Assembly: GCF_001275135.1 (NCBI RefSeq)
Contig: NZ_LFQU01000001.1
Location: forward strand, 62,001 to 126,000
Length of the DNA: 64,000 bases
DNA from: Xylanibacter rarus
Lineage (GTDB): Bacteria > Bacteroidota > Bacteroidia > Bacteroidales > Bacteroidaceae
Direction: 5' to 3'
Part shown: piece after piece, positions 1 to 64,000 of the stretch
How the letters are laid out: each line of letters opens with the position of its first letter
Position numbering within the stretch: the first letter of the stretch is position 1
Position numbers and translations under genes: made by a program
The notes under the pieces: model-generated
The model's database searches: none
What the model was told of the DNA's origin: nothing
Seen by the model: only the letters and a program-made list of their open reading frames with translations

Positions 1-2
1 GT

Positions 3-230
3 TTTATACGTGCAGTTGAATCTGCGGACAATCCGCAGTTTTATGCTCCAAAGGATATCCTTCCTAGTATGATAGGCAAAACTGTGCGCATCATCGGCGG
101 TCCTCTGAACGACTATGTAGGAAAACTCCAGAAGATGCAAGGCTCAAAAGTGAAGCGCATCTTTATTGAATTGTCTAACCTCTTGACTGCATCTATTGAA
201 GTGCAGCCTGAATATATACAGATATTATAA
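3..230 (+). CDS. UpxY-family transcription antiterminator, C-terminal part
   Basis: Seventy-five codons are open from the left edge to a TAA. The segment GKTVRIIGGPLNDYVGKL followed by KVKRIFIEL is the KOW-like C-terminal region of NusG-type proteins. The ending, which places a short beta-rich tail after the KOW segment, resembles UpxY proteins that open Bacteroides capsule operons. In that family the protein travels with RNA polymerase and prevents early termination in the long leader of its own capsule locus. The N-terminal NGN domain lies outside the window. The flippase that follows after a non-coding gap supports the capsule setting. The family call is from recognition of the motif order, not from a search. 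Confidence 0.75.
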   Translation, partial: FIRAVESADNPQFYAPKDILPSMIGKTVRIIGGPLNDYVGKLQKMQGSKVKRIFIELSNLLTASIEVQPEYIQIL

Positions 231-564
231 GAAATAACGAATCTTTATCTTATGCCATTTTGTTGTTTCTGCTGGCGCCAACAGGCAGAAATTGTTATGA
301 TGAAACTACTTTCGTAAATCCCATAAAACGAAAATATATAAATACAAAACCCGAGCCGGGCGTTATGGTTCAGCCGGTATCTTCGCTTTATATTGAACAG
401 ACTTTCGTTCGCTCTTTAGCAGCATAGCGTGCTATGTCAAGAAGAAACATACGGAACTCAATAGTAAACAAAAAGACGGCTGAAAGCAGAAATACACAAA
501 AGAGATAAAACGATATGCAGACCAACGGTCGGTTTGTGCTAAATTATTGATGTAAATAAATTAA
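231..564. other. Non-coding spacer between the antiterminator and the flippase
   Basis: No convincing gene is visible in these 334 bases. They contain a stable hairpin at 266-291 (arms TTTCTGCTG and CAGgCAGAAA) and a short palindrome at 423-436 (CATAGC-GT-GCTATG). In UpxY-controlled loci such untranslated stretches are where antitermination acts, so the hairpin could be a pause or termination site. That role is inferred. Confidence 0.4.
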
Positions 565-2103
565 ATGACCACGCAACAGGAAAATACAAAACGGATTGCA
601 AAGAATACATTGATGCTATATGTCCGCATGCTTTTTGGCATGTTGATATCATTATACACTTCGCGTGTGGTTTTGCAGGCCTTGGGCGTTGAAGACTATG
701 GCATCTATAATGTCGTAGGCGGTGTGGTTGCTATGTTTTCGATGGTTTCCAGTTCTTTGTCTTCATCTGTCAGCAGATTCCTGACTTTTGAGTTGGGAAA
801 AGGAGACATGGAAGGTCTCAAAAAAGTTTTTTCCACATCATTAAGTATTCAGCTTGTTTTGTCAGGCATAATAATAATCCTTGCAGAAACAATAGGCCTT
901 TGGTTCCTGAATACTCACATGACAATTCCCGATAACAGGTTGTATGCTGCCAATTGGGTGTTTCATGCGTCAGTACTTACATTTGTGATAAACCTTTTGA
1001 GTGTTCCGTTCAGTGCATCAATCGTATCTCATGAACGTATGAGTGCGTTTGCCTATATAGGTATACTTGACATAATCCTGCGTCTGCTGATTGTGTTGTT
1101 TATAGCTTATTCCGGGTTAACTTTCGATCGTCTGATTGTATATGCATTGCTTTTAGTGGGAGTGGTTTGCATCATGCAGGCAATTTATTGGAGTTATTGC
1201 ACTCGTAATTTTGAGGAATGTAAATTAAAACTGAGCTTTGATGTCAGCTATTGGAAAGAGATGAGCTCTTTTGCAGGCTGGAATTTCATTGGAGGTACGG
1301 CCAGCTTGTTGAAGGATCAAGGTGTGAATGTATTGTTAAATCTATTTATGGGACCGGTTGTTAATGCTGCGCGTGGAATAGCCAATACCGTGAATAATGT
1401 ATTATCATCATTTGCAAGTAATTTTATGACAGCTCTTAAACCGCAGATTACGAAATCCTATGCAGCAGGCGATTATGACTATATGATTTCACTAGTAGAG
1501 AGAGGTTCAAGATTTTCTTACTATATACTTTTGTTGTTTGCTTTGCCGATGATGTTTGAGACGGAGTTTGTGCTGACTTTGTGGCTTAAACATTATCCAG
1601 AACATACGGTTAATTTCGTGAGGCTTATTCTAATTGTAACAATGTGTGACGTCTTGTCTAATACATTGATTCAATTAAAGGCTGCAACAGGCAAGGTTCG
1701 TAATTATCAGATTGTCGTAGGCGGTATGCTTCTGATGAATTTTCCATTATCATACCTTTGCTTGAAAGTTGGTTTCCCGCCGGAATCAACTTTAATAGTT
1801 GCTTTAATAGTTGCAGTTTCTTGTCTGTTGTTAAGATTATTGTTTTTACGAAGTATTACAGATTTCTCAATGAAACGCTATATATATAATGTATGTGGAA
1901 ATGTTTTATTTGTAACGTTAATATCTATGATATTGCCTTTACTTCTTTATATGCAGATGTCAGATGGTATTGTGCGTTTCTTTTTGATTTGTTTGTTAAC
2001 AACTTTATCTTCGTCTATAACAATTTATTTTATAGGATGTAGCAAGAATGAACGAACATTCATAAGAGGGAAAATTGCACTAATTAAGAGAAAAATCTTT
2101 TAA
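565..2103 (+). CDS. Polysaccharide flippase, Wzx/MATE type
   Basis: A 512-residue, very hydrophobic protein with about 12-14 membrane segments, the usual size for a Wzx-type flippase. The N-terminal block with SLYTSRVVLQALGVEDYGIY, which leads into a glycine-rich first helix, is typical of Bacteroides lipopolysaccharide and capsule repeat-unit exporters. It should sit in the inner membrane and flip undecaprenyl-linked capsule repeat units to the periplasm for Wzy polymerisation. It opens the run of capsule genes that follows. The DNA is AT-rich like its capsule neighbours and unlike the GC-richer transposon genes to the right. Confidence 0.85.
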   Translation: MTTQQENTKRIAKNTLMLYVRMLFGMLISLYTSRVVLQALGVEDYGIYNVVGGVVAMFSMVSSSLSSSVSRFLTFELGKGDMEGLKKVFSTSLSIQLVLSGIIIILAETIGLWFLNTHMTIPDNRLYAANWVFHASVLTFVINLLSVPFSASIVSHERMSAFAYIGILDIILRLLIVLFIAYSGLTFDRLIVYALLLVGVVCIMQAIYWSYCTRNFEECKLKLSFDVSYWKEMSSFAGWNFIGGTASLLKDQGVNVLLNLFMGPVVNAARGIANTVNNVLSSFASNFMTALKPQITKSYAAGDYDYMISLVERGSRFSYYILLLFALPMMFETEFVLTLWLKHYPEHTVNFVRLILIVTMCDVLSNTLIQLKAATGKVRNYQIVVGGMLLMNFPLSYLCLKVGFPPESTLIVALIVAVSCLLLRLLFLRSITDFSMKRYIYNVCGNVLFVTLISMILPLLLYMQMSDGIVRFFLICLLTTLSSSITIYFIGCSKNERTFIRGKIALIKRKIF

Positions 2104-2152
2104 AATATTCTATATTTATTTACTTCTGTAAAGAAGTGTTTCCATCTTAATA

Positions 2153-3371
2153 ATGGTGGATGATGATTATATTATGAAATTAGCGAGTAAAGAAACATGC
2201 ACAGGATGCAATGCTTGTGCTTATGTTTGCCCCCGAAAGTGTATTGATTTCAAAGATGATAAGACATATAATATTGCTTATCCCGTTATTAATGAGAACG
2301 AATGCATTAATTGTGGAAAGTGCAGTAAGATTTGTCCTGCTTTAAATCCAATTGAAGGTGTTGTGCCTTTAAAAGCTTATGCTGCATGGAGTTCCGATAC
2401 AGAAGAAAGGCGTACTAGTGCATCAGGTGGAATAGGCACGGAAATATATAAGTATGCACTTGATTTAGGCTGGAATATTGTTGGGGCAACTTTTGACAAT
2501 GATTTTCAAGTTTGTTTGAAAGTATCAGACAAATTGAACTCAATAAAAGAATTTAAGAATTCAAAGTACGTCTTTAGTTCTATAAAAAGTTTATTTCAAG
2601 AATTGGACATACGCCTTAAATCTGGTGCAAAAATAGTTGTGATAGCTTTGCCGTGTCAGATTGCAGCGATTAAAAAGATGTTCTATAGATATCTTGATAA
2701 TCTTCTATTGGTGGATCTGGTTTGTCATGGTGTAACGCCTGCTGATTATTTAATTCAGCATATCAGAAGTATTGAACATAAAAAAGATAATAAAGCTATA
2801 TCTGTTTTTTTCCGTGATCCGGCTTATTCAACAGATACTTTTACATTTACTTTGTATAATGCAAAGAATGATTGCTTTTATGCTAAACGGACAGCGAATC
2901 GCGACAGTTACCAAGTCGGTTATCATCGTATGATTTCATATAGAGAAAATTGTTATCATTGTCAGTTTGCAAGGCAACATCGTATTTCTGATATTACAAT
3001 CAGTGATTATAAAGGGCTCGGAAAGTATGCCCCTAGTAATATTATTGATAATCGTCAGGTTTCATGTATATTGGTTAATACAGATAAAGGAAAAACTTTA
3101 TTGATAATTTACTTAAAAAGGAAATATTGTTGCTGAGGAACGTCCTGTGAAAGAGCCGATAGAGGGAGATAGACAGTTACAGCATCCTTCACAAAAATCT
3201 TTTGCTCGAAAAATTTTTGAGCATAGAATTAGAAGTTGTGATGGTAATTTTGAATATGCGATGTTTCCGATTGTATATATAGTATCTTTTCAACATTTTC
3301 TATATAGAGCTGAAAATGTTTTGAAGCGAATAATATTGAAGATTTTAAAAACATTCAGATGTAATAAATAA
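2153..3371 (+). pseudogene. Fe-S / coenzyme F420 hydrogenase beta-like protein, frameshifted
   Basis: The first 327 codons encode two 4Fe-4S clusters near the N-terminus (CTGCNACAYVC and CINCGKCSKIC). The F420 hydrogenase/dehydrogenase beta-subunit domain follows, with TASGGIGTEIYKYALDLGW and ALPCQIAAIKK. The frame then ends early at 3136. The homologous ending (AEERPVKEPIEGDRQLQHPS) continues in another frame from about 3117 to 3371. Two single-base losses fit: one near 3096-3103 and one in the A-run at 3115-3119. The intact neighbour at 4660 shows the full architecture of about 400 residues. Such proteins occur beside polysaccharide pyruvyl transferases in capsule loci, where their exact redox role is unknown. 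Either the gene is decayed or the bases are misread. Confidence 0.75.
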
Positions 3372-4519
3372 TGTTACGTGTAGGTATTTTGACAATTCAT
3401 AATTCACCTAACTATGGGGCAAGTTTACAGTCGTATGCACTTTATAAGTATATCTCTCAACAGTCAGGAATAGAGTGTGAAATTATTGATCTGCATAGAC
3501 CTCATGAAGATGGTTATGTAAAAAGTAAGAAATTTGTGCCTTATCGTGGGAAACCTTTTTCTATAAAAAGGCTGATTAAATCTACTTTGCAAAAAATATT
3601 ACGGCATGAATCAAAGAATGTGACCTATTATTCTATAGATTCAAAATGCAAATTTGATGAATTTAACAAAGGTCTTAATTTAAGTCGTCCTTATTGGGGG
3701 ATTGATGAACTTTATGCAACTCCGCCATGTTATGATATATATATGACAGGTAGTGATCAAGTTTGGAATCCAACTCAGCCCTATTGTTTAGAACCATATT
3801 TTTTGACTTTTGTTCCGAAGGGTAAAAAGAAAATTTCTTACGCTTCAAGTATAGGGGTTACAGAATTGTTGGAAAACGAAAAACAGGACTTTAGGCGTTG
3901 GTTATCTTCATATGGTGCAATATCTGTGCGTGAACATCAGGCAAAGGAATTGTTAGCTTCATTTATAGAGAAACCAGTCGTTCAAGTTGCTGATCCTACA
4001 TTCTTATTGGATTCTGGATTTTGGAAAAAAATAGCGGTATATTCTCGAAAATCAGAACCGTATATTTTGCTTTTTACAGTCGGCTTTGATTCAAATCTAT
4101 TGCAGTTTGCTATTAAAATTAGTAATGAGTCAGGATTACGTTTGATATATCTTAATCAACTTTTGTCAGAACCGATAGATAGAAGTTATGAAGTTGTGAA
4201 TGATGCGGGACCTAGAGAGTTTCTTGGATTGATAGCTCATGCAGAAATGGTGATAACAGATTCTTATCATGCAACCGTATTTTCACTTATTATGGAAACA
4301 AAGAATTTCTACACTTATATTGCATCATGTAATAAGCGAGGAAGTCGCATTTTGGATTTACTGGAAACTTATCAAACTAAAAACCATCTTCTATTAAATG
4401 ATTTATCTGAAAATTATGATGATTTATCCAATAGAAAAATAGACTATAACTTTATAAGGAAAATATATAAAGAAGAACAAATAAAAGCACATGCTTTTTT
4501 AAAAAATGCTTTATCATGA
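3371..4519 (+). CDS. Polysaccharide pyruvyl transferase family protein
   Basis: A 382-residue protein starting MLRVGILTIHNSPNYGASLQ, the usual opening of the WcaK/CsaB-like pyruvyl transferase family. Further family blocks are YDIYMTGSDQVWNP near residue 125, KISYASSIGV, ADPTFLLD and the late VITDSYHATVFSLI. The family adds a ketal pyruvate from phosphoenolpyruvate to sugars of surface polysaccharides in the cytoplasm. It overlaps the end of the preceding frameshifted gene by one base and its stop overlaps the next ATG (ATGA), so the genes are translationally coupled. The acceptor sugar cannot be told from sequence. Confidence 0.85.
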   Translation: MLRVGILTIHNSPNYGASLQSYALYKYISQQSGIECEIIDLHRPHEDGYVKSKKFVPYRGKPFSIKRLIKSTLQKILRHESKNVTYYSIDSKCKFDEFNKGLNLSRPYWGIDELYATPPCYDIYMTGSDQVWNPTQPYCLEPYFLTFVPKGKKKISYASSIGVTELLENEKQDFRRWLSSYGAISVREHQAKELLASFIEKPVVQVADPTFLLDSGFWKKIAVYSRKSEPYILLFTVGFDSNLLQFAIKISNESGLRLIYLNQLLSEPIDRSYEVVNDAGPREFLGLIAHAEMVITDSYHATVFSLIMETKNFYTYIASCNKRGSRILDLLETYQTKNHLLLNDLSENYDDLSNRKIDYNFIRKIYKEEQIKAHAFLKNALS

Positions 4520-4650
4520 ATTCGAGTAGAATTGATTGGATAGATTATAGCAAGGCATTTCTTATCGTACTTGTTGTATTTGCACATTGTCCTTTAATAC
4601 CTCATGTATTATTATCTGCCTTGGTTTGTAGGACGTTCATATTTGAATAG
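4516..4650 (+). pseudogene. Acyltransferase-3 N-terminal remnant
   Basis: A 44-codon frame overlapping the previous stop (ATGA). Its start, IDWIDYSKAFLIVLVVFAHC, is the first membrane helix of acyltransferase-3 family proteins (O-acetylation of surface sugars), normally followed by about 300 residues with ten helices. Here the frame ends after a few more residues and the next gene starts ten bases later, so nearly the entire gene has been deleted. It is a remnant rather than a functional small protein. Confidence 0.6.
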
Positions 4651-4659
4651 AGATAGGAA

Positions 4660-5865
4660 ATGAACATTGCTGACATAAGAGATTGTTTTGGTTGTGGTGT
4701 CTGTGCTACGGTGTGCGCAAGGCATATTATAGAATTAAGGCTCAATATTGATGGCTTCTATGAACCGTATATAACAGATACGTCAAAGTGTACAGATTGT
4801 GGCTTATGTATAGATGTCTGTTCTTATACAAATGATGGATTGTCGTTAAAAGGTGCTTGTATTAAAAGCTATGCAGCATGGAGCAAAGACGACAATGTAA
4901 GGAGTAAATGTAGTAGTGGCGGTATTGGTTTTGAAATAGGTCGCACATTGCTAAGCCAAGGATATAAGGTTTGTGGCGTAAAATACAATATCGATAAGAA
5001 CCAAGCAGAACATTATATAGCCACGACTGTGGAAGAACTTATTCAATCCATTGGAAGTAAGTATATCCAGAGTTATACTGTTGATGGTTTTAAGGCTATT
5101 AATAGAAAAGAGAAATATCTTGTTACAGGTACTCCATGCCAGATTGATTCTTTTAGACGATATATTCAGAAGTTTCGTTGTGAGGATAATTTTATATTGC
5201 TTGATTTCTTTTGCCATGGTGTGCCGTCAATGAAAATGTGGCGAAAATATGTCGCATGGGCAGAAATGCAGGTTGGTAATTTGACATATGTTTCCTGGCG
5301 AAATAAATTTGCTGGTTGGCACGACTCTTGGGTAATGTCAATTGATGATAAAAATACAGGTGAAAAGGTGGATTGGCATGATTCCTACAATATGTTAATA
5401 AGGGGGAGAAGAACTTTTATTTTTTCCAAATTGTCACAAGGTGATATGTTTTATAGACTCTTCCTTGGTGACAGCTGTTTAGGAAAAGCATGTTATGAGC
5501 GTTGTAAATTTAAGTATGGCAATTCATCTGCAGACATTCGTATTGGGGATTTATGGGGAAATACCTATAAAGATGATGAGAATGGGGTGAGTGCTGTTAT
5601 TGTATTCACAGAAAGAGGAGAGAATGTCCTACATCAATGTAATTGTACTTTTATTGAATATCCTTTTGAGGTGGTATCTGAAGGACAGATGAAAACCGGT
5701 CCTAAAATACCTCCGTATTCAAGGGATATTTGGAAAGTATTACGGGATGACAGTTCAACTATTTTTCAAGCAATATCTATAATTGATAGGTATGAGAGAT
5801 TTAAAAGGTGGAAAAATCGTGTGAATCATTTGTTACGGATTGTGGGTATAAAATTTCAAATTTGA
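4660..5865 (+). CDS. Fe-S / coenzyme F420 hydrogenase beta-like protein
   Basis: An intact 401-residue member of the same family as the frameshifted gene at 2153. It has two ferredoxin-type clusters, CFGCGVCATVC near residue 10 and CTDCGLCIDVC near residue 45. SSGGIGFEIGRTL, TGTPCQIDSFRR and the late cysteines CYERCKFKYGN with DIRIGDLWG follow. Family knowledge: a flavin and Fe-S redox fold related to the beta subunit of F420-reducing hydrogenase, frequent in Bacteroides capsule loci next to pyruvyl transferases. The substrate is unknown. The next gene, also a pyruvyl transferase, starts 15 bases after its stop. Confidence 0.8.
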   Translation: MNIADIRDCFGCGVCATVCARHIIELRLNIDGFYEPYITDTSKCTDCGLCIDVCSYTNDGLSLKGACIKSYAAWSKDDNVRSKCSSGGIGFEIGRTLLSQGYKVCGVKYNIDKNQAEHYIATTVEELIQSIGSKYIQSYTVDGFKAINRKEKYLVTGTPCQIDSFRRYIQKFRCEDNFILLDFFCHGVPSMKMWRKYVAWAEMQVGNLTYVSWRNKFAGWHDSWVMSIDDKNTGEKVDWHDSYNMLIRGRRTFIFSKLSQGDMFYRLFLGDSCLGKACYERCKFKYGNSSADIRIGDLWGNTYKDDENGVSAVIVFTERGENVLHQCNCTFIEYPFEVVSEGQMKTGPKIPPYSRDIWKVLRDDSSTIFQAISIIDRYERFKRWKNRVNHLLRIVGIKFQI

Positions 5866-5879
5866 TTGTAAGTAAGAAT

Positions 5880-7016
5880 ATGACACACAAAAAAATAGGC
5901 ATAATAACTTTTCATGCTTCCCATAATTATGGTTCTATGCTTCAGGCATACGCTCTTCAACAAACTGTTTTGGGCATGGGATTAGATTGTGAGATAATTA
6001 ATTTCAGGACAAATATTCAAACAGAACACTTTAAACCACCATTTATGCGTGGAACTATTCAAGGAAAGATTAAAAGATTTATCCAATATCTTCCTTATTG
6101 TTATAGTCTGTTCAGAAAGTATGAATTGTTTGAGGAGTTTTTGACTTGTCATTATAAATTATCAGATAAAGAGTATTCGTCTTTATCAGAACTCGAAGAG
6201 GCTAATCTGCTATACGATGTAATTATATCTGGAAGTGATCAAATTTGGAATACATATTGTTTTGATTTTGATTGGGCTTACTTTTTGCCATTTGCCAAAT
6301 CTGCACATAGGGTTGCTTATGCACCAAGTTTAGGGCCAACTCCGTTTCATTCTATCAGGACAGAAATGGAACAGCAAATAAAGTCTCTAATTCAAAATTA
6401 TGATGTGGTAAGTGTTAGAGATTCTTTGGCACAGAAAGAATTAAAAAGGTTGATTGGTATTGAGTGTCCTATAATGATAGATCCTACCTTATTGTTGCCA
6501 ATCCAAGATTGGCATGTTATGGCGGGAAATGTTCCTATTGTGAAGGGGAAATATATATTTTTATATACTCCGTGGTATGAAAAGCCTGTGTTTGATGCTG
6601 CTATGGTAATTTCTAAGAAATTGGGATTGCCAGTTGTAGTCACACAGTTATATGATAGTTGGAAGCGTAATAGTTGGATTGTGGACAAAACTTTTAAGTC
6701 CTACATATCAACAGGACCAAAAGAATTCTTGAATTTATGCAAATTTGCGACATGTACTGTAGGAGCTTCTTTTCATGTCGCAGTATTTTCAATTCTGTTC
6801 GAGACACCTTTTTATTCTGTAGATGGAATGAAAGACAGTAGAGTTATGGAGTTATTGGCAATGACAAAATTGGAATCACGTATATGGGATTCATGTCAAC
6901 CTCCAACTGCAATTTCGTTGAATTTGAATTTTAATCATGCAATTGATGTTATAGAATCTAAAAGGAACAATTGCATCGAGTGGTTGGACAAAAAATTGAT
7001 GAATATGCTTGGATGA
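5880..7016 (+). CDS. Polysaccharide pyruvyl transferase family protein
   Basis: A 378-residue protein beginning MTHKKIGIITFHASHNYGSM, paralogous to the gene at 3371. The ATG at 5880 is chosen because homology begins there; the frame is open back to 5808 only by overlap with the previous gene. Shared blocks include YDVIISGSDQIWNT, YAPSLG, IDPTLLLP and the glycine-histidine segment VGASFHVAVFSILF. It probably decorates a capsule sugar with pyruvate using PEP. Together with the gene at 4660 it repeats the gene order of 2153-4519. Confidence 0.85.
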   Translation: MTHKKIGIITFHASHNYGSMLQAYALQQTVLGMGLDCEIINFRTNIQTEHFKPPFMRGTIQGKIKRFIQYLPYCYSLFRKYELFEEFLTCHYKLSDKEYSSLSELEEANLLYDVIISGSDQIWNTYCFDFDWAYFLPFAKSAHRVAYAPSLGPTPFHSIRTEMEQQIKSLIQNYDVVSVRDSLAQKELKRLIGIECPIMIDPTLLLPIQDWHVMAGNVPIVKGKYIFLYTPWYEKPVFDAAMVISKKLGLPVVVTQLYDSWKRNSWIVDKTFKSYISTGPKEFLNLCKFATCTVGASFHVAVFSILFETPFYSVDGMKDSRVMELLAMTKLESRIWDSCQPPTAISLNLNFNHAIDVIESKRNNCIEWLDKKLMNMLG

Positions 7017-7073
7017 TTTACATATTGCTGTTTATTTAATATTTGCAAAACGTAAGACATAAATTATTGAAAA

Positions 7074-7406
7074 ATGAGTAAAAGAGTATCAGGCTTTCTT
7101 CGTGTTAAGAATGAAGGAATCTTTATAGAGAGATGTGTTGAATCGTGCATTGATGCTTTGGATGAACTTATTATAGTTTTCAATGACTGTACCGATAATA
7201 GTGAGGATGAGATAAATAAGATGGTTGCAAAATATCCTCACAAAATAAAAAGTTTTAAATACCCGCATCATGTTTTGGGAATGTATATTACTAAAGAAGA
7301 ATTTGATGTGGCAAAAAATCTTCCTGAAGGTGATCCCGCTTTATTTAGTACCTATAGTAACTTTGCACTGCGAAGTTACGAAAAGAGTGTAATTTATTGG
7401 AAATGA
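7074..7406 (+). pseudogene. Glycosyltransferase, truncated at the transposon boundary
   Basis: The 110 codons read SGFLRVKNEGIFIERCVESC, then ELIIVFNDCTDNSEDEI, the nucleotide-sugar-binding start of a GT-A (family 2-like) glycosyltransferase. A DxD-type site should follow at roughly residue 110 and about 150 or more further residues are missing. The frame stops at 7406 just where the sequence character changes to that of the conjugative element. The simplest reading is that the element inserted in, or just downstream of a deletion in, this capsule glycosyltransferase. The other half would be expected beyond the element's right end. Confidence 0.7.
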
Positions 7407-7525
7407 GCATTGGGTAATCGCTCATAATAGTAATAGGTTACGAATTAGTTAGTTATCTACTGCATTATTCTTCTGTGCGTTGCGTAACCTTCAAAGAACT
7501 CTTCGTATGCAAAAGTAACAATAAA
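7395..7525. other. Probable end of the conjugative transposon (att region)
   Basis: Capsule DNA gives way to transposon DNA in this interval. GCAAAAGTAAC at 7509-7519 matches the complement of the CTnDOT attachment core GTANNTTTGC at nine of ten positions. A pair of 8-bp inverted repeats (AGGTTACG 7435-7442, CGTAACCT 7483-7490) lies just outside it and may be recombinase arm or core sites. The core also reads leftward as a TACTTTTG promoter box. The exact crossover base cannot be fixed without the other end or an empty site. Confidence 0.45.
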
Positions 7526-7528
7526 ACG

Positions 7529-7559
7529 GGAGATTTAGAAATGAATCTCCTGATTTTTT
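7529..7559. terminator. Intrinsic terminator-like hairpin near the element end
   Basis: Arms GGAGATT and AATCTCC with an eight-base loop are followed by TGATTTTTTC. It could insulate the element from rightward capsule transcription. Confidence 0.55.
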
Positions 7560-8370
7560 CTTCTCACACAAGTTTTTCCGTAAAAGCGATTTTATCCGTC
7601 AGCACACCATCGCCCAAAAAGATTTTGAACGAACGTGTGCCGACTGCCGCATAAGCGGAGAAAAGGGCTTTGCCTCACGCCTAAACAATAGTTTAGACTG
7701 ATGAGACAAGGCCCCTTTCTTTTGTGCTTATGCCAAAGAGGTGCTTTTACGGGGTTTTGACGATTTTTCTTTTTTCGTTGTCCTTTTGAGCCGGAAGCGG
7801 AAAGCCGTGTATGACCGCACATTCCATAAATGGAACAAGCCGTCACTCACGGCAGACAAACCGGGAAGAATGATTTTATCCATCCGACCAAACACGTTTG
7901 GCCAAACAGATAAAAACATACTTCCTTGCCGATGGTTTGCCCGGTTTCACGCTACCGGCTATGTTCTTTTCTGTTGGGGATGTCTTTTTCACGGATTTCT
8001 CTTTTGAAGTTTTCCTGTCTAATCTGCCTCTACTTCCGTTTACCTCCATTTTCGCGCCTTTCAGTGAGCCGCATCAGGCAGTCATTTTCGTGCTGGGTGC
8101 AAAGGTAACTCCGGGATTGTACGGGAAAGCAAGGTCAAGCCTCCTGTTTTCTGGAAAAATCTCCAGCCCTTCGGGTAGTATTTTCCCGAAAAACCTTGCA
8201 TTCCCTAATCCCTACCTTTTTAAGCACCCGAAACGAAAACGACCGATGCGACAGAAAGACGCATTAAAAAAAATGTCGGATAAACGAGAGGCAGATAAGA
8301 TAGTTTGAAACTCAACTCCCTCAGCTCTTGAATCCGCATTAAAAAACAAAAAATCAAAAACAAAACGGAT
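7560..8370. other. Terminal region of the transposon without a recognisable gene
   Basis: About 800 bases with no recognised gene. It contains a CCAAAC-AC-GTTTGG palindrome near 7889-7902 and a leftward promoter-like box TACCTTTG at 8100-8107. The only frame with coding-like composition is a lysine-rich leftward one at 7876-8049. A weak rightward box TACCTTTT near 8212-8219 could serve the operon that starts at 8371. Structured, gene-poor ends are usual in this transposon family. Confidence 0.4.
7876..8049 (-). CDS. Possible small lysine-rich protein
   Basis: A 57-codon leftward frame starting MEVNGSRGRLDRKTSKEKSV, rich in Lys, Ser and Arg and lacking hydrophobic segments. It lies about 50 bases downstream of a leftward TACCTTTG box (8100-8107). 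The ribosome-binding site is weak (AAAGG-like, with an intervening GCGCGAAA). I do not recognise the family and it may be chance. Confidence 0.25.
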   Translation of the reverse strand: MEVNGSRGRLDRKTSKEKSVKKTSPTEKNIAGSVKPGKPSARKYVFICLAKRVWSDG

Positions 8371-8706
8371 ATGAGAACGGCAATAGCAACAAAATTCGTG
8401 GCATGGGAAGTACCAAGTTTGGAGAACCTGCAAGGCAGCAAGGTGTACGGACTTCGCACCAAACTGAACAATGGTGAGAAATTGAGCCGAGAGGAAAAGG
8501 ATTGGCTTACACGCAATGTGAACAGCAACACCTATTTCAAGAGCGCAGTACCCTTGCAAGGTTGGATGTTTGACTTTTCCGACATTCTCCGAACCTACAT
8601 TGTAAAGCAGTATGGACATTGGGCGGAATACAAGGCTACCGACAAGACCGCACTCCGCAGTTTCCTATACGGCAGGATAGACAGCATCGTGGAACTTAAC
8701 AAATGA
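8371..8706 (+). CDS. Conserved small protein of the transposon's accessory operon
   Basis: A 111-residue soluble protein starting MRTAIATKFVAWEVPSLENL. I do not recognise a named domain. It has no membrane segment and a mixed charged composition, with KLSREEKDWLTRNV in the middle and GWMFDFSDILRTYIV later. It is the first of a rightward series of small genes that ends at 12344. In CTnDOT-type elements such genes lie near one end and are dispensable or of unknown role. The next gene follows after seven bases, indicating an operon. Confidence 0.65.
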   Translation: MRTAIATKFVAWEVPSLENLQGSKVYGLRTKLNNGEKLSREEKDWLTRNVNSNTYFKSAVPLQGWMFDFSDILRTYIVKQYGHWAEYKATDKTALRSFLYGRIDSIVELNK

Positions 8707-8713
8707 TACGGCT

Positions 8714-8929
8714 ATGACAGCAACGGTAAATTTCAGACAAATGGCGCAATACATAGGGCTTGCGATATGCACCCTAATCATGCGCACCGCCTTTTGGGTG
8801 TCCGGCATCCTTTGGTACATCGTCAGAGAGATAATAAACGGAGTGTTCCGAGTGGCAATAGGGGTAATCGTGGCTATTCTTTCCGTTATCCTGTTCTTCG
8901 GCTTCATTCTTTGGTTATTCACCCTTTAA
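8714..8929 (+). CDS. Small membrane protein
   Basis: Seventy-one residues with two hydrophobic stretches (roughly residues 12-32 and 42-68), so probably an inner-membrane hairpin. No family recognised. It lies seven bases after the previous stop and eleven before the next start, within the accessory operon. Confidence 0.6.
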   Translation: MTATVNFRQMAQYIGLAICTLIMRTAFWVSGILWYIVREIINGVFRVAIGVIVAILSVILFFGFILWLFTL

Positions 8930-8940
8930 TCCCTACCGAC

Positions 8941-9162
8941 ATGGCAAAGAGAAGAAGCAAGACAGTGGAGCAACAATGCAGATACTACGAGGTGGGCAAC
9001 ATCTTCGAGTACATGGTGGAAACATACCTCAACGGCAATATGTCCGTGTTCCGTGGACTCTACCACGAACTGAACAAGAACGCACGGAAGGACTTTATAG
9101 ACTTCCTATTGAGCGAGGTTGAGCCGATTTATTGGAGGGAGATTTTGAAACATACTATTTGA
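8941..9162 (+). CDS. Small conserved protein of the accessory operon
   Basis: Seventy-three residues from the ATG at 8941 (MAKRRSKTVEQQCRYYEVGN); the frame is open further upstream, but that part only shadows the preceding membrane gene. It is basic at the N-terminus and then helical (NIFEYMVETYLNG, DFIDFLLSEVEPIYW). No named domain recognised. The next gene starts 23 bases downstream. Confidence 0.6.
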   Translation: MAKRRSKTVEQQCRYYEVGNIFEYMVETYLNGNMSVFRGLYHELNKNARKDFIDFLLSEVEPIYWREILKHTI

Positions 9163-9185
9163 CAACTCATAAAAACGACAGCGAT

Positions 9186-9605
9186 ATGAAAGGAACAGAC
9201 CATTTCAAGAGAACGATACAGATGTATTTGGAACAACGTGCGGAGGAAGACACGCTCTTTGCGAAGAACTACCGCAATCCAGCCAAGAACATTGACGATT
9301 GCGTAACCTACATTCTGAACTATGTGCAGAAAAGCGGTTGTAACGGCTTCACGGACGGAGAGATATACGGACAAGCAGTACACTACTATGACGAGAACGA
9401 GATTGAGGTGGGCAAGCCTATCCAATGCCAAGTGGCGGTGAACCACATTGTGGAACTCACGGCAGAGGAAAAAGCAGAAGCACGTCAGCAGGCAGTCCGC
9501 AGATACCAAGACGAGGAACTCCGCAAGTTGCAGAACCGCACCAAGCCGACAAAGGCGAAAACAGAAACCCAAGTTCAACCCTCATTATTTGATTTTGGCT
9601 TATGA
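9186..9605 (+). CDS. PcfK-like protein
   Basis: A 139-residue protein from the ATG at 9186 (MKGTDHFKRTIQMYLEQRAE). The pattern of an N-terminal helix, the segment NIDDCVTYILNYVQKSG and a central HYYDENEIEVGKP matches PcfK-like proteins, named after a gene of the enterococcal plasmid pCF10 and common in Bacteroides conjugative elements. The molecular role is unknown. Its stop overlaps the start of the PcfJ-like gene by four bases, which is the usual pairing. The longer frame from 9132 would overlap the previous gene and is less likely. Confidence 0.75.
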   Translation: MKGTDHFKRTIQMYLEQRAEEDTLFAKNYRNPAKNIDDCVTYILNYVQKSGCNGFTDGEIYGQAVHYYDENEIEVGKPIQCQVAVNHIVELTAEEKAEARQQAVRRYQDEELRKLQNRTKPTKAKTETQVQPSLFDFGL

Positions 9606-10867
9606 AACCGAGAAACAAATTTGAAAAAGCAGTTCTTGCCCAAAGCAAGAAACTACGCCCGATAACCCCGATACAGATAAATTGGGCATTCCGTAATTGC
9701 GTGGAGCATTATGCACACCGCTTGCCGAAAGGTCGTACCACTTGTATGGATTGCGGTCATAGTTGGGTAATGACGGAGCAGACCGAGCATTGTACGTGTC
9801 CCGAATGTGGAGCAAGTTTGAAAGTCTGCCTCACCTATCAGCGCAAGGTAAGACAAAAGCAGTATTTCACAACCCTTACCACAAGCGGAGAATACCAAGT
9901 GCTACGAATGTTCTTGCTTGTCGTGGGTATGGAGAAAGGGGTTAATGCCAAGTCCTATGCCCTTGAAATCGGGCAGTATTGGTGGAATGAACAAGGGCGT
10001 AAGGCTGTTGTTGCCATTCCACGCACATTGGGATGCTACATCGACACGTTCTCATTCGCTTCTCCTTTTGCTATCCGCAATGACAATGAAGCGTACCGCC
10101 ATATCTCATATTCCCCGATATATCCAAGATATAAGGTGTTGCCGACGCTCCGCAGAAACGGCTTTAACGGCAATTTCCACGACATTGTACCCACCAAACT
10201 AATACCGGCATTATTGTCGGACAGCCGTGCGGAAACGCTGTTGAAGGCAGGGCAATATCCCATGTTGCGCTACTATCTGTACCACTCTTTCAATATTGGA
10301 GAGTATTGGGCTTCAATCAAGATATGTATCCGCAACGGCTATACTATTGAGGACGGCTCAATGTGGCGTGACACCATAGACCTCCTGCGTCATTTCGGCA
10401 AGGACACAAACAGCCCGAAATACGTTTGCCCTGCCGACCTCAAAGTTGAACACGACAAGTTGGTGGCAAAGCGCAACCTGCAAAGGAAACATGAGCGGAC
10501 TGAACAGCAACGCAGGAAAGCGATTGAGGACGAGAAACAATATCTGAAAGCTAAGGGCATATTCTTCGGACTTGCCTTTACCGACAGCCTTATTTGCGTC
10601 AAAGTCATAGAGAGCGTGGAAGAAATGGCAGAGGAAGGAAGGACGATGCACCATTGTGTGGGCGGTTACCACAAACGAAAAGACTCCCTTATCCTATCCG
10701 CCACCATTGACGGAAAACGAATTGAAACGATAGAGGTGTCACTAAAAACTTTTGAGGTGGTGCAGTGTCGTGGCGTATGCAACGAGAACTCCGAATACCA
10801 CGACCGCATCATCGCCCTTGTGAACAAGAACGCCAACCTTATCCGCCAGCGGATGAAAGCGGCATAA
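9602..10867 (+). CDS. PcfJ-like protein
   Basis: A 421-residue protein paired with the PcfK-like gene through an ATGA overlap. It carries a zinc-ribbon-like pair, Cys48/Cys51 and Cys66/Cys69 (CMDCGHSW and CPECGASL). The C-terminal block GRTMHHCVGGYHKRKDSLIL followed by RIETIEVSLKTFEVVQCRG is the hallmark of the PcfJ family. PcfJ proteins accompany conjugative elements of Firmicutes and Bacteroidetes; the biochemical role is not established. The His/Cys-rich block suggests nucleic-acid or metal binding. Confidence 0.8.
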   Translation: MKPRNKFEKAVLAQSKKLRPITPIQINWAFRNCVEHYAHRLPKGRTTCMDCGHSWVMTEQTEHCTCPECGASLKVCLTYQRKVRQKQYFTTLTTSGEYQVLRMFLLVVGMEKGVNAKSYALEIGQYWWNEQGRKAVVAIPRTLGCYIDTFSFASPFAIRNDNEAYRHISYSPIYPRYKVLPTLRRNGFNGNFHDIVPTKLIPALLSDSRAETLLKAGQYPMLRYYLYHSFNIGEYWASIKICIRNGYTIEDGSMWRDTIDLLRHFGKDTNSPKYVCPADLKVEHDKLVAKRNLQRKHERTEQQRRKAIEDEKQYLKAKGIFFGLAFTDSLICVKVIESVEEMAEEGRTMHHCVGGYHKRKDSLILSATIDGKRIETIEVSLKTFEVVQCRGVCNENSEYHDRIIALVNKNANLIRQRMKAA

Positions 10868-10891
10868 TATCGACATCTAACAACTAACATT

Positions 10892-11149
10892 ATGGAAGTA
10901 AGATTTGAAAGCATGGTTTTCCTATGGGATGATAAAATCCCCACGATGTTCCTTGAATTTATGAACCTCCTCACTCTTTGTCAGAGTGAGGAGCAATTAA
11001 GGGCGAGCGTCAAGGACTTTGCCGAGAAACACGAACTTGACAAGTTCTTCCTTTACGGCTTCGGCTCTCATCATTTCTACCTGCACCAACGCTACACGAG
11101 CGACCCCGAAATGGTGATGCAACACAGAGTGCTGTCTGTACATTTCTAA
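10892..11149 (+). CDS. Small hypothetical protein of the accessory operon
   Basis: Eighty-five residues, acidic, with no membrane segment; starts MEVRFESMVFLWDDKIPTMF. I do not recognise a family. It starts 24 bases after the PcfJ-like gene and belongs to the same rightward series. Confidence 0.6.
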   Translation: MEVRFESMVFLWDDKIPTMFLEFMNLLTLCQSEEQLRASVKDFAEKHELDKFFLYGFGSHHFYLHQRYTSDPEMVMQHRVLSVHF

Positions 11150-11180
11150 TCATCTAAATAACAACGACTATGGCAACAAA

Positions 11181-11399
11181 ATGACAATTAACGGAGTAAG
11201 CACCTGCCAATCGGCAGGAACGGAGAACTACGAGAAATTCCAAACGGGTATCGACAGACGCAAACGCACCCTTGTGCAATACGACTACCGCCACACGGAC
11301 GGGGAACTTTTCTCTTGTGTCAAACCCACATTAGACGAATGTCGAGCCGCACGGGACAAGTGGCTAACGGCAAAGGAAAGGAAGGAGGAGAAGCGATGA
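11181..11399 (+). CDS. DUF3873-like small protein
   Basis: Seventy-two residues beginning MTINGVSTCQSAGTENYEKF. The central YDYRHTDGELFSCVKPTLDE is characteristic, as far as I recall, of the DUF3873 family found in Bacteroides mobile elements. Function unknown. Its stop overlaps the next start codon (ATGA at 11396). Confidence 0.65.
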   Translation: MTINGVSTCQSAGTENYEKFQTGIDRRKRTLVQYDYRHTDGELFSCVKPTLDECRAARDKWLTAKERKEEKR

Positions 11400-11644
11400 A
11401 CGAAGCAGGCTACCAAACGCTGATAGTCAAATTCAGCGAACCCATTACGGCATTGGACGGCATCTTTGACGATGCCGAAGCGTGGGGAGTTGATACCCTA
11501 AAGGGGTGGATAGACAGCTATGAAAGCAGCCGTTTCACTGCCATTGACAGCCATACGGCAGTCATCACGAGCGAGTATAGCATGGAATGTCTGAAAGAGT
11601 GGCTGGAAAAATGCACACCCATAACCGAGAAAACAGAATTTTGA
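11396..11644 (+). CDS. Small hypothetical protein
   Basis: Eighty-two residues from the ATG at 11396, overlapping the previous stop by four bases, which decides the start over an upstream in-frame ATG. Acidic, no membrane segment (MNEAGYQTLIVKFSEPITAL). No family recognised. Translationally coupled to the DUF3873-like gene. Confidence 0.6.
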   Translation: MNEAGYQTLIVKFSEPITALDGIFDDAEAWGVDTLKGWIDSYESSRFTAIDSHTAVITSEYSMECLKEWLEKCTPITEKTEF

Positions 11645-11697
11645 ACATTGGGGCGGTGTCCGCACCGCCCGAACCATAAACCTAAAAGACAACGGAT

Positions 11698-12006
11698 ATG
11701 ATAGCAAAGACAATTTTAGAGCAGATTGGCGGCAGACGCTTTGCCGCCATGACGGGAAGCAAAGACTTCACAGACATGGGCAACGGCTTGCGCATGAGCC
11801 TTGCGAGGAACAAGACCAGTGCCAACCGCCTTGACATCATCTATGACGGAGGGGCAGACCTATACAATATGCGTTTCTACCGCAAGACGTTCAGCAAAAA
11901 GACATTCGAGAGCAGGACGAAGGACATTGAAACGCACGAGGGGATATATTGCGATATGCTGGAGGAAATGTTCACGATGGTAACGGGACTTTACACCCGC
12001 TTTTGA
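11698..12006 (+). CDS. Conserved hypothetical protein of the transposon
   Basis: A 102-residue protein, MIAKTILEQIGGRRFAAMTG, with an alpha-beta pattern (NRLDIIYDGGADLYNMRF) and a C-terminal acidic helix. Proteins of this shape are common in Bacteroides conjugative elements but have no known role. It is followed by two inverted repeats (12013-12068) that separate it from the last gene of the series. Confidence 0.6.
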   Translation: MIAKTILEQIGGRRFAAMTGSKDFTDMGNGLRMSLARNKTSANRLDIIYDGGADLYNMRFYRKTFSKKTFESRTKDIETHEGIYCDMLEEMFTMVTGLYTRF

Positions 12007-12012
12007 GGGGTG

Positions 12013-12068
12013 GGCGGCAAAAGCCGCCTACTTTCTTTCATGAGCATGATGGCGGATAAGAAAGTAGG
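12013..12068. repeat. Two adjacent inverted repeats
   Basis: A GGCGGC-AAAA-GCCGCC hairpin (12013-12028) runs into a second pair of perfect 11-bp arms, CCTACTTTCTT (12027-12037) and AAGAAAGTAGG (12058-12068). No T-run follows directly, so a processing or protein-binding role is as likely as termination. Confidence 0.5.
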
Positions 12069-12122
12069 CAAAGAAACCTTTGTACCAATCTACGATAGTA
12101 TTCACAAAAACAAGTTTTAATC

Positions 12123-12344
12123 ATGGAAACAATCAGACAGAACGGAAAAACCATCTTGTACAGCAACGACGGCATAAGCATAAAGATGGTTTTCAAGAAC
12201 CTTACGGGCAGGAATTTTCAAGGTCAGGAATATACAGACTATATCCGGCATATCGCAATCGGCAGCATGGGATTTTCACCCGGTATCATAGAGCATTGCA
12301 GGGACGGTGAGGTTGCAGGCAAAGGGACAATCCCGAATGTATGA
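12123..12344 (+). CDS. Small hypothetical protein, last gene of the accessory operon
   Basis: Seventy-three residues, METIRQNGKTILYSNDGISI, mostly beta by composition. No family recognised. Its stop lies six bases before a strong convergent terminator (12350-12386), which closes the rightward series. Confidence 0.55.
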   Translation: METIRQNGKTILYSNDGISIKMVFKNLTGRNFQGQEYTDYIRHIAIGSMGFSPGIIEHCRDGEVAGKGTIPNV

Positions 12345-12349
12345 AAACT

Positions 12350-12386
12350 GAAACTCCGATGAAGTTGGCGGCTTCATCGGAGTTTC
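12350..12386. terminator. Bidirectional terminator between accessory and transfer operons
   Basis: Perfect 15-bp arms GAAACTCCGATGAAG and CTTCATCGGAGTTTC around a seven-base loop, with A-rich sequence to the left and TTTC to the right. It sits between the convergent accessory operon and the leftward lysozyme/tra operon and can serve both. Confidence 0.8.
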
Positions 12387-12406
12387 TTTCGTCAGACACT
12401 TATTCT

Positions 12407-12613
12407 TTATGGTACATACAGCAGCGCAAACTCAGCCTTCCTTCGTTTGAGCAGCATGGCGTGGCGTTTCCCCTTATAGTTACAGAAAGCGATATACTCC
12501 CGGTAGATGTTCCTGTCACCCGCCTCCAGCTTTCGGATTAGCGTGCTTTTGGGTATCTTCCCACTCCCCAAAAGACGGTACGGACCGACATTGTAGGCGA
12601 GCGTGGCAAGCAG
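12407..12613 (-). pseudogene. Lysozyme, 3' part, separated by the RIT insertion
   Basis: Read leftward this encodes LLLATLAYNVGPYRLLGSGK, continues with an Arg/Lys-rich stretch and ends EFALLYVP at the TAA at 12407. It is the missing C-terminal third of the lysozyme whose N-terminal part lies at 16475-16792. TLAYNVG is the late substrate-cleft motif of phage-type (GH24-like) lysozymes. Without a start of its own it cannot be expressed as a lysozyme. Confidence 0.75.
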
Positions 12614-12627
12614 AAGTTATCCAAACC
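12611..12627 (+). repeat. Left terminal inverted repeat of the RIT element
   Basis: CAGAAGTTATCCAAACC, the exact complement of the right-end copy at 16432-16448. It immediately follows lysozyme sequence. Confidence 0.85.
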
Positions 12628-12746
12628 CCAGCATTATCCTAAAAATATAGTTTTTTATTCTGTAAATCATTCTGTTATAGGATGAATAGGTTTGGATAAT
12701 ACATTCCTATATCTTTGCTAATGGCACTAAAGCCAATAGGAAGAAT

Positions 12747-13961
12747 ATGAATATAGCACAGTTAAAATTAAGCCAGAAGAAGTTACTGGACAACCTCGTT
12801 TCCCGTGGTTATGACATTCAGTACATCAAAGGAGTAAAATTTGTTTTAAGACTTCTTTTTGAACATGAAGGATGTTTTCATTCGTATGAACAGTTTGCAG
12901 AAAAGTTTATCCGTACAAGGGGATATACAAAAGCGACATTGGATCTTAGGATGATGCATTTACGTACTATCCAAGCATATGATGAATTTGGGCACTACCC
13001 GGACAAGAAGTCCTTTGTTCCGTTATGCTATCCTTCCAGGTATAATATGCTTAACCCCAGTTTTCGGAAAGTTATAGACATTTATCGGAAGCGTGCCGCA
13101 GAACATAAAAAGAAGTCCACAGTAAAAATGGAAACCGATGCCGTTACAATGTTCCTTTTTGAGATGCAAAAGTTCCACGTCTCTTCATTGGATGAAATCA
13201 AAGAAGAACATGTTTTGTCCTTTTTCCTTAAAGAAGAACAGCAAAAGCGTTCAAGGACATATTGCGGTCACATAGCGTCAGCCCTTAAAGAGTTGGGGGA
13301 TTTATACGACATGAAAAAAGTATTAGGTTATTTCCCTGATTTGAAATATGAAAGGAAAAACTTCAACTATCTTAAGGATGATGAAATCAATGTGATAAAA
13401 AATGCTTTGTCAGACTCTAACAATATTTTGACTTTCAGGGAAAAAGCTATAGTTTCATTGGCTTTATATACTGGCATAAGAGGATGTGACATTGCCAACT
13501 TGAAATTGACAGACATAGATTGGAAGAAGGAACGAGTCAGCTTCGTCCAGGAAAAGACCGGTAATCCGATAGTGTTGCCCCTTCTTCCCCATGTTGGAAA
13601 CTCATTGTTTGATTACATACGGAATGAACGGGACAATGAGGCCGGATCCGTGTATCTGTTTCCCAACAAGAAGAATACGATAGAAAGGTTGGAGAACAAA
13701 AGTATCGGCACCATTGTCAATACAGTCTTTGAGAAACTAAACCTTAGAAAAGGTGAATCCGGGCGTGGAGTCAGCGTATTTCGGCACAACCTCGCCTCTA
13801 AATTACTTGGTAAAGGTACCGAGATTAGGGTCATCAGCCATATTTTAGGACATATCTGTTCTTCATCTATAGTCCCATATATAGATGCTGACATCCCTCA
13901 TCTGAGAGAATGCGGAATCAATATTGAATGTTATCCAATAAGAAAGGAGTTGTTCGAATGA
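12747..13961 (+). CDS. ritA: Tyrosine recombinase, first of the RIT trio
   Basis: A 404-residue tyrosine recombinase. The catalytic domain shows the first Arg in YTGIRGCDIANL (about residue 245), a beta-hairpin Lys (QEKTGNP), the FRHNLASKLL box, HILGH and a terminal Tyr in VPYIDAD. The first position of the usual HxxR box, normally His, is Ser here (SVFRH). An N-terminal SAM-like domain precedes it. In RIT elements the three recombinases are thought to act jointly in movement of the element. It is the promoter-proximal gene, starting 120 bases inside the left repeat, and overlaps ritB. Confidence 0.85.
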   Translation: MNIAQLKLSQKKLLDNLVSRGYDIQYIKGVKFVLRLLFEHEGCFHSYEQFAEKFIRTRGYTKATLDLRMMHLRTIQAYDEFGHYPDKKSFVPLCYPSRYNMLNPSFRKVIDIYRKRAAEHKKKSTVKMETDAVTMFLFEMQKFHVSSLDEIKEEHVLSFFLKEEQQKRSRTYCGHIASALKELGDLYDMKKVLGYFPDLKYERKNFNYLKDDEINVIKNALSDSNNILTFREKAIVSLALYTGIRGCDIANLKLTDIDWKKERVSFVQEKTGNPIVLPLLPHVGNSLFDYIRNERDNEAGSVYLFPNKKNTIERLENKSIGTIVNTVFEKLNLRKGESGRGVSVFRHNLASKLLGKGTEIRVISHILGHICSSSIVPYIDADIPHLRECGINIECYPIRKELFE

Positions 13962-15277
13962 AAACAGATTCACATCTACCCCAATTTGCAGATTTGATGT
14001 CTGAATATGTCAATTTCATCTCCGGTATCGGAAAATGTGACTATATAACCCGCATATACCTGAACTCTTTCGCCAAGTACTGTATGAATCATGGCGGAGT
14101 GCTGTCGGATGATATTATCTCCGGATGGGCATCAAGGACAGATAAGGAAAGCTATTATACAAACCGTAACAGATGCATTATTTTGAGGCGCTTCATCCGT
14201 TATATCCGGTCGAAATATGGGGCACCGTTCAAATTGCCATCATATCCTCCGGATATAAAATACACACCTAAGCCAAAGCGTATTCCTGTTTCAGAACAGC
14301 CATACTCTTATTCCGCAATATCCCATATAGTCAAGAAATATGAACTTTACAAAAGAGCTTCTGGGAAATTCAGTAGGCGGACAATGGACAAGATTCGCCG
14401 TTTCAATGACTTCTGCGCTCAAAATTATCCGTCAGCCGAAGTTCTTACAGAAGAAATTGTCCTTGATTATTGCAAGAAGAAAAAAACGGAATCCGCAAAG
14501 TCATGCAATAACAGAATTGTAGGTGTCAGAGGATTTCTGAAATATGCGAATAGCCGTGGTTTTGTAAATATTCCTCTTCCATCCACCATTCCAAGAGTCA
14601 ATGTCACATCATTCGAACCACATCCGTTTACTCCAGAAGAGCTTGCAAGATTCTTTAATGAAGCGGACAATCTCGAACCTCCAATAAATTGCCGTGACAT
14701 GAGGGCTGCGCTTATGAAAGTGGAAGTTCCGGTCTTTTTCCGACTTTTGTACAGTACAGGGATGCGTACAACAGAAGCCCGTCTGCTCAGAGTAGAAGAC
14801 GTAGACTTGCAATCCGGTGTTATAAATATAAGATACACAAAGAGCATAGATGAACATCGGGTTGCCTTGCACGAATCCATGTGGTCGCTATTGCAGATGT
14901 ATAATGTCAAAATGGAAAATCTCATGCCCGGAAGAAAGACATTCTTTCCTAACGAGTATGACAAACCATATTCCGGAGAATGGGTAACGGCAAGTTTTAA
15001 GAAAGTATGGAAGAAAGTCAGTACGGCACACGCAAGAGCATATGATTTTCGCAGTCACTATGCGGTCGTGAACATAAACGGTTGGGATCACTGCGGCATT
15101 GAATGGATGGACAAACTCTTATATCTCAGCCGTTCCATGGGACACCGTTACATTCAAAACACATTATATTATTACAGGCTTGTACCGCTGTTTGCACACC
15201 AGTTGGAAAATCTGACAGGATGTGGGTATGAAGAACTTTTGCCTGATTTAAACGACTATTTTGAATATGAAGACTAA
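13958..15277 (+). CDS. ritB: Tyrosine recombinase, second of the RIT trio
   Basis: A 439-residue tyrosine recombinase from the ATG at 13958. That start is chosen because it overlaps the ritA stop (ATGA) and has a good AAAGGAG nine bases upstream. Catalytic blocks: LLYSTGMRTTEARLLR (first Arg), YTKSIDEHR (Lys), AYDFRSHYAV (Tyr in place of the first His of HxxR), SMGHRYIQNTLYYYR (second His and the nucleophilic Tyr). Longer than its partners, as expected for the middle RIT gene. Translation is coupled on both sides. Confidence 0.85.
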   Translation: MKTDSHLPQFADLMSEYVNFISGIGKCDYITRIYLNSFAKYCMNHGGVLSDDIISGWASRTDKESYYTNRNRCIILRRFIRYIRSKYGAPFKLPSYPPDIKYTPKPKRIPVSEQPYSYSAISHIVKKYELYKRASGKFSRRTMDKIRRFNDFCAQNYPSAEVLTEEIVLDYCKKKKTESAKSCNNRIVGVRGFLKYANSRGFVNIPLPSTIPRVNVTSFEPHPFTPEELARFFNEADNLEPPINCRDMRAALMKVEVPVFFRLLYSTGMRTTEARLLRVEDVDLQSGVINIRYTKSIDEHRVALHESMWSLLQMYNVKMENLMPGRKTFFPNEYDKPYSGEWVTASFKKVWKKVSTAHARAYDFRSHYAVVNINGWDHCGIEWMDKLLYLSRSMGHRYIQNTLYYYRLVPLFAHQLENLTGCGYEELLPDLNDYFEYED

Positions 15278-16307
15278 AGCAGAACATTCAATTATCGCCG
15301 ATGCCATCCATGAGTGGCATACGGTCTATCTTCCGTGTATAAGGAATCTGAGCCATAACGCTTTAAAATCATACGGAGAGGGAATGGGAATCTATATAGA
15401 CTTCCTTGAATCCTCAAAAGGAGTCACATCAAATACCCTTTGTGGGGAATGCTTCCGTAAGGACTGGATTGAAGAATGGATTGCGTGGCTGAAAGAAGTA
15501 AGAAAATGCAGCCCGCAAACATGCAATCATCGCCTCTCCATATTGAAAAATTTCCTCCGTTTCCTTGCGCACAAGAAAATCCAATTCATAAAATATGATT
15601 GTGATGCCGCTGAAATAAAAAGAATGCAGCAACCTAAAAAACAAGTGGAAGTAATCACAAAAGATACAATCAAACGGATTTTTGCAAGCATCAATACACG
15701 TACATTGATAGGTAAGAGGGATTTTGCCTTGTTCAATCTTCTATATAGTACCGGAACAAGAATAGATGAAATATTATCATTGAGGCTGTCGGCACTGCAC
15801 CTGGATGAAACGAAAGGTTACATTCTTGTTTTGGGTAAAGGGAATAAACAACGTACCATTTATTTGTTGAACAGCATGGTAAGAATACTGAGACATTATG
15901 TGAAGTTGTTCCATCCGGCAAATCCGTTACCTTCTGATTTTGTATTTTTCCCCATATATGGCCATGCAAACAAAAAAATCACTTCAGAAGCGATTAGCAA
16001 GCGGTTGAAAATGTATGTTAGGATTGCGTCTCAGGGGCTACTTGAAATTCCTGTAGATTTTCATTGCCATAGTTTTCGGCATGCACGGGCTACCCATTGG
16101 TTGGAAGACGGTGTAAACTTGGCGCAGATACAAAAACTATTGGGGCATGAGAGCATTGAAACGACAATGAAATACGTAGGAGTTTCATCAGAACAAATGA
16201 TACAAGCTTTATGCTCTATGGAAGACAATCTGACTTTAGGCGTTGAAAAGAAATATAAGAAAATCAGAAATAAAGATTCATTAGCAACAGTTCTTGGATT
16301 GAGATAA
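15267..16307 (+). CDS. ritC: Tyrosine recombinase, third of the RIT trio
   Basis: A 346-residue, XerC/D-like tyrosine recombinase with a complete canonical site: LLYSTGTRIDEILSL (Arg), LGKGNKQRTIYL (Lys), HCHSFRHARATHWL (HxxR), KLLGHESIETTMKYV (His and nucleophilic Tyr). It starts inside the ritB stop region (11-base overlap). An upstream TTG at 15261 is possible but less likely. Of the three it looks the most able to cut and rejoin DNA on its own. Confidence 0.85.
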   Translation: MKTKAEHSIIADAIHEWHTVYLPCIRNLSHNALKSYGEGMGIYIDFLESSKGVTSNTLCGECFRKDWIEEWIAWLKEVRKCSPQTCNHRLSILKNFLRFLAHKKIQFIKYDCDAAEIKRMQQPKKQVEVITKDTIKRIFASINTRTLIGKRDFALFNLLYSTGTRIDEILSLRLSALHLDETKGYILVLGKGNKQRTIYLLNSMVRILRHYVKLFHPANPLPSDFVFFPIYGHANKKITSEAISKRLKMYVRIASQGLLEIPVDFHCHSFRHARATHWLEDGVNLAQIQKLLGHESIETTMKYVGVSSEQMIQALCSMEDNLTLGVEKKYKKIRNKDSLATVLGLR

Positions 16308-16322
16308 TACTTAGTAATAAAT

Positions 16323-16362
16323 GAGTGACTGTTCTTGAATAATGGAACAATCACTCTTTATT
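16323..16362 (+). terminator. Terminator after the RIT operon
   Basis: GAGTGACTGTTC and GAACAATCACTC form a 12-bp stem with one mismatch, followed by TTTATT. It lies 15 bases after the ritC stop. Confidence 0.65.
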
Positions 16363-16431
16363 ATCTGCTACCAAAATATAACAATTTACTGATATTCAAT
16401 ATAGTAAAAAGTCAAGTTGGGATAATATTTT

Positions 16432-16468
16432 GGTTTGGATAACTTCTGTTATCCGAAATTTCGGATAA
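16432..16468 (-). repeat. Right terminal repeat of the RIT element plus palindrome
   Basis: GGTTTGGATAACTTCTG (16432-16448) mirrors the left end. It is followed at once by a perfect 20-bp palindrome, TTATCCGAAATTTCGGATAA (16449-16468), which shares the TTATCC core with the terminal repeats. Confidence 0.8.
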
Positions 16469-16474
16469 GAAGTG

Positions 16475-16792
16475 CGAATCCTTCCCGAACTGCTGGAACA
16501 TCGCGCAGAACTTCCGCAGGTCTTTTCGCAGAAGCGCGTCCGCCTGCCGCTTCGTCATGGTGCGTGCCGAATACCTTTCCCCCGGCTGCAACCGATGTCC
16601 ATATCCTACATACGGGTGATGTTTTTCCGAATGCCAGCCCTCAAAATACTTCGTGCATCGCACCGCCCTCTCAAATGGTGGCAGCCGGTAGATAGCCGCC
16701 TGCCCGTCCGTTCCCTCATGGCGTCTGTTCCGTGCGGACACGGAACAGACCGCCAGAAGCGAACAGAGGATAGCCATGAATACACGCATCAT
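16475..16792 (-). pseudogene. Lysozyme, 5' part, interrupted by the RIT element
   Basis: The leftward frame from 16792 encodes a signal peptide (MRVFMAILCSLLAVCSVSA) and then FERAVRCTKYFEGWHSEKHH and PYVGYGHRL, the E-x8-G-H-like start of a GH24-type muramidase. About residue 105 it runs into the RIT end and stops at 16412. The remaining third is at 12407-12613, giving an original protein of about 170 residues. Such a periplasmic lysozyme at the end of the tra operon would open peptidoglycan for the mating apparatus. It overlaps traQ by four bases. Confidence 0.8.
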
Positions 16793-17295
16793 CGTGTAAG
16801 GGGCTTGAAGTTCCCGATGGGGACAACAGTGATAACCCCGTCATCCTTCACGTTTCGGTTGTTGAAGTCAAATTCCAACTCATAGGAGTTGCCGAAATTG
16901 TCCTCCACTACCACGATGAAGTTGTGCGCCTCGTCACCTTGCGCCGTGTAGTACAGCCGGAACTTCTCGTTTTCGAGCAGGTAGCGGTCATTGGGCAGGA
17001 AAGTGATGCCGTTGTCCATTTTCAGTGTGCCCTCACCCTCGAACTGGAAATACCGGATGGTATAGAGGGTATTGGCGAAATCGCCCGTTTTCTTCAGCTC
17101 ACAGCGGATTTCCACCGTCTGCCCCTTTGTGACCTTGTTCGGCACGGGCATGGTTTCCACCGTGAAGGGATAGGATTGCTGGATGTCCATATCGTCGTCG
17201 CACGATACGAATGTGAATGACACTGCGGCGAACAGGCAGAGTGCCAACGCCTTGAAGATTGATGTTCTCTTGTTCTTGTTGTTCAGTATGTTCAT
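16789..17295 (-). CDS. traQ: Conjugative transposon protein TraQ (DUF3872)
   Basis: A 168-residue lipoprotein: hydrophobic signal then FTFVSC with the lipobox Cys at about residue 32, followed by DDDMD. The mature part is beta-rich (YPFTVETMPVPNKVTKGQTV) and matches the DUF3872/TraQ family of Bacteroides conjugative transposons. Likely outer-membrane or periplasmic part of the mating machine; exact role unknown. It starts at the last base of traP and overlaps the lysozyme start by four bases. Confidence 0.85.
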   Translation of the reverse strand: MNILNNKNKRTSIFKALALCLFAAVSFTFVSCDDDMDIQQSYPFTVETMPVPNKVTKGQTVEIRCELKKTGDFANTLYTIRYFQFEGEGTLKMDNGITFLPNDRYLLENEKFRLYYTAQGDEAHNFIVVVEDNFGNSYELEFDFNNRNVKDDGVITVVPIGNFKPLTR

Positions 17296-18194
17296 TATTC
17301 TTTGATTTTTAGATTGTTGTTCTTTTGTTGTTTTCTTGATACTTGTTGCAGGTACTCGTTCAAGTCCTTGCAGCCTTGATAGATGCCGGAACGGTCTGTC
17401 ACCTTTCCTCCGTAGCGTGTCCGCAGGGCTTCCATTGCCCTGCGTCCGGCTTCGTCTCGGTCGAGGTAACAGTCGATGCGCTCGTACCCGTCCAGATGTT
17501 TCAAAGCCTTTTCCACGTTGGCGACGGAGTTCAGCACAAGGCAGTCACCCGTTGCCAAACCGAGCGTGACGGCGGACAGGAAGTCCATAAAGCCCTCGAA
17601 CACGCTGCACACGTCCGCCGGGATGTCCCCCGCCTTGACCAGCGACACGTCCTTTGGTGGTACGCAACCCTTGAAACGGCGGCTTCGGGTTTCATAGCCG
17701 CCCGACACGTTCGGAAAGCCGACGGCAAAGTACCGCTTACCACGCACGCCGTAGTTCAGGCGGCAGCAGTGGCGGGATGCAACGGCATAAGGGATGCCTC
17801 TTTCCTTCAAATACTCCGTCAGCGGAGAGCGGAGCAGCGGGACGGCTTCCACTCCCTCAAAGGCAGGTTCGGACGGTTCCGGCAGGTACAACGGCTTTTC
17901 TGCTGCGGCAAGCGGCATACGGGCGGTTTCCGCTATGAATCTCGCCTGCGCCATGAAATCCCCGCTTCGGGTAAACTCCCCGACAAGCGTGAAGATGTCG
18001 CCGCCCTTGCCCAAGCCGAAGTCGTACCAGAGCTGTTTCGCCACGTTCACACGGAAGGAGGGCGTGCGTTCACTGCGGTATGGCGCACGATACCACAGCT
18101 CGTTTCCGCTCCTTCGGACAGGCTCATGTCCCAGCCGTGCGAGAAAGTCCGCAATGGGTATCTGCCTCATATTCTCAATGTCCGTCCGTTCCAT
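17295..18194 (-). CDS. traP: Conjugative transposon TraP, DNA primase
   Basis: About 299 residues from the ATG at 18194 (MERTDIENMRQIPIADFLAR); the frame extends upstream but overlaps traO and lacks homology there. The N-terminal WYRAPYRSERTPSFRVN corresponds to the primase zinc-domain region. A Toprim domain follows with SVFEGFMDFLSAV (acidic Glu) and DCYLDRDEAGRRA (DxD). TraP of CTnDOT-like elements is a primase thought to prime the complementary strand of the transferred single strand in the recipient. Confidence 0.85.
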   Translation of the reverse strand: MERTDIENMRQIPIADFLARLGHEPVRRSGNELWYRAPYRSERTPSFRVNVAKQLWYDFGLGKGGDIFTLVGEFTRSGDFMAQARFIAETARMPLAAAEKPLYLPEPSEPAFEGVEAVPLLRSPLTEYLKERGIPYAVASRHCCRLNYGVRGKRYFAVGFPNVSGGYETRSRRFKGCVPPKDVSLVKAGDIPADVCSVFEGFMDFLSAVTLGLATGDCLVLNSVANVEKALKHLDGYERIDCYLDRDEAGRRAMEALRTRYGGKVTDRSGIYQGCKDLNEYLQQVSRKQQKNNNLKIKE

Positions 18195-18202
18195 GCGACG
18201 TG

Positions 18203-18778
18203 TCAGTTGATGATTATCTTGACGCCCGCCCCGAACTGCGTATGGAACTTCCGTGTGTCGCCACCCCACAGCAGGCGCTCCCGGAGGTTGGCGAGCAGGG
18301 CGATACGGTCAGCCACGTAAAACTCCACATCGAGCGTCAGCGCACCGCCGTAGATGAAGGCGTCCCGGTCATGGAGCGTGGAGCCGTCATGCAGCACTTT
18401 CTCGCCCCAATTCACCGACTCATATCCGGCGAGAGCCGAAGCCCCCGCATAGACGAACACTATTTTACGGGCGTCGGAGAGTATCTTGAAATAATAACCG
18501 CCCTCCGCCGTGAACTGCGCCACAGGTATGGCGGTATCCTTGTACGGGTTGTTCTTCAAGAGGTATTCGCCACCGAACACCCACTTGTTACCGTTCTTCG
18601 TGTAGGTGGAGAGAGCCGCCCCGAAACTGTAACCGCCATTGTTGCCACTTAAACGCATACCGTCCACAAGGTTAGCTCTCAATTCGATGCCCTGCATCTT
18701 CGGCAGGCACCGCTGGGCGTGCGCCTGCCCCGTGAAGAGGGCAAGCGATGCGATGATGATTGCGATGTGCTTTCTCAT
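18203..18778 (-). CDS. traO: Conjugative transposon TraO
   Basis: A 191-residue secreted protein with a clear signal peptide (MRKHIAIIIASLALFTGQAHA). It is followed by a beta-strand-rich sequence with alternating aromatics (GGYSFGAALSTYTKNGNKWV) suggesting an outer-membrane barrel. The family is TraO of Bacteroides transposons, required for transfer. Eight bases separate it from traP. Confidence 0.85.
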   Translation of the reverse strand: MRKHIAIIIASLALFTGQAHAQRCLPKMQGIELRANLVDGMRLSGNNGGYSFGAALSTYTKNGNKWVFGGEYLLKNNPYKDTAIPVAQFTAEGGYYFKILSDARKIVFVYAGASALAGYESVNWGEKVLHDGSTLHDRDAFIYGGALTLDVEFYVADRIALLANLRERLLWGGDTRKFHTQFGAGVKIIIN

Positions 18779-18780
18779 GG

Positions 18781-19767
18781 TCAGCGCACTTGAAGTTCGT
18801 TGATGGTACCCGCACGTACCAAGTCCTCGTTCTCAATCACGAAGGACTGATGACGGCCTCCGTTCTTCTCGTTCAGCTCCACCACGAGGCACTTGCCGTC
18901 GGGGATGGTGAACTTCGCCATCGTGAATACCGTGCGCTCGCTCTTTCTGCCCGGCACACAGGTGGCATAGTTCTGCGCACGGAGCGGCAGGATGATCTGC
19001 TCCTGCACGGCGGTACGCTTCGCCACCTTCTTGTCCACGATTTTCCACGTGATATAGTCCACATCGAAAGGCACGTTGCTTTGGTTCCTGATTTCCGTGT
19101 GGAAATAGAGAAGTCCGTTGTGCGTGTAGATGCCTTTCAGAAGGTACTGGATGCCGAAACGCTTGCAGCCGATGTGTTTCACCTCACGCTTGTTCTGCTT
19201 GTAAATGGACTTCATGATAAGGCGCACCAGCATGGGACTTTCGCTACCCAGCTCTTTCAGATAGATTTCCTGCGCGTTGTTCGGACGGTTCACCGCCTCG
19301 CCGTCATGGATGAAGTCGCACATCTCCACGTTGAGCAGCAGCGGTTCGGCGGCGTACTTCACGTTGAAGGTGTAGAAACTCCCGTCCTCCGTTATCACGG
19401 ACATATTGGTTTCGTTCGGGAAGTTCCTCACGGTCGCTTTCACGCGGATGACGTTCTCCGCTCCGTCGGCTTTACCCGCAATCAGGTCGGGCGAGCCTAA
19501 ATCGACGTAGCGCACCTCCGAGGGGAAAATGACGTGGACGGTCTTGTCGTAGGTCACTTCCAAGCCGTGCGGGGGAACCATGCGGTCGAAGGTCAGCTTC
19601 TTTGTCAGCCCGTGATACAGATCGCCGTCCGCCTCCTTCTGCGGATAGACCTCCTTTGTCAAGGTCGGTTGTTCACTTCCGTTGTCCGTTACAACGGTTA
19701 CGTTCTCCTGCGCGTTGGCAGTTACGATGCCCATAGCGAGGGCAAACATGATGATTACTTTTTTCAT
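18781..19767 (-). CDS. traN: Conjugative transposon TraN
   Basis: A 328-residue periplasmic protein with signal peptide (MKKVIIMFALAMGIVTANAQ). The body (DRMVPPHGLEVTYDKTVHVI, then YVDLGSPDLIAGKADGAENV) is the TraN family of Bacteroides transposons, which I infer is the VirB9-like part of the core complex. The start is preceded at two bases by the repeated leader motif CCACTAAAATCCAAAGTA (19770-19787, reading leftward), supporting the ATG at 19767. Two bases separate it from traO. Confidence 0.85.
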   Translation of the reverse strand: MKKVIIMFALAMGIVTANAQENVTVVTDNGSEQPTLTKEVYPQKEADGDLYHGLTKKLTFDRMVPPHGLEVTYDKTVHVIFPSEVRYVDLGSPDLIAGKADGAENVIRVKATVRNFPNETNMSVITEDGSFYTFNVKYAAEPLLLNVEMCDFIHDGEAVNRPNNAQEIYLKELGSESPMLVRLIMKSIYKQNKREVKHIGCKRFGIQYLLKGIYTHNGLLYFHTEIRNQSNVPFDVDYITWKIVDKKVAKRTAVQEQIILPLRAQNYATCVPGRKSERTVFTMAKFTIPDGKCLVVELNEKNGGRHQSFVIENEDLVRAGTINELQVR

Positions 19768-19769
19768 TC

Positions 19770-19787
19770 TACTTTGGATTTTAGTGG
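19770..19787 (-). promoter_or_regulatory. Repeated leader motif before traN
   Basis: CCACTAAAATCCAAAGTA in the sense of traN, ending two bases before its ATG. Similar copies precede traI, traE, mobA, DUF1896 and topB. Confidence 0.6.
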
Positions 19788-19836
19788 TAAATAAAAATTT
19801 GGTTGTTGTTTTTTTAGTCGTTGATTGTTATTGTTT

Positions 19837-21192
19837 TCAATCTCTGTCCTGATATAGCATGACCTTGTATCCGGATTTCAGATGCACCTTGACGGTACGC
19901 ATCTTCTTGGCGATATACTGGCTCGTGCCTTGTATCAGCCCCTTGCCCAAGTCGGAGGCGAGCTGCGCCCCTGCGTTGGTGGAGATATTAATGCTGCTGC
20001 CCAGCGAGCCGCCCATGTTGGCGGCAACCTCCCTGACGGCGTTCATCTCCATCGAGTTTGGAATGAAGATGCCGGGCTGTCCGTCCGTGTCATACACCGC
20101 CAGTTCTACCGGTATAATCGTACCTGCGTACTCCAGCGAAGTAATTTCAATATCGAGTCGTTCGCCCTGAATCTTTGCCGTGCCTACCACCACTGCATTG
20201 CGGGGTATGATTTTGTCCGCCACTGCCATCGGCTCCAGCAGCCGTAATCTTACCGCCTGCCCGTCAGTCACACTCTGCGCCCCATAGACACACGCCGATA
20301 TGGTGTTCCTGTCCGATACAGTCGTGACACCCACCGCCGTATTGAAACTGCGGTTGCGCTCCTGCGAGAAGGAGGCGACAAACTCAGCGTTGCTCATCGG
20401 CTGTGAGAGCGAAGATACCACCTGATGCGTTACCTGCCTGACAGGTGCAGCCGTGTTCTTTCCGGCTTTCTGCACATGGTAAGGTTCTGCCGCCTGTCCG
20501 ACAGGTGGCTGTGTACCGTTCTGACCGCCCATGTACTTCGCCGCCAGCTCGTAGGACTTTTCCATGAGTGCCACTTGATCATCCATAGAGGATGCCTTGC
20601 CTTTCTCGGTTTCCAGTTCCGATTCCAGCGAGGCGATACGCTCCAACAGTTCGTCCATTTCCGCGTTGTCGTTCTTCGGCTGCTCATAGAAGTTGCCGAG
20701 CGTGGTATTGAGGTCGCGGTAGGCAGCTGCGGAGGATTGGATGGTTTTCGGAGCGGATGATTTTGCTGTTGCATCTTCCGCATTTCCGGGATTAGCAAGG
20801 TCGAAGTCCCTGCCGCCGTCCGTTTCCGCCACCTCGCGGTCGAACATATCGCCCAGTTCCTGCATGGCGCGGCTGCGGTTCTCCTGCCGTTCCTCCATTG
20901 CTCCCTGTTCGTAGGCTTTCGCCTTGTCGCCGATGATCTGGCGGTTCGCCTTGTCAGCGTCGGGCATTTCGATGTTGTAACCACCCGTTCCCGGTTGCTG
21001 CTCCTTGTCGGAAGACGGGGCGAATGTCAGCCACATAGCACCGATGAATACCAGCACTATAGCGGGCAGCACTATCATTTTCTGACGTTTCAGCCTTTGG
21101 GCTTCGGTCAGCGGCTTGCGCTCCTTCTTCGGTTTCCCGTTGTCGGGAGCCGCCTTGTTCTCGTTTTTAGGTTCATTCTTCGTCTGTTCCAT
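19837..21192 (-). CDS. traM: Conjugative transposon TraM
   Basis: A 451-residue protein with a short cytoplasmic, lysine-rich N-terminus, one membrane helix (about residues 40-58, MIVLPAIVLVFIGAMW) and a long periplasmic part. The coiled region at residues 180-215 precedes a conserved C-terminal domain (DRNTISACVYGAQSV, LLEPMAVADKIIPRNAVVVG). This is the TraM family of Bacteroides transposons, with VirB10-like topology, bridging inner and outer membranes of the secretion channel. It overlaps traL by 20 bases. Confidence 0.85.
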   Translation of the reverse strand: MEQTKNEPKNENKAAPDNGKPKKERKPLTEAQRLKRQKMIVLPAIVLVFIGAMWLTFAPSSDKEQQPGTGGYNIEMPDADKANRQIIGDKAKAYEQGAMEERQENRSRAMQELGDMFDREVAETDGGRDFDLANPGNAEDATAKSSAPKTIQSSAAAYRDLNTTLGNFYEQPKNDNAEMDELLERIASLESELETEKGKASSMDDQVALMEKSYELAAKYMGGQNGTQPPVGQAAEPYHVQKAGKNTAAPVRQVTHQVVSSLSQPMSNAEFVASFSQERNRSFNTAVGVTTVSDRNTISACVYGAQSVTDGQAVRLRLLEPMAVADKIIPRNAVVVGTAKIQGERLDIEITSLEYAGTIIPVELAVYDTDGQPGIFIPNSMEMNAVREVAANMGGSLGSSINISTNAGAQLASDLGKGLIQGTSQYIAKKMRTVKVHLKSGYKVMLYQDRD

Positions 21193-21481
21193 ATAAATAA
21201 GGTATTACATTATGATTGTTGTCCGGCTTTATGGACAGTTCCACCTGTCCGGCATGGTCTGTTACCATCCGGCTGCCGTCATTCCTGCCGATTTCATAGA
21301 CGGCTTTGCCGAAGGTGTAGAGGGCAAGCACCGCAAAGGCGGCGAGCATCGCCAGCACGATGCGCCTGCGTGTCTTCGGGGGCAAACCGTCCAGATAGCC
21401 TTTGAGCCTTGCCACCAGCATTTTCTTTTTGTCGTGGAGCTTCCAGTACGCACGCCAAAATGATTTTTTGATTTTCTTCAT
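21173..21481 (-). CDS. traL: Conjugative transposon TraL (DUF3989)
   Basis: A 102-residue single-pass membrane protein: basic N-terminus, helix at about residues 40-60 (RIVLAMLAAFAVLALYTFGK), periplasmic tail. Matches the small TraL/DUF3989 protein found between traK and traM in CTnDOT-like operons. Overlaps traM; starts six bases after the traK stop. Confidence 0.75.
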   Translation of the reverse strand: MKKIKKSFWRAYWKLHDKKKMLVARLKGYLDGLPPKTRRRIVLAMLAAFAVLALYTFGKAVYEIGRNDGSRMVTDHAGQVELSIKPDNNHNVIPYLYGTDEE

Positions 21482-21487
21482 GTCCGT

Positions 21488-22111
21488 TTACCTTTTGATG
21501 GTTTGTAAATCCTTGTTCTCGATGATGGTGAATCCCTCGATGGTGAAACCGTTGGGATTGTCGTCCGAACGGGACGAGTTCAAGAGGCGGCACGTAGTCA
21601 CGAGGCTGCGCTCGGTGACGTTGCTCTGCCGGATGATCTTCTGCGTGGCGTAGGTCACGGCACGGTAGGGATAGCCGTTGAAATCGCACACCACGCTGTC
21701 CACCTTCAACACCTGATTGATGTTCCCGGCGATGATGCGGTTGTAGTACCCCTTCTCGGCAAAGTCCGAATAGTAGTTGTACACGCTTTTGTCCGCTAAT
21801 AGCAGGGCGCGTTTCACGTTATGCTCTATCGCGCTCTTTTCGGGTGAGAGCGTGAAGAACAGCTCGTGGAAACGGCGCACGTGTTCCCTCGCTTCTGCCG
21901 GACGGTTCTGCGACAAGTCTTGCGAGAGAGCCAGCATCAGCGACTTGCCGTTGTCCAGCACGTAAATCTTTTCCCGTTGCCGCTCCGCGAAGCGGTAGGA
22001 ACTCCACACGCTCCATACCGTTATTACGGCACACAACGAGAGGAAGACGATACCGAACAGGCGTATCTGCCTGAACGATGATTCGATGTTTTTAAGTGAC
22101 TTAAATTCCAT
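21488..22111 (-). CDS. traK: Conjugative transposon TraK
   Basis: A 207-residue protein with one N-terminal membrane helix (residues 18-38, LFGIVFLSLCAVITVWSVWS) and a periplasmic domain of the TraK family, VirB8-like in topology. MEFKSLKNIESSFRQIRLFG is the conserved opening. It should contribute to assembly of the mating channel at the inner membrane. Lies between traJ and traL in the conserved order. Confidence 0.85.
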   Translation of the reverse strand: MEFKSLKNIESSFRQIRLFGIVFLSLCAVITVWSVWSSYRFAERQREKIYVLDNGKSLMLALSQDLSQNRPAEAREHVRRFHELFFTLSPEKSAIEHNVKRALLLADKSVYNYYSDFAEKGYYNRIIAGNINQVLKVDSVVCDFNGYPYRAVTYATQKIIRQSNVTERSLVTTCRLLNSSRSDDNPNGFTIEGFTIIENKDLQTIKR

Positions 22112-22142
22112 TGTTGTTTATTCGTTTTTAATTGTCAGTTGA

Positions 22143-23147
22143 TTATTTCAGCAGCTTCCCGACACGTCCGACCACGTTTCCTGCGGCTGCGCCCGCCACG
22201 CTGCCCGCCATACTTCCGGCTCGTCCTGCCGTCTGGTTCACGTTGCGACCGTAGCTTCCCATGCCTCCGGCTTGGATAATCCAGCCTGCTACCGTGGGGA
22301 TGGTGAAGTAACCAATGATGCCGATTATCATGAAGACGATGTACACCCCGTCGCTCGAATCCAGCGAGAAGTTCGGGTCAGCCTGCATCCGTTCGATGTC
22401 GCTTTGCAGCATCAGCACTTGTATCTTCGCCAGTATGGTGCTGAACATATCCGACACGGGCAGCCACAGATAGACCTGTATGTAGCGGCATATCCACTGT
22501 GTAAGCGTGCTTTGGAAGCCGTCCCACACCGATATGGCGAAGGCTATCGGACCGAGTATCGCCAGCACCACGAGGAAGAACGTGCGGATGGTGTCTATCA
22601 CGAGGGCGGCGGCTTGGAACATCAGTTCCAGTATCTCGCGGAAGAAGTCGCGGATGCCCTTCTTCATGTTGTACATCCCGCACTCGATGTACATCCCCGC
22701 CATCGTCACCATGTCGCCGGGCGACCAGCCCAGTTCTTCCAGTTGTTTGTCAAACTCCTCATTTGACACGAGGTAGGCGGTTTCGGGATTGCGCATCATC
22801 GCTTCGTACTCCAGTTTGTCCTTCTGCTCACGGTATCGGTTCATGTCCAGCGTTTCCGCCTCCAGCATCTTTGCCGTACCCTGCACGACGGGCGACATGA
22901 TGCTGTTTATCGTACCCAGTACCACCGTCGGAAAGAACATGATGCACAGACCGATAGCGAACGGGCGGAGCATAGGGAACACGTCTATCGGTTCGGCTCT
23001 CGCCAGCGACTGCCATACCCGGTAGGCCACATAAAAGAGTGCGCCCAGCCCGGCGATGCCTTTCGCCACGCCCGCCATGTCCCCGCATAGCGGCATCATC
23101 TGTTCGTAGAGCGAGCGCAGAATTTGGTGAAGGTTGTCGAAATTCAT
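22143..23147 (-). CDS. traJ: Conjugative transposon TraJ
   Basis: A 334-residue multi-pass membrane protein with five or more helices and a Gly/Ala-rich C-terminus (GSMAGSVAGAAAGNVVGRVG). It matches TraJ of Bacteroides transposons, which resembles VirB6/TrbL channel proteins. The N-terminus MNFDNLHQILRSLYEQMMPL is the family start. It lies three bases after traI. Confidence 0.85.
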   Translation of the reverse strand: MNFDNLHQILRSLYEQMMPLCGDMAGVAKGIAGLGALFYVAYRVWQSLARAEPIDVFPMLRPFAIGLCIMFFPTVVLGTINSIMSPVVQGTAKMLEAETLDMNRYREQKDKLEYEAMMRNPETAYLVSNEEFDKQLEELGWSPGDMVTMAGMYIECGMYNMKKGIRDFFREILELMFQAAALVIDTIRTFFLVVLAILGPIAFAISVWDGFQSTLTQWICRYIQVYLWLPVSDMFSTILAKIQVLMLQSDIERMQADPNFSLDSSDGVYIVFMIIGIIGYFTIPTVAGWIIQAGGMGSYGRNVNQTAGRAGSMAGSVAGAAAGNVVGRVGKLLK

Positions 23148-23150
23148 AGG

Positions 23151-23780
23151 CTACCAATATCTTTCGTTCATGTTCCCGTACAGCCCTATGATGCGGTCAA
23201 GGTCGTTTTTCTTCTTCGCACGCAGGTAACTCACGCTAATGTTCTTGTTGGTGTAGTAGCTCACGAGGTTGCGGTAACGCTTCATTTTGGAGTAGCAGCG
23301 TTCCACCACGTCCATGCGCTCCTTGTCCGTCATGGAGAGCGTGGTGATATTCACCACATTCTTCAGTTCCGTCAGCACATCGTTGGATTCCTCCAATAAC
23401 TTGGTGTAGCCAAAGGCGATGGCTCCCAGTTCCTCCACCGTGAAGTTGTCGTCACGCATCATCTTCTGGAAACTGGTCACATAGGTGTCGGTGATGTCAC
23501 CCACCATCAGGATGGTCTGCTGCACCTTCCGGGCGTCCTTTACCAGATTGTTCACGGATTTGAGTGCGTCGTAATACTTCTTGCCCTGTTCGTAAATCTT
23601 CACGGTCTCTTGAAAATTTTTTATCATATTTTGGGCGGTCGTGGAAGTGTGTACCACGTTCTTCGAGGTGTTCACGATGCTCTGCGCGATGTTGGACGGG
23701 TCTATCACCGCCCACTGTGCGCTTGCCCTGCCGACTGCAAACAGGCACAGGCAGATAATAAGTGTTATTCTTGTTCTCAT
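23151..23780 (-). CDS. traI: Conjugative transposon TraI (DUF4141)
   Basis: About 209 residues from the ATG at 23780 (MRTRITLIICLCLFAVGRAS), giving a clean signal peptide; an upstream in-frame ATG at 23807 would overrun the repeated leader motif at 23783-23800. The mature part (WAVIDPSNIAQSIVNTSKNV) is helical and matches DUF4141, the TraI of CTnDOT-type elements. VirB5-like position and size are suggestive but unproven. Confidence 0.8.
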   Translation of the reverse strand: MRTRITLIICLCLFAVGRASAQWAVIDPSNIAQSIVNTSKNVVHTSTTAQNMIKNFQETVKIYEQGKKYYDALKSVNNLVKDARKVQQTILMVGDITDTYVTSFQKMMRDDNFTVEELGAIAFGYTKLLEESNDVLTELKNVVNITTLSMTDKERMDVVERCYSKMKRYRNLVSYYTNKNISVSYLRAKKKNDLDRIIGLYGNMNERYW

Positions 23781-23782
23781 GT

Positions 23783-23800
23783 TACTTTGGATTTTAGTGG
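23783..23800 (-). promoter_or_regulatory. Repeated leader motif before traI
   Basis: CCACTAAAATCCAAAGTA in the sense of traI, two bases before the ATG; identical to the copy before traN. Confidence 0.6.
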
Positions 23801-23810
23801 ATTTCATTAT

Positions 23811-24200
23811 TTATTGCTCGCCTATCGGATGGTCCGGTTTCGGGTTCACACGCACGTAGTCCCCGTTCGGCGAGAAGGTCAGGATGTCCGTCGCCTCGTT
23901 GTAGGACACGTCGATGCGGAATCCGGTGTTCATGAACAGATTGCCGTTCTCCTCCTGCAAGAGATAGGTTTCCGGCTTCAGCTTGCGGCGGATGCCGCTC
24001 CGCTTGAATACCGTCACCTTATAGGCTTCGCCCTCCTTGTAGATAAGCACGTCGGGCTTTCCCTCCACGCTCTCCCAGTTTCCGCAAAGCAGGTCGCGTC
24101 GGTTGTCCGTTATGTCGCAGGATTGCAGCACCATGACCGCCAGCCCGATTAAACACTTGCTGACTTGCAGCATTTTCGTTCTTGATATACTCATACGCAT
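23811..24200 (-). CDS. traH: Conjugative transposon TraH (DUF3876)
   Basis: A 129-residue predicted lipoprotein: MVLQSCDITDNRRDLLCGNW places a lipobox Cys near residue 28. The beta-rich body with GNWESVEGKPDVLIYKEGEA fits DUF3876. The name follows its position between traG and traI in the CTnDOT order. Role in transfer unknown. Confidence 0.7.
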   Translation of the reverse strand: MRMSISRTKMLQVSKCLIGLAVMVLQSCDITDNRRDLLCGNWESVEGKPDVLIYKEGEAYKVTVFKRSGIRRKLKPETYLLQEENGNLFMNTGFRIDVSYNEATDILTFSPNGDYVRVNPKPDHPIGEQ

Positions 24201-24231
24201 TTTCTTTTTTAGTTGATGAATCTGTTTCTAT

Positions 24232-26736
24232 TTATTCCTTTTTTCTCCGCCTTTCGGCAAGCTGCCGGATGACGGCTTCAATGTCGCCGCCCAACTGTTC
24301 CGCCAGACGGTAAACCTCTACTTTTTCCGTTTCTTCGGTGGTGTACGCCAGATACTCTTCAGCACTAACTTCGGTGGCATAGACTGCCGACTGCGTGCCG
24401 CCCAGTCCTATCCACACTTCCTTGTAGAGCCTTGACGGGTTGTTCGCCATGTTGATGGAGAGTATCTGCGACTTCTCTTTCTCCGTCAGACCCAACAGGG
24501 ACTGTATGGCATCAAACTTGTTCATGTACTTCCGCTGGTCAAGGAGTATCTTGCAGTCGGAGTTGTTGATGATGCTCTCCTTGACGACGGGCGAGGAAAT
24601 GATGTCGTCCACCTCCTGCGTCACCACGATTGCCTCCCCGTAATACTTGCGCACGGTCTTGTACATATAGCGCAGGTACTCAGCCATGTTCGCCGAAGAT
24701 AGAGCCTTCCAAGCCTCTTCCACTATCAACTGTTTCCTTACGCCTTTCAATCGGCGCATCTTGTTGATGAAGGCTTCCATGATGATGATGGTCACCACAG
24801 GGAAAAGCTCGCGATTTTCCTTTATACTGTCAATCTCGAAGACGATGAACCGCTTGCCGAGCAGGTCGATGTTCTCCGTGGAGTTGAGCAGGAAGTCGTA
24901 GCGTCCGTCCCGGTAATACTGCCGCATGGTGGTGAGCATATTGTCGATGTTGAAGTCGGACTTCTCCACCTTTATCTCACGTTCCGCCAGTTCGCGGCGG
25001 TAGTCGTCGCGCATATACTCGTAGAAGGTGTTGAACGAGGGGACGATGCTCCGGTCAGCCCTGATACGCTCGATATAGGCGTTCACCGCACTGCCCAGTT
25101 CGCCGCTCTCCGTCTTCGTCACTTTGTCGTCCTCCGACTTCCAGAGCGTCAGCAGCAATGTCTTGATGCTGTCCTTTTTCTCCACGTCGAACACGTAATC
25201 ATCGGTGTAGAACGGGTTGAACGAAATCGGTTTCTCCTCCGTGTAGGTGAAGTACACGCCGTCCGCCCCGTTTGTCTTGCACCGGATCATCTCGCACAAG
25301 CCCTGATAGGAGTTTCCCGTGTCCACCAGCACCACGTGCGTACCCTGCTCGTAGTATTGCCTCACGAGGTGGTTCATAAAAAAGGATTTGCCGCTGCCCG
25401 AAGGACCCAACACGAACTTGTTGCGGTTGGTCGTGATACCCCGCTTCATCGGCAGGTCGCTGATGTCGAGGTGCAACGGTTTTCCCGTAAGCCTGTCCAC
25501 CATCTTGATGCCGAAGGGCGAGAGCGAACTGCGGTAGTTGGTTTCCTCCGTGAAGAGGCACACCGCCTGCTCGATGAAGGTGTGGAAACTCTCTTCCGCC
25601 GGGAAGTCCGCCGCGTTGCCGGGCATCGCCGCCCAGTAGAGCGTCGGGCAGTCGATGGTATTGTGGTGCGGCACGCACTCCATGCTTGCCAGCTGGCTGC
25701 CCACATCGTTCTTGATATGCTTCAGTTCCTCCGCGTCATCGCTCCACGCCATGACGTTGAAGTGCGCCCGTACCGAGGTCAGCCCGTAGGAATGGGCTTC
25801 GTTCAGGTACTGGTCTATCCACTCGCGGTTGATGCTGTTGCTCCGGCTGTATCGGGATAGCGACTGCATATTCCTTGCGGACTTCTCGAACTTCTGCAAA
25901 TTTTCCTCGCTGTTGTCGATAATCACATACTGGTTATAGATGTGGTTGCAGGAAAGCAGCAGCCCCACGGGGGAGGCGAAGGAGAGGCGACAGTCCGAGC
26001 GGTCGGTGGAGAGTTTCTCGTAGCGGATGTCGGTAGCCACCTTTCCGGGCATATCCTCCGCGTCGGAGAGGGTGTGCAGGCACAGGCGGTTGTCACCGAT
26101 ACGCATTTCTTTTGCCGAGAGGTCGATGTCCTGCAAGGTCGTGTCGCCTTCGGGCATGAGCGAGAAGTAACGCTCTATCAGCCCGGCGGACTTCTCCGTC
26201 CCGACAATCTCGTCGGTGGAGAGGCGGCGCAGCCTCACAAAGCCGCTGTCGTTCATGATGCGCTCGAACTGTTCGGCGGCCTCCATGAACTTCCCGGCGG
26301 TTTCCTTGTCCAGCTCCTTCGGGATGATATGTCCCCGGCACAGCGTACTGAAGTTGCTCTGCATACGGTTACGTTCTTTCGTCGTCTTGGTCAAGTAGAG
26401 ATAGCAGGAGTGTTTCAGGTACGGACGCTCGTTGAAGTGGCGTTCAAAGGAACGGCTCAAGAAACTCATGTCGTCCTTCTGTAACTCCGGCATATATTTC
26501 TCCTTGATGAACCAATCCTGCTTATGCACGACGCAGAAGTACGGTAGCACCTTGATAGCCTTGCACCAGCAGCCGTGTATCGCCTCGTACTCTGCGCCCG
26601 TCACGGTGTAAAGCTCCGGCAGTTCCACCTCAAAAGCCACCGTGATGTCGGCGTCTTTGGAGATGATGCAGCCATGCTCCACCGCCAGCAGGGGGAACTT
26701 GTTTTCCAGTGTTGTCATTTTGGATGTATTTCTCAT
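24232..26736 (-). CDS. traG: Conjugation ATPase TraG (VirB4-like)
   Basis: An 834-residue ATPase from the ATG at 26736, which overlaps the traF stop (ATGA) and starts the conserved sequence MRNTSKMTTLENKFPLLAVE. Walker A GPSGSGKSFFMNHL lies near residue 445 and the Walker B-like KQLIVEEAWKAL near 667, in the VirB4/TraC arrangement. It should power assembly and substrate passage of the mating channel at the inner membrane. It is the largest gene of the tra operon. Confidence 0.9.
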   Translation of the reverse strand: MRNTSKMTTLENKFPLLAVEHGCIISKDADITVAFEVELPELYTVTGAEYEAIHGCWCKAIKVLPYFCVVHKQDWFIKEKYMPELQKDDMSFLSRSFERHFNERPYLKHSCYLYLTKTTKERNRMQSNFSTLCRGHIIPKELDKETAGKFMEAAEQFERIMNDSGFVRLRRLSTDEIVGTEKSAGLIERYFSLMPEGDTTLQDIDLSAKEMRIGDNRLCLHTLSDAEDMPGKVATDIRYEKLSTDRSDCRLSFASPVGLLLSCNHIYNQYVIIDNSEENLQKFEKSARNMQSLSRYSRSNSINREWIDQYLNEAHSYGLTSVRAHFNVMAWSDDAEELKHIKNDVGSQLASMECVPHHNTIDCPTLYWAAMPGNAADFPAEESFHTFIEQAVCLFTEETNYRSSLSPFGIKMVDRLTGKPLHLDISDLPMKRGITTNRNKFVLGPSGSGKSFFMNHLVRQYYEQGTHVVLVDTGNSYQGLCEMIRCKTNGADGVYFTYTEEKPISFNPFYTDDYVFDVEKKDSIKTLLLTLWKSEDDKVTKTESGELGSAVNAYIERIRADRSIVPSFNTFYEYMRDDYRRELAEREIKVEKSDFNIDNMLTTMRQYYRDGRYDFLLNSTENIDLLGKRFIVFEIDSIKENRELFPVVTIIIMEAFINKMRRLKGVRKQLIVEEAWKALSSANMAEYLRYMYKTVRKYYGEAIVVTQEVDDIISSPVVKESIINNSDCKILLDQRKYMNKFDAIQSLLGLTEKEKSQILSINMANNPSRLYKEVWIGLGGTQSAVYATEVSAEEYLAYTTEETEKVEVYRLAEQLGGDIEAVIRQLAERRRKKE

Positions 26737-27065
26737 GTCGTTTCTTCCTTTCGTTGCCGTTTGAGTAATCGGGTGATCCGCCGTCGGTTGATAAGGTATC
26801 GGGGATGGCTCCTTGCCGCTCCCAATTTCATCAGCCCGTGTTCGCCGTACCGGGCGTTCAGCGCGAAGGTCTGCCATACGAGGACGGAAGACGATGCCGC
26901 GCCGAAGCCGATACATATCCACTGGTCGATGCCGACCATATAGAGGATGACGAACAGGACGAAGAGAGCCAGCAGACCTCCGCAGAAGATGAAGAGGTAC
27001 TGAGCCTTCAAACCCTTGAACTCGACCGGACGGCCGATACCCTTGTTTATCGGGTATTCAGCCAT
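26733..27065 (-). CDS. traF: Conjugative transposon TraF (DUF4133)
   Basis: About 110 residues from the ATG at 27065 (MAEYPINKGIGRPVEFKGLK), the family start. Two adjacent membrane helices (about residues 21-65) and a basic C-terminal tail give it VirB3-like topology, and VirB3 proteins normally sit directly before the VirB4 ATPase, as here. Overlaps traG by four bases. Confidence 0.85.
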   Translation of the reverse strand: MAEYPINKGIGRPVEFKGLKAQYLFIFCGGLLALFVLFVILYMVGIDQWICIGFGAASSSVLVWQTFALNARYGEHGLMKLGAARSHPRYLINRRRITRLLKRQRKEETT

Positions 27066-27075
27066 ACATTGTTTA

Positions 27076-27387
27076 TTAAAGGAAGAATGAGCGCAGGATA
27101 GTGGCGGCGACAATCAAGAAGATACAAGCCCCGAACCACGAGGCGGCGGTCTTCGAGGTGTCCGGGTCTCCGGACGAGAATTTTCCGTACACTTTCACGC
27201 CACCGATAAGCCCGACTACCGCGCCGATGGCGTAGATTAATTTCGTGCCGGGGTCGAAATACGAACTCACCATAGAGGTGGCTTCGTTGATGCCAGCCAG
27301 ACCGTTTCCCTGTGCGAAAGCGGAGGCGGTTGCGGCAATCATAAGTGCCGCAGCGATGATTAACTTTTGTCTGATGTTCTTGTTCAT
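27076..27387 (-). CDS. traE: Conjugative transposon TraE (DUF4134), pilin-like
   Basis: A 103-residue protein with an N-terminal signal-like helix (LIIAAALMIAATASAFAQ) and two further helices, the layout of VirB2-like pilins. Family DUF4134. It is placed immediately before the VirB3-like traF. A copy of the repeated leader motif lies about 70 bases upstream (27457-27473) rather than at the start codon. Confidence 0.8.
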   Translation of the reverse strand: MNKNIRQKLIIAAALMIAATASAFAQGNGLAGINEATSMVSSYFDPGTKLIYAIGAVVGLIGGVKVYGKFSSGDPDTSKTAASWFGACIFLIVAATILRSFFL

Positions 27388-27456
27388 AAACTGTTCTTTT
27401 TTGTGCCGTCCAAAGGGTGGATAGTCCTTTTTCGGGCGGTTGATACTTGATTACTT

Positions 27457-27473
27457 TACTTTGGTTTTAGTGG
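27457..27473 (-). promoter_or_regulatory. Repeated leader motif upstream of traE
   Basis: CCACTAAAACCAAAGTA in the sense of traE, one base shorter than the traN and traI copies and about 70 bases before the ATG. Confidence 0.5.
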
Positions 27474-27588
27474 TTGCCCGTTTGTTTCTACGGACTTGGG
27501 GCTGTCCGTTGCGGGTTGGCTGTACCTTGTACCGCCGTGCGCGTGGGTGTCGTCATTTTACGTTTTCATTTCCATTCTTTTTTAGTTG

Positions 27589-28329
27589 TTATACATAGTT
27601 TCGGAAGTCGAACTCCTCGATGTTGTCGGGAATCACGAACACCTTTTCCTTTTGTTGTGTCACGGTCATGTTCACCGTGTCCACGAAAACTGCCATCGCC
27701 TTTGCAATCCTCTCGCTCATTGCTTCATCGGTCAGGCGTTCCGTTATTCTTGTGAAAAGCTCTGTCCCGTCCAGTTCCGTCATGACCTTTCCGGCGTGTC
27801 GCATTTCCTCATCGGATGGTGATTCCTTCCGTATGGTGTGTACTGCCATGTCAATATCCTCGAAGCTACTTCCCGAAGCCTGCTTTTTGTCTGGTTCTTC
27901 ATCCTCCGGTTCATCTTCTCCGTACTCCAGTTCCGAGGGCGGGATGCTCGTGAAGGTTTCATCGAGTTTGTCCTCCGGTACTTGTGTCGGGCGTGAGACG
28001 GTTTCCGTGTTTCCGTCGTCAAAAGTAGCCTCTTCCTCCGACAGCTCAATGCCTTTTTCCGAAGTGGCGGCTTCTTGCGTCGGTATGGCAGCGGTTGTCC
28101 GGGTCGATGCCATCTTGAAACGGCTCTTGCCAATGATGTCCGAGGTGTCTGCGTGAGGTATTTCCTTATCCTTTCCTTGCTCTGCCACCGTACTGTCCAA
28201 TGACCGCCACAGCCCGGCAATATGTCTGAAGAAACGGATGAGCTTCGTGTCCATGATGCGGTCATAGAACAGCAGAAACAGAAACCACACGTTGCAAGCA
28301 ACCGATACGATTAAAAACGCCTTTGTCAT
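27589..28329 (-). CDS. traD: Conjugative transposon TraD
   Basis: A 246-residue protein with a single N-terminal membrane helix (residues 3-22), a long acidic, low-complexity middle (SELEYGEDEPEDEEPDKK) and a conserved C-terminal part (FTRITERLTDEAMSERIAKA). Position between the DUF3408 genes and traE corresponds to traD of CTnDOT. No enzymatic motif seen. Confidence 0.65.
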   Translation of the reverse strand: MTKAFLIVSVACNVWFLFLLFYDRIMDTKLIRFFRHIAGLWRSLDSTVAEQGKDKEIPHADTSDIIGKSRFKMASTRTTAAIPTQEAATSEKGIELSEEEATFDDGNTETVSRPTQVPEDKLDETFTSIPPSELEYGEDEPEDEEPDKKQASGSSFEDIDMAVHTIRKESPSDEEMRHAGKVMTELDGTELFTRITERLTDEAMSERIAKAMAVFVDTVNMTVTQQKEKVFVIPDNIEEFDFRNYV

Positions 28330-28688
28330 AATCTTACTTTTTGGGCGTTTTCAATCTGTTCCATGTACTGCTGCCCGTATTGTCGGAAATGGTCGCGGAG
28401 GATGTTATCCACAAACTTGCCGATGCTCAAACCGTTTCCCATCCGACTGGTAACGATAGCGACTTTCTCATGAATTTCTCGGCTGATGTATATACATTGC
28501 CGCGTTTTGATTTCCGATGCTTGCAGGAAAGTCGAGAGCGGTTTGTCTCTGCCTTTATCCTTGCGGAAGTCAACGTCGGTATTTTCCTGCCCGTAGTCGG
28601 TTACACACTTTGCTGCACGGACAGCGGTTCTTTCACTCTTTCCTGTTTGCAGATACTCAGCCTGACGGTTCTTATTTGTTCTTTTCAT
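28326..28688 (-). CDS. traC: DUF3408 protein, TraC position
   Basis: A 120-residue protein with a basic disordered start and a C-terminal ribbon-helix-helix-like block (RQCIYISREIHEKVAIVTSR then GKFVDNILRDHF), as in DUF3408. Probably DNA-binding and partner of the ParA-like TraA. Overlaps traD by four bases. A paralogue follows upstream at 28712. Confidence 0.7.
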   Translation of the reverse strand: MKRTNKNRQAEYLQTGKSERTAVRAAKCVTDYGQENTDVDFRKDKGRDKPLSTFLQASEIKTRQCIYISREIHEKVAIVTSRMGNGLSIGKFVDNILRDHFRQYGQQYMEQIENAQKVRL

Positions 28689-28711
28689 ACTTCTTTGTTG
28701 TTTTTGAGTGT

Positions 28712-29161
28712 TTATAAATTATAGGATTCCATGTGCCGTTTGAACGATTCGGCTATCTCGTCTTGGAACAGCGTGAAATGGTGTGTCAGCACGTTGTCAA
28801 GAAATGCCGCGATAGTCACTTCGTTGCCTCCGATTACATGAAGCATCTTCTGTATGCGGTCGTGGTACTCCTTGCGGATATAGACCTGCTTGCCGAGCCT
28901 TGCCGTGATATTGGAACCGCATATGAATACTGTGTCATAATCCAATTTTTCCGGCTTGCTGTTCCTGCGCCTGCGTTCCGGCTCCTCTTTGGAGTGCGAG
29001 GCGGGTGGAGAAACGGCTTCTTGTATCGCTTCTTTCGGAGGTGGGACAGGAGCGTTCCCGTCCGTGCTTCTCGCTTCCGGCGGAATGCTTGTATCGTCCA
29101 GTCGAAATGAGTTGATTACGGCTTCGCTGTCGATGTCCTCGATTCTTGTTTTCTTTGCCAT
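28712..29161 (-). CDS. traB: DUF3408 protein, TraB position
   Basis: A 149-residue protein with the same C-terminal fold as its neighbour (KQVYIRKEYHDRIQKMLHVI, then FLDNVLTHHFTLF) after a disordered N-terminal half. DUF3408 family; likely a ParB-like or accessory DNA-binding partner of TraA by context. Starts five bases after the traA stop. Confidence 0.7.
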   Translation of the reverse strand: MAKKTRIEDIDSEAVINSFRLDDTSIPPEARSTDGNAPVPPPKEAIQEAVSPPASHSKEEPERRRRNSKPEKLDYDTVFICGSNITARLGKQVYIRKEYHDRIQKMLHVIGGNEVTIAAFLDNVLTHHFTLFQDEIAESFKRHMESYNL

Positions 29162-29166
29162 GCCGT

Positions 29167-29922
29167 TCAGTTTTTGATGATGCCGAGAATCTCATCGACG
29201 AGTTTGTCGAGGTTGCTGCCGCGTACCAGTATTTTGTCCGCCGGAAACGCCGTGGAGCGGAATACCGCCTTGCGTTCTGCCGCCGTCTCCTTGCGGAAGC
29301 GCTTACTGTCCGGTAGATGTGTTTCCAGAATGGGCAGGGCGAACTCGGCACAGACCTTGTCGTATGCCTTGTAAAGTTCAGTCTTTTCGCGTCCGTCCAC
29401 CATGTTCCACACGAGGTAAATCCCTTTGATGCCGGACTTGCCCGTGCTTATCATCTGTTCGTTGATGACAGTGGCGAACTTGATGGAACTCTCCATCACC
29501 ACACGGTCGGCGATGATGGGCGTGAAGATATAGTCCATTTGGGAAATGGTCTGCACCACATCGGCATTGTTGATTGTTCCCGGCAGGTCGAAGAACACGA
29601 AATCGAGGTCGGGCTGCGCTGCCACCAGATTTTCGGCGGTCTTTACCGCATCTTCCGCACGGCTGCATCTGATGATGTACGGGTTCTTCTTCAGTCGTTT
29701 GAGCTGCTCATACGCCAGCACCTTGTAATGCCCGTCCTCCATGACGGCTTTCATGTCACGCTTGCGCATGTCATGGATACTGTACTGCGGGAAATCGCAG
29801 TCCACCACGGCTACGTTGTAGCCTTTCACATAGTGCAGATAGCTTGCTACAAGCACTGTCAGGGTTGTCTTACCCGCTCCACCTTTCTGCGTGGAGATTG
29901 CCACATAAGTTGCTTCTTTCAT
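29167..29922 (-). CDS. traA: ParA-family ATPase TraA
   Basis: A 251-residue ParA/MinD-type ATPase. The deviant Walker A QKGGAGKTT is at residues 12-20, VVDCDFPQYS at about 40 and FFDLPGTINNADVV at about 105. It opens the tra operon and is followed by two DUF3408 proteins. It may position the element or the mating machinery in the cell. No promoter of the TAnnTTTG kind is evident directly upstream, so the operon start may depend on an activator. Confidence 0.85.
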   Translation of the reverse strand: MKEATYVAISTQKGGAGKTTLTVLVASYLHYVKGYNVAVVDCDFPQYSIHDMRKRDMKAVMEDGHYKVLAYEQLKRLKKNPYIIRCSRAEDAVKTAENLVAAQPDLDFVFFDLPGTINNADVVQTISQMDYIFTPIIADRVVMESSIKFATVINEQMISTGKSGIKGIYLVWNMVDGREKTELYKAYDKVCAEFALPILETHLPDSKRFRKETAAERKAVFRSTAFPADKILVRGSNLDKLVDEILGIIKN

Positions 29923-30331
29923 TTTTTTGATAATTTATTTGGTTATACATCTGTCCGGTGGCGGTAGCGTATTGTCATTAGTACGTACGCACGCACTCCC
30001 ATTCATTTATTTATTCACTCCTTAATCCGGCTGTGCCTGCGGGTATTCATCGGTTTGTCCAACCGTCCATGCTTTTATCCGTCCGCACGGACGTGTGCTT
30101 GGAAAACTATCTGAATACATACACCTGTTTTCAACCGTTTGGATTGATGCCCGGATTGCTGTCCGAACATCTGGCGGAAGGAGTGTATTTTCAGTCCCAC
30201 ATCCGAATCACACTGCAAATAAACAAGGATATTTTGGAACTTGTATCACTTCTCCGGCAAGTGGCAGCACGTTGCGCCGGTTGGCACTGATTGTCCGGGG
30301 CAAGCCTCTGTCGGACATCGCCTTAAGGGCG

Positions 30332-30339
30332 TAACTTTG
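30332..30339 (+). promoter_or_regulatory. Promoter -7 box for the mob operon
   Basis: TAACTTTG matches the Bacteroides TAnnTTTG element in the direction of mobA, 266 bases before its start. No clear TTTG at -33. A long leader would include the three oriT hairpins. Confidence 0.4.
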
Positions 30340-30585
30340 CACCCGAACGGCAGGGTACGCCGCAGGTAGCGCAGCCCGGAGTTTGAAAGGAATCATCCCC
30401 AATCCGTCCCCGACGGATTTTTATGTTCACCTGAACATAGCAAGGTATGTTTTCAGCCGCTCAAAACATTTTGAGCAGCCATGAAAACGCCTTGCCCTTG
30501 CAGGGGGCGGGCTTACCCTCCGAAGTCGGGAAGCCTCTCAAACCTACGGTGTCTGTACCATGAAGCGGCGACTTATGCCGTCAAA

Positions 30586-30602
30586 CCGCTAAATCCAAAG
30601 TA
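30586..30602 (+). promoter_or_regulatory. Repeated leader motif before mobA
   Basis: CCGCTAAATCCAAAGTA, ending two bases before the mobA ATG; one base differs from the copies before topB. Confidence 0.6.
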
Positions 30603-30604
30603 AT

Positions 30605-31033
30605 ATGAATGAAAAAAGAAGAAACAAAGGCGGGAGAAATCCCAAACTCGACCCGGCGGTGTTCAGATACACCGTCCGTTTCAGCGAGGAGGAACACAAC
30701 CGTTTCCTCTCCATGTTCGAGAAGTCGGGCGTTTACGCCAAGTCGGTTTTCCTGAAGGCGCACTTCTTCGGGCAACCGTTCAAGGTGCTGAAAGTGGATA
30801 AAACGCTGGTGGATTACTACACCAAGCTATCTGATTTTCATGCGCAATTCCGCGCAATAGGCACGAACTACAACCAAGTCGTGAAGGAACTGAGGCTGCA
30901 TTTTTCCGAGAAAAAGGCGATGGCGTTGCTCTACAAACTGGAGCAACAGACCGTCGAACTCGTGAAACTGAGCCGCCGGATTGTGGAACTGTCTAAAGAG
31001 ATGCAGGAAAAATGGTCGCAAAAATCAGTGTAG
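30605..31033 (+). CDS. mobA: Mobilization protein MobA (relaxosome accessory)
   Basis: A 142-residue basic protein. After a charged start (MNEKRRNKGGRNPKLDPAVF), the segment YTVRFSEEEHNRFLSMFEKS is a ribbon-helix-helix-like DNA-binding block as in MobC/MobA accessory proteins. A C-terminal helical part ends the protein. It should bind oriT and help the relaxase. It overlaps mobB by 22 bases. Confidence 0.8.
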   Translation: MNEKRRNKGGRNPKLDPAVFRYTVRFSEEEHNRFLSMFEKSGVYAKSVFLKAHFFGQPFKVLKVDKTLVDYYTKLSDFHAQFRAIGTNYNQVVKELRLHFSEKKAMALLYKLEQQTVELVKLSRRIVELSKEMQEKWSQKSV

Positions 31034-32262
31034 GAAACTCGTTGTACGGCGCACTTGCCTACAACGGGGAGAAGATCAACAAGGAGGAAGGACGGCTGCT
31101 CACCACCAACCGCATCTACAATGACGGCACGGGAACGGTGGACATCCACCGGGCGATGGAGGACTTTCTCTCCTTCATGCCCGTGTGGTCAAGGGTGGAG
31201 AAGCCTGTGGTGCATATCTCTCTCAATCCGCATCCCGACGACGTGCTGACGGACACGGAGCTTCAGGACATCGCGCGGGAGTATCTGGAGAAGATGGGCT
31301 TCGGGAACCAGCCTTACATGGTGTACAAGCATGAGGACATTGACCGCCACCACCTGCACATCGTCACGGTACGGGTGGACGAGAACGGCAAAAGCATCGA
31401 CACGCGCAATAACTTCTACCGCAGCAAGCAGATAACCCGTGAGCTGGAACGGAAGTACGGGCTGCATGACGCGGAACGGAAAAACCGCCGTCCTGATATG
31501 CAGCGGCATAAGGTGGATGTTTCGGCTGGCGATGTGAAGAAGCAGGCGGGGAATGTGGTAAAGGAACTGAACCGCCGTTACCGTTTCCAGACGATGGGCG
31601 AATACCGCGCCCTCCTTTCCTTATATAATATGACGGTGGAGGAAGCGCGGGGTAACGTGCGCGGACGGGAATATAATGGGCTGGTCTATTCCGTCACGGA
31701 CGGCAAAGGCAACAAGGTCGGCAATCCTTTCAAGTCCTCGCTGTTCGGGAAGTCCGTCGGCTTTGATGCCGTACAGAGAAAGTTTGCCCGTTCCAAGCAG
31801 GAGATTAAGGACATGAAACTTGCCGACATGACAAAATGCACCGTCCTTTCCGTGCTGCAAAGTACGTATGACAAGGAGAGGTTCATAGCCACGCTCAAGG
31901 AGAAAGGTATTGACACCGTGCTGCGCTATACGGAGGAAGGACGCATCTACGGGGCCACGTTCATCGACCACCGAACAGGATGCGTGTTGAACGGCTCACG
32001 CATGGGCAGGGAACTGTCCGCCAACGCCTTGCAGGAACACTTCACGCTGCCATACGCCGGACAGCCGCCGGTTCCGCTTTCCATTACCACGGAGGGTCAG
32101 GAGGAAACGCAAGCTCCGTCCACTTCCGAATACGGAAGGGACTTGGACGGCATGGGCTTGTTTTCTCCCGAAGGCCCGGCAGTGGACGCCGAGGAGGAAG
32201 CCTTCATCCGGGCGATGCAGCGCAGGAAGAAAAAGAAGAAGCGCAAGGGCTTGGGAATGTAA
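31012..32262 (+). CDS. mobB: Relaxase MobB
   Basis: A 416-residue MOB-P-type relaxase/mobilization nuclease. The metal-binding histidine motif HEDIDRHHLHIVTV has His107, His113, His114 and His116; the catalytic Tyr is expected in the N-terminal region (Tyr12 or Tyr17). It nicks oriT and is carried on the transferred strand. The C-terminal half is basic and ends in a lysine/arginine cluster. Coupled to mobA by overlap. Confidence 0.85.
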   Translation: MVAKISVGNSLYGALAYNGEKINKEEGRLLTTNRIYNDGTGTVDIHRAMEDFLSFMPVWSRVEKPVVHISLNPHPDDVLTDTELQDIAREYLEKMGFGNQPYMVYKHEDIDRHHLHIVTVRVDENGKSIDTRNNFYRSKQITRELERKYGLHDAERKNRRPDMQRHKVDVSAGDVKKQAGNVVKELNRRYRFQTMGEYRALLSLYNMTVEEARGNVRGREYNGLVYSVTDGKGNKVGNPFKSSLFGKSVGFDAVQRKFARSKQEIKDMKLADMTKCTVLSVLQSTYDKERFIATLKEKGIDTVLRYTEEGRIYGATFIDHRTGCVLNGSRMGRELSANALQEHFTLPYAGQPPVPLSITTEGQEETQAPSTSEYGRDLDGMGLFSPEGPAVDAEEEAFIRAMQRRKKKKKRKGLGM

Positions 32263-32303
32263 TCAGTCAGACAAAGTATCAACAATCAAAACAATTTCAA
32301 GGT

Positions 32304-34313
32304 ATGTCACAACAAGAAGACGATTTGAGGGCATTGGCGAAAATCATGGATTTTCTGCGTGCCGTGAGTATTATTTTAGTGGTCATGAACGTGTACTGGT
32401 TCTGTTATGAAGCCATACGACTCTGGGGTGTGGACATCGGTGTGGTGGACAGGATACTGATGAACTTCAACCGCACGGCGGGGCTGTTCCGTTCCATCCT
32501 CTACACGAAACTATTTGCCGTCCTCCTGCTTGCCCTGTCCTGTCTGGGGACAAAGGGCGTGAAGGGCGAGAAAATCACGTGGGGGAAAATCTGGGCGGTC
32601 CTTGCCGTGGGCTTCGTGCTGTTCTTCCTCAACTGGTGGATACTGGCCCTGCCATTGCCGGTGGAGGCGGTGACGGGACTGTATATCCTGGCCGTTGGCG
32701 CGGGCTATGTATTCCTGCTGATGGGCGGTCTGTGGTTGAGCCGCCTGTTGAAGCACAACCTCATGGACGATGTGTTCAACAACGAGAACGAGAGCTTCAT
32801 GCAGGAAACGCGGCTTATCGAAAGCGAGCATTCGGTCAATCTGCCGACACGGTTCTACTACAAAAAGCGTTGGAACAACGGCTGGATCAATGTGGTGAAT
32901 CCTTTTCGTGCCTCCATCGTGTTGGGTACGCCGGGTAGTGGAAAGTCATACGCGGTGGTAAACAGTTTCATCAAGCAGCAGATTGAAAAGGGCTTTTCGA
33001 TGTATGTATATGACTTCAAATTCAGCGACTTATCTACAATCGCCTACAACCATCTGCTGAACCACCCGGAGGGTTACAAGGTGAAGCCGAAGTTTTATGT
33101 GATAAACTTCGACGACCCGCGACGCTCGCACCGCTGTAATCCCATCCACCCGGATTTCATGGAGGATATTACGGATGCCTACGAGAGTGCCTATACGATA
33201 ATGCTCAACCTCAATAAAACGTGGGTGCAGAAGCAGGGCGACTTCTTTGTGGAATCACCTATTATTTTGTTTGCCAGCATTATATGGTATCTCAAAATCT
33301 ATCAAGGCGGCAAATACTGCACGTTCCCCCATGCGATTGAGTTCCTGAACCGCCGCTATGAGGATATTTTCCCGATACTGACCTCTTACCCGGAATTGGA
33401 AAACTATCTTTCTCCGTTCATGGACGCATGGCTCGGAGGGGCTGCGGAGCAGTTGATGGGGCAGATAGCAAGCGCGAAAATCCCTTTGTCAAGGATGATT
33501 TCCCCGCAGCTCTATTGGGTGATGTCGGACAGCGAGTTCACGCTGGACATCAACAACCCCGAAGAACCGAAAATACTCTGTGTGGGCAACAATCCCGACC
33601 GTCAGAATATCTACGGGGCCGCTCTCGGTCTGTATAACTCCCGTATCGTGAAACTCATCAACAAGAAAGGGATGCTGAAGTCGTCGGTCATCATCGACGA
33701 GCTGCCCACGATTTATTTCAAGGGGTTGGACAACCTTATCGCCACCGCGCGAAGCAACAAGGTTGCCGTGTGTCTGGGCTTTCAGGATTTTAGCCAGTTG
33801 GTGCGCGACTACGGTGATAAAGAAGCGAAGGTCGTGATGAACACCGTCGGCAATATCTTTTCCGGTCAGGTGGTGGGTGAAACCGCCAAGACGCTTTCCG
33901 AACGCTTCGGTAAGGTGTTGCAGAAACGGCAGTCCATTTCCATCAACCGGCAGGATGTTTCCACCTCCATCAACACGCAGATGGATTCACTCATCCCGCC
34001 GAGCAAGATTTCCGGCTTGACGCAGGGTATGTTTGTCGGTTCGGTGTCCGACAACTTCAACGAGCGTATCGAGCAGAAGATTTTTCATTGTGAGATTGTC
34101 GTGGATGCCGAGAAGGTGAGGCGCGAGGAGAAAGCCTACAAGAAAATCCCCGTCATTACCGACTTTACGGACGGGGACGGCAACGACCGCATGAAGGAAA
34201 CGGTTCAGGCGAATTACAGGCGCATCAAGGAGGAAGTGAAGCAGATTGTTCAAGAGGAACTGGAACGTATCGCAAATGATGAAAACTTGAAACACCTGTT
34301 GCAGCAGAAATAA
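32304..34313 (+). CDS. mobC: Coupling protein MobC (TraG/VirD4 family)
   Basis: A 669-residue protein from the ATG at 32304 (MSQQEDDLRALAKIMDFLRA); earlier in-frame codons overlap mobB. Four N-terminal membrane helices precede Walker A GTPGSGKSYAVVNS near residue 208 and the Walker B region SVIIDELPTIYFKGLDNLIA. TARSNKVAVCLGFQDFSQL is typical of VirD4-type coupling ATPases. It brings the relaxase-DNA complex to the mating channel. It ends before a nested terminator. Confidence 0.9.
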   Translation: MSQQEDDLRALAKIMDFLRAVSIILVVMNVYWFCYEAIRLWGVDIGVVDRILMNFNRTAGLFRSILYTKLFAVLLLALSCLGTKGVKGEKITWGKIWAVLAVGFVLFFLNWWILALPLPVEAVTGLYILAVGAGYVFLLMGGLWLSRLLKHNLMDDVFNNENESFMQETRLIESEHSVNLPTRFYYKKRWNNGWINVVNPFRASIVLGTPGSGKSYAVVNSFIKQQIEKGFSMYVYDFKFSDLSTIAYNHLLNHPEGYKVKPKFYVINFDDPRRSHRCNPIHPDFMEDITDAYESAYTIMLNLNKTWVQKQGDFFVESPIILFASIIWYLKIYQGGKYCTFPHAIEFLNRRYEDIFPILTSYPELENYLSPFMDAWLGGAAEQLMGQIASAKIPLSRMISPQLYWVMSDSEFTLDINNPEEPKILCVGNNPDRQNIYGAALGLYNSRIVKLINKKGMLKSSVIIDELPTIYFKGLDNLIATARSNKVAVCLGFQDFSQLVRDYGDKEAKVVMNTVGNIFSGQVVGETAKTLSERFGKVLQKRQSISINRQDVSTSINTQMDSLIPPSKISGLTQGMFVGSVSDNFNERIEQKIFHCEIVVDAEKVRREEKAYKKIPVITDFTDGDGNDRMKETVQANYRRIKEEVKQIVQEELERIANDENLKHLLQQK

Positions 34314-34342
34314 CAGATTCCTTTATATGTGAAAAAGGGGAT

Positions 34343-34436
34343 GTGTCAAAACACCCAAAATATGAAAATTACCCCTGTCACAGATATCTGTAGCAAGGGT
34401 AATTTTGTTAAAAAGAGAGTTTTGACACCCTCTTTT
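34343..34436. terminator. Nested bidirectional terminator after mobC
   Basis: AAAATTACCC (34365-34374) and GGGTAATTTT (34397-34406) form a perfect inner stem. An outer pair TGTCAAAAC / GTTTTGACA frames it, followed by a T-rich run. It separates convergent mobC and the leftward gene ending at 34408, whose last codons overlap the structure. Confidence 0.7.
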
Positions 34437-34821
34437 TATTCTCAGATTTGAGATGCTTGTTGATGGTGGTAATGGCAAGCGTCAGCAAATAATTTTTCAG
34501 CTCTGTATCGTCTTTAAGCAGTATGCTGTATTCTTCGGCAAACATTCTCAACAGTCTGGTTCTGAGTTTCGACATTTCTTCACCGAAAGGTATCTGTCGG
34601 TTTTCTTGCCAATACTCAATCACTACGGAAGATACCAGCCACTTGAACTCGGATTTCATCTCTTTGCCGAGTTTCTTGAAGCGGATTTGTTCGCTAATTG
34701 GCGGCTCGTTGTATGGCATTATGTCTGCCGGGTCATAAACGGATATACTGCCGATACCATAATCCATGATTATCGGTAAATCAGTTTTTACATCATTCTT
34801 ATGTTTCTTCTTTTTAGCCAT
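34408..34821 (-). CDS. Hypothetical protein downstream of the AlbA-like gene
   Basis: A 137-residue soluble protein with a lysine-rich start (MAKKKKHKNDVKTDLPIIMD) and a helical C-terminal half (KWLVSSVVIEYWQENRQIPF). I do not recognise a family. It starts five bases after the stop of the AlbA_2-domain gene and is probably co-transcribed, so a functional link is possible. Confidence 0.65.
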   Translation of the reverse strand: MAKKKKHKNDVKTDLPIIMDYGIGSISVYDPADIMPYNEPPISEQIRFKKLGKEMKSEFKWLVSSVVIEYWQENRQIPFGEEMSKLRTRLLRMFAEEYSILLKDDTELKNYLLTLAITTINKHLKSENKKRVSKLSF

Positions 34822-34826
34822 ACCCG

Positions 34827-36281
34827 TTATTGTTGCAGGAAACCTTTACCTTTATCAGTAAGATAGTATTTCTGTTGCGGACTCTTGGAGCCTATGGGAT
34901 AAAGTGAAAGGACCAAACCGGAATTTATTGCCGGATGGATATAGTTCTTTAAGAAATTCCTTTTATCTTTCATTCCCGTTTTCTCCATGATTTCTTTAGC
35001 AGAGAGAGTGTTGTTCCCAATAGCAGACAACAGTTTTCCTAACTGTGGGGTTACTGTGGGGTTACTATAGGGTTGCTGTGGGGGTGCTGTGGGGTCTTGT
35101 CCTACTGTAGTTCTTGTATAATGAAACACAATCCATACAGCATTGCCGTCGGTATGAAACTCCGGATCCGGAATACCGACACGGCGACATTCGTTTACCA
35201 TAAGGGCTATGCCACGTCCCCAACTCTCCAATACTGCACTTTTGTACAGCACATTGGCTACTATCAGATTTTGTGGTTCGGAATTGTGGCCACCCAACAG
35301 TTTCTCAATGGTAATATCAGGCGGAAATGTTCCGCTGTTTTCAATCTCCACGCGGTCATCATAGATAGCAATCCCGACTGAACTGCCGGGGCGATGGTAA
35401 ACACGATGTGCAAAAGCATTTATGCAACATTCTCTCAATGCCTTATATGGCACATTCAGTTCCTCTTCTCTGTACAAACCTTCAATTTTACCGGAAAGGG
35501 ACAAATGCTTGAAGAAAAATGCCATTGCAGCATCCAGCAAGTTGAATATATTGCCTGTCACACGCTGATTATCTAAAAATTCATCTTTTGTCGTTCCTTT
35601 GAACCGGGCTAAACGGAGCAGACATTGGGGATAATGGTAGAAGTTCCGTCCGAATAGGACAACGGAAGCATTGTTCAGCTTTCCATCATTCAACAAGTCA
35701 AATTTTTCAAGGATGGTTCGGACATCCTCCTGCATAGAACCTTCCGGCAAACGTCCGCCTCTGATTCCTCCACGTACTGCGCCCAAGATTGCCGTTTCGT
35801 CAAGGTCGGATATTTTCAAGCCGGGATTTTGCATGGAATCCCAAGCATAGGTTCCGCCTCGCTGCATAACCAACAGGTTGTATATACCCTGCGGCATGGC
35901 AGATGTAACGCTCTCTATCCGTTGATAAGCCCTCCCCTTATAGGTGAACGGGCGCATATATCGTTGTTCTTCCGCTGATAAAGCTATAACACTTTTGTTC
36001 GTTCCCGGAATGTCTGTATAGGATATATCAATGGTCGCAAACGGCTCGATTCGTCTGATGGTTTCCGCAATATCGCGCTTCGTCTTGTCGCTCACTTCCT
36101 GACCGATAATCTTTCCCTTGTCGGTTACACCGAACAGCACCGTGCCGCCCGTACCGTTCAAGAAGGCACAAAGAGTTTCCATTCCACGCTCCAACTGCCC
36201 GGTAGTTTCTTTGAACTCAACTGTCCCGCCTTCGGCTCCGGCAATCAGTCCATTCAATATTTCGAGGTTATCTATTTTCAT
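34827..36281 (-). CDS. AlbA_2 (Schlafen-like) putative DNA-binding / ATP-binding protein
   Basis: A 484-residue protein. Residues 1-120 carry the AlbA_2 fold: EGGTVEFKETTGQLERGMET with the conserved FKET, then FLNGTGGTVLFGVTDKGKII. The middle (ECCINAFAHRVYHRPGSSVG) and ENSGTFPPDITIEKLLGG form the HATPase_c-4-like region, and a winged-helix region ends the protein. This domain set is known as putative transcriptional regulator or ATP-dependent DNA helicase-related; some relatives are in defence loci. Its role in this element is unknown. A TAACTTTG box lies at 36302-36309. Confidence 0.75.
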   Translation of the reverse strand: MKIDNLEILNGLIAGAEGGTVEFKETTGQLERGMETLCAFLNGTGGTVLFGVTDKGKIIGQEVSDKTKRDIAETIRRIEPFATIDISYTDIPGTNKSVIALSAEEQRYMRPFTYKGRAYQRIESVTSAMPQGIYNLLVMQRGGTYAWDSMQNPGLKISDLDETAILGAVRGGIRGGRLPEGSMQEDVRTILEKFDLLNDGKLNNASVVLFGRNFYHYPQCLLRLARFKGTTKDEFLDNQRVTGNIFNLLDAAMAFFFKHLSLSGKIEGLYREEELNVPYKALRECCINAFAHRVYHRPGSSVGIAIYDDRVEIENSGTFPPDITIEKLLGGHNSEPQNLIVANVLYKSAVLESWGRGIALMVNECRRVGIPDPEFHTDGNAVWIVFHYTRTTVGQDPTAPPQQPYSNPTVTPQLGKLLSAIGNNTLSAKEIMEKTGMKDKRNFLKNYIHPAINSGLVLSLYPIGSKSPQQKYYLTDKGKGFLQQ

Positions 36282-36301
36282 CCGTCATTGATTAATACTT
36301 G

Positions 36302-36309
36302 CAAAGTTA
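36302..36309 (-). promoter_or_regulatory. Promoter -7 box for the AlbA_2-domain gene
   Basis: TAACTTTG read leftward, 20 bases before the ATG at 36281. No matching TTTG at -33. Confidence 0.45.
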
Positions 36310-36409
36310 ATGATTTTAATCGGCTTTCCGGCAGATAATAGAGTGATTGTAAATGAAGAAGGATAAGAAACCGTATAATCCGGCCGCTTATCCTTTGTTT
36401 GGCATTCGT

Positions 36410-37021
36410 TTATCTCCTCATCCGCTCCAATTCATCGTCATGTCGCATCTTCGCGTTCAGTTTGTCCTGCATCTTTTCAAGGAAGTAGGTGCGACTGTCG
36501 CTTTTCCTGCGTTTGATGTCCGTATAGAAGCGGTAGCAGTCTTTGGACTCCACACCGAAAAAGGAATAGAGGACAGGAGCAAGCTCTTTCAGCGAAGCCT
36601 TGCCGCCATTGATGCAGCCGGTGGCGTAGAGGGCATAGATTAGTTCTACCAACTCGACGGCATTACCGGTCCATTGCAAGGCTGGGACTGTGGCTTTGGT
36701 TTCGGATGTGGATGTTAGTGGTGGCACGGAGGTAATTGCAGAAGCGGATACCATCTTCTGCATCTTTCGGATGAAGGATAACGCCTTGCGGATATACACA
36801 GTGACGACATTCTCCTCCGATACCGACAAGTTCTGTGGATGGTGCTGTAATTCGATTTCGGCAAAAGCCAACGCCACAATAATATGCTTGGCATCATTGC
36901 CGCCGTAGCACAGGTTTATTACTTCCTGCACGAATCCGCCGTATGCCGTTTCCGTGCTACCGTTGTCTTTTCCGTTTATCATGGCGAAAAACTGTGTTTC
37001 CGCCAGTATGAGATGGTTCAT
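36410..37021 (-). CDS. rteC: Excision regulator RteC
   Basis: A 203-residue protein of the RteC family, with TGNAVELVELIYALYATGCI, NGGKASLKELAPVLYSFFGV and DIKRRKSDSRTYFLEKMQDK as the conserved C-terminal region. In CTnDOT, RteC is made after RteB activation and binds upstream of the xis2c-xis2d-orf3-exc operon to start excision. Its upstream region contains the palindromes listed at 37054-37265. A candidate RteC operator is the 17-bp palindrome at 62923-62939. Confidence 0.9.
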   Translation of the reverse strand: MNHLILAETQFFAMINGKDNGSTETAYGGFVQEVINLCYGGNDAKHIIVALAFAEIELQHHPQNLSVSEENVVTVYIRKALSFIRKMQKMVSASAITSVPPLTSTSETKATVPALQWTGNAVELVELIYALYATGCINGGKASLKELAPVLYSFFGVESKDCYRFYTDIKRRKSDSRTYFLEKMQDKLNAKMRHDDELERMRR

Positions 37022-37053
37022 TATCTTTTCTGTTTTGAGGGTTTACACTTGTT

Positions 37054-37075
37054 TATCAGTGTGCGCACACTGATA
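37054..37075. promoter_or_regulatory. Perfect 22-bp palindrome at the rteC start region
   Basis: The palindrome centres on GTGTGCGCACAC and runs TATCAGT...ACTGATA. It lies 33-54 bases before the rteC ATG and spans the predicted transcription start (about 37070) of the adjacent -24/-12 box, so it could be an operator or a leader hairpin. Confidence 0.6.
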
Positions 37076-37081
37076 TATGGT

Positions 37082-37095
37082 GCAAATCATAGCCC
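37082..37095 (-). promoter_or_regulatory. Sigma-54-like -24/-12 promoter for rteC
   Basis: Read leftward GGGCTATGATTTGCAC has GG and GC exactly ten bases apart and a perfect TTTGCA at -12, though the -24 box is AGGGCT rather than TGGCAC. RteB carries the GAFTGA loop that contacts sigma-54. A TAnnTTTG box is absent here (TATGATTTG has one base too many). Confidence 0.5.
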
Positions 37096-37143
37096 TAAAC
37101 ACGAGAAAAGATTGTGAGAAAATTGTACTACATTGTTTTTCAG

Positions 37144-37174
37144 AAGGATAAAATTCAAAAATAATTTTATCCTT
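37144..37174. repeat. Inverted repeat upstream of rteC
   Basis: Perfect 12-bp arms AAGGATAAAATT and AATTTTATCCTT around a seven-base loop. It has no T-run in the gene direction, so it may terminate weakly after the dihydrofolate-reductase-like gene or bind a regulator. Confidence 0.5.
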
Positions 37175-37195
37175 GATTGCATCCCTTGTGAAATG

Positions 37196-37265
37196 TGTTC
37201 AGATTCTGAACATGTGTTCACTTTCTGAGCACGGAAATCCCGCCAAGATGTTCATAATCTGAACA
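37196..37265. promoter_or_regulatory. Three iterated 17-bp palindromes upstream of rteC (putative RteB sites)
   Basis: TGTTCAGATTCTGAACA (37196-37212), TGTTCACTTTCTGAGCA (37215-37231) and TGTTCATAATCTGAACA (37249-37265) share TGTTCA-N5-TGARCA. They lie about 125-195 bases upstream of the predicted rteC start, the usual distance for NtrC-type enhancer sites. Assignment to RteB is inferred. Confidence 0.6.
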
Positions 37266-37267
37266 TT

Positions 37268-37681
37268 TTATGCCCGTGGCTCTTTATGATAGGTAAGCCG
37301 GATTACTCCGTCCCTATAAGTTTTGTTCTCCATAAGCCGCCAGTCATTCATAGGTAGTGCTGACTTGAAAAAATGCGCTCCGTTTCCGTCGATGGTTGGA
37401 ACAACGTATAGTATGATTTCATCTATCACGTTCATCCGTAACAGTCCGTTGGCATATTCGGTATTCCCGGCAGTTACTTCCAACAAATGGCAAATGCTTC
37501 CACCTTCCTCCCTCCATTCTTGAAGTACGGATACCGAATAGTCGGATGTCAGCTTATACAGGGCATTGGCACGTATTTCATCCATACCGTAATCTTCGGT
37601 TTGAAGCAACCGCTTCCGGGGATGCAGTTTCATCGGACAGCCATCTATTGAGATAACGGCAAGTAATTGTATTTTCGCCAT
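37268..37681 (-). CDS. Dihydrofolate reductase-like (RibD C-terminal) protein
   Basis: A 137-residue protein from the ATG at 37681 (MAKIQLLAVISIDGCPMKLH). The ISIDG start, the middle EWREEGGSICHLLEVTAGNT and the late VIDEIILYVVPTIDGNGAHF are those of the RibD_C/dihydrofolate reductase superfamily. It is smaller than true DHFR and the substrate is unknown. It sits between rteB and rteC, as similar genes do in some CTnDOT-like elements. The frame is open further upstream through a terminator hairpin, but the first 45 codons there lack family similarity. Confidence 0.8.
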   Translation of the reverse strand: MAKIQLLAVISIDGCPMKLHPRKRLLQTEDYGMDEIRANALYKLTSDYSVSVLQEWREEGGSICHLLEVTAGNTEYANGLLRMNVIDEIILYVVPTIDGNGAHFFKSALPMNDWRLMENKTYRDGVIRLTYHKEPRA

Positions 37682-37710
37682 AACGTATTTTCTTTCCTTT
37701 TTGGCGAGGC

Positions 37711-37737
37711 AAAAAAGTAGCGTGCAATTCACACTAC
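37711..37737 (-). terminator. Terminator hairpin in the leader of the DHFR-like gene
   Basis: Leftward, GTAGTGTG and CACGCTAC (one G-U pair) around AATTG are followed by TTTTTT, ending 30 bases before the gene's ATG. It is either the end of the rteAB transcript or the expression platform of an attenuator. Confidence 0.65.
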
Positions 37738-37752
37738 TTTCAAGCGATGGCT

Positions 37753-37896
37753 CTGGTAAAGCCTTTACGGAGAGTACGTGAATGCACGCTATGCGTAAGC
37801 ATAGCATAAGCATCACGCAATCGTCTCCGTAGTTTCAATTTACCAGATTTTCGCTCGAAACGCCTTGCGGTCTTATGTCTATATCATCGGCGAAAA
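37753..37896 (-). ncRNA. Structured leader RNA candidate (attenuator or riboswitch-like)
   Basis: Four helices nest around one apex: CTGGTAAA/TTTACCAG (37753-37760, 37839-37846), TACGGAGA/TCTCCGTA (37766-37773, 37824-37831), CGTGA/TCACG (37777-37781, 37813-37817) and GCTATGC/GCATAGC (37788-37794, 37799-37805). A further hairpin TTTTCGC/GCGAAAA spans 37848-37896. All lie between a leftward TAACTTTG box (37934-37941) and the terminator at 37711. No known family is recognised. Confidence 0.5.
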
Positions 37897-37933
37897 GTTA
37901 CCCAATCGCCTGCTATTTTCTGAAATACAATTG

Positions 37934-37941
37934 CAAAGTTA
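37934..37941 (-). promoter_or_regulatory. Promoter -7 box for the DHFR-like gene leader
   Basis: TAACTTTG followed by GC, read leftward, in the short gap after rteB. It would give a leader of roughly 250 bases that includes the structured region. Confidence 0.5.
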
Positions 37942-37973
37942 ATTAATTATTGCCATTTACAGCCATACTCCGG

Positions 37974-39281
37974 TCAGTTTTCTTCATTCAATCCATACTC
38001 TACCAATTTATTATACAGCGTTGTCCTGCCGATACCCAGTATCTTTGCAGCCATTTTCTTGTTACCGGCTGCTTGTTTCAAAGCACGCAGGATACGTCCT
38101 CTTTCTTCATCCCCGCTCTTCAATGTAAAACAAGCGGAAGTAGCGGACGGTTCATTGTCAAGTTCCAAATCGGCTTCGGTTATCATATCGCCTTCTGATT
38201 GCAGGACTGCCGTCTGTATCTTCTGTTTCAACTCGCGCACGTTGCCCGGCCACGCATGGGCGAGCAGGGCATTACGGGCAGATGCGGCAAAACCTTTTAC
38301 TTCACGTTCCAACTCACGGTTTGCCATTTCACGGAAGAACTCGGCCAATGGCATGATGTCTTCCGGGCAGTCGCGCAAGGGCGGCATGGTTATCACATAC
38401 TCCTGCAAGCGATAGAGCAAATCCTGCCGGAACCGCTTTTCCGTTACGGCTTTCTGCAAATCCTCGTTGGTTGCAGCCACTATCCTCACGTTGGCTGTTT
38501 TGTCCTCCTTTGCACCGACGGGACGGTAACGGCGTTCCTGTATGGCGCGGAGCAGCATCTGTTGCATCTCCATTGTTAGGTTGCCCACTTCGTCAAGGAA
38601 CAGCGTGCCGCCATCCGCTTCCAGAAAATACCCCGTCTTGTTTGCTTCGGCACCCGTAAACGCGCCCTTGACGTGTCCGAAGAAGGCGGATTGTATCAAT
38701 GACGGGGACAAGGCTCCGCAGTCTACTGCCACAAAAGGTTTATCGGCAAGTTTGCTTTGTTGGTGTATATGTTGTGCGATATGTTCCTTGCCCGTACCGT
38801 TCTCGCCCAGTATCAGCACGCTCATCCGGGTGGTGGCTACAAGGCGCACACGTTTCTTGATTTTCTGATAGGCTTCGCCCTGCCGGACGAATATCGGAAT
38901 GTTCCATTGTAGTCGCTTTTCATGTTCTTTTTGCAGGGTGCGGATAAGCGGTATCAGTTTATCCTCCAACAACTGTTTCTGTATGTAATCCTTTGAGCCG
39001 AGCTTCATACTTTCCACTGCCGTATGCACCTCCCCGTAATTGGTCATAACGATAAACACCTGCTGTTTGTCGTTGGCACGCATCCACCGTAACAATTCTA
39101 TGCTTTCACCGTCGGGGAGGCGTAGGTCGGCAACGACAATATCATCCACCTCTGACTTTGCCAATAGTTTCTTGGCAGTGGCAAGATTATATGCCGACAT
39201 AGTATCGAAGCTGTCTTTCTTCAGCAGGTTGCAGACATAATCGTTATAGACGGGGTTGTCCTCAATCACAAATACTTTCAT
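37974..39281 (-). CDS. rteB: Response regulator RteB (NtrC-type, sigma-54 activator)
   Basis: A 435-residue protein from the ATG at 39281 (MKVFVIEDNPVYNDYVCNLL). The receiver domain holds the phosphorylatable Asp in VVADLRLPD at about residue 52. The AAA+ domain has Walker A GENGTGKEH at about 158, GAFTGAE at about 207 and GGTLFLDEVGNL. A Fis-type helix-turn-helix at the C-terminus (KMAAKILGIGRTTLYNKLVE) completes it. RteB is phosphorylated by RteA and activates rteC in CTnDOT. It overlaps the rteA end by 20 bases. Confidence 0.9.
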   Translation of the reverse strand: MKVFVIEDNPVYNDYVCNLLKKDSFDTMSAYNLATAKKLLAKSEVDDIVVADLRLPDGESIELLRWMRANDKQQVFIVMTNYGEVHTAVESMKLGSKDYIQKQLLEDKLIPLIRTLQKEHEKRLQWNIPIFVRQGEAYQKIKKRVRLVATTRMSVLILGENGTGKEHIAQHIHQQSKLADKPFVAVDCGALSPSLIQSAFFGHVKGAFTGAEANKTGYFLEADGGTLFLDEVGNLTMEMQQMLLRAIQERRYRPVGAKEDKTANVRIVAATNEDLQKAVTEKRFRQDLLYRLQEYVITMPPLRDCPEDIMPLAEFFREMANRELEREVKGFAASARNALLAHAWPGNVRELKQKIQTAVLQSEGDMITEADLELDNEPSATSACFTLKSGDEERGRILRALKQAAGNKKMAAKILGIGRTTLYNKLVEYGLNEEN

Positions 39282-41607
39282 CCGACGACCTCCTTTCCTT
39301 TTGCGCAAGTTCTATGATAACTGTTCCCATACGAAGCATGGCATCCACGCATTTCCGCAATTCCATTTCGGAACATTCAGATTCTTGATGCAGCAGTTCA
39401 TACAGGTTCCACAAGGGTTTGTCAGCACGGATAACAGCCCATGAACTTCGCTGACGGTGCATCCATTCGTCCAACGCCTTGCGGTCATTCCTCTCCATGA
39501 TTTCCCGGACAGCCTGCATATCCTTTTCTGTTTCGGTTATCAAACGGTCGAGCATCGCCCGTTTGTCACCATATGCAAGCAGAGAGGACAAGTCGGGAAG
39601 TTCATCCTTGTCCGTACTTGTCAAAAGGCATTTGTCTGATACAGCAACCAGTTCGGAAATGGAAAATGGCTTGAACAGGCAGGCGGTAAATCCATTTTCC
39701 AACAGCTCCTCTTCGCTGCAACTGCCGGAGGCGGTCGCCACGACAATGGGAATCTCTTTCGAGTTGCTGACACTTGACGAGCGTAACAACTCCAACACCT
39801 CATAGCCGTTAATCTCCGGCATTTTCATATCGGTTATCATGAGGTCGTATGTGTGCTGCCGCATGGCTTCCATTGCATCGCCAATAGTGGTGAACGTGTC
39901 GCAATGCACACCTATACCAGCATACATTTCCTTTGTCATGGATAATACCATCGGATTGTCGTCCAATACGATGACAGAATAAGGTCTTTCTATATGAGCC
40001 AGACTTTCTGCGGCTGTCTGTTCTTTAATACCAATATCGGCAGTGTTCATTGGCAACTCCACAGTAAAACGACTGCCTTCTCCTTTTTCGCTTTCCAAGC
40101 GTATAGTGCCGCCAAGCATACCGACAATCTGTTTCACAATGCTTAACCCCAATCCGAAACCGTCTTGCGTTGCGGCGTTGGAAAGCCGCTCGAACGCTCC
40201 GAACACTCGCTGTTGTTCTTCCGCACTCATGCCGGTTCCGGTGTCCTCTACTACAAGGGTCAGCCTATTGCCGTCATAGCTTATGACAAGTGAAACGCTT
40301 CCGGCATTCGTGAACTTGACGGCATTGCCCAGCAGGTTGTCGCATATCTGTATGATGCGCTCCTTGTCGCCATTCAGGATAATACCCTCCGGGCACTCGA
40401 TGGTAAGTTTAAGATCTTTTGCTTCTGCTTGTTGCGTAAACTCCGTTTGCAACAGCTCCGCGATGTTTTCCAAACGAAACGGACGGACATTCGCCTGTTC
40501 CTTGCCGCTGTCCAAGCGGAAGAAGTCAAGCAGGGAGTTGAGCATGTCGGTCATTCTCTTGGAGGCTTGCAGGATATTGTCCGCATAACCGCTTATCTTT
40601 TCTTCTTCGTTGTCCTGCATCAGTTCCGCATATCCATGTATGGCAGTCAGTGGTGTGCGTAGCTCGTGGGTGATGGTGTGCATCGCTTTCTTGCGTGAGG
40701 CTATCAACGATTCGTTTTGTTTTACGGACTTTTGCAGTTGCCCGATTAAATCTGTTGTCTTACGTTTGTACTGCTTGATGCGGGTGGCATAGCGGTGAAT
40801 GATGATGTATGAAATAATGAGCAACAGCAGCATGACACCCGTTATGATACCTACCTGCAAGAACGATCTTTCACGCATAGCGGATATTTCCGCCTCACGT
40901 TCCTGCAAGTCAGCCTGCACCTTGTGGTCCATCTGCTGGATAAGGGTTTGCAGTTGGCGGTTCAGTTCCGCATTGCGGCTGGCAAGGCTGTCGGCATATT
41001 CCGACAGACGATGGCTTTGGGCACGTTGTTGCGCTATCATATCACGGTTCAGTGTGTAGAGCATCGTGGTGGTCGTCGTCGGAGGTGCTTCCTGTTTCTT
41101 GCCGAACAACCCGAGAAAACCTTTCCTCCTCTGTTTCTTCGGCTCTTCCTGCCTGCTCGTTTGCACTATCACCGGCACCTGCTTGGCTATCCGGCGGTTG
41201 ATGTCCGCCTGTTGTTCCAGAGCCTCCATGATGGCGCACAGCCGCTTTTCCTTGTCCTCCAGCAAGTGGCGCACGCTGTCTATGCGCACCGATTCGTAAT
41301 GGCTCTTGAAGCGGCAAAGCATACTATCCACCGTCATCCGTTGCCGCCGGTATGCCGCCACATCCTTATCGTCCCATTCCAGCACCGACTCGCCCAAAAG
41401 AGACAACTCCACCACACCCACATACGCATCGTGTGTTTCCTTGCGGAAGCGGTTGATTTCACGGTTCTCCCGTTCCAGCAACTCCAAGTCGCGCCATTCT
41501 CCGAGCCACGTGCAGATGATGCCGCCCACCAGCAGGACTATCAACAGATAGCCTGCGGCAAGCAGCTTGCGGAAATGCTTGGTAGTGGTAACGAATTGTT
41601 CGCTCAT
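39262..41607 (-). CDS. rteA: Hybrid sensor kinase RteA
   Basis: A 781-residue inner-membrane kinase. Two membrane helices (about residues 12-35 and 250-270) flank a periplasmic or linker region. HisKA follows with ITHELRTPLTA at about 313, HATPase with NLLGNAVKFT and GFGLGLSIVKQ at about 482, and a receiver with LMITDMKMPE at about 593. A C-terminal HPt-like part ends with MHRQRSSW. In CTnDOT rteA follows tetQ in one operon; here no tetQ precedes it, so tetracycline control may be absent or different. The signal is unknown. Confidence 0.9.
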   Translation of the reverse strand: MSEQFVTTTKHFRKLLAAGYLLIVLLVGGIICTWLGEWRDLELLERENREINRFRKETHDAYVGVVELSLLGESVLEWDDKDVAAYRRQRMTVDSMLCRFKSHYESVRIDSVRHLLEDKEKRLCAIMEALEQQADINRRIAKQVPVIVQTSRQEEPKKQRRKGFLGLFGKKQEAPPTTTTTMLYTLNRDMIAQQRAQSHRLSEYADSLASRNAELNRQLQTLIQQMDHKVQADLQEREAEISAMRERSFLQVGIITGVMLLLLIISYIIIHRYATRIKQYKRKTTDLIGQLQKSVKQNESLIASRKKAMHTITHELRTPLTAIHGYAELMQDNEEEKISGYADNILQASKRMTDMLNSLLDFFRLDSGKEQANVRPFRLENIAELLQTEFTQQAEAKDLKLTIECPEGIILNGDKERIIQICDNLLGNAVKFTNAGSVSLVISYDGNRLTLVVEDTGTGMSAEEQQRVFGAFERLSNAATQDGFGLGLSIVKQIVGMLGGTIRLESEKGEGSRFTVELPMNTADIGIKEQTAAESLAHIERPYSVIVLDDNPMVLSMTKEMYAGIGVHCDTFTTIGDAMEAMRQHTYDLMITDMKMPEINGYEVLELLRSSSVSNSKEIPIVVATASGSCSEEELLENGFTACLFKPFSISELVAVSDKCLLTSTDKDELPDLSSLLAYGDKRAMLDRLITETEKDMQAVREIMERNDRKALDEWMHRQRSSWAVIRADKPLWNLYELLHQESECSEMELRKCVDAMLRMGTVIIELAQKERRSSDESICD

Positions 41608-41628
41608 TTGCTGTTTGTGTAAATACCG

Positions 41629-41757
41629 TTATTTAAAATACGCATATAGGTCGTGGAACTTCGCAGGTTCATGGATGAGAATGGCGGCCATGCTGCCTAT
41701 GACCGCCACCAGAATTATATATCCGAATAGAATTCTACTCCTCAATGAAACAACCAT
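41629..41757 (-). CDS. Small membrane peptide resembling a kinase N-terminus
   Basis: Forty-two codons, MVVSLRSRILFGYIILVAVI then GSMAAILIHEP, one membrane helix. The sequence looks like the first helix of Bacteroides hybrid histidine kinases (RIL-GYI-LVAVIGSM-AILLHE) and then stops. It sits 21 bases upstream of rteA. It may be a remnant of another kinase or a real small protein translated with rteA. Confidence 0.4.
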   Translation of the reverse strand: MVVSLRSRILFGYIILVAVIGSMAAILIHEPAKFHDLYAYFK

Positions 41758-41786
41758 TCTTCCCTTATTTACAATTGTTATAATTA

Positions 41787-42380
41787 TTAAGGCATCTGAC
41801 CACCGGCGATAGGTGGAATTTCTGTTAGTATGGGATTTCTCGGGATTGAGTTAAAAATTCTTTGGCCACGTATGGCTTGACTTGGAGGAGCGTTTTCATT
41901 TACATCAAGCCGATAACATCTATCGTTAAATGTTATAATTCCCCAAATACCAATGGTTCCTGGGATTCTCGCCAATCCTTCAGTAGGTTTAAAAAGAACA
42001 ACATTATCTATTATTCGATTTTTAACCGCCAGATTCCATGATGTTTTAATACTATTGTTAGGCGTTGGAATATGAGCAACATACCTAATGCCATTGTGCC
42101 TAAAACTGGCCATATAACACCCCGAAAAACCTGAACTTAAAGTATCTATGCCATTTGAAGCAACGACTGCTATTCCATCCGCAATATATATGACACAGGC
42201 ATAGTCTAATCTAAGAAAACGATAGTTACGGGTATATCCTTTTATTTGAAATGTCAAATTACTTTGCGTGGCAATCGGAGGGGTCAAACCTACATTATAA
42301 ATATTTTGATAATGAAACCGTGCAATATTTGTCATTACTGCTCGACTGTTTGGCAATCTTAATGCTTGAATCAAATTCAT
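41787..42380 (-). CDS. Hypothetical protein of the DUF2589 cassette
   Basis: A 197-residue protein with no signal peptide, membrane helix or recognised domain. It is Arg/Asn/Ile-rich and beta-like by composition (RNYRFLRLDYACVIYIADGI, SFRHNGIRYVAHIPTPNNSI). It lies four bases after the stop of a DUF2589 gene, so probably belongs to the same operon. Base composition is more AT-rich than the tra genes. Confidence 0.6.
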   Translation of the reverse strand: MNLIQALRLPNSRAVMTNIARFHYQNIYNVGLTPPIATQSNLTFQIKGYTRNYRFLRLDYACVIYIADGIAVVASNGIDTLSSGFSGCYMASFRHNGIRYVAHIPTPNNSIKTSWNLAVKNRIIDNVVLFKPTEGLARIPGTIGIWGIITFNDRCYRLDVNENAPPSQAIRGQRIFNSIPRNPILTEIPPIAGGQMP

Positions 42381-42384
42381 ATAT

Positions 42385-43089
42385 TTACTTACTGTTACTT
42401 TCGTTTGTTATAGGCTCGATACATGATGCCATTATATCCATCAGTTTAGACAGACCTTCGGTCTGCGGCTGCTGACTGGCTGTCACATGTATCTGGTATT
42501 TTGCCGTTTGGTTGGTCATGCGGGTGTTCTCGCGGGCGGTCGTGACTTTGCCGCTGATTTCCGCATTTATAAACCAATGTTTTGCAGAAGCTTTTGCCTC
42601 TACTTCTGCGTTGGTAGTGCTTTTTACGTTTGATGTATCGGTAACCTCCATCTGGAAATCGACATCCACGCGATCTATGAGCAGGGAAGGAATAGGCACC
42701 AATCCTATAAACGGAGCCTTGACACTTTGTGACATTGTTGTCATTTTTCCATCCTGCTGTATCGGTCTTTCGACATCGAATTCCAATATACGCGCTTTAT
42801 TGCCGCTTTTACCATCAAATGCAATTTGCTGGTAGAAATTCCATGCTGTCGCTGCCAATTCCTGTTGTGCTTCGGCTGCTGCAATAAGTGGAGCTGCAAT
42901 AAGTTCCCGCATGGGAAGCCCCTTGAATTTGTCAGTCACGTTTGAATCTGCTTTAAGAACTGGAGAAGTTTCTCTGTTTTGAGTCTCTTCCAATGCAGCG
43001 GAGATAATTTCTTTCGCCTGTCCGCTTACATTTTCATTCAAGTTTTCCGCATTTTCTTGTTGCCCTTGGTTCTTTATTTCTTCTGCCAT
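42385..43089 (-). CDS. DUF2589 domain-containing protein
   Basis: A 234-residue soluble protein. After a Gln/Glu/Asn-rich start, the blocks LPMRELIAAPLIAAAEAQQE, NKARILEFDVERP and GLVPIPSLLIDRVDVDFQME define the DUF2589 family. Function is not established for the family. A shorter paralogue lies directly upstream (43111), suggesting a two-component complex. Confidence 0.75.
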   Translation of the reverse strand: MAEEIKNQGQQENAENLNENVSGQAKEIISAALEETQNRETSPVLKADSNVTDKFKGLPMRELIAAPLIAAAEAQQELAATAWNFYQQIAFDGKSGNKARILEFDVERPIQQDGKMTTMSQSVKAPFIGLVPIPSLLIDRVDVDFQMEVTDTSNVKSTTNAEVEAKASAKHWFINAEISGKVTTARENTRMTNQTAKYQIHVTASQQPQTEGLSKLMDIMASCIEPITNESNSK

Positions 43090-43110
43090 AACATTTGAAT
43101 TTTAAAATTG

Positions 43111-43608
43111 TTAGATATTTTTTACAAAATCGTCAATAATTCGGGAAATGCTCTCCGGAGTCTCCTGAACCTTAAAATTGACGCAAACCTCCATGACATC
43201 ATCCGCATCCGGTTTTATGTTGCTCATCTGCATCTGGAGATTGGCTCTTTGTGGGCTGGATAACAATAAGTTGTTTTCCGGAATCTGTGATTCCACGCTT
43301 CCGACCTTCGCCTTGAACTTTATCTGCACATTATCCATCGCAAGATAATGATGGGATATCAAAGCTATAAGTGGAATATCAATAGTCTTGTCTCCAACCA
43401 TGATTTTTTTCGATTGGAACGTATTTGCGTTATTTGCATTTGTTCCTTCAAAAAGTCTGGTCAGATTTTGTATCTGATGATTCTGCAATGTATCTTGTGC
43501 ACAGTTTACGGCGTATTGCAAACCATTCATAATATCAGAGAATGAATTGGTTTGAACACTGTCCGGCTCATCGTCATTATTTTTCTTGTCTCTGTGAAAA
43601 AGTCCCAT
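43111..43608 (-). CDS. DUF2589-like protein, second copy
   Basis: A 165-residue protein paralogous in order of motifs to the neighbour: FSDIMNGLQYAVNCAQDTLQ corresponds to the N-terminal helix block and IPLIALISHHYLAMDNVQIK to the VPIPSL-type block. The C-terminal ETPESISRIIDDFVKNI replaces the partner's tail. No signal peptide. It shares an operon with 42385 and with the small frame at 43618. Confidence 0.65.
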   Translation of the reverse strand: MGLFHRDKKNNDDEPDSVQTNSFSDIMNGLQYAVNCAQDTLQNHQIQNLTRLFEGTNANNANTFQSKKIMVGDKTIDIPLIALISHHYLAMDNVQIKFKAKVGSVESQIPENNLLLSSPQRANLQMQMSNIKPDADDVMEVCVNFKVQETPESISRIIDDFVKNI

Positions 43609-43617
43609 GTTTTTAAT

Positions 43618-43761
43618 TTAATTACTTGATTTGTTGCCTTTAATGAGCACCAATCTTGGCAATGTCCGGCTTACAGCTTCCATATTTACACTGGAGTCTA
43701 TATTATTATTAACAATGCCTTGATGCCAAAACCTATATGGTGGATTCTCCGTGTGTTCCAT
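43618..43761 (-). CDS. Small protein at the head of the DUF2589 operon
   Basis: Forty-seven codons starting MEHTENPPYRFWHQGIVNNN. An unusually strong ribosome-binding site, AGGAGG, lies six bases upstream, stronger than those of its neighbours. It ends nine bases before the next gene. No family recognised; the strong site argues that it is translated. Confidence 0.5.
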   Translation of the reverse strand: MEHTENPPYRFWHQGIVNNNIDSSVNMEAVSRTLPRLVLIKGNKSSN

Positions 43762-43805
43762 CACGTCCTCCTTTTTTTATTGGGGTTATACTTCGTTTAA
43801 TGTTC

Positions 43806-43834
43806 GTTGCGGACGGAACATTTCCGCCCGCAAC
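43806..43834 (-). terminator. Hairpin after the fimbrillin genes
   Basis: GTTGCGG-a-CGGAA and TTCCG-c-CCGCAAC form a strong stem just downstream of the fimbrial operon's last stop (43838). A related sequence, partly conserved, follows the preceding gene at about 45570-45600. No T-run follows on the leftward strand. Confidence 0.4.
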
Positions 43835-43837
43835 GGC

Positions 43838-44057
43838 TTACTGCTTCCTCAAGGTAGGCAATGCTCCGTTAAGTTCGTAACGCCACTTTGAGCCTGCGTT
43901 CTGCAAGGCGGTGTTCATGGCATCAACGGCGTTCTTCCAGGTAACGCCAGTGCCGTCCACCTTCGTGGCTTCGGTGCTTTTCTTATTGTAGCCGATACCT
44001 TGTTCATGATTGTTCTTCCAATAGCAGGCGGTCATCACGTTGGCGTAGTTATTTCCC
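43838..44057 (-). pseudogene. C-terminal end of the GLUG fimbrillin, out of frame
   Basis: In the frame shifted relative to the gene at 44049 this encodes NNYANVMTACYWKNNHEQGI then AVDAMNTALQNAGSKWRYEL, ending LPTLRKQ. The intact paralogue at 45602 ends with nearly the same residues fused to its GLUG repeats. The break coincides with the seven-A tract at 44058-44064; six As would restore the frame. Confidence 0.7.
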
Positions 44058-45539
44058 AAAAAAACCGCCGATATGTACATAGCCAGTGCTACTACCCGTA
44101 CTGGTTACGTTGCCCGTGGCATAGCAGGCAAGGAGGCTGCTTCCTGCGTTCATTCCCACCAGACCGCCGCCAGCGATATTCTTTTTGGGGGCTATTTCTA
44201 TGGTCACGTTGCCCGTGGCATAGCAAGCGGTCAGGGTGGCACTCGAATTCGTCTGACCTGCCACGCCGCCGACATCGACCGTTCCCTTCACTGTGGCCGA
44301 GGAGCTGCATCCGGTGATGGAACCGCCTATTTGAACACCCACCACACCGCCGACATACACCGTGCCGCTGACGCTGCCCGACACCGAGCAGTTTTCAATG
44401 GTGCCCCAGCCAGATCCTACCACGCCGCCAATACTGCCGCCATATATTTGATTGCTTGTTATCTGTACGCCCTCCATCACCACGTTCTTCACCGTACCAG
44501 CTCTATTGAGCCAGCCGAACAGACCCGCAAATTCGTCATTTGTCGTAAAGGTCAGCCCCGTAATGGTATGGCCGCCACCGTCGAAGGTGCCTTTGTATGA
44601 GTTGTCGTAGTCTGTGCCTATCGGTGTCCAGTCTTTGCCTGTGAGGTCAATGTCAGCGGTGAGGGTAATGTTTATGTCGGTCTTACCTCCGTTCACTAAT
44701 TCGGCTACATTCAGCAGGCCGTCGGCGTTATAGACCGTGTAGCTGCCGTTGCTCTCTATGGTATAGCCCAGGTCTTTTGCCGCAGCGAGGGAGACGGTGT
44801 AGGTATATTCACCGCCCGCCTGCCAGTCGGTAGCATTCTTCATCTTATAAACGAAGGTCTTGCCGTTAGTGAAGGTGCTGGTAATGAAGGCTGTGCCAGC
44901 TGCCACACTTTGCGGGGCGACGATGGCGGTGTAGGTGTTGCTGCCCTTGTCATACGGGACGATTATATCCGGGTTGTCGCCTTCGGTGGAGAGACCCGTC
45001 AACTGCACGGATGCCAGCCCCTCGGTGTAGTCCGTCAGAACGACGGTCACTCGCGCCGTGCGGTGGGTGAAGCGGAGCGTGGGGCTACCGTAGATCACCT
45101 TCTGTCCGTCGGCTACGATGAGGTCGCTGGTCTCAAAGTCTTTCTGGGCACTTTGGTTGGCTTTTACCTTTACCGCAGGTGGGGTTGTCTCGCCAGCGGT
45201 GTAGGGCCACCACGCTGTGACGGTGATGTCGTTGTGGTTGGTCCAGTAGTACGGGTCGGTGGAGGTCAGCGTGGCGCTGGTGGGGTCGGCGGTGGAGGGC
45301 GTCACGTTGTACGTCTTCACCATGCCGTCCATCAGAACTGCCACGCTCTGCACACCCGTCCAATTGCCATTCGCGGGGGCACGGGTGCCGGCGGTGGCTG
45401 TCGCGGCGGGATTCAGCCCCGTGGCGGTGAAGACGATGGGTGTGCCTTCCGCCCCTTCCGGTAGGAAGCCCGCTTCGTCCTGCGTGCAGGCGCCCAATAA
45501 GAGGGCGAGCGCTGCAAGTGCAAAAAATCTTATCCTCAT
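44049..45539 (-). CDS. Fimbrillin-family lipoprotein with GLUG repeats, frameshifted at the end
   Basis: A 496-residue surface lipoprotein: signal MRIRFFALAALALLLGAC with the lipobox Cys at residue 18, an N-terminal fimbrillin-like domain (TAWWPYTAGETTPPAVK) to about residue 260, then GLUG-type repeats (GGVVGSGWGTIENCSVSGSV, VGGVVGVQIGGSITGC). It terminates at IGGFFGK because of an extra A; about 70 more residues follow in another frame. Probably a fimbrial tip or accessory adhesin. Tandem paralogue of 45602. Confidence 0.75.
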   Translation of the reverse strand: MRIRFFALAALALLLGACTQDEAGFLPEGAEGTPIVFTATGLNPAATATAGTRAPANGNWTGVQSVAVLMDGMVKTYNVTPSTADPTSATLTSTDPYYWTNHNDITVTAWWPYTAGETTPPAVKVKANQSAQKDFETSDLIVADGQKVIYGSPTLRFTHRTARVTVVLTDYTEGLASVQLTGLSTEGDNPDIIVPYDKGSNTYTAIVAPQSVAAGTAFITSTFTNGKTFVYKMKNATDWQAGGEYTYTVSLAAAKDLGYTIESNGSYTVYNADGLLNVAELVNGGKTDINITLTADIDLTGKDWTPIGTDYDNSYKGTFDGGGHTITGLTFTTNDEFAGLFGWLNRAGTVKNVVMEGVQITSNQIYGGSIGGVVGSGWGTIENCSVSGSVSGTVYVGGVVGVQIGGSITGCSSSATVKGTVDVGGVAGQTNSSATLTACYATGNVTIEIAPKKNIAGGGLVGMNAGSSLLACYATGNVTSTGSSTGYVHIGGFFGK

Positions 45540-45601
45540 AATATCTGTTATTTTATTACTCTGGTTCTTTCCGTTGCGGGCGGAACATTTCCCCCGACGG
45601 T

Positions 45602-47404
45602 TTACTGCTTCATCAAGGTGGGCAATGCTCCTTTAAGTTCGTAACGCCACTCTGAGCCTGCGTTCTGCAAGGCGGTGTTCATGGCATCAACGGCATTCTC
45701 CCAGGTAACGTTAGTGCCGTCCACCTTCGTGACATTGGTGCTTCCCCTATTGTAGCTGATACCTTGTTCATGATTGTTCTTCCAATAGCAGGCGGTCACG
45801 GTAATGTAGTTATCTCCCAAAAAGCCGCCGATATGTACATGGCCAGTGCTACTACCAGTACTGGTTACGTTGCCCGTGGCATAGCAGGAAAGGAGGCTGA
45901 TTCCGTCGTTGAATCCTACCAGACCGCCGCCAGAGATATCCTGTGTGCGGTCTATTTCTATGTTCACGTTGCCTGTGGCATAGCAAGCGGTCAAGGTGGC
46001 ACCAAAAATCGTCTGACCTGCCACGCCGCCGACTTTGATCGTTCCCTTCACTGTGGCAGAGGAACTGCATCCGGTGATGGAACCGTCCCTTTGAACACCC
46101 ACCACACCGCCGACATACATCGTGCCGCTGACGCTGCCCGACACCGAGCAGTTTTCAATGGTGCCCCAGCTATATCCTGCCACGCCGCCGGCATAACCCG
46201 ACCTGTGATTGCATGTTATCTGTATGCCATCCATCACCACATTCTTCACCGTAGCGGCGCCATTATTGAAATTACCGAGATAGCCGAACAGACCCGCATA
46301 TTCGTCATTTGTCGTAACGGTTAGCCCCGTGATGGTATGGCCGCCGCCGTCGAAGGTGCCGGTGTATGAGTTGTCGTAGTCTGTGCCTATCGGCGTCCAG
46401 CCTTTGCCTGTGAGGTCAATGTTTTTGTCGAGGGTAATGTTTATGTCGGTCTTACCTCCGTTCACTAATTCGGCTACATTCATCAGGCCGTCTGCGTTAT
46501 AGACCGTGTAGGTCTTGGTGTTGCTGTCGTAGTTGTAGCCCAAATCCTCAGCCTCACCACTCTCGCCGCCGCCGTCAACCCAGCTGCCGATGGTGCAACC
46601 CTCTAACGTCAGGCCGGTGGCGTTCACCTTAACGGTGTAAGAATAGCGGTTGCCAGCCTCTAATACGACGTTGTTCTGCGGGCGGAAGTAGAAGGTGCCG
46701 CCGCCGAGTTCCACCCGGACGAACGGCTTGCCTGCCACAACGGTCTGCGGGGCAGTCAGTGCCTCGTAGGTGTTGCCGCTTGCGTTGTAGGTCTTGATGG
46801 CAGTCGGGTTGCCGTTATCGGCGGACAGGCTCACGAGGCTCACCGTGGCACCGTCCACGCTCGTGAATCCCGTGCCGGGCTTCAGTTCGATTGTCACGCG
46901 TGCCGTGCGGTGGGTAAATTCAAGAGTCGGGGTGTTAAATTCCACCTTCCGGTTCTCAGCAGAGATGAAGTCGCTGTTCTGGAAGTCAGCCAATTTGCTC
47001 TGGTCTTCGGCCACCTTCACGGCAGGCATCTGTGTGATGTTGGCATTGTTGAAGGGCCACCATGCCGATACGGTAATTGGGTCGCGGCTGGTCCAGTAGT
47101 ACGGGTCGTTCTCGCGTGAAAGCGTGGCACTCTTGAAATCGGTAGAAGCCGTTACGGTGTATTCCTTTACCGCATCGCCCATCTTGAGTGCGACGGAAGT
47201 GACGCCCTGCCAGTCGCCGTCCACGGAGGCACGGGTGGAAGGGGCTGCCAGCGGCGTTGCTTCTACGGACAGTCCGGTGGCACGGATGAATACAGGGTAT
47301 TCACCTTCGGGCAGACGGTTATCGCCAGCAAGTTCGTCCTGTGTGCAGGCGGCGAGGGCGAACAGCAGTGCGGTGGCTGCGGGGATAAATAATCTATGTC
47401 TCAT
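45602..47404 (-). CDS. Fimbrillin-family lipoprotein with GLUG repeats
   Basis: A 600-residue lipoprotein with signal MRHRLFIPAATALLFALAAC (lipobox Cys at residue 20). A fimbrillin-like N-terminal half (ITVSAWWPFNNANITQMPAV) is followed by GLUG motif repeats (GGVAGYSWGTIENCSVSGSV onward) and the C-terminal AVDAMNTALQNAGSEWRYEL. It is likely exported, lipidated and assembled at the cell surface as an adhesive component. Repeats in the C-terminal half are nearly identical in DNA to those of the neighbouring gene. Confidence 0.8.
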   Translation of the reverse strand: MRHRLFIPAATALLFALAACTQDELAGDNRLPEGEYPVFIRATGLSVEATPLAAPSTRASVDGDWQGVTSVALKMGDAVKEYTVTASTDFKSATLSRENDPYYWTSRDPITVSAWWPFNNANITQMPAVKVAEDQSKLADFQNSDFISAENRKVEFNTPTLEFTHRTARVTIELKPGTGFTSVDGATVSLVSLSADNGNPTAIKTYNASGNTYEALTAPQTVVAGKPFVRVELGGGTFYFRPQNNVVLEAGNRYSYTVKVNATGLTLEGCTIGSWVDGGGESGEAEDLGYNYDSNTKTYTVYNADGLMNVAELVNGGKTDINITLDKNIDLTGKGWTPIGTDYDNSYTGTFDGGGHTITGLTVTTNDEYAGLFGYLGNFNNGAATVKNVVMDGIQITCNHRSGYAGGVAGYSWGTIENCSVSGSVSGTMYVGGVVGVQRDGSITGCSSSATVKGTIKVGGVAGQTIFGATLTACYATGNVNIEIDRTQDISGGGLVGFNDGISLLSCYATGNVTSTGSSTGHVHIGGFLGDNYITVTACYWKNNHEQGISYNRGSTNVTKVDGTNVTWENAVDAMNTALQNAGSEWRYELKGALPTLMKQ

Positions 47405-47438
47405 AATTCTTCATTCTAATCGATTAATTATTAACATC

Positions 47439-48326
47439 TTACAGGTCAGCACCCACATCTCCACCGTCTATATCGTTCCACTTTGCAATGGTGGCTTCGC
47501 TGACTTCAAGGACTTTGTTGCGTACCTTGACGGTATAGGTATAGTTGTTGCCCGCCTGCAGTGCGCCGTCGGGCACGGTGAGTGTGGCATAATATTCCTG
47601 ACCTTTGTAATTCACAACCAACGGCAGGGATGCAACTGTCTGCGGGAAGAGGATGATCGATGACGTGAGATTGCCGTCTGCCAGATTCATGGTCAGTTCT
47701 CCGGTCTGTGCCCCGTTGTCTGCGGTGGCAATACCGTCGGCCGTGTTGAACGTACCAGTGAGTAACAATCCGGCCAGCGTGTAACGTTCAGGCTTGACCA
47801 CGCTGAAATTCACGCCGTCGCCCGCCTCGAAGGTAAGGGTTATCTGGCTCATGCGGTGGTGGAAGGAGTTGTCTTCACCGCCTTTGGCGGTTTTGTCGGT
47901 GAAGCTTACTACCGGGTTGTTTTTGTCTCCCGTGGCTCCTGAAGCAAAGAGGAAGTCGATGGCAGGCTGGTTCTGCTGCGCCGTGGCATCGGTCGTGGCA
48001 GCGAGGATGCCTCCCGCCGCGTTGTACGGATAGTAGGCGCGGAAAGTATGGGTCTTTGTATCTTCGATATAGATGACCTTTCCTTCTGCCTCAAATTTCC
48101 CGTTTTTCAGGATGAAAGGCACGTTGCCGTACTGGGAATCGTTGCCGATGTCGGTGATGCCGATACGGTCGCCGTTGTCCCAGGTGGTTCCGCTGGCGCG
48201 GGTGGCGGGGGCGATGTTGGCGGTAAACTGGGCGGCCACGGGGTCACCGTTCAGGTTCTCGTTGTCGTTGTTGCAGGCTACAAGTGCGAGGGCGAGCGCT
48301 GCAAGTGCAAAAAATCTTGTCTTCAT
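47439..48326 (-). CDS. Fimbrillin-family structural subunit
   Basis: About 295 residues from the ATG at 48326 (MKTRFFALAALALALVAC, lipobox Cys18). The sequence FTANIAPATRASGTTWDNGD then RIGITDIGNDSQYGN is the standard opening of Bacteroides fimbrillins, including the Arg-containing region where gingipain-like proteases release the strand-exchange peptide in Porphyromonas. Likely the main or minor fimbrial subunit. Its signal-peptide DNA is nearly identical to that of the gene at 44049. Confidence 0.8.
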   Translation of the reverse strand: MKTRFFALAALALALVACNNDNENLNGDPVAAQFTANIAPATRASGTTWDNGDRIGITDIGNDSQYGNVPFILKNGKFEAEGKVIYIEDTKTHTFRAYYPYNAAGGILAATTDATAQQNQPAIDFLFASGATGDKNNPVVSFTDKTAKGGEDNSFHHRMSQITLTFEAGDGVNFSVVKPERYTLAGLLLTGTFNTADGIATADNGAQTGELTMNLADGNLTSSIILFPQTVASLPLVVNYKGQEYYATLTVPDGALQAGNNYTYTVKVRNKVLEVSEATIAKWNDIDGGDVGADL

Positions 48327-48424
48327 TATATCTGTCATTTTATTAGTTAAATTCCATTTCAATAATTGCTGCACCTCAGCAAAATCAAAGCAAGCTTTGC
48401 TTCTGTGTTCGGGTTGCTAATTAT

Positions 48425-49312
48425 TTACAAATCGGCATTTACATCATCACCTTTCACTTCTTCCCAGCCGTTGATTTCGACTCCGTCCACTTCCATGCCT
48501 TCGGGAGTCTCAACCAGCGTTCCGCCGAGGGTCAGCGATTCGCCCTTTCCGGTGTTGAACCCCTTGAGGGCTTCCGTGATGTCGCTTTTCAGCGTCGTGG
48601 GGGTCGGGTTGCCGTCCGCATAGCGGATTTCACCCGTCAGCAGTTGTTCCGTGCCGGTCACACCCAGCAACCGCACCGTGGCTTTCCACTTGCCGGCATC
48701 GTCACCTTCGGTTATCTTGGTGAAGGGCAGCACGACGTTTGAAGCGGCTCCGTAGGTATCGGTAGCGAAATCGAGAGTTCTGGCTGCACCCGTCAGATGG
48801 GCAACAATCTCCGTGATGCGTCCGGCGGCATCCCCCGTCGGTTTGATGATAAGCGTCAGTTCGCGTACCTGCTGCTTCATTGCGGCGGTCAGCGGATAGT
48901 CCTTGTCTTTCTCGATGCTCACCTGTTTCGTATAGGTGAAGAACCATCCCGGGGCATTGTTCACAAAGGCATCCGTTCCTGCCCGGTTTCCCGTGGCTGC
49001 GGCAATGGTGGCGGTGGTACCATTTACCATGATTCCTTCAGCAGGGTTCCACACCGCAAGGGTGTAGCTGCCCGGAGCAAACAGATGGTTGGGGGCATGG
49101 GTGGCGGAAGTCTCCGTACCCGTATAGTCACCCATGGTAACCGTCCATGTGGTAGGTATGTCGATACCCTCACCGCGTGCCGACCAGTCGGCTGTCACCG
49201 CAATCTTCCCATAGTCGGGATGCGGCGTGTCATAAAGCGTGTCCTTCACGCAGGAAGAGAGCAGCACGGCGGCTGCCATTCCTACCATATTTATATATTG
49301 TCTTGCTTTCAT
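48425..49312 (-). CDS. FimB/Mfa2-like fimbrial anchor lipoprotein
   Basis: A 295-residue lipoprotein with lipobox LLSSCVKD (Cys at about residue 21) followed by DTLYDTPHPDYGKIAVTADW, the usual mature start of FimB/Mfa2-type anchor or DUF5119-like proteins of Bacteroidales fimbrial operons. It probably anchors or limits the length of the fimbria. Position directly before the structural subunit supports this. The choice between Mfa2 and DUF5119 families is open. Confidence 0.7.
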   Translation of the reverse strand: MKARQYINMVGMAAAVLLSSCVKDTLYDTPHPDYGKIAVTADWSARGEGIDIPTTWTVTMGDYTGTETSATHAPNHLFAPGSYTLAVWNPAEGIMVNGTTATIAAATGNRAGTDAFVNNAPGWFFTYTKQVSIEKDKDYPLTAAMKQQVRELTLIIKPTGDAAGRITEIVAHLTGAARTLDFATDTYGAASNVVLPFTKITEGDDAGKWKATVRLLGVTGTEQLLTGEIRYADGNPTPTTLKSDITEALKGFNTGKGESLTLGGTLVETPEGMEVDGVEINGWEEVKGDDVNADL

Positions 49313-49328
49313 ACTCTATTCCTCCGTA

Positions 49329-50429
49329 TTAGAATAACTTCCATACCAATGTCACACCGGCGTTGATGGGGCCACACCAATTTTTTGTCTCGTTGCCACA
49401 GCGCACGCGCACACCATCGATGACTTCATATTTTTCGAAATCAGCATTCAGGTAGCCCAAACCGAGGTTGAAATCAAGATCTAATGCCTTGTTTAGTCGC
49501 AGCTGATAGCCGGCGGTGATGCCGCCACCCATCAGGTCGCCCTGCTTGCCTGTTTCGGAAAGCTTGTAGTTGAACTGTCCAGCCTTGAACATCGCGCCCA
49601 GATGCCAGGCTTTCTTCTCACCCATATAGTAACGTACTTCCGGAGCCACTTCCCAGAGTGCATAGCGGCGGTCTTTGTCACTCCAGCTCCAAGAAGTCCA
49701 CGAGCCGTTTACGGCAATGCCCCACGATGGACAGATGCGCCATTCAAGTCCTAAATCTGGTGTCAAGGTAGCCCAGCGCAGCAGGTTGGCACGCAGGGAG
49801 AGATGATAATCAGTTGTGATTTTGGTTTCCGACAGCGTGTCGGCAAGTGTATTTTGTTGAGCGGTTTTCTCGGCTTCTGCCTTTTCAGCGGCAAGTCGGG
49901 CTTCTTCCGCCTTGCGCTGCTCTTCGGCAAGCCGTTCCTGCTCGGCACGCTTCTCGGTTTCTAAGCGTTCGGCTTCCGCCTTGCGTCGTGCTTCTGCTTC
50001 CGCATCCGTCACGGCTGTTTCCTTTACCGGTACCGTCAGGCGCACGGTGACAAAATCACCCTCTGTCACATGATTGCGGGTAATGAAGTTTTCTTCCTTG
50101 ATTTTCGCTCGTGTAATCAGTTCTGATTTCACACGGTTGGCACGAATCTTCGCTGTTGCAAGGTTCTTGACTTCACTGCTCTGCGAATTGCAATATCCGT
50201 CAACCAATAGCGGCAGTTTGCCGTCAAGAATTGTTGCTTTGTTGTTTTCGATACATTCCAACAGGCGGGCAAGTTCCGTGTCATTGCCATTCCAAGGCAC
50301 GTAGAACATGTCCTTCTGCGTAACGAACCGGAAGGTGTAGGTCGTGTCTGCTTTCTGCTGCGCAATGACAGGAAAAGTTAGCGTCATCAGCCACAGAAAC
50401 AGGGTAAGAAAAGTGATTTTTCTGCTCAT
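49329..50429 (-). CDS. DUF3575-type outer-membrane protein of the fimbrial operon
   Basis: A 366-residue secreted protein with a signal peptide (residues 1-23). An OmpA-like segment (LPLLVDGYCNSQSSEVKNLA) is followed by a long Glu/Ala/Arg coiled coil (about residues 140-190) and a C-terminal beta barrel-like region (LSLRANLLRWATLTPDLGLE) typical of DUF3575. Such proteins head many Bacteroidales fimbrial operons. A strong promoter (50461-50491) lies just upstream. Confidence 0.8.
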   Translation of the reverse strand: MSRKITFLTLFLWLMTLTFPVIAQQKADTTYTFRFVTQKDMFYVPWNGNDTELARLLECIENNKATILDGKLPLLVDGYCNSQSSEVKNLATAKIRANRVKSELITRAKIKEENFITRNHVTEGDFVTVRLTVPVKETAVTDAEAEARRKAEAERLETEKRAEQERLAEEQRKAEEARLAAEKAEAEKTAQQNTLADTLSETKITTDYHLSLRANLLRWATLTPDLGLEWRICPSWGIAVNGSWTSWSWSDKDRRYALWEVAPEVRYYMGEKKAWHLGAMFKAGQFNYKLSETGKQGDLMGGGITAGYQLRLNKALDLDFNLGLGYLNADFEKYEVIDGVRVRCGNETKNWCGPINAGVTLVWKLF

Positions 50430-50460
50430 ATAAACTTGAATTCATTATCTTTGTCATCTC

Positions 50461-50491
50461 CAAAGGTAATAAATGCCATTCAGCGCCCAAA
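50461..50491 (-). promoter_or_regulatory. Promoter of the fimbrial operon
   Basis: Leftward TTTG (50488-50491), exactly 19 bases, then TACCTTTG (50461-50468): both Bacteroides boxes with ideal spacing, 32 bases before the ATG at 50429. Confidence 0.75.
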
Positions 50492-50537
50492 ATATTACAA
50501 AAACTTTTTCTGTTGAAATACAGCGTTTTATAAAAAA

Positions 50538-50617
50538 TTGTCGTTTGAGCACTTTTCAAATTGTCGTTTGAGCACCTTTTTGTCGAATTAGCACTTTTTT
50601 GTCGCTTGAGCACTTTT
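50538..50617. repeat. Four direct repeats, putative AraC-type operator
   Basis: TTGTCGTTTGAGCACTTTT (50538), TTGTCGTTTGAGCACCTTTT (50561), TTGTCGAATTAGCACTTTT (50580) and TTGTCGCTTGAGCACTTTT (50599) occur at spacings of 23, 19 and 19 bases, about 50-130 bases upstream of the fimbrial promoter's -33 box. They lie between that operon and the AraC-type gene. Confidence 0.75.
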
Positions 50618-50665
50618 TGAAAATGGGCTTCTGAGACCTTTTTCATCGGCTTTTTACCACACAAA

Positions 50666-51802
50666 TTATTCCAGATTTGCTTTTTTCCACTTGCCAGGCG
50701 TACATCCTTCCTTTTCGGTAAATGATTTGATAAAGTTACTGCGAGAAAGAAAGCCGGAAGACTCAGCCAGCTTCTGTATATTGATTTCCGGATGCTCCTT
50801 CAGTATGTTTTTCGCATACTCCAACCGGAGACCGGTTATCCATTCGCGGAATGTCATTTTATACGTAGTCTTGATATAAGCGGAAAGATAGGTACGGTTC
50901 GTATGAAGTATTTCGGACAGTTCTTTTATGGTAAGTCCCTGCTGGACATAGCCGTCTGTCTTTATCCAGTTGGCCACTTTCTCTATAATTTCTGTATAGG
51001 ACACTGGAACTTCTTTCTCAGAAACTATTTTAGGTTCTGTTTCTGTATCTGTCAGAAGTTCTTCTTCAGACTGTATATCTTGCTCAAAAGCATTTTCCAC
51101 CTGTTCATAGAACAGCAGGTAGTTCTGATAGCTGTAGAAAAGATAGCTGTAGAACGGTATTGACGACAAAATCCAGATAAAAACATATTTGTCTGGCAGA
51201 AATGTCAGCAATCCGCATCCGACACCGAAGATAACAGCCCAATAAGTGAATATGGAAAGCCATTCGATATATGTACCTATATCATCCGCCTGAGTTTCAT
51301 TGAAAATCCGAATGGCTCTACGGTATGCAATTATGACTCTGCGAGCTAAAACGACTCCAAAAACGACTAACCATACAGCTAAAGCAAATAAAGAGAATTT
51401 TTGCATGATTCCGCTTGGCAACAGGAACAACACAACTCCGGAAAGAGTTGAAAATATAATCCATAAAATGATATGTGTCCACACACGCCGTTTGGTAATG
51501 TAAAAACGATCAAGCAACATTATCAATGCCGAACTGAACAGAGAATAGCACAGGAAGTATGTGGACATGTTCATCAATATGGCAGAATCCGCATTTTTGA
51601 ATCGGATACCAAAGAAGAAATGTACCGAATAATTTGCCGAAAGCAGCAGCATAGCTATACCCATAATCTGTCGGGAGCGGAGATAATTCTTGAAAATTTT
51701 CTTTTCAGGAGTCTTTGCAAACAAAAAATAAAAGCCGAAGAATAACATCAACGGCAGTGCGGTATAAAGTGAAAAACTGTATATAGATATAGATGGCTCC
51801 AT
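50666..51802 (-). CDS. AraC-family regulator with membrane-spanning N-terminal half
   Basis: About 378 residues from the ATG at 51802 (MEPSISIYSFSLYTALPLML). Residues 1-245 contain about seven membrane helices, followed by an acidic linker. A C-terminal AraC domain has two helix-turn-helix units (LTIKELSEILHTNRTYLSAY and INIQKLAESSGFLSRSNFIK). It probably senses a signal at the membrane and controls the fimbrial operon through the four repeats. A leftward TAACTTTG box is at 51827-51834. Confidence 0.8.
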   Translation of the reverse strand: MEPSISIYSFSLYTALPLMLFFGFYFLFAKTPEKKIFKNYLRSRQIMGIAMLLLSANYSVHFFFGIRFKNADSAILMNMSTYFLCYSLFSSALIMLLDRFYITKRRVWTHIILWIIFSTLSGVVLFLLPSGIMQKFSLFALAVWLVVFGVVLARRVIIAYRRAIRIFNETQADDIGTYIEWLSIFTYWAVIFGVGCGLLTFLPDKYVFIWILSSIPFYSYLFYSYQNYLLFYEQVENAFEQDIQSEEELLTDTETEPKIVSEKEVPVSYTEIIEKVANWIKTDGYVQQGLTIKELSEILHTNRTYLSAYIKTTYKMTFREWITGLRLEYAKNILKEHPEINIQKLAESSGFLSRSNFIKSFTEKEGCTPGKWKKANLE

Positions 51803-51826
51803 TGTTATGCTTATTTGATTTTGATA

Positions 51827-51834
51827 CAAAGTTA
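51827..51834 (-). promoter_or_regulatory. Promoter -7 box for the AraC-family gene
   Basis: TAACTTTG read leftward, 25 bases before the ATG; -33 box not evident at the usual distance. Confidence 0.5.
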
Positions 51835-51971
51835 CGTCTTTTTCTTCACAAATAGACACATAATCTATGATTTAACGTTATAGATTCGGTCATATTAGAT
51901 TGAAAAATTATTAGAATTAAAGCCAGTGGTGAAAAATTCAACCACTGGCTTTTTCTGTCAAGACTTCGATA

Positions 51972-54900
51972 TTAAAGTTTTACACCTTTGGATTCCGATA
52001 AACCGAGTCTCCCTATAATTAAATGACTGCGTACAAAGTCCACGTGCGGGCTTTCCGGCTGTTGTTCCGTCTGTTTTTTCTCGTTGCCTTGCCGGTTCTC
52101 TTCCGTGTTTTCCTGAGCCGGAGCCAGCTCAAGCTGTATCTTGCGGTCCAGTGCGGCGAGTTCGGACTTCAGCTGTTTCAGCTCGTCCTCCTTCTTCCAC
52201 ACCTTGCCCGCTATCTCCTGCAACTGCGGAATCTCCTTTTCCAGCACTTCGTTCTTAGACTTGTACTGGTCGATGATGGTCGGAATCCTCTCCAATGCGT
52301 TCAGAAAGTTTCGTGCGGCAGCAATCGGGTCTGCCATCGCCAGATGCCCGTTGTTGTAGGTGTACTTGTAGTTCCCCTCCACCACGAAGCGGTTGTCGGT
52401 GAACTCCAGACCTTCTTTGAGTGTCCTCTCGCTGACCACCTTTATCGGAAAGCCGTAAAGTTCCCCGACAGCCTTGTACAGTCCACCAGTCGTGGCGTTC
52501 TTGGCGATTTCCTGCAAACGCTTACCGATGACCTTCTCATCCGTTGAATCCACGCCGTCCACCTTAACAAGATTAAGGCGGCTGCTTTCCTTATCAGTCT
52601 GCACAACGGAAAGAAAACGGTTCCAGTCTTCCGTCATGGCTTCGATGAAAGCCGTGTTGTTGCGCAGTTCTCCCGTCTTGGATTCCAGCTTGAACTCCGA
52701 ATCGCGCTTGCCCTTGTTGAACGATTTGCGTTCCCCTTCGAGCGAGGCGATACGCTTCTCTAATTTCGCCTTATCCAAAAGGTCGGTATTGCCGGAGAGC
52801 AACGCCATATACTCCGAGAAGTTCATACCCGATTTTTCGTCCATTGCTCCCTCGTCGATGGTACGTGCGCCCATCGCTCCGCTTTTGAGCTGCGATATGA
52901 ACGTCTGCTTGCAGTGCAGCAGATTGAACTTGTAGCTGTCCAGCGACTTTTCCACCGCGTAGATGATGACATCCACGTTGTTCTCGGCAAAATGCTTGGC
53001 AATCTCGTTCCCGGCTCTAACACCCCGTCCGTCACGCTGTTGCAGGTCGGACGGTCGCCACGGTGTATCAAGGTGATGGATGGCGACACATCTTTTCTGC
53101 GCATTCACGCCCGTTCCGAGCATACTTGTGGAGCCGAACAGCACGCGTACCGTCCCGGCGTTCATGGCATCTATCACCGCCTTACGAGCCTTATCCGTCT
53201 TACACTCCTGAATGAAGCGCACCTCACTTGCCGGTATGCCGTAATCCTCCACCAACTTGCGTTTTATCTCGCTGTACACGTTCCATCCTTCCCCCGGCTG
53301 GTATGTCCCCAAGTCGGAGAATACGAACTGCGTACCCTTGTGCGCCTCGTACTTGTGGTAATACTCTGCAATCATCTTGGCACAATGGCTTGCCTTGTTG
53401 TCGGGATGGTCCTCGTAGTTCGGGTCTATCATGCGCATATCAAGAGCCATCTTTCTCGCGTAGTCGGTGGCGATGAGCATCTTCGCCTTTTCCTCCGTTT
53501 CCGACAGGGGTAACCTGCCAAGCAGAGTGGCATCGCCGGTTTTGGCAAACTGCATCAGCTTCTGTATGAAGTCCTCCTGCTCCGGTGTGGGCGGTATGTG
53601 GTGCAGTATCTCATTCTTGTTTGGTCTGTCCACACCTACATCCTCCGCCGTGCGGTAGTCGGTAATCTCGTTGTAGAAGGCGGCAAGCTCCGGCACCTTG
53701 ATGAAATAGCGAAAACGCTCCTTCTGAACGATATTGTTCGTTACGTTGAACTCAAAATCGGTCGTCTTTTTGGCGAAGATGGCAGCCCAAGCATCGAAAC
53801 AGCGGATGTCCTGCCGTTCCAGTTCGTTGGGGCGCAGGTATTTGAAGAGCAGGTACAGTTCCGTCAGACTGTTGGAAATGGTCGTGCCCGAAAGGAACGT
53901 AGCCCCCAAGTCCTTGCCCGTGCGTTCCTGTATGGTACGGATGGCAAAGAGCATATTCAGGGCCTTCTGGCTTCCTTCCGAGTTTCCCAATCCCGCCACA
54001 CGGTCATGACGGGTGTTGAAAGTCAAGTTCTTGAACTGGTGACTCTCGTCAATGAAGATGTGGTCGATGCCCATCTGCTTGAAGTCCACCACATCATCCG
54101 TGCGGGACTTGATAGCGTGTTCCACCTTCTCCAGCTTCGCCACAAGGTTGTGCTTGCGCTTCTCCAGCCCTTTCAGCATCGCCCGCGACACGTTCTTGCC
54201 CAGCTGCCGCAAGACTTCGAGGTTTTCCTCCACCGTATCAAGCTCCGCCTGCAGGATGCGCTGCTGCAACTCCGGTGACTGCGGTATCTTGCCGAACTGG
54301 TCGTGCGACATGATGACGCAATCGTAATCGTTATTTTTGATGTTGTTGAAAAAACGCACGCGGTTGGCGGTCGAGAAATCCTTTTCAGAAGCGTAGAGAA
54401 TCCTCGCATTGGGATATGCCGCCTGATAGGTGGCGGCAATCTCCGCCACATTCGCTTTCAGCCCGATAATCATCGGCTTGTGCGCCAAGTTCAGACGCTT
54501 CATCTCATGTGCCGCTATGCACATTATCAGCGTCTTGCCGGTTCCCACCTCGTGGTCGCAGATTCCGCCGCCGTTCTGTTTCAGCATCCAGACGCAATCC
54601 TTCTGCGACGGGTAAACGCTCTTGATTCCCCGGCTTGCCAGCCCTTTCAGGTTGAGGTCGGGAAAAGTCTGGTGCGAGCCGTCATACTTCGGGCGCACGA
54701 AACAGTTGAACTTGCGGTTATACATCGTCGTGAGCCGTTCCTTGAACTGCGGCGACTGTTCTTCCAACCATTCGGAGAACCCGTTACGGATTTCGTCTAT
54801 CTTCGCGTTGGCGAGCTGTATGCCCTCGCTGTCGCGTACCTTGATGTCGTTGCCGTTCTCGTCCTTGCCGATACTTTTCATCATGTCGGGGCAGGTGTTG

Positions 54901-56381
54901 TGCAGGGCGTGCTTCAACAGGTGCATACCGTCATAGTTCCGGTAATAGCCCTTTACTAAAAACTCGTCCGTGATCTTCATGGTGCGGTTGCCGCACGCCA
55001 CGGAAAACTCGTCCATGCTTGCGGAGTAGGCTATTTTCACGTTCGTGTCGAAAAGGAGGCTCATGTAGGCGGCATACACACCCGTGGGAATCCAGCGTTC
55101 CCCGAAATTGAAGTCGAGGTCTTCAAAGGAGATGCGCTGCGGTTCGGCCTCCTTCAATGCCTCCCACGCCTGTTTCACCTCCGGGATCCGCTCACTTTCG
55201 GGATTGTCCTTCATCCAGCCCTCTATGCGTTCCGCCTTCTCTATCACGTTCCCCGCGATGAAGCGGTCTTTGATTTCGTAACCGGTTACGAGCGGGTTGT
55301 AGAAGATGCGCCCCTTGAGGGCACCAAGCAGTTCCTCTTCCGTGGTGTCGGTTATCTCCCGCATATAGCCGAGATTGACCGTGCCAAACTTGTTGAGCGA
55401 TGCGGACAAGGCTTCTTCGGGAGAGCCTGCATTGACACGGCTCTCTACCGAGAAGGAAACGGGACGGTCGAAGATGTCCGCCTTGACAAACTTGCCGTCC
55501 TCCGCACGTTCCAGCGAAAGGATGTCGCGCCCTCCGGCATCCATCATCACCAGTTTCACGTTCTGTCTGGCGTTGAGGTTACCGTAACGCATGACAAACT
55601 CATCGTAGTAGGTGTTGAGATACCCGCGCTGCGGTTTGTGTTCCGTATGGTTCTCCGTCTCGTGGCTATACAGACGTTCGTAAGCGTCACGGAGCGATAT
55701 ATACAGCATCGCTTTCTCTTTTTGATAGCCACGAAGGTCGAGCGGTTGGAAGGTCGCACCGTAAGGCGTGAGGTCTTTCAAGTAACCGAGATTGCGTGAA
55801 GCATCCAGCACCATCGAGCCGTCACGGTGGTGTGGCTCCAGCAGGCCGTTGAACGGACGGGGAGAATGGTCCATGACTTCCTCCTTCGGCTTTTCCGTTT
55901 CAAGTTCCGGGAACAGGGAAGTGGCAACCGTTTCGGAAGTAGGCACAACTTCTGCCAGTGTTTCAGGTTGCTTTATTTCTTCCGTTTGTTCCGGCTTTTT
56001 ATCCATATTGTCCGAAGAAGGCGCAAAAGCAGGGTTCAACGTGTCTTTGATACCCATCTTTTTCAGTTGTTCCTGCCTGTGCCGTTCTGCCTCAAGCCGT
56101 AGGGTCTTGCGCCGTTCCGCTGTCAGGCTCATCATTGTCTCATAGAAGCCGTTGATGGGAGGATTGGTTTCCCAATCCAGAGTGGCGTAAATGTCGTCCG
56201 GGTCGTTTGGCTTTTCGGCATTTTCCGGCTTTTCTTCCTTATTACCGTTTACCGGCTTGGCGGCTTCAACGGGTGGAGTAACTTTGACCTGCGGTTTAGG
56301 CGTGGACGGCATAGGCTTCGGCTTGCTTTCCTTTTTCGCTGCCTTTTTCTTTTTAACGGTTCCTCTATGGGCATACCCCAA
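51972..56381 (-). CDS. SNF2-type helicase part of the methylase-helicase protein
   Basis: A 1469-codon frame. Helicase motifs: [18 protein letters not shown] (Walker A near 612), [12 protein letters not shown] (DESH box near 778) and [18 protein letters not shown] followed by [13 protein letters not shown] (motif VI near 1115), with a coiled C-terminal tail. In related elements this is one protein of about 1900 residues with the methylase at its N-terminus (56249-57751). The first codons here are a frame artefact; shared sequence starts at [15 protein letters not shown]. Role in transfer unknown; likely DNA processing or anti-restriction. Confidence 0.75.
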
Positions 56382-57751
56382 AGGTCGAGCAGGGTAAGCT
56401 GCACGGCTGACGAATGATTGGGTTGGCGCGGCTCAATCTCCGGCTTTTCCTCTATGGGCTGTGCCTGCGGCTTCTCCACTCCCTTGACAGGCTCAATTAC
56501 AGAAACGGGGGCTATTACAGAAGGTGATACCTTTTCTGTTTTCGGAGCAGGTTGCACTTCCGCAGCCGTGCTTTCCTCCTTTGTCGGATGCAGGCTGTGT
56601 TTCTCATACAGTTTCCTGTCAAGTTGTTGCAGTTCTATTTTCAGATGCTCCCGCAAGTCTTCCGCCAGTTGTGCGATGTCCCCACGGTGCAGGAGTTTAT
56701 AGGCTGGTTTCCCGTATGGGTCGGTACTTCTGATTAAATCCGTGTGTGAAAGCGAGCCGATGCTCCATACATACCCATTTACGGAAGTGCCGATAGGGGT
56801 CTGTTCGGTCTGCACGAAGAGTTTTTCGTTGTAATACAGTTCACCATTCTTTCCGCTGTTCTTTTGCAGGATAATCAGGTCGCTGCCCACCTCCGTTCCC
56901 GCGTTATCCGTAAAGAGGTTGTTCGGCAGGCGGGCTACGCCCACCAGATTGGCATGGTTCATCATATACTCGCGTATGGGCGCGTTGGTCGGGGCATCCA
57001 GTACCCCCTGCGAGGTGATGAACGCCACGATTCCGCCTTCACGCACCGCGTCAAGGCTTTTCAGGAAAAAGTAATTGTGTATCGTCCGTGCCGCCGAGTG
57101 CCTTGCAGGATCCTTGCTGCCCGAAAATTCCGGGTCGAACACCGCCACATCGCCAAACGGTATATTGGAGACAGCCAAATCAAAATGGTTCATGAACGGC
57201 TTTTCTATCTTCTCGAAGCCCTGTACCCTTACTTTCTGTCCGGGATGCAGGTGCTTCAGTATCTTGCCCGTCATCAGGTCTTTCTCAAAAGCCATGATGT
57301 CCGCGTCCGGTCTGTTCTCCAGCACGGCGTCCACGAATGCACCGACACCTGCCGACGGCTCCAGCACCCGGTCGGGACGGATGCCGTGTTCATGCAGCAC
57401 GTCCGCGATGGTCCCGGTTATCTCCGGCGGGGTATAGAAGGCGGTCAGCACGGACTGCTTCATGGCATCCATATACCGTTTGTACTCCGTCTCGTCTTTT
57501 GTGTTCTCCCGCAGCAACCTGTGCAGTTCCACGGTAGGGGCAAACAGTTCGAGGTCGGACTTCGCCCAGTGGACGGCATCCGTCAGTTCCCTTGCAGGGT
57601 TGAGTATGCTCTTCAGTCCCCCGAACCCGCAATAACGCTCTAACAAGAGCCGTTCGCGTGCGGTGGGTGTGCGCTGTTCCCTGTCAAGGAGGAATGCCGT
57701 CCGTATCGCCTCGATGTTGTCCCTCAACCTCTGTTTGCGGTTAAACGCCAT
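56249..57751 (-). CDS. N6-adenine methylase-like N-terminal part, split from the helicase
   Basis: A 500-codon frame with methylase motif [16 protein letters not shown] near residue 132 and the catalytic-type loop [17 protein letters not shown] near 195 (NIPF instead of NPPF). A proline-rich linker ends with [14 protein letters not shown], after which the frame turns to nonsense ([10 protein letters not shown]). One extra base at the A-run complementary to 56350-56354 would join it to the helicase. Starts ten bases inside the DUF1896 gene end. Confidence 0.75.
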
Positions 57752-58193
57752 ACTCTTCGATATAGAGGATGACGGCTCCCGTCAGCTCCGTGTAGAGCAG
57801 GTCATATTCGGGCGACAGGGCGAAATTGTCGTCCGAGAGGTCATAGATGGAGAATACGTTTCCGACAAGCGGCAGCAGCTTCTGGGTAAAGGCTTCACAT
57901 TTTTCTTCCGGCACTTCACCCGCAAATTCGTTCTCCACGACTTCGCGCAGGATGGCGTGCCTGGAGTAGCGAAGGCCCTCCGTCAGCACCTTCATCGCCA
58001 GTTCCTGCGCCCCGTCGACAGGATAGCCTTCGAGCCTTGCCCGTTCATACGCTTCGGCGGCACGGTCGGTTCTTTCTCGGATGAAGGCTTCATCGGCTGC
58101 CTGTTCAAACTTGTTCGTGGTGAGGTAGTCCAGCAGGTACAGACCGTAATAGGAAAAGTCGGTCCGACCCTCGTTTTTCTTCTTGTTGTTCAT
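57741..58193 (-). CDS. DUF1896 protein
   Basis: About 150 residues from the ATG at 58193 (MNNKKKNEGRTDFSYYGLYL). The blocks LDYLTTNKFEQAADEAFIRE and RLEGYPVDGAQELAMKVLTE are typical of DUF1896, a family of Bacteroides conjugative elements. Function unknown. A copy of the repeated leader motif ends at its start codon (58194-58211). Its end overlaps the methylase start by eleven bases. Confidence 0.75.
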   Translation of the reverse strand: MNNKKKNEGRTDFSYYGLYLLDYLTTNKFEQAADEAFIRERTDRAAEAYERARLEGYPVDGAQELAMKVLTEGLRYSRHAILREVVENEFAGEVPEEKCEAFTQKLLPLVGNVFSIYDLSDDNFALSPEYDLLYTELTGAVILYIEEYGV

Positions 58194-58211
58194 TTCTTTG
58201 GAATTTAGTGG
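58194..58211 (-). promoter_or_regulatory. Repeated leader motif before DUF1896
   Basis: CCACTAAATTCCAAAGAA in the sense of the gene, directly abutting its ATG. It forms an inverted pair with the opposite-strand copy at 58284-58300. Confidence 0.55.
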
Positions 58212-58248
58212 ATTGATAATGATGATAGGGATAATCGTTGGAAAACGA

Positions 58249-58282
58249 GAAGAAAAAGGCACCCGGTATCCCTCCGAGTGCC
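58249..58282 (-). terminator. Terminator after topoisomerase gene
   Basis: Leftward stem GGCACTCGG / CCGGGTGCC with one mismatch, loop AGGGATA, followed by TTTTTCTTCTC. It separates topB from the DUF1896-methylase-helicase unit. Confidence 0.65.
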
Positions 58283-58283
58283 A

Positions 58284-58300
58284 CCACTAAATCCAAAGTA
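58284..58300 (+). promoter_or_regulatory. Leader motif copy in reverse orientation
   Basis: CCACTAAATCCAAAGTA on the forward strand, followed by ATG, but only a 47-codon frame antisense to the topB end follows. Opposite in orientation to the copy at 58194-58211. Confidence 0.45.
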
Positions 58301-58361
58301 TGAGTGTAATCCGGTATCGAAGAACAATTCATTACTCTGAACCAGTGGCAAAGTTAAACAT

Positions 58362-60473
58362 TTATTTTCTTCTTTTCGCAGAGGTCGCTTTACTTTTCCT
58401 TTCTGGGAACACGAAAACCGTGTTATAGTCCCCGTCAAAGGCGACTACGGCATCAAAACTCTTGCCCTGCTTGCTCTTGAATCCTTTGAGCAGTTTCGTG
58501 TGTCCGTCGGTGAGCAGGTTTTTGATTTCATCATCAGAGAGGGTGCGGTTTGCTTTCAGGCGGAACACGGGCAGACCGCACTCCGCGTTGTCGCAGCGGA
58601 CGACCTTGCCGTAAAACTGCATCGTCCCCGCTCCGCACTTGGGACACTTGCAGCCGGAATCCCTGCGGGCGAACAGCTTGTCGCACGACAGCAGTTCGGA
58701 GGTAATTTCCCGTGTATATGCCTCAATCTTCCTGCGGAAGTCATCGGCGGGCAGTTCCCCACGCTCGATGCGTGCCAATTCCTTTTCCCATTCGCCCGTC
58801 ATGGCGACATCGGCAATACGCATCGCCTTCACGACCGAGTAGAGGGCAAGCCCTTTTTCGGTGGGGACAAGCGACTTCTTGCAGCGTTCCATATAGCCGC
58901 GCTTGAAAAGCGTTTCGATGATGGACGCACGGGTGGCGGGCGTGCCGATGCCGCAATCCTTCATAGCCTGCCGCAATGCGTCGTCCTCTATCTCCTTGCC
59001 AGCCGTTTCCATCGCGGACAGCAGAGTGGCTTCGGTATGCTGCGGCTTGGGTTTGGTCTTTCCCTCCGTGATGGAGGCGGCTTTCAGTGCCAGCGTGTCG
59101 CCTTCCTGCCAACAGGGAATGGCGGCGGTTTCCTCTTGGCTGTTGTTCTCTTCTCCATTCTCCTTGCCATAGACGGCACGCCATCCGGCCTGCCTGATGA
59201 TGCTGCCTTTTGCCACGAACTCCACTCCGGCACACTCTGCCGTGACGGTGGCAGTGTCCTTGACGCATTTTTCGGAGAAAGCCTCAAGCATGCGCCCGAC
59301 TATCATGTGATAGACGGTGCTGTCCTCTTTGGAGAGGAACAGCGGCTTCTCGCCCGTGACGAGCAGGGCATGGTGGTCTGTCACCTTGCCGCCGTCCAAG
59401 CTGCGGCGTGTCGGCACGGCTTTCGGCTGCAACTTGTCCTTCCATTCGGGCAGGCTGCCGATGAAGGCAAGCAGCTTGGGGATTTCCGCGAACACGTCTT
59501 CGGGAATATAGCGGCTTCCGGTTCTCGGATAGGTGATGAGCTTCTTCTCGTAGAGCTTCTGGGCGATTTCAAGCGTCTGTTCCGCCGTGAAGCCATGCTT
59601 GGCGTTGGCTTCCTTCTGGAGCGTGGTCAGGTCGTACAGGAGCGGAGTTTCCTCTATCTTCTCCTTGCGTTCCGCTTTCGTGACGGTGGCTGTGCCTGTT
59701 TCCTTTACCTTATTATATAAGACTGTGGCAGGCTCCATCTCCTTCCATTTCCCGGTGGAAGAGAATTTCACGGTATCACCATCGCCTCCGTCAGCGGCAA
59801 TATGGAGTTGCCAGAAAGGTTCCACCGTGAAGCGGCGGTTTTCCCAGTAGCGTGCGCACACCATCGCCAGCGTGGGTGTCTGTACCCGTCCGACGGAATA
59901 CGTGCCGTGTCCGGCGGCGATGGAGAGAGCCTGCGTGCCGTTGATGCCCACGAGCCAGTCGGATTCGCTCCGCGCTTTGGCGGCGAGGTAGAGGTTGTCA
60001 TACTTGCTCCCCGCTTCGAGGTTGCGCAGTCCATCGCGGATGGCCTTGTCGGTAAGCGAGCTTATCCAGAGGCGCACGAAAGGGGTGGCGCATCCTATGT
60101 AATGGTAGAGGTATCGGAAGATAAGTTCGCCCTCGCGACCGGCATCGGTCGCCACGATGATCTGTTCGCTGCCGTTGAACAGGCGGCTGATGATTTTTAT
60201 CTGCGACACCACGCCGCTGTCGGGTTTGTAACTCTTCTCTGTCTTTTCCTGACGGGGAATGAGCGTGAAGGTTTCGGGAATGACGGGCAGGTTGTCACGG
60301 ACGAAGCCGCGTATGCCGTAACCGTCGGGCATGGCAAGCTGGACAAGGTGTCCGAATGCCCATGTCACGGCATAGCCGCCTCCCTCGAAATACCCTTCCT
60401 CTCTTTTTGTCGCGCCCACGATGCGGGCAATTTCACGTGCCACGGATGGCTTTTCTGCAATGATTGTCTTCAT
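58362..60473 (-). CDS. topB: DNA topoisomerase III (exc-like)
   Basis: About 703 residues from the ATG at 60473 (MKTIIAEKPSVAREIARIVG). Toprim motifs IVATDAGREGELIFRY near residue 108, the active-site Tyr in ITYPRTGSRYIPEDV near 314, and a C-terminal zinc region (CKCPKCGAGTMQFYG and CDNAECG). It is a type IA topoisomerase. In CTnDOT the corresponding gene, exc, is the last of the xis2c-xis2d-orf3-exc excision operon. It is preceded by the repeated leader motif (60498-60514). Confidence 0.9.
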   Translation of the reverse strand: MKTIIAEKPSVAREIARIVGATKREEGYFEGGGYAVTWAFGHLVQLAMPDGYGIRGFVRDNLPVIPETFTLIPRQEKTEKSYKPDSGVVSQIKIISRLFNGSEQIIVATDAGREGELIFRYLYHYIGCATPFVRLWISSLTDKAIRDGLRNLEAGSKYDNLYLAAKARSESDWLVGINGTQALSIAAGHGTYSVGRVQTPTLAMVCARYWENRRFTVEPFWQLHIAADGGDGDTVKFSSTGKWKEMEPATVLYNKVKETGTATVTKAERKEKIEETPLLYDLTTLQKEANAKHGFTAEQTLEIAQKLYEKKLITYPRTGSRYIPEDVFAEIPKLLAFIGSLPEWKDKLQPKAVPTRRSLDGGKVTDHHALLVTGEKPLFLSKEDSTVYHMIVGRMLEAFSEKCVKDTATVTAECAGVEFVAKGSIIRQAGWRAVYGKENGEENNSQEETAAIPCWQEGDTLALKAASITEGKTKPKPQHTEATLLSAMETAGKEIEDDALRQAMKDCGIGTPATRASIIETLFKRGYMERCKKSLVPTEKGLALYSVVKAMRIADVAMTGEWEKELARIERGELPADDFRRKIEAYTREITSELLSCDKLFARRDSGCKCPKCGAGTMQFYGKVVRCDNAECGLPVFRLKANRTLSDDEIKNLLTDGHTKLLKGFKSKQGKSFDAVVAFDGDYNTVFVFPERKSKATSAKRRK

Positions 60474-60497
60474 GCTAATTACTTTTTTATGAATTAT

Positions 60498-60514
60498 TAC
60501 TTTGGATTTAGTGG
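60498..60514 (-). promoter_or_regulatory. Repeated leader motif before topB
   Basis: CCACTAAATCCAAAGTA in the sense of topB, about 24 bases before its ATG. Confidence 0.55.
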
Positions 60515-60527
60515 CGGACACGGGATG

Positions 60528-62120
60528 TTACATCTTCATGCCCTTATTGTTTCTCTTCTGAGGCTTCTCCTGCTGCTTTTGCTGTTTGTCGTCTTTCGGA
60601 GCGGTCTGTCCCTTCTGCAACGGCTCTTTCAGGTTCTTGGTCGCCTCGTTGGTCTTGCCCTCGCTGTTCACCGCCACCTGTGTGCGGCTTTCGTTGGAGG
60701 GGGCTACCTTCTGTGCGTTGTCAGGATTGGTGTCGTAGCGATAAGGACGACCCTTCTCCGGGTTGAACTTGATATACATCGTGGCATGGAAACCCTGTTT
60801 GTCTGTCACGTTCTCCAGCTTTATCGCCTTACCCGCTGCGTAATCGGCTTTCTGCTGGTCGGTGAAGTTCACGCCGCTCCATTTGCTGATGGGGCGGATG
60901 CTGCCGTCTGCGTTCGTCCACGTGTTGCGGCGTTGCTCTTTCTGTGGAGCTGCGGAATTTTCCATGCCCTGAGCCTGTCCTTGTGTGGGATTGTTCTTGG
61001 CTTCCTGCGTCTGGGCAGTACGGGGCGACCTGCCGGTTCCCGGTACGAACTCCACGCCTCGCTGCTCTACATTCACTTGAAGAGTGGTGACGAATTTCCT
61101 GCCGTCGTTGCGCTCAATAAGTTTGTCGCGCACGGGCAGCCCGGCACGCAGCATATCCTGTTCCTGCTTGGTGATTTCCGTCTTGCCGATGCGCTCCGGT
61201 ATGCGCACCTTGTTTGCAGGAATGTCCGTGATTTCATTCGTCTTGCGGTCTATGCTGATGAACGAGGGGATGATTTCACCCGTTTCCTTGTCCACGATGT
61301 CCACGACCCTGCCGAGATTGCCCGTTTCACGCAGGTTCTTACGGTCTTCGTCGGAGAACTTGTGTTCCTTGTACTCGTCGAGTTTCTGCTCCTTGCGGAT
61401 GAAGTGCGGCACGAGGCTGACATTGCCTTCACCGTCCTTCTTGAAGGAAAGGCGGGCATCCAGTTCAAAAGCCTCGCCGCCGAACTTGGGCGACACTTTC
61501 ACCAAATCGGACTTGCCGTAGTTGAGCATCTTGTTCAGATCACCGGACTTTTCAAGGTCGTCACGTTTCACACCCCATTTCTCTTCCAGCTCCTGCCAGT
61601 TGATTTTGCTCTCGTCAATGGGTTGGTAGCCACGTCTTCCCTGCGCCTGTTGTTGCGGGCTTTCCTGATTCTGTTCCTGCTTCTTTTCCATTTCTTCCTG
61701 TTTTTGGGTTTCTTTGGGTTGTCCTTCCTGTTTTTGTTCCGGCATCCCGGCGGTCTGTTCTTCCTTTACCTGCTTTTCGTAGCCGGAAGTGTCCACCTTG
61801 TGGGGCGCAAGCAGTTCCTTGTTGGCTTCGGGGTCTTTCAGCAGATCTTTCATCACCTCCATCAGTTTGTCGGCTTGGTCTGCCGCGAAACGGTAGAAAC
61901 CGAAGCGGCTGGGTTCCTTGCACTGCCGGAAGAAGTTTTTGAAGAAGTTGTCCAGCACGTCGCCGTGGCGGTCGAATTGCAGGAAACTCTGTGCGTTCTC
62001 CGCCTTTGCGGGGGTACGCTTGGGTGAGCCGTCGGCATTAAGCCCGGCTACCACACTGATCTCGCCCGTCTTCTCGTCGCGGACTATCAGCACGTCTTTT
62101 TCTGTTGTTTTCTTTGCCAT
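60528..62120 (-). CDS. DUF4099/DUF3945 protein (orf3-like)
   Basis: A 530-residue soluble protein. Residues 1-110 (MAKKTTEKDVLIVRDEKTGE, DVLDNFFKNFFRQCKEPSRF) lead to a Gln-rich linker at 115-165. INWQELEEKWGVKRDDLEKS opens the DUF4099 part, and GKTEITKQEQDMLRAGLPVR with later KWSGVNFTDQQKADYAAGKA belongs to DUF3945-type repeats. It corresponds to orf3 between xis2d and exc in CTnDOT. Role unclear. Confidence 0.8.
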   Translation of the reverse strand: MAKKTTEKDVLIVRDEKTGEISVVAGLNADGSPKRTPAKAENAQSFLQFDRHGDVLDNFFKNFFRQCKEPSRFGFYRFAADQADKLMEVMKDLLKDPEANKELLAPHKVDTSGYEKQVKEEQTAGMPEQKQEGQPKETQKQEEMEKKQEQNQESPQQQAQGRRGYQPIDESKINWQELEEKWGVKRDDLEKSGDLNKMLNYGKSDLVKVSPKFGGEAFELDARLSFKKDGEGNVSLVPHFIRKEQKLDEYKEHKFSDEDRKNLRETGNLGRVVDIVDKETGEIIPSFISIDRKTNEITDIPANKVRIPERIGKTEITKQEQDMLRAGLPVRDKLIERNDGRKFVTTLQVNVEQRGVEFVPGTGRSPRTAQTQEAKNNPTQGQAQGMENSAAPQKEQRRNTWTNADGSIRPISKWSGVNFTDQQKADYAAGKAIKLENVTDKQGFHATMYIKFNPEKGRPYRYDTNPDNAQKVAPSNESRTQVAVNSEGKTNEATKNLKEPLQKGQTAPKDDKQQKQQEKPQKRNNKGMKM

Positions 62121-62140
62121 TTGAAAAATGTTTTAATGGG

Positions 62141-62491
62141 TTATTTATTAAAGAAATTATGGATACGCGCCTTGTAGAAGGCTATATCTTCCTTGCGGAA
62201 ATCCTTTACGTGTTCGGAGAGGAATGTCAGTACGTCCTCCTCGCTGTAATAGGTCTTTTTGCCGAGCGTCTTGTACGGCAATGCACCGATGCTGCGGTAG
62301 CGCTGCAGGGTACGCTTGCTTATCTGGAGCAGCATGCAGAGGTCTTGGTTGTCGAACATCCTGATACTTTCCATCGGGTTCGGGGCTTTGCCGGACGGTC
62401 GCAGGGAGAGCAGCAGCTCGTCCTGACGGTCGAGCCGTTCCATCAGCTTCTGCATCCAGTCCTCAAAATTGTTTCGTGTAAGCAGTTCCAT
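62141..62491 (-). CDS. Helix-turn-helix excisionase-like protein (xis2d-like)
   Basis: A 116-residue protein with a winged helix-turn-helix of the HTH_17/MerR type: MFDNQDLCMLLQISKRTLQR then YRSIGALPYKTLGKKTYYSE. Size, domain and position between an orf3-like gene and another HTH gene correspond to xis2d of CTnDOT, a recombination directionality factor. Three bases separate it from the upstream partner. Confidence 0.75.
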   Translation of the reverse strand: MELLTRNNFEDWMQKLMERLDRQDELLLSLRPSGKAPNPMESIRMFDNQDLCMLLQISKRTLQRYRSIGALPYKTLGKKTYYSEEDVLTFLSEHVKDFRKEDIAFYKARIHNFFNK

Positions 62492-62494
62492 ATC

Positions 62495-62854
62495 TTATGT
62501 CCTCCTTCCTTTGGGTTTGCCGCCGCCCGTGCGCAGCGTGTGGTTGCGTTTCAGTTCCGTCAGTGTCGCTGCATCTTCTGCCACGGTGCAGTCTGCGAGC
62601 AGGCGGTCTATTTCCGACCGGCGGTAGCGGCATTTGCCGCGCAGCACGATATAGCCGATGCGCTGTTCGCTGCGCATACGTTGGAGGGTACGGGTACTCA
62701 CGTTCAGCAGGTGCGCCGCCTCGCGGGTGGTGAGCAGCATGTCGGAAGACTCTCCCTTCCTTTCACCGGAAACGGCACGCACATAGACCGCTATCTCGGC
62801 TATCTGTTCCGTCAGGGCGGTGAAGGCGGAACTTTCAATCGTTATCACTTTCAT
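62495..62854 (-). CDS. Helix-turn-helix excisionase-like protein (xis2c-like)
   Basis: About 119 residues from the ATG at 62854 (MKVITIESSAFTALTEQIAE). The HTH_17 block is LLTTREAAHLLNVSTRTLQR with the wing IGYIVLRGKCRYRRSEIDRL. By position it is the first gene of the excision operon, like xis2c, and should be the direct target of RteC activation. The 17-bp palindrome at 62923-62939 lies about 70 bases before its start. Confidence 0.75.
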   Translation of the reverse strand: MKVITIESSAFTALTEQIAEIAVYVRAVSGERKGESSDMLLTTREAAHLLNVSTRTLQRMRSEQRIGYIVLRGKCRYRRSEIDRLLADCTVAEDAATLTELKRNHTLRTGGGKPKGRRT

Positions 62855-62922
62855 ATTTTGTCCTTTCTTTTGTTTCTCTGCGGCAAAATTCGGCAATAAA
62901 CAAAAGGGGCTTTAACAACTCA

Positions 62923-62939
62923 TTACGTGACTCACGTAA
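62923..62939. promoter_or_regulatory. 17-bp palindrome upstream of the excision operon
   Basis: TTACGTGACTCACGTAA, perfect 7-bp arms. It is located about 35-55 bases upstream of a poor leftward -7-like sequence (GAATTTTG, 62885-62892), the position of an activator site; RteC is the natural candidate. Confidence 0.5.
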
Positions 62940-63028
62940 GATTTTCTTTGAAAGTGACTCCGTAACCCGGACAACCGGCGCAACAAGCTGCCGTATAGCG
63001 GAAAACGGCACGCATTCAAGGCGACTGC

Positions 63029-63036
63029 GTTACCTT
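63029..63036 (+). promoter_or_regulatory. Promoter -7 box for the rightward HTH gene
   Basis: TACCTTTG followed by CGGTAA, read rightward, about 30 bases before the ATG at 63065. The sequence TTACC-TTTGC-GGTAA is itself palindromic. Confidence 0.5.
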
Positions 63037-63064
63037 TGCGGTAAATCATTAAATGTTTTGGTAT

Positions 63065-63358
63065 ATGGAAATCGTATCTATCGAGAAAAAGACCTTCGAG
63101 ATGATGCTGGCGTCATTCAACGCCCTCTCGGAGAAAGTCGCCGCCCTCAGGCGCAAAAGCGACGGCGGGCGGCTGGAAAGGTGGCTCACGGGCGAGGAGG
63201 TCTGCGGGCAGTTGAGAATCAGCCCGCGCACGTTGCAGTCATTGCGTGACAGGCGGCTTATCGGCTACTCGCAGATAAACCGCAGGTTCTATTACAGGCC
63301 GGAGGAGGTCAGGCGGCTGATTCCGCTTATCGGCACGATCTATCCCGATGGAAAATGA
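63065..63358 (+). CDS. Small helix-turn-helix protein
   Basis: Ninety-seven residues from the ATG at 63065 (MEIVSIEKKTFEMMLASFNA). The HTH_17-type block LTGEEVCGQLRISPRTLQSL and wing LIGYSQINRRFYYRPEEVRR match the xis-like genes on the other side of the intergenic region. Divergent from the excision operon. Probable DNA-bending or directionality factor, or regulator of that operon. Confidence 0.7.
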   Translation: MEIVSIEKKTFEMMLASFNALSEKVAALRRKSDGGRLERWLTGEEVCGQLRISPRTLQSLRDRRLIGYSQINRRFYYRPEEVRRLIPLIGTIYPDGK

Positions 63359-63390
63359 CTCTGTTTTTATTAACCACTTAATCCGATGTT

Positions 63391-63696
63391 ATGATGAACG
63401 AGAACAACGAGGTTTTCACAATGGAGGACGAGCCGGTTGCCACCGCGATACAGAATATGCTCAAAGGCTCCAAATGGCTCTCCGCATTTTTGGAAAGTTA
63501 CCGTCCGCCACTGGACGGGGAACATTACCTGACGGACAAGGAGGTGGCGGAAATGCTCCGGGTAAGCCGCCGCACCTTGCAGGAGTATCGCAACAACAGG
63601 ATGCTGCCCTTTATCCTTCTGGCAGGTAAGGTGCTTTATCCCGAATCGGGACTGCGTGAACTGTTGGAGGCGAATTACCTCAAGCCGCAGGAATAA
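63391..63696 (+). CDS. Small helix-turn-helix protein
   Basis: A 101-residue protein, second of a rightward pair: YLTDKEVAEMLRVSRRTLQE then YRNNRMLPFILLAGKVLYPE is again an HTH_17 winged helix. It starts 32 bases after its neighbour and ends before a strong terminator. Similar pairs occur near the integrase end of Bacteroides conjugative elements. Confidence 0.7.
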   Translation: MMNENNEVFTMEDEPVATAIQNMLKGSKWLSAFLESYRPPLDGEHYLTDKEVAEMLRVSRRTLQEYRNNRMLPFILLAGKVLYPESGLRELLEANYLKPQE

Positions 63697-63710
63697 GGCG
63701 GTTGCATGAA

Positions 63711-63756
63711 AAAAAGGAAACGGACGGCACCCGATGGCGTTGTCCGTTTCCTTTTT
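63711..63756. terminator. Bidirectional intrinsic terminator
   Basis: Perfect 15-bp arms AAAAAGGAAACGGAC and GTCCGTTTCCTTTTT around a 16-base loop. It separates the HTH pair from the convergent gene at the right edge. Confidence 0.85.
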
Positions 63757-63774
63757 CGTTATCTGTATGCGTGT

Positions 63775-64000
63775 TCAGCAATATCCGGTTTTCCCGTTCT
63801 GTATGAACATCACGTATGCCTGCCTCTTTTCCTTTGAGAGTGCCTTTTCCACCAGCCACATGCGGAACACGTGTGTATAGTAGGTATTCAGCCGGAAGGC
63901 TACTGGAATGATGATTTCAAGCGAGTAAACATCCGCGTACAGGCCGTTTTCAAGCTGTATGTAGCGGCATACCTCGTAGTCGTTCAGCACGTCCGACTTG
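63775..64000 (-). CDS. C-terminal part of an unrecognised protein at the window edge
   Basis: Open from the right edge to a TGA at 63775: about 74 codons, KSDVLNDYEVCRYIQLENGL then PVAFRLNTYYTHVFRMWLVE. The start lies outside the window. No family recognised; by position it is a gene of the conjugative element's end, before the expected integrase. Confidence 0.5.
   Translation of the reverse strand, partial: KSDVLNDYEVCRYIQLENGLYADVYSLEIIIPVAFRLNTYYTHVFRMWLVEKALSKEKRQAYVMFIQNGKTGYC

Follow-up and report, generated by a model that had tools for sequence, protein, structure and literature searches.

The promoter of rteC is very probably sigma-54-dependent and driven by RteB, a reading in which the transcription start, the binding of RteB and the dependence on RpoN are deduced from DNA and protein sequences. 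In the proposed mechanism, RteA would activate RteB to its phosphorylated form, which would occupy two or three palindromes of 17 bp that lie about 120-175 bp ahead of the -12 element and assemble there into an AAA+ ring. The ring would loop to the sigma-54 RNA polymerase held at a -24/-12 box, the GAFTGA loop together with ATP hydrolysis would open the promoter, and rteC RNA would begin at or near 37070; RteC would then switch on excision and transfer.

In the window (the whole stretch of DNA analysed, 64 kb in length), rteC is preceded on its 5' side by a gap of 246 bp and then by a dihydrofolate-reductase-like gene, rteB and rteA, all on one strand (Table 1). The gap holds the three 17-bp palindromes, which start just past the stop codon of the dihydrofolate-reductase-like gene, followed by an AT-rich inverted repeat, the -24/-12 box and a 22-bp palindrome. 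The inverted repeat may signal where the operon upstream ends; at its place some relatives carry a GC-rich stem and then a T run, as read by eye. A dihydrofolate-reductase-like gene lies between rteB and rteC in many rteC loci, and that of relatives carries the name dihydrofolate reductase family in public records. The order rteA, rteB, rteC is that of the CTnDOT/CTnERL cascade. No tetQ match was found anywhere in the 64-kb window, and ahead of rteA (41787-43608) there are instead three open reading frames without NCBIfam match, so RteA and RteB are probably not tetracycline-induced through tetQ here.

Table 1. Features of the rteC control region and neighbouring genes in the window (coordinates of the window; distances of palindromes are from their centres to the -12 element).
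Feature	Position	Strand	Remarks
rteC	36410..37021	-	203 aa, PF09357
Perfect 22-bp palindrome over predicted start	37054..37075	.	spans -5 to +17
Conserved octamer TGTGCGCA	37062..37069	-	+2 to +9
Predicted transcription start (+1)	37070	-	inferred from -12 numbering; 49 nt upstream of rteC ATG
Predicted sigma-54 box AGGGCTATGATTTGCA	37081..37096	-	GG 37095-37094, GC 37083-37082
12-bp inverted repeat, 7-nt loop	37144..37174	.	between palindromes and box
Proximal palindrome TGTTCA-GAATC-TGAACA	37196..37212	-	122 bp upstream of -12
Middle palindrome TGCTCA-GAAAG-TGAACA	37215..37231	-	5/6 pairs, one mismatch; 141 bp upstream of -12
Distal palindrome TGTTCA-GATTA-TGAACA	37249..37265	-	175 bp upstream of -12; candidate RteB site
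RibD-C/dihydrofolate-reductase-like gene	37268..37681	-	between rteB and rteC; Pfam match below cut-off
rteB	37974..39281	-	receiver, sigma-54 activator AAA+ domain with GAFTGA, Fis-type HTH
rteA	39262..41607	-	hybrid histidine kinase

The search for RteC gave 61 loci in named genome contigs and matches in 35 of 393 order-level genomes (E up to 0.001); at E up to 1e-30, matches came from 4 of 395 phylum genomes and 55 of 399 family genomes, and 24 stretches with flanks, picked mostly for divergence, were added. No RteC relatives were found in viral contigs. RteC matched in 148 loci in all; 27 of these were removed (match not from residue 1, or less than 420 bp upstream), and the upstream regions of the 121 loci kept were reduced to 51 distinct 200-bp sequences and 18 families at 80% identity, 16 of which have a core promoter; the families of L159 and L090 have no recognisable core. 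Some places occur more than once among the 121 loci (the window, L063, L093 and L094 are one place), so counts by distinct sequence (51) or by family (18) are safer. The box and the palindromes described below stand above chance because they are conserved among these diverged relatives.

The initial annotation had described a GG-N10-GC box ending in TTTGCA upstream of rteC, which is indeed present at 37095-37082, with 10 nt separating GG (-25/-24) from GC (-13/-12). Taken alone, the box of the window is unremarkable, for when the 246-bp gap was shuffled 2000 times by mononucleotides, 341 of the shuffles (17%) contained GG-N10-GC. The TTG ahead of the conserved octamer served as anchor for each family except that of L156, which is without the octamer and was anchored by hand, and G(-13) in all 16 families is a product of this construction. 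In 11 of the 16 families, the window included, GG precedes this G by exactly 10 nt, and the best of the other spacings (0-59) were 11 and 27, with three families each, one of the spacing-11 families also having GG at 10. With the window excluded, 10 of 15 families have GG at N10 (P about 1e-10 from the GG frequency of each family, a value that assumes independent families, whose independence is only rough). The ten bases between GG and G(-13) differ widely among families, and the base at -12 is C in 12 families, T in two and G in two. The sigma-54 promoter predicted at first from the window is well supported by this conservation of spacing.

Compared with the consensus, the -24 element of the window matches at GG and two degenerate positions and no further. 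Set against the extended consensus TGGCAYR-N4-TTGCW, the box gives a mixed picture: it is absent among the sites with up to three mismatches to TGGCAYG-N4-TTGCW, and it ranks first of 808 positions under ad hoc weights. Near-consensus sigma-54 boxes elsewhere in the same genome numbered 9, versus 5 in the reversed control, a difference too weak to use.

Primary-sigma promoters of Bacteroides have the consensus TAnnTTTG at -7, and TTTG does stand ahead of the start in 13 of the 16 families, as in such promoters. The promoter might be read by the primary sigma factor, with TTTGC as a degenerate -7 element and RteB activating from afar in some other way. TTTTG is also carried by the upstream regions of xis2c relatives, where GG-N10 was found in none of the 19 testable distinct regions (L188 is not testable at this spacing), and GG at N10 is lacking from a large clade of rteC loci described below. 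Against this explanation, TA is at the required place ahead of TTTG in none of the 16 families, TAnnTTTG occurs in none of them from about -53 to the ATG, the enrichment of GG is confined to one exact spacing, and enhancers about 120-175 bp away with an intact GAFTGA loop are features of sigma-54 systems. We regard recognition by the primary sigma factor as very improbable, and the early preference for a model other than a plain TAnnTTTG promoter agrees with the comparison of families.

The RteB of the window matched PF00158, PF00072 and PF02954, all over cut-off. Its GAFTGA loop, pointed out from the window alone, is present and is kept, or replaced by a close variant, wherever it could be read in relatives. 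GAFTGA was found in 53 of 64 RteB hits (ten of the remaining 11 are partial and do not reach the loop, and the last, L090, is not a clear RteB) and in 44 of 50 distinct hits of a second RteB set, and the RteB of L054 has it as well. More distant RteBs have GSFTGA (L141, L156) or GAFTSA (L148, L149). Next to the two GAFTSA relatives (L148:4529-5821 and L149:4548-5840, rteC strand), the -24 element, TGGCATA, is close to the consensus and the -12 element, TTGG, is altered. The host genome encodes one RpoN, with the box ARRTIAKYRE; the RpoN box of E. coli is ARRTVAKYRE. The rpoN gene was present in all 51 rteC hosts searched, but since it may be near-universal in these bacteria, its presence supports the sigma-54 reading weakly. 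Public records already label RteB as a sigma-54 dependent transcriptional regulator, so this classification had been made before. According to an excerpt of one source, sigma-54 activators bind about 100-150 bp upstream and contact sigma-54 via GAFTGA (PMC7057263).

Three 17-bp palindromes upstream of the box had been noted and were confirmed, the middle one with one mismatch in the window and perfect in L004-L006. The distance of 125-195 bases first given for them fits if the predicted start is taken as reference. The number of such sites is ordinary, since TGTTC-N7-GAACA with up to one mismatch has three matches in the 64 kb versus 2.5 expected; all three fall within 70 bp. Within 270 bp ahead of the core, palindromes were counted that had TG...CA ends, a spacer of 5 nt and arms of 6 bp with 5/6 pairs or more. 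There were 19 over the 16 families, as compared with a mean of 1.0 in shuffles, where the highest of 200 had 5, and no other spacer from 0 to 12 exceeded six; the TG..CA rule was chosen after the sites were seen. Without this rule, perfect sites numbered 19 at spacer 5, 11 at spacer 3 and 13 at spacer 7, and palindromes with the same centre and longer arms would give the raised counts at spacers 3 and 7.

The positions of the palindromes are also shared, and a comparison of rteC upstream regions, of the kind proposed as a check, shows them recurring in 12 of the 16 family representatives. In these 12, the window included, a palindrome is centred 120-124 bp from -12; nine representatives have a second one at 138-145 bp (an AT-rich match in L018 was not counted), and six, namely the window and five others, have a further one at 165-177 bp. 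By the criteria applied, L121, L039, L148 and L156 have no 17-bp palindrome with a 5-nt spacer.

The half-sites of these palindromes vary among representatives: TGTTCA or CGTTCA in the window, L141, L145 and L150-L153, TGTTTC in L143, TGTCCG in L154, TGTAAA in L157, GTCAA in L072 and L162, and TGTATG in L017. For 12 RteBs, the distance between half-sites was correlated with the distance between recognition helices (Mantel r = 0.64, p = 0.002, half-sites hand-picked, the picks for L017 and L162 not being from the proximal site), and the correlation was 0.69 (p = 0.001) after the rest of RteB was partialled out; for half-sites and the rest of RteB, r was 0.12. When proximal half-sites were used instead, r was 0.60 (p = 0.004) and the partial value 0.61 (p = 0.001), and when L017 and L162 were omitted the values were 0.74 and 0.68. 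Such covariation with the recognition helix is what an RteB site should do, and together with the shared position it gives good support to the palindromes as the RteB enhancer that had been predicted.

The palindromes might instead bind another regulator at a sigma-54 promoter, with RteB acting elsewhere or from solution. In L004 and L030 palindromes are kept with no RteB detectable in the fetched locus, which would suit such a regulator, as would the four representatives without a clear palindrome. Yet the half-sites follow the recognition helix of RteB more than the rest of the protein, and 17-bp sites suit dimers of a Fis-type HTH. Furthermore, the gene that directly follows the palindromes, rteC, is known to require RteB (PMC1976400). 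These points make another regulator most improbable. In L059, neither RteB nor palindromes were found in the fetched locus; a joint loss of the two was considered and is contradicted by L004 and L030.

The predicted start follows from standard -12 numbering, which leads to the same position, 37070, as the initial annotation had given. In 113 of 118 loci a purine stands at this position. The position is followed by the octamer TGTGCGCA, which occurs in 118 of the 121 rteC upstream regions and in 15 of the 16 core families, exactly at +2 to +9 in 113 regions and one base off in five. GTGTAA is often found 13-14 nt after the octamer in rteC leaders. Six folds of the 5' leader RNA gave no structure better than shuffles, and Rfam had no match up to E 0.1 within 36000-38000. 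The octamer is asymmetric and not itself palindromic, and it is a conserved element with no known role.

In the window the octamer is embedded in the 22-bp palindrome, which is present and perfect as described initially, and which was proposed to be an operator for feedback control; RteC or another element protein would act on it. The palindrome is unique in the window (its inner 20 bp has no second match within three mismatches, 0 being expected), and it spans the place where a repressor would block initiation. Among family representatives, perfect 22-bp symmetry is seen only in that of the window, the others having 6-12 bp around the octamer, and TGTGCGCA was found in none of 30 upstream loci of xis2c relatives, the closer of which share a different palindrome. 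The proposal of a feedback operator is not supported by these comparisons and is unlikely. On the same evidence from xis2c relatives, the octamer as an RteC operator was rejected for now. The other palindrome, TTACGTGACTCACGTAA (17 bp, 62923-62939), lies upstream of the xis2c-like gene of the window (62495-62854), is kept with small changes in closer xis2c relatives and differs from the octamer element; at the excision promoter it is a candidate for binding by RteC.

The main exception to the sigma-54 layout is a CTnDOT-like clade made up of families 1, 2, 3, 4 and 7. The predicted layout stands for the window and 10 other families; it does not extend cleanly to this clade, where GG at N10 was found in none of the 89 loci (of the 121). 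One G is kept in 55 of these loci, GG is at N11 in 23, and neither is seen in 11. The sigma-54 consensus, TGGCAC-N5-7-TTGCT in an excerpt of PMC12316311, would allow the N11 register. In a tree of RteC (28 chosen rows, labelled by family), the non-GG families form one side of a branch with 100/99 support, which amounts to one change, and the clade is nested within the GG families if the midpoint root is right.

A tetQ match was detected in 36 of the 54 loci longer than 7 kb in the non-GG clade (families 1, 2 and 4), the test being presence within the locus and not exact adjacency; among loci of this length in the same clade, family 3 had none in four and family 7 none in one. In GG families, one of 25 loci longer than 7 kb had tetQ (L142). 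The family of the window had none in eight such loci, among them the 64-kb window and with some of the eight being the same place again, so that the combination of tetQ with rteA-rteB by which a CTnDOT-type tetracycline-inducible element is recognised is not seen there. Unlike the clade that holds most tetQ loci, the element of the window is without tetQ and has a clean -24 GG. The lineage with most tetQ copies probably has a derived, weaker-looking -24 element, and CTnDOT itself would belong to this clade.

Both observations can be brought together in a tentative reading, somewhat less probable than its negation, in which the -24 element became weaker secondarily in the clade with most tetQ copies and the octamer is a new start-site element of rteC sigma-54 promoters. 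Under it, TGTGCGCA would have stayed unchanged as RteC, the specificity of the enhancers and the remainder of the promoter diverged, and such fixity would mean that the octamer is read by a conserved host factor or acts at the 5' end of the RNA. If true, the octamer would be a second gate on activation of the element.

The arrangement at rteC resembles promoters of the glnA/NtrC class, in which GG at -24 and GC at -12 are likewise separated by 10 nt, 17-bp palindromes 100-180 bp upstream serve in pairs as activator sites, and the activator, like RteB, is a receiver-AAA+-Fis protein with GAFTGA. Unlike that class, the rteC promoter is on a Bacteroidales conjugative element, its enhancers follow the stop codon of the preceding gene, a fixed octamer covers its start, and its -24 is degenerate in one large clade. 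Systems of this kind are already known. Among the literature matches listed, which do not take in the primary papers on CTnDOT regulation, none describes this instance, the geometry that its relatives share or the octamer, and none deals with the promoter of rteC or with sigma-54 acting there.

The conjugative elements of this family, which is very common in the gut, require rteC expression as an early step towards excision and transfer. In CTnDOT, RteB activates rteC, and in the CTnDOT/CTnERL cascade it is needed for rteC expression (PMC1976400); if sigma-54 is needed, this long-known requirement would gain a concrete promoter with exact bases. The comparison also brings out a conserved start-site octamer, and it suggests that CTnDOT-like elements, whose -24 is degenerate, may give results that do not apply to the family at large. 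If sigma-54 is needed, the mobility of these elements would hang on a host sigma factor and its controls.
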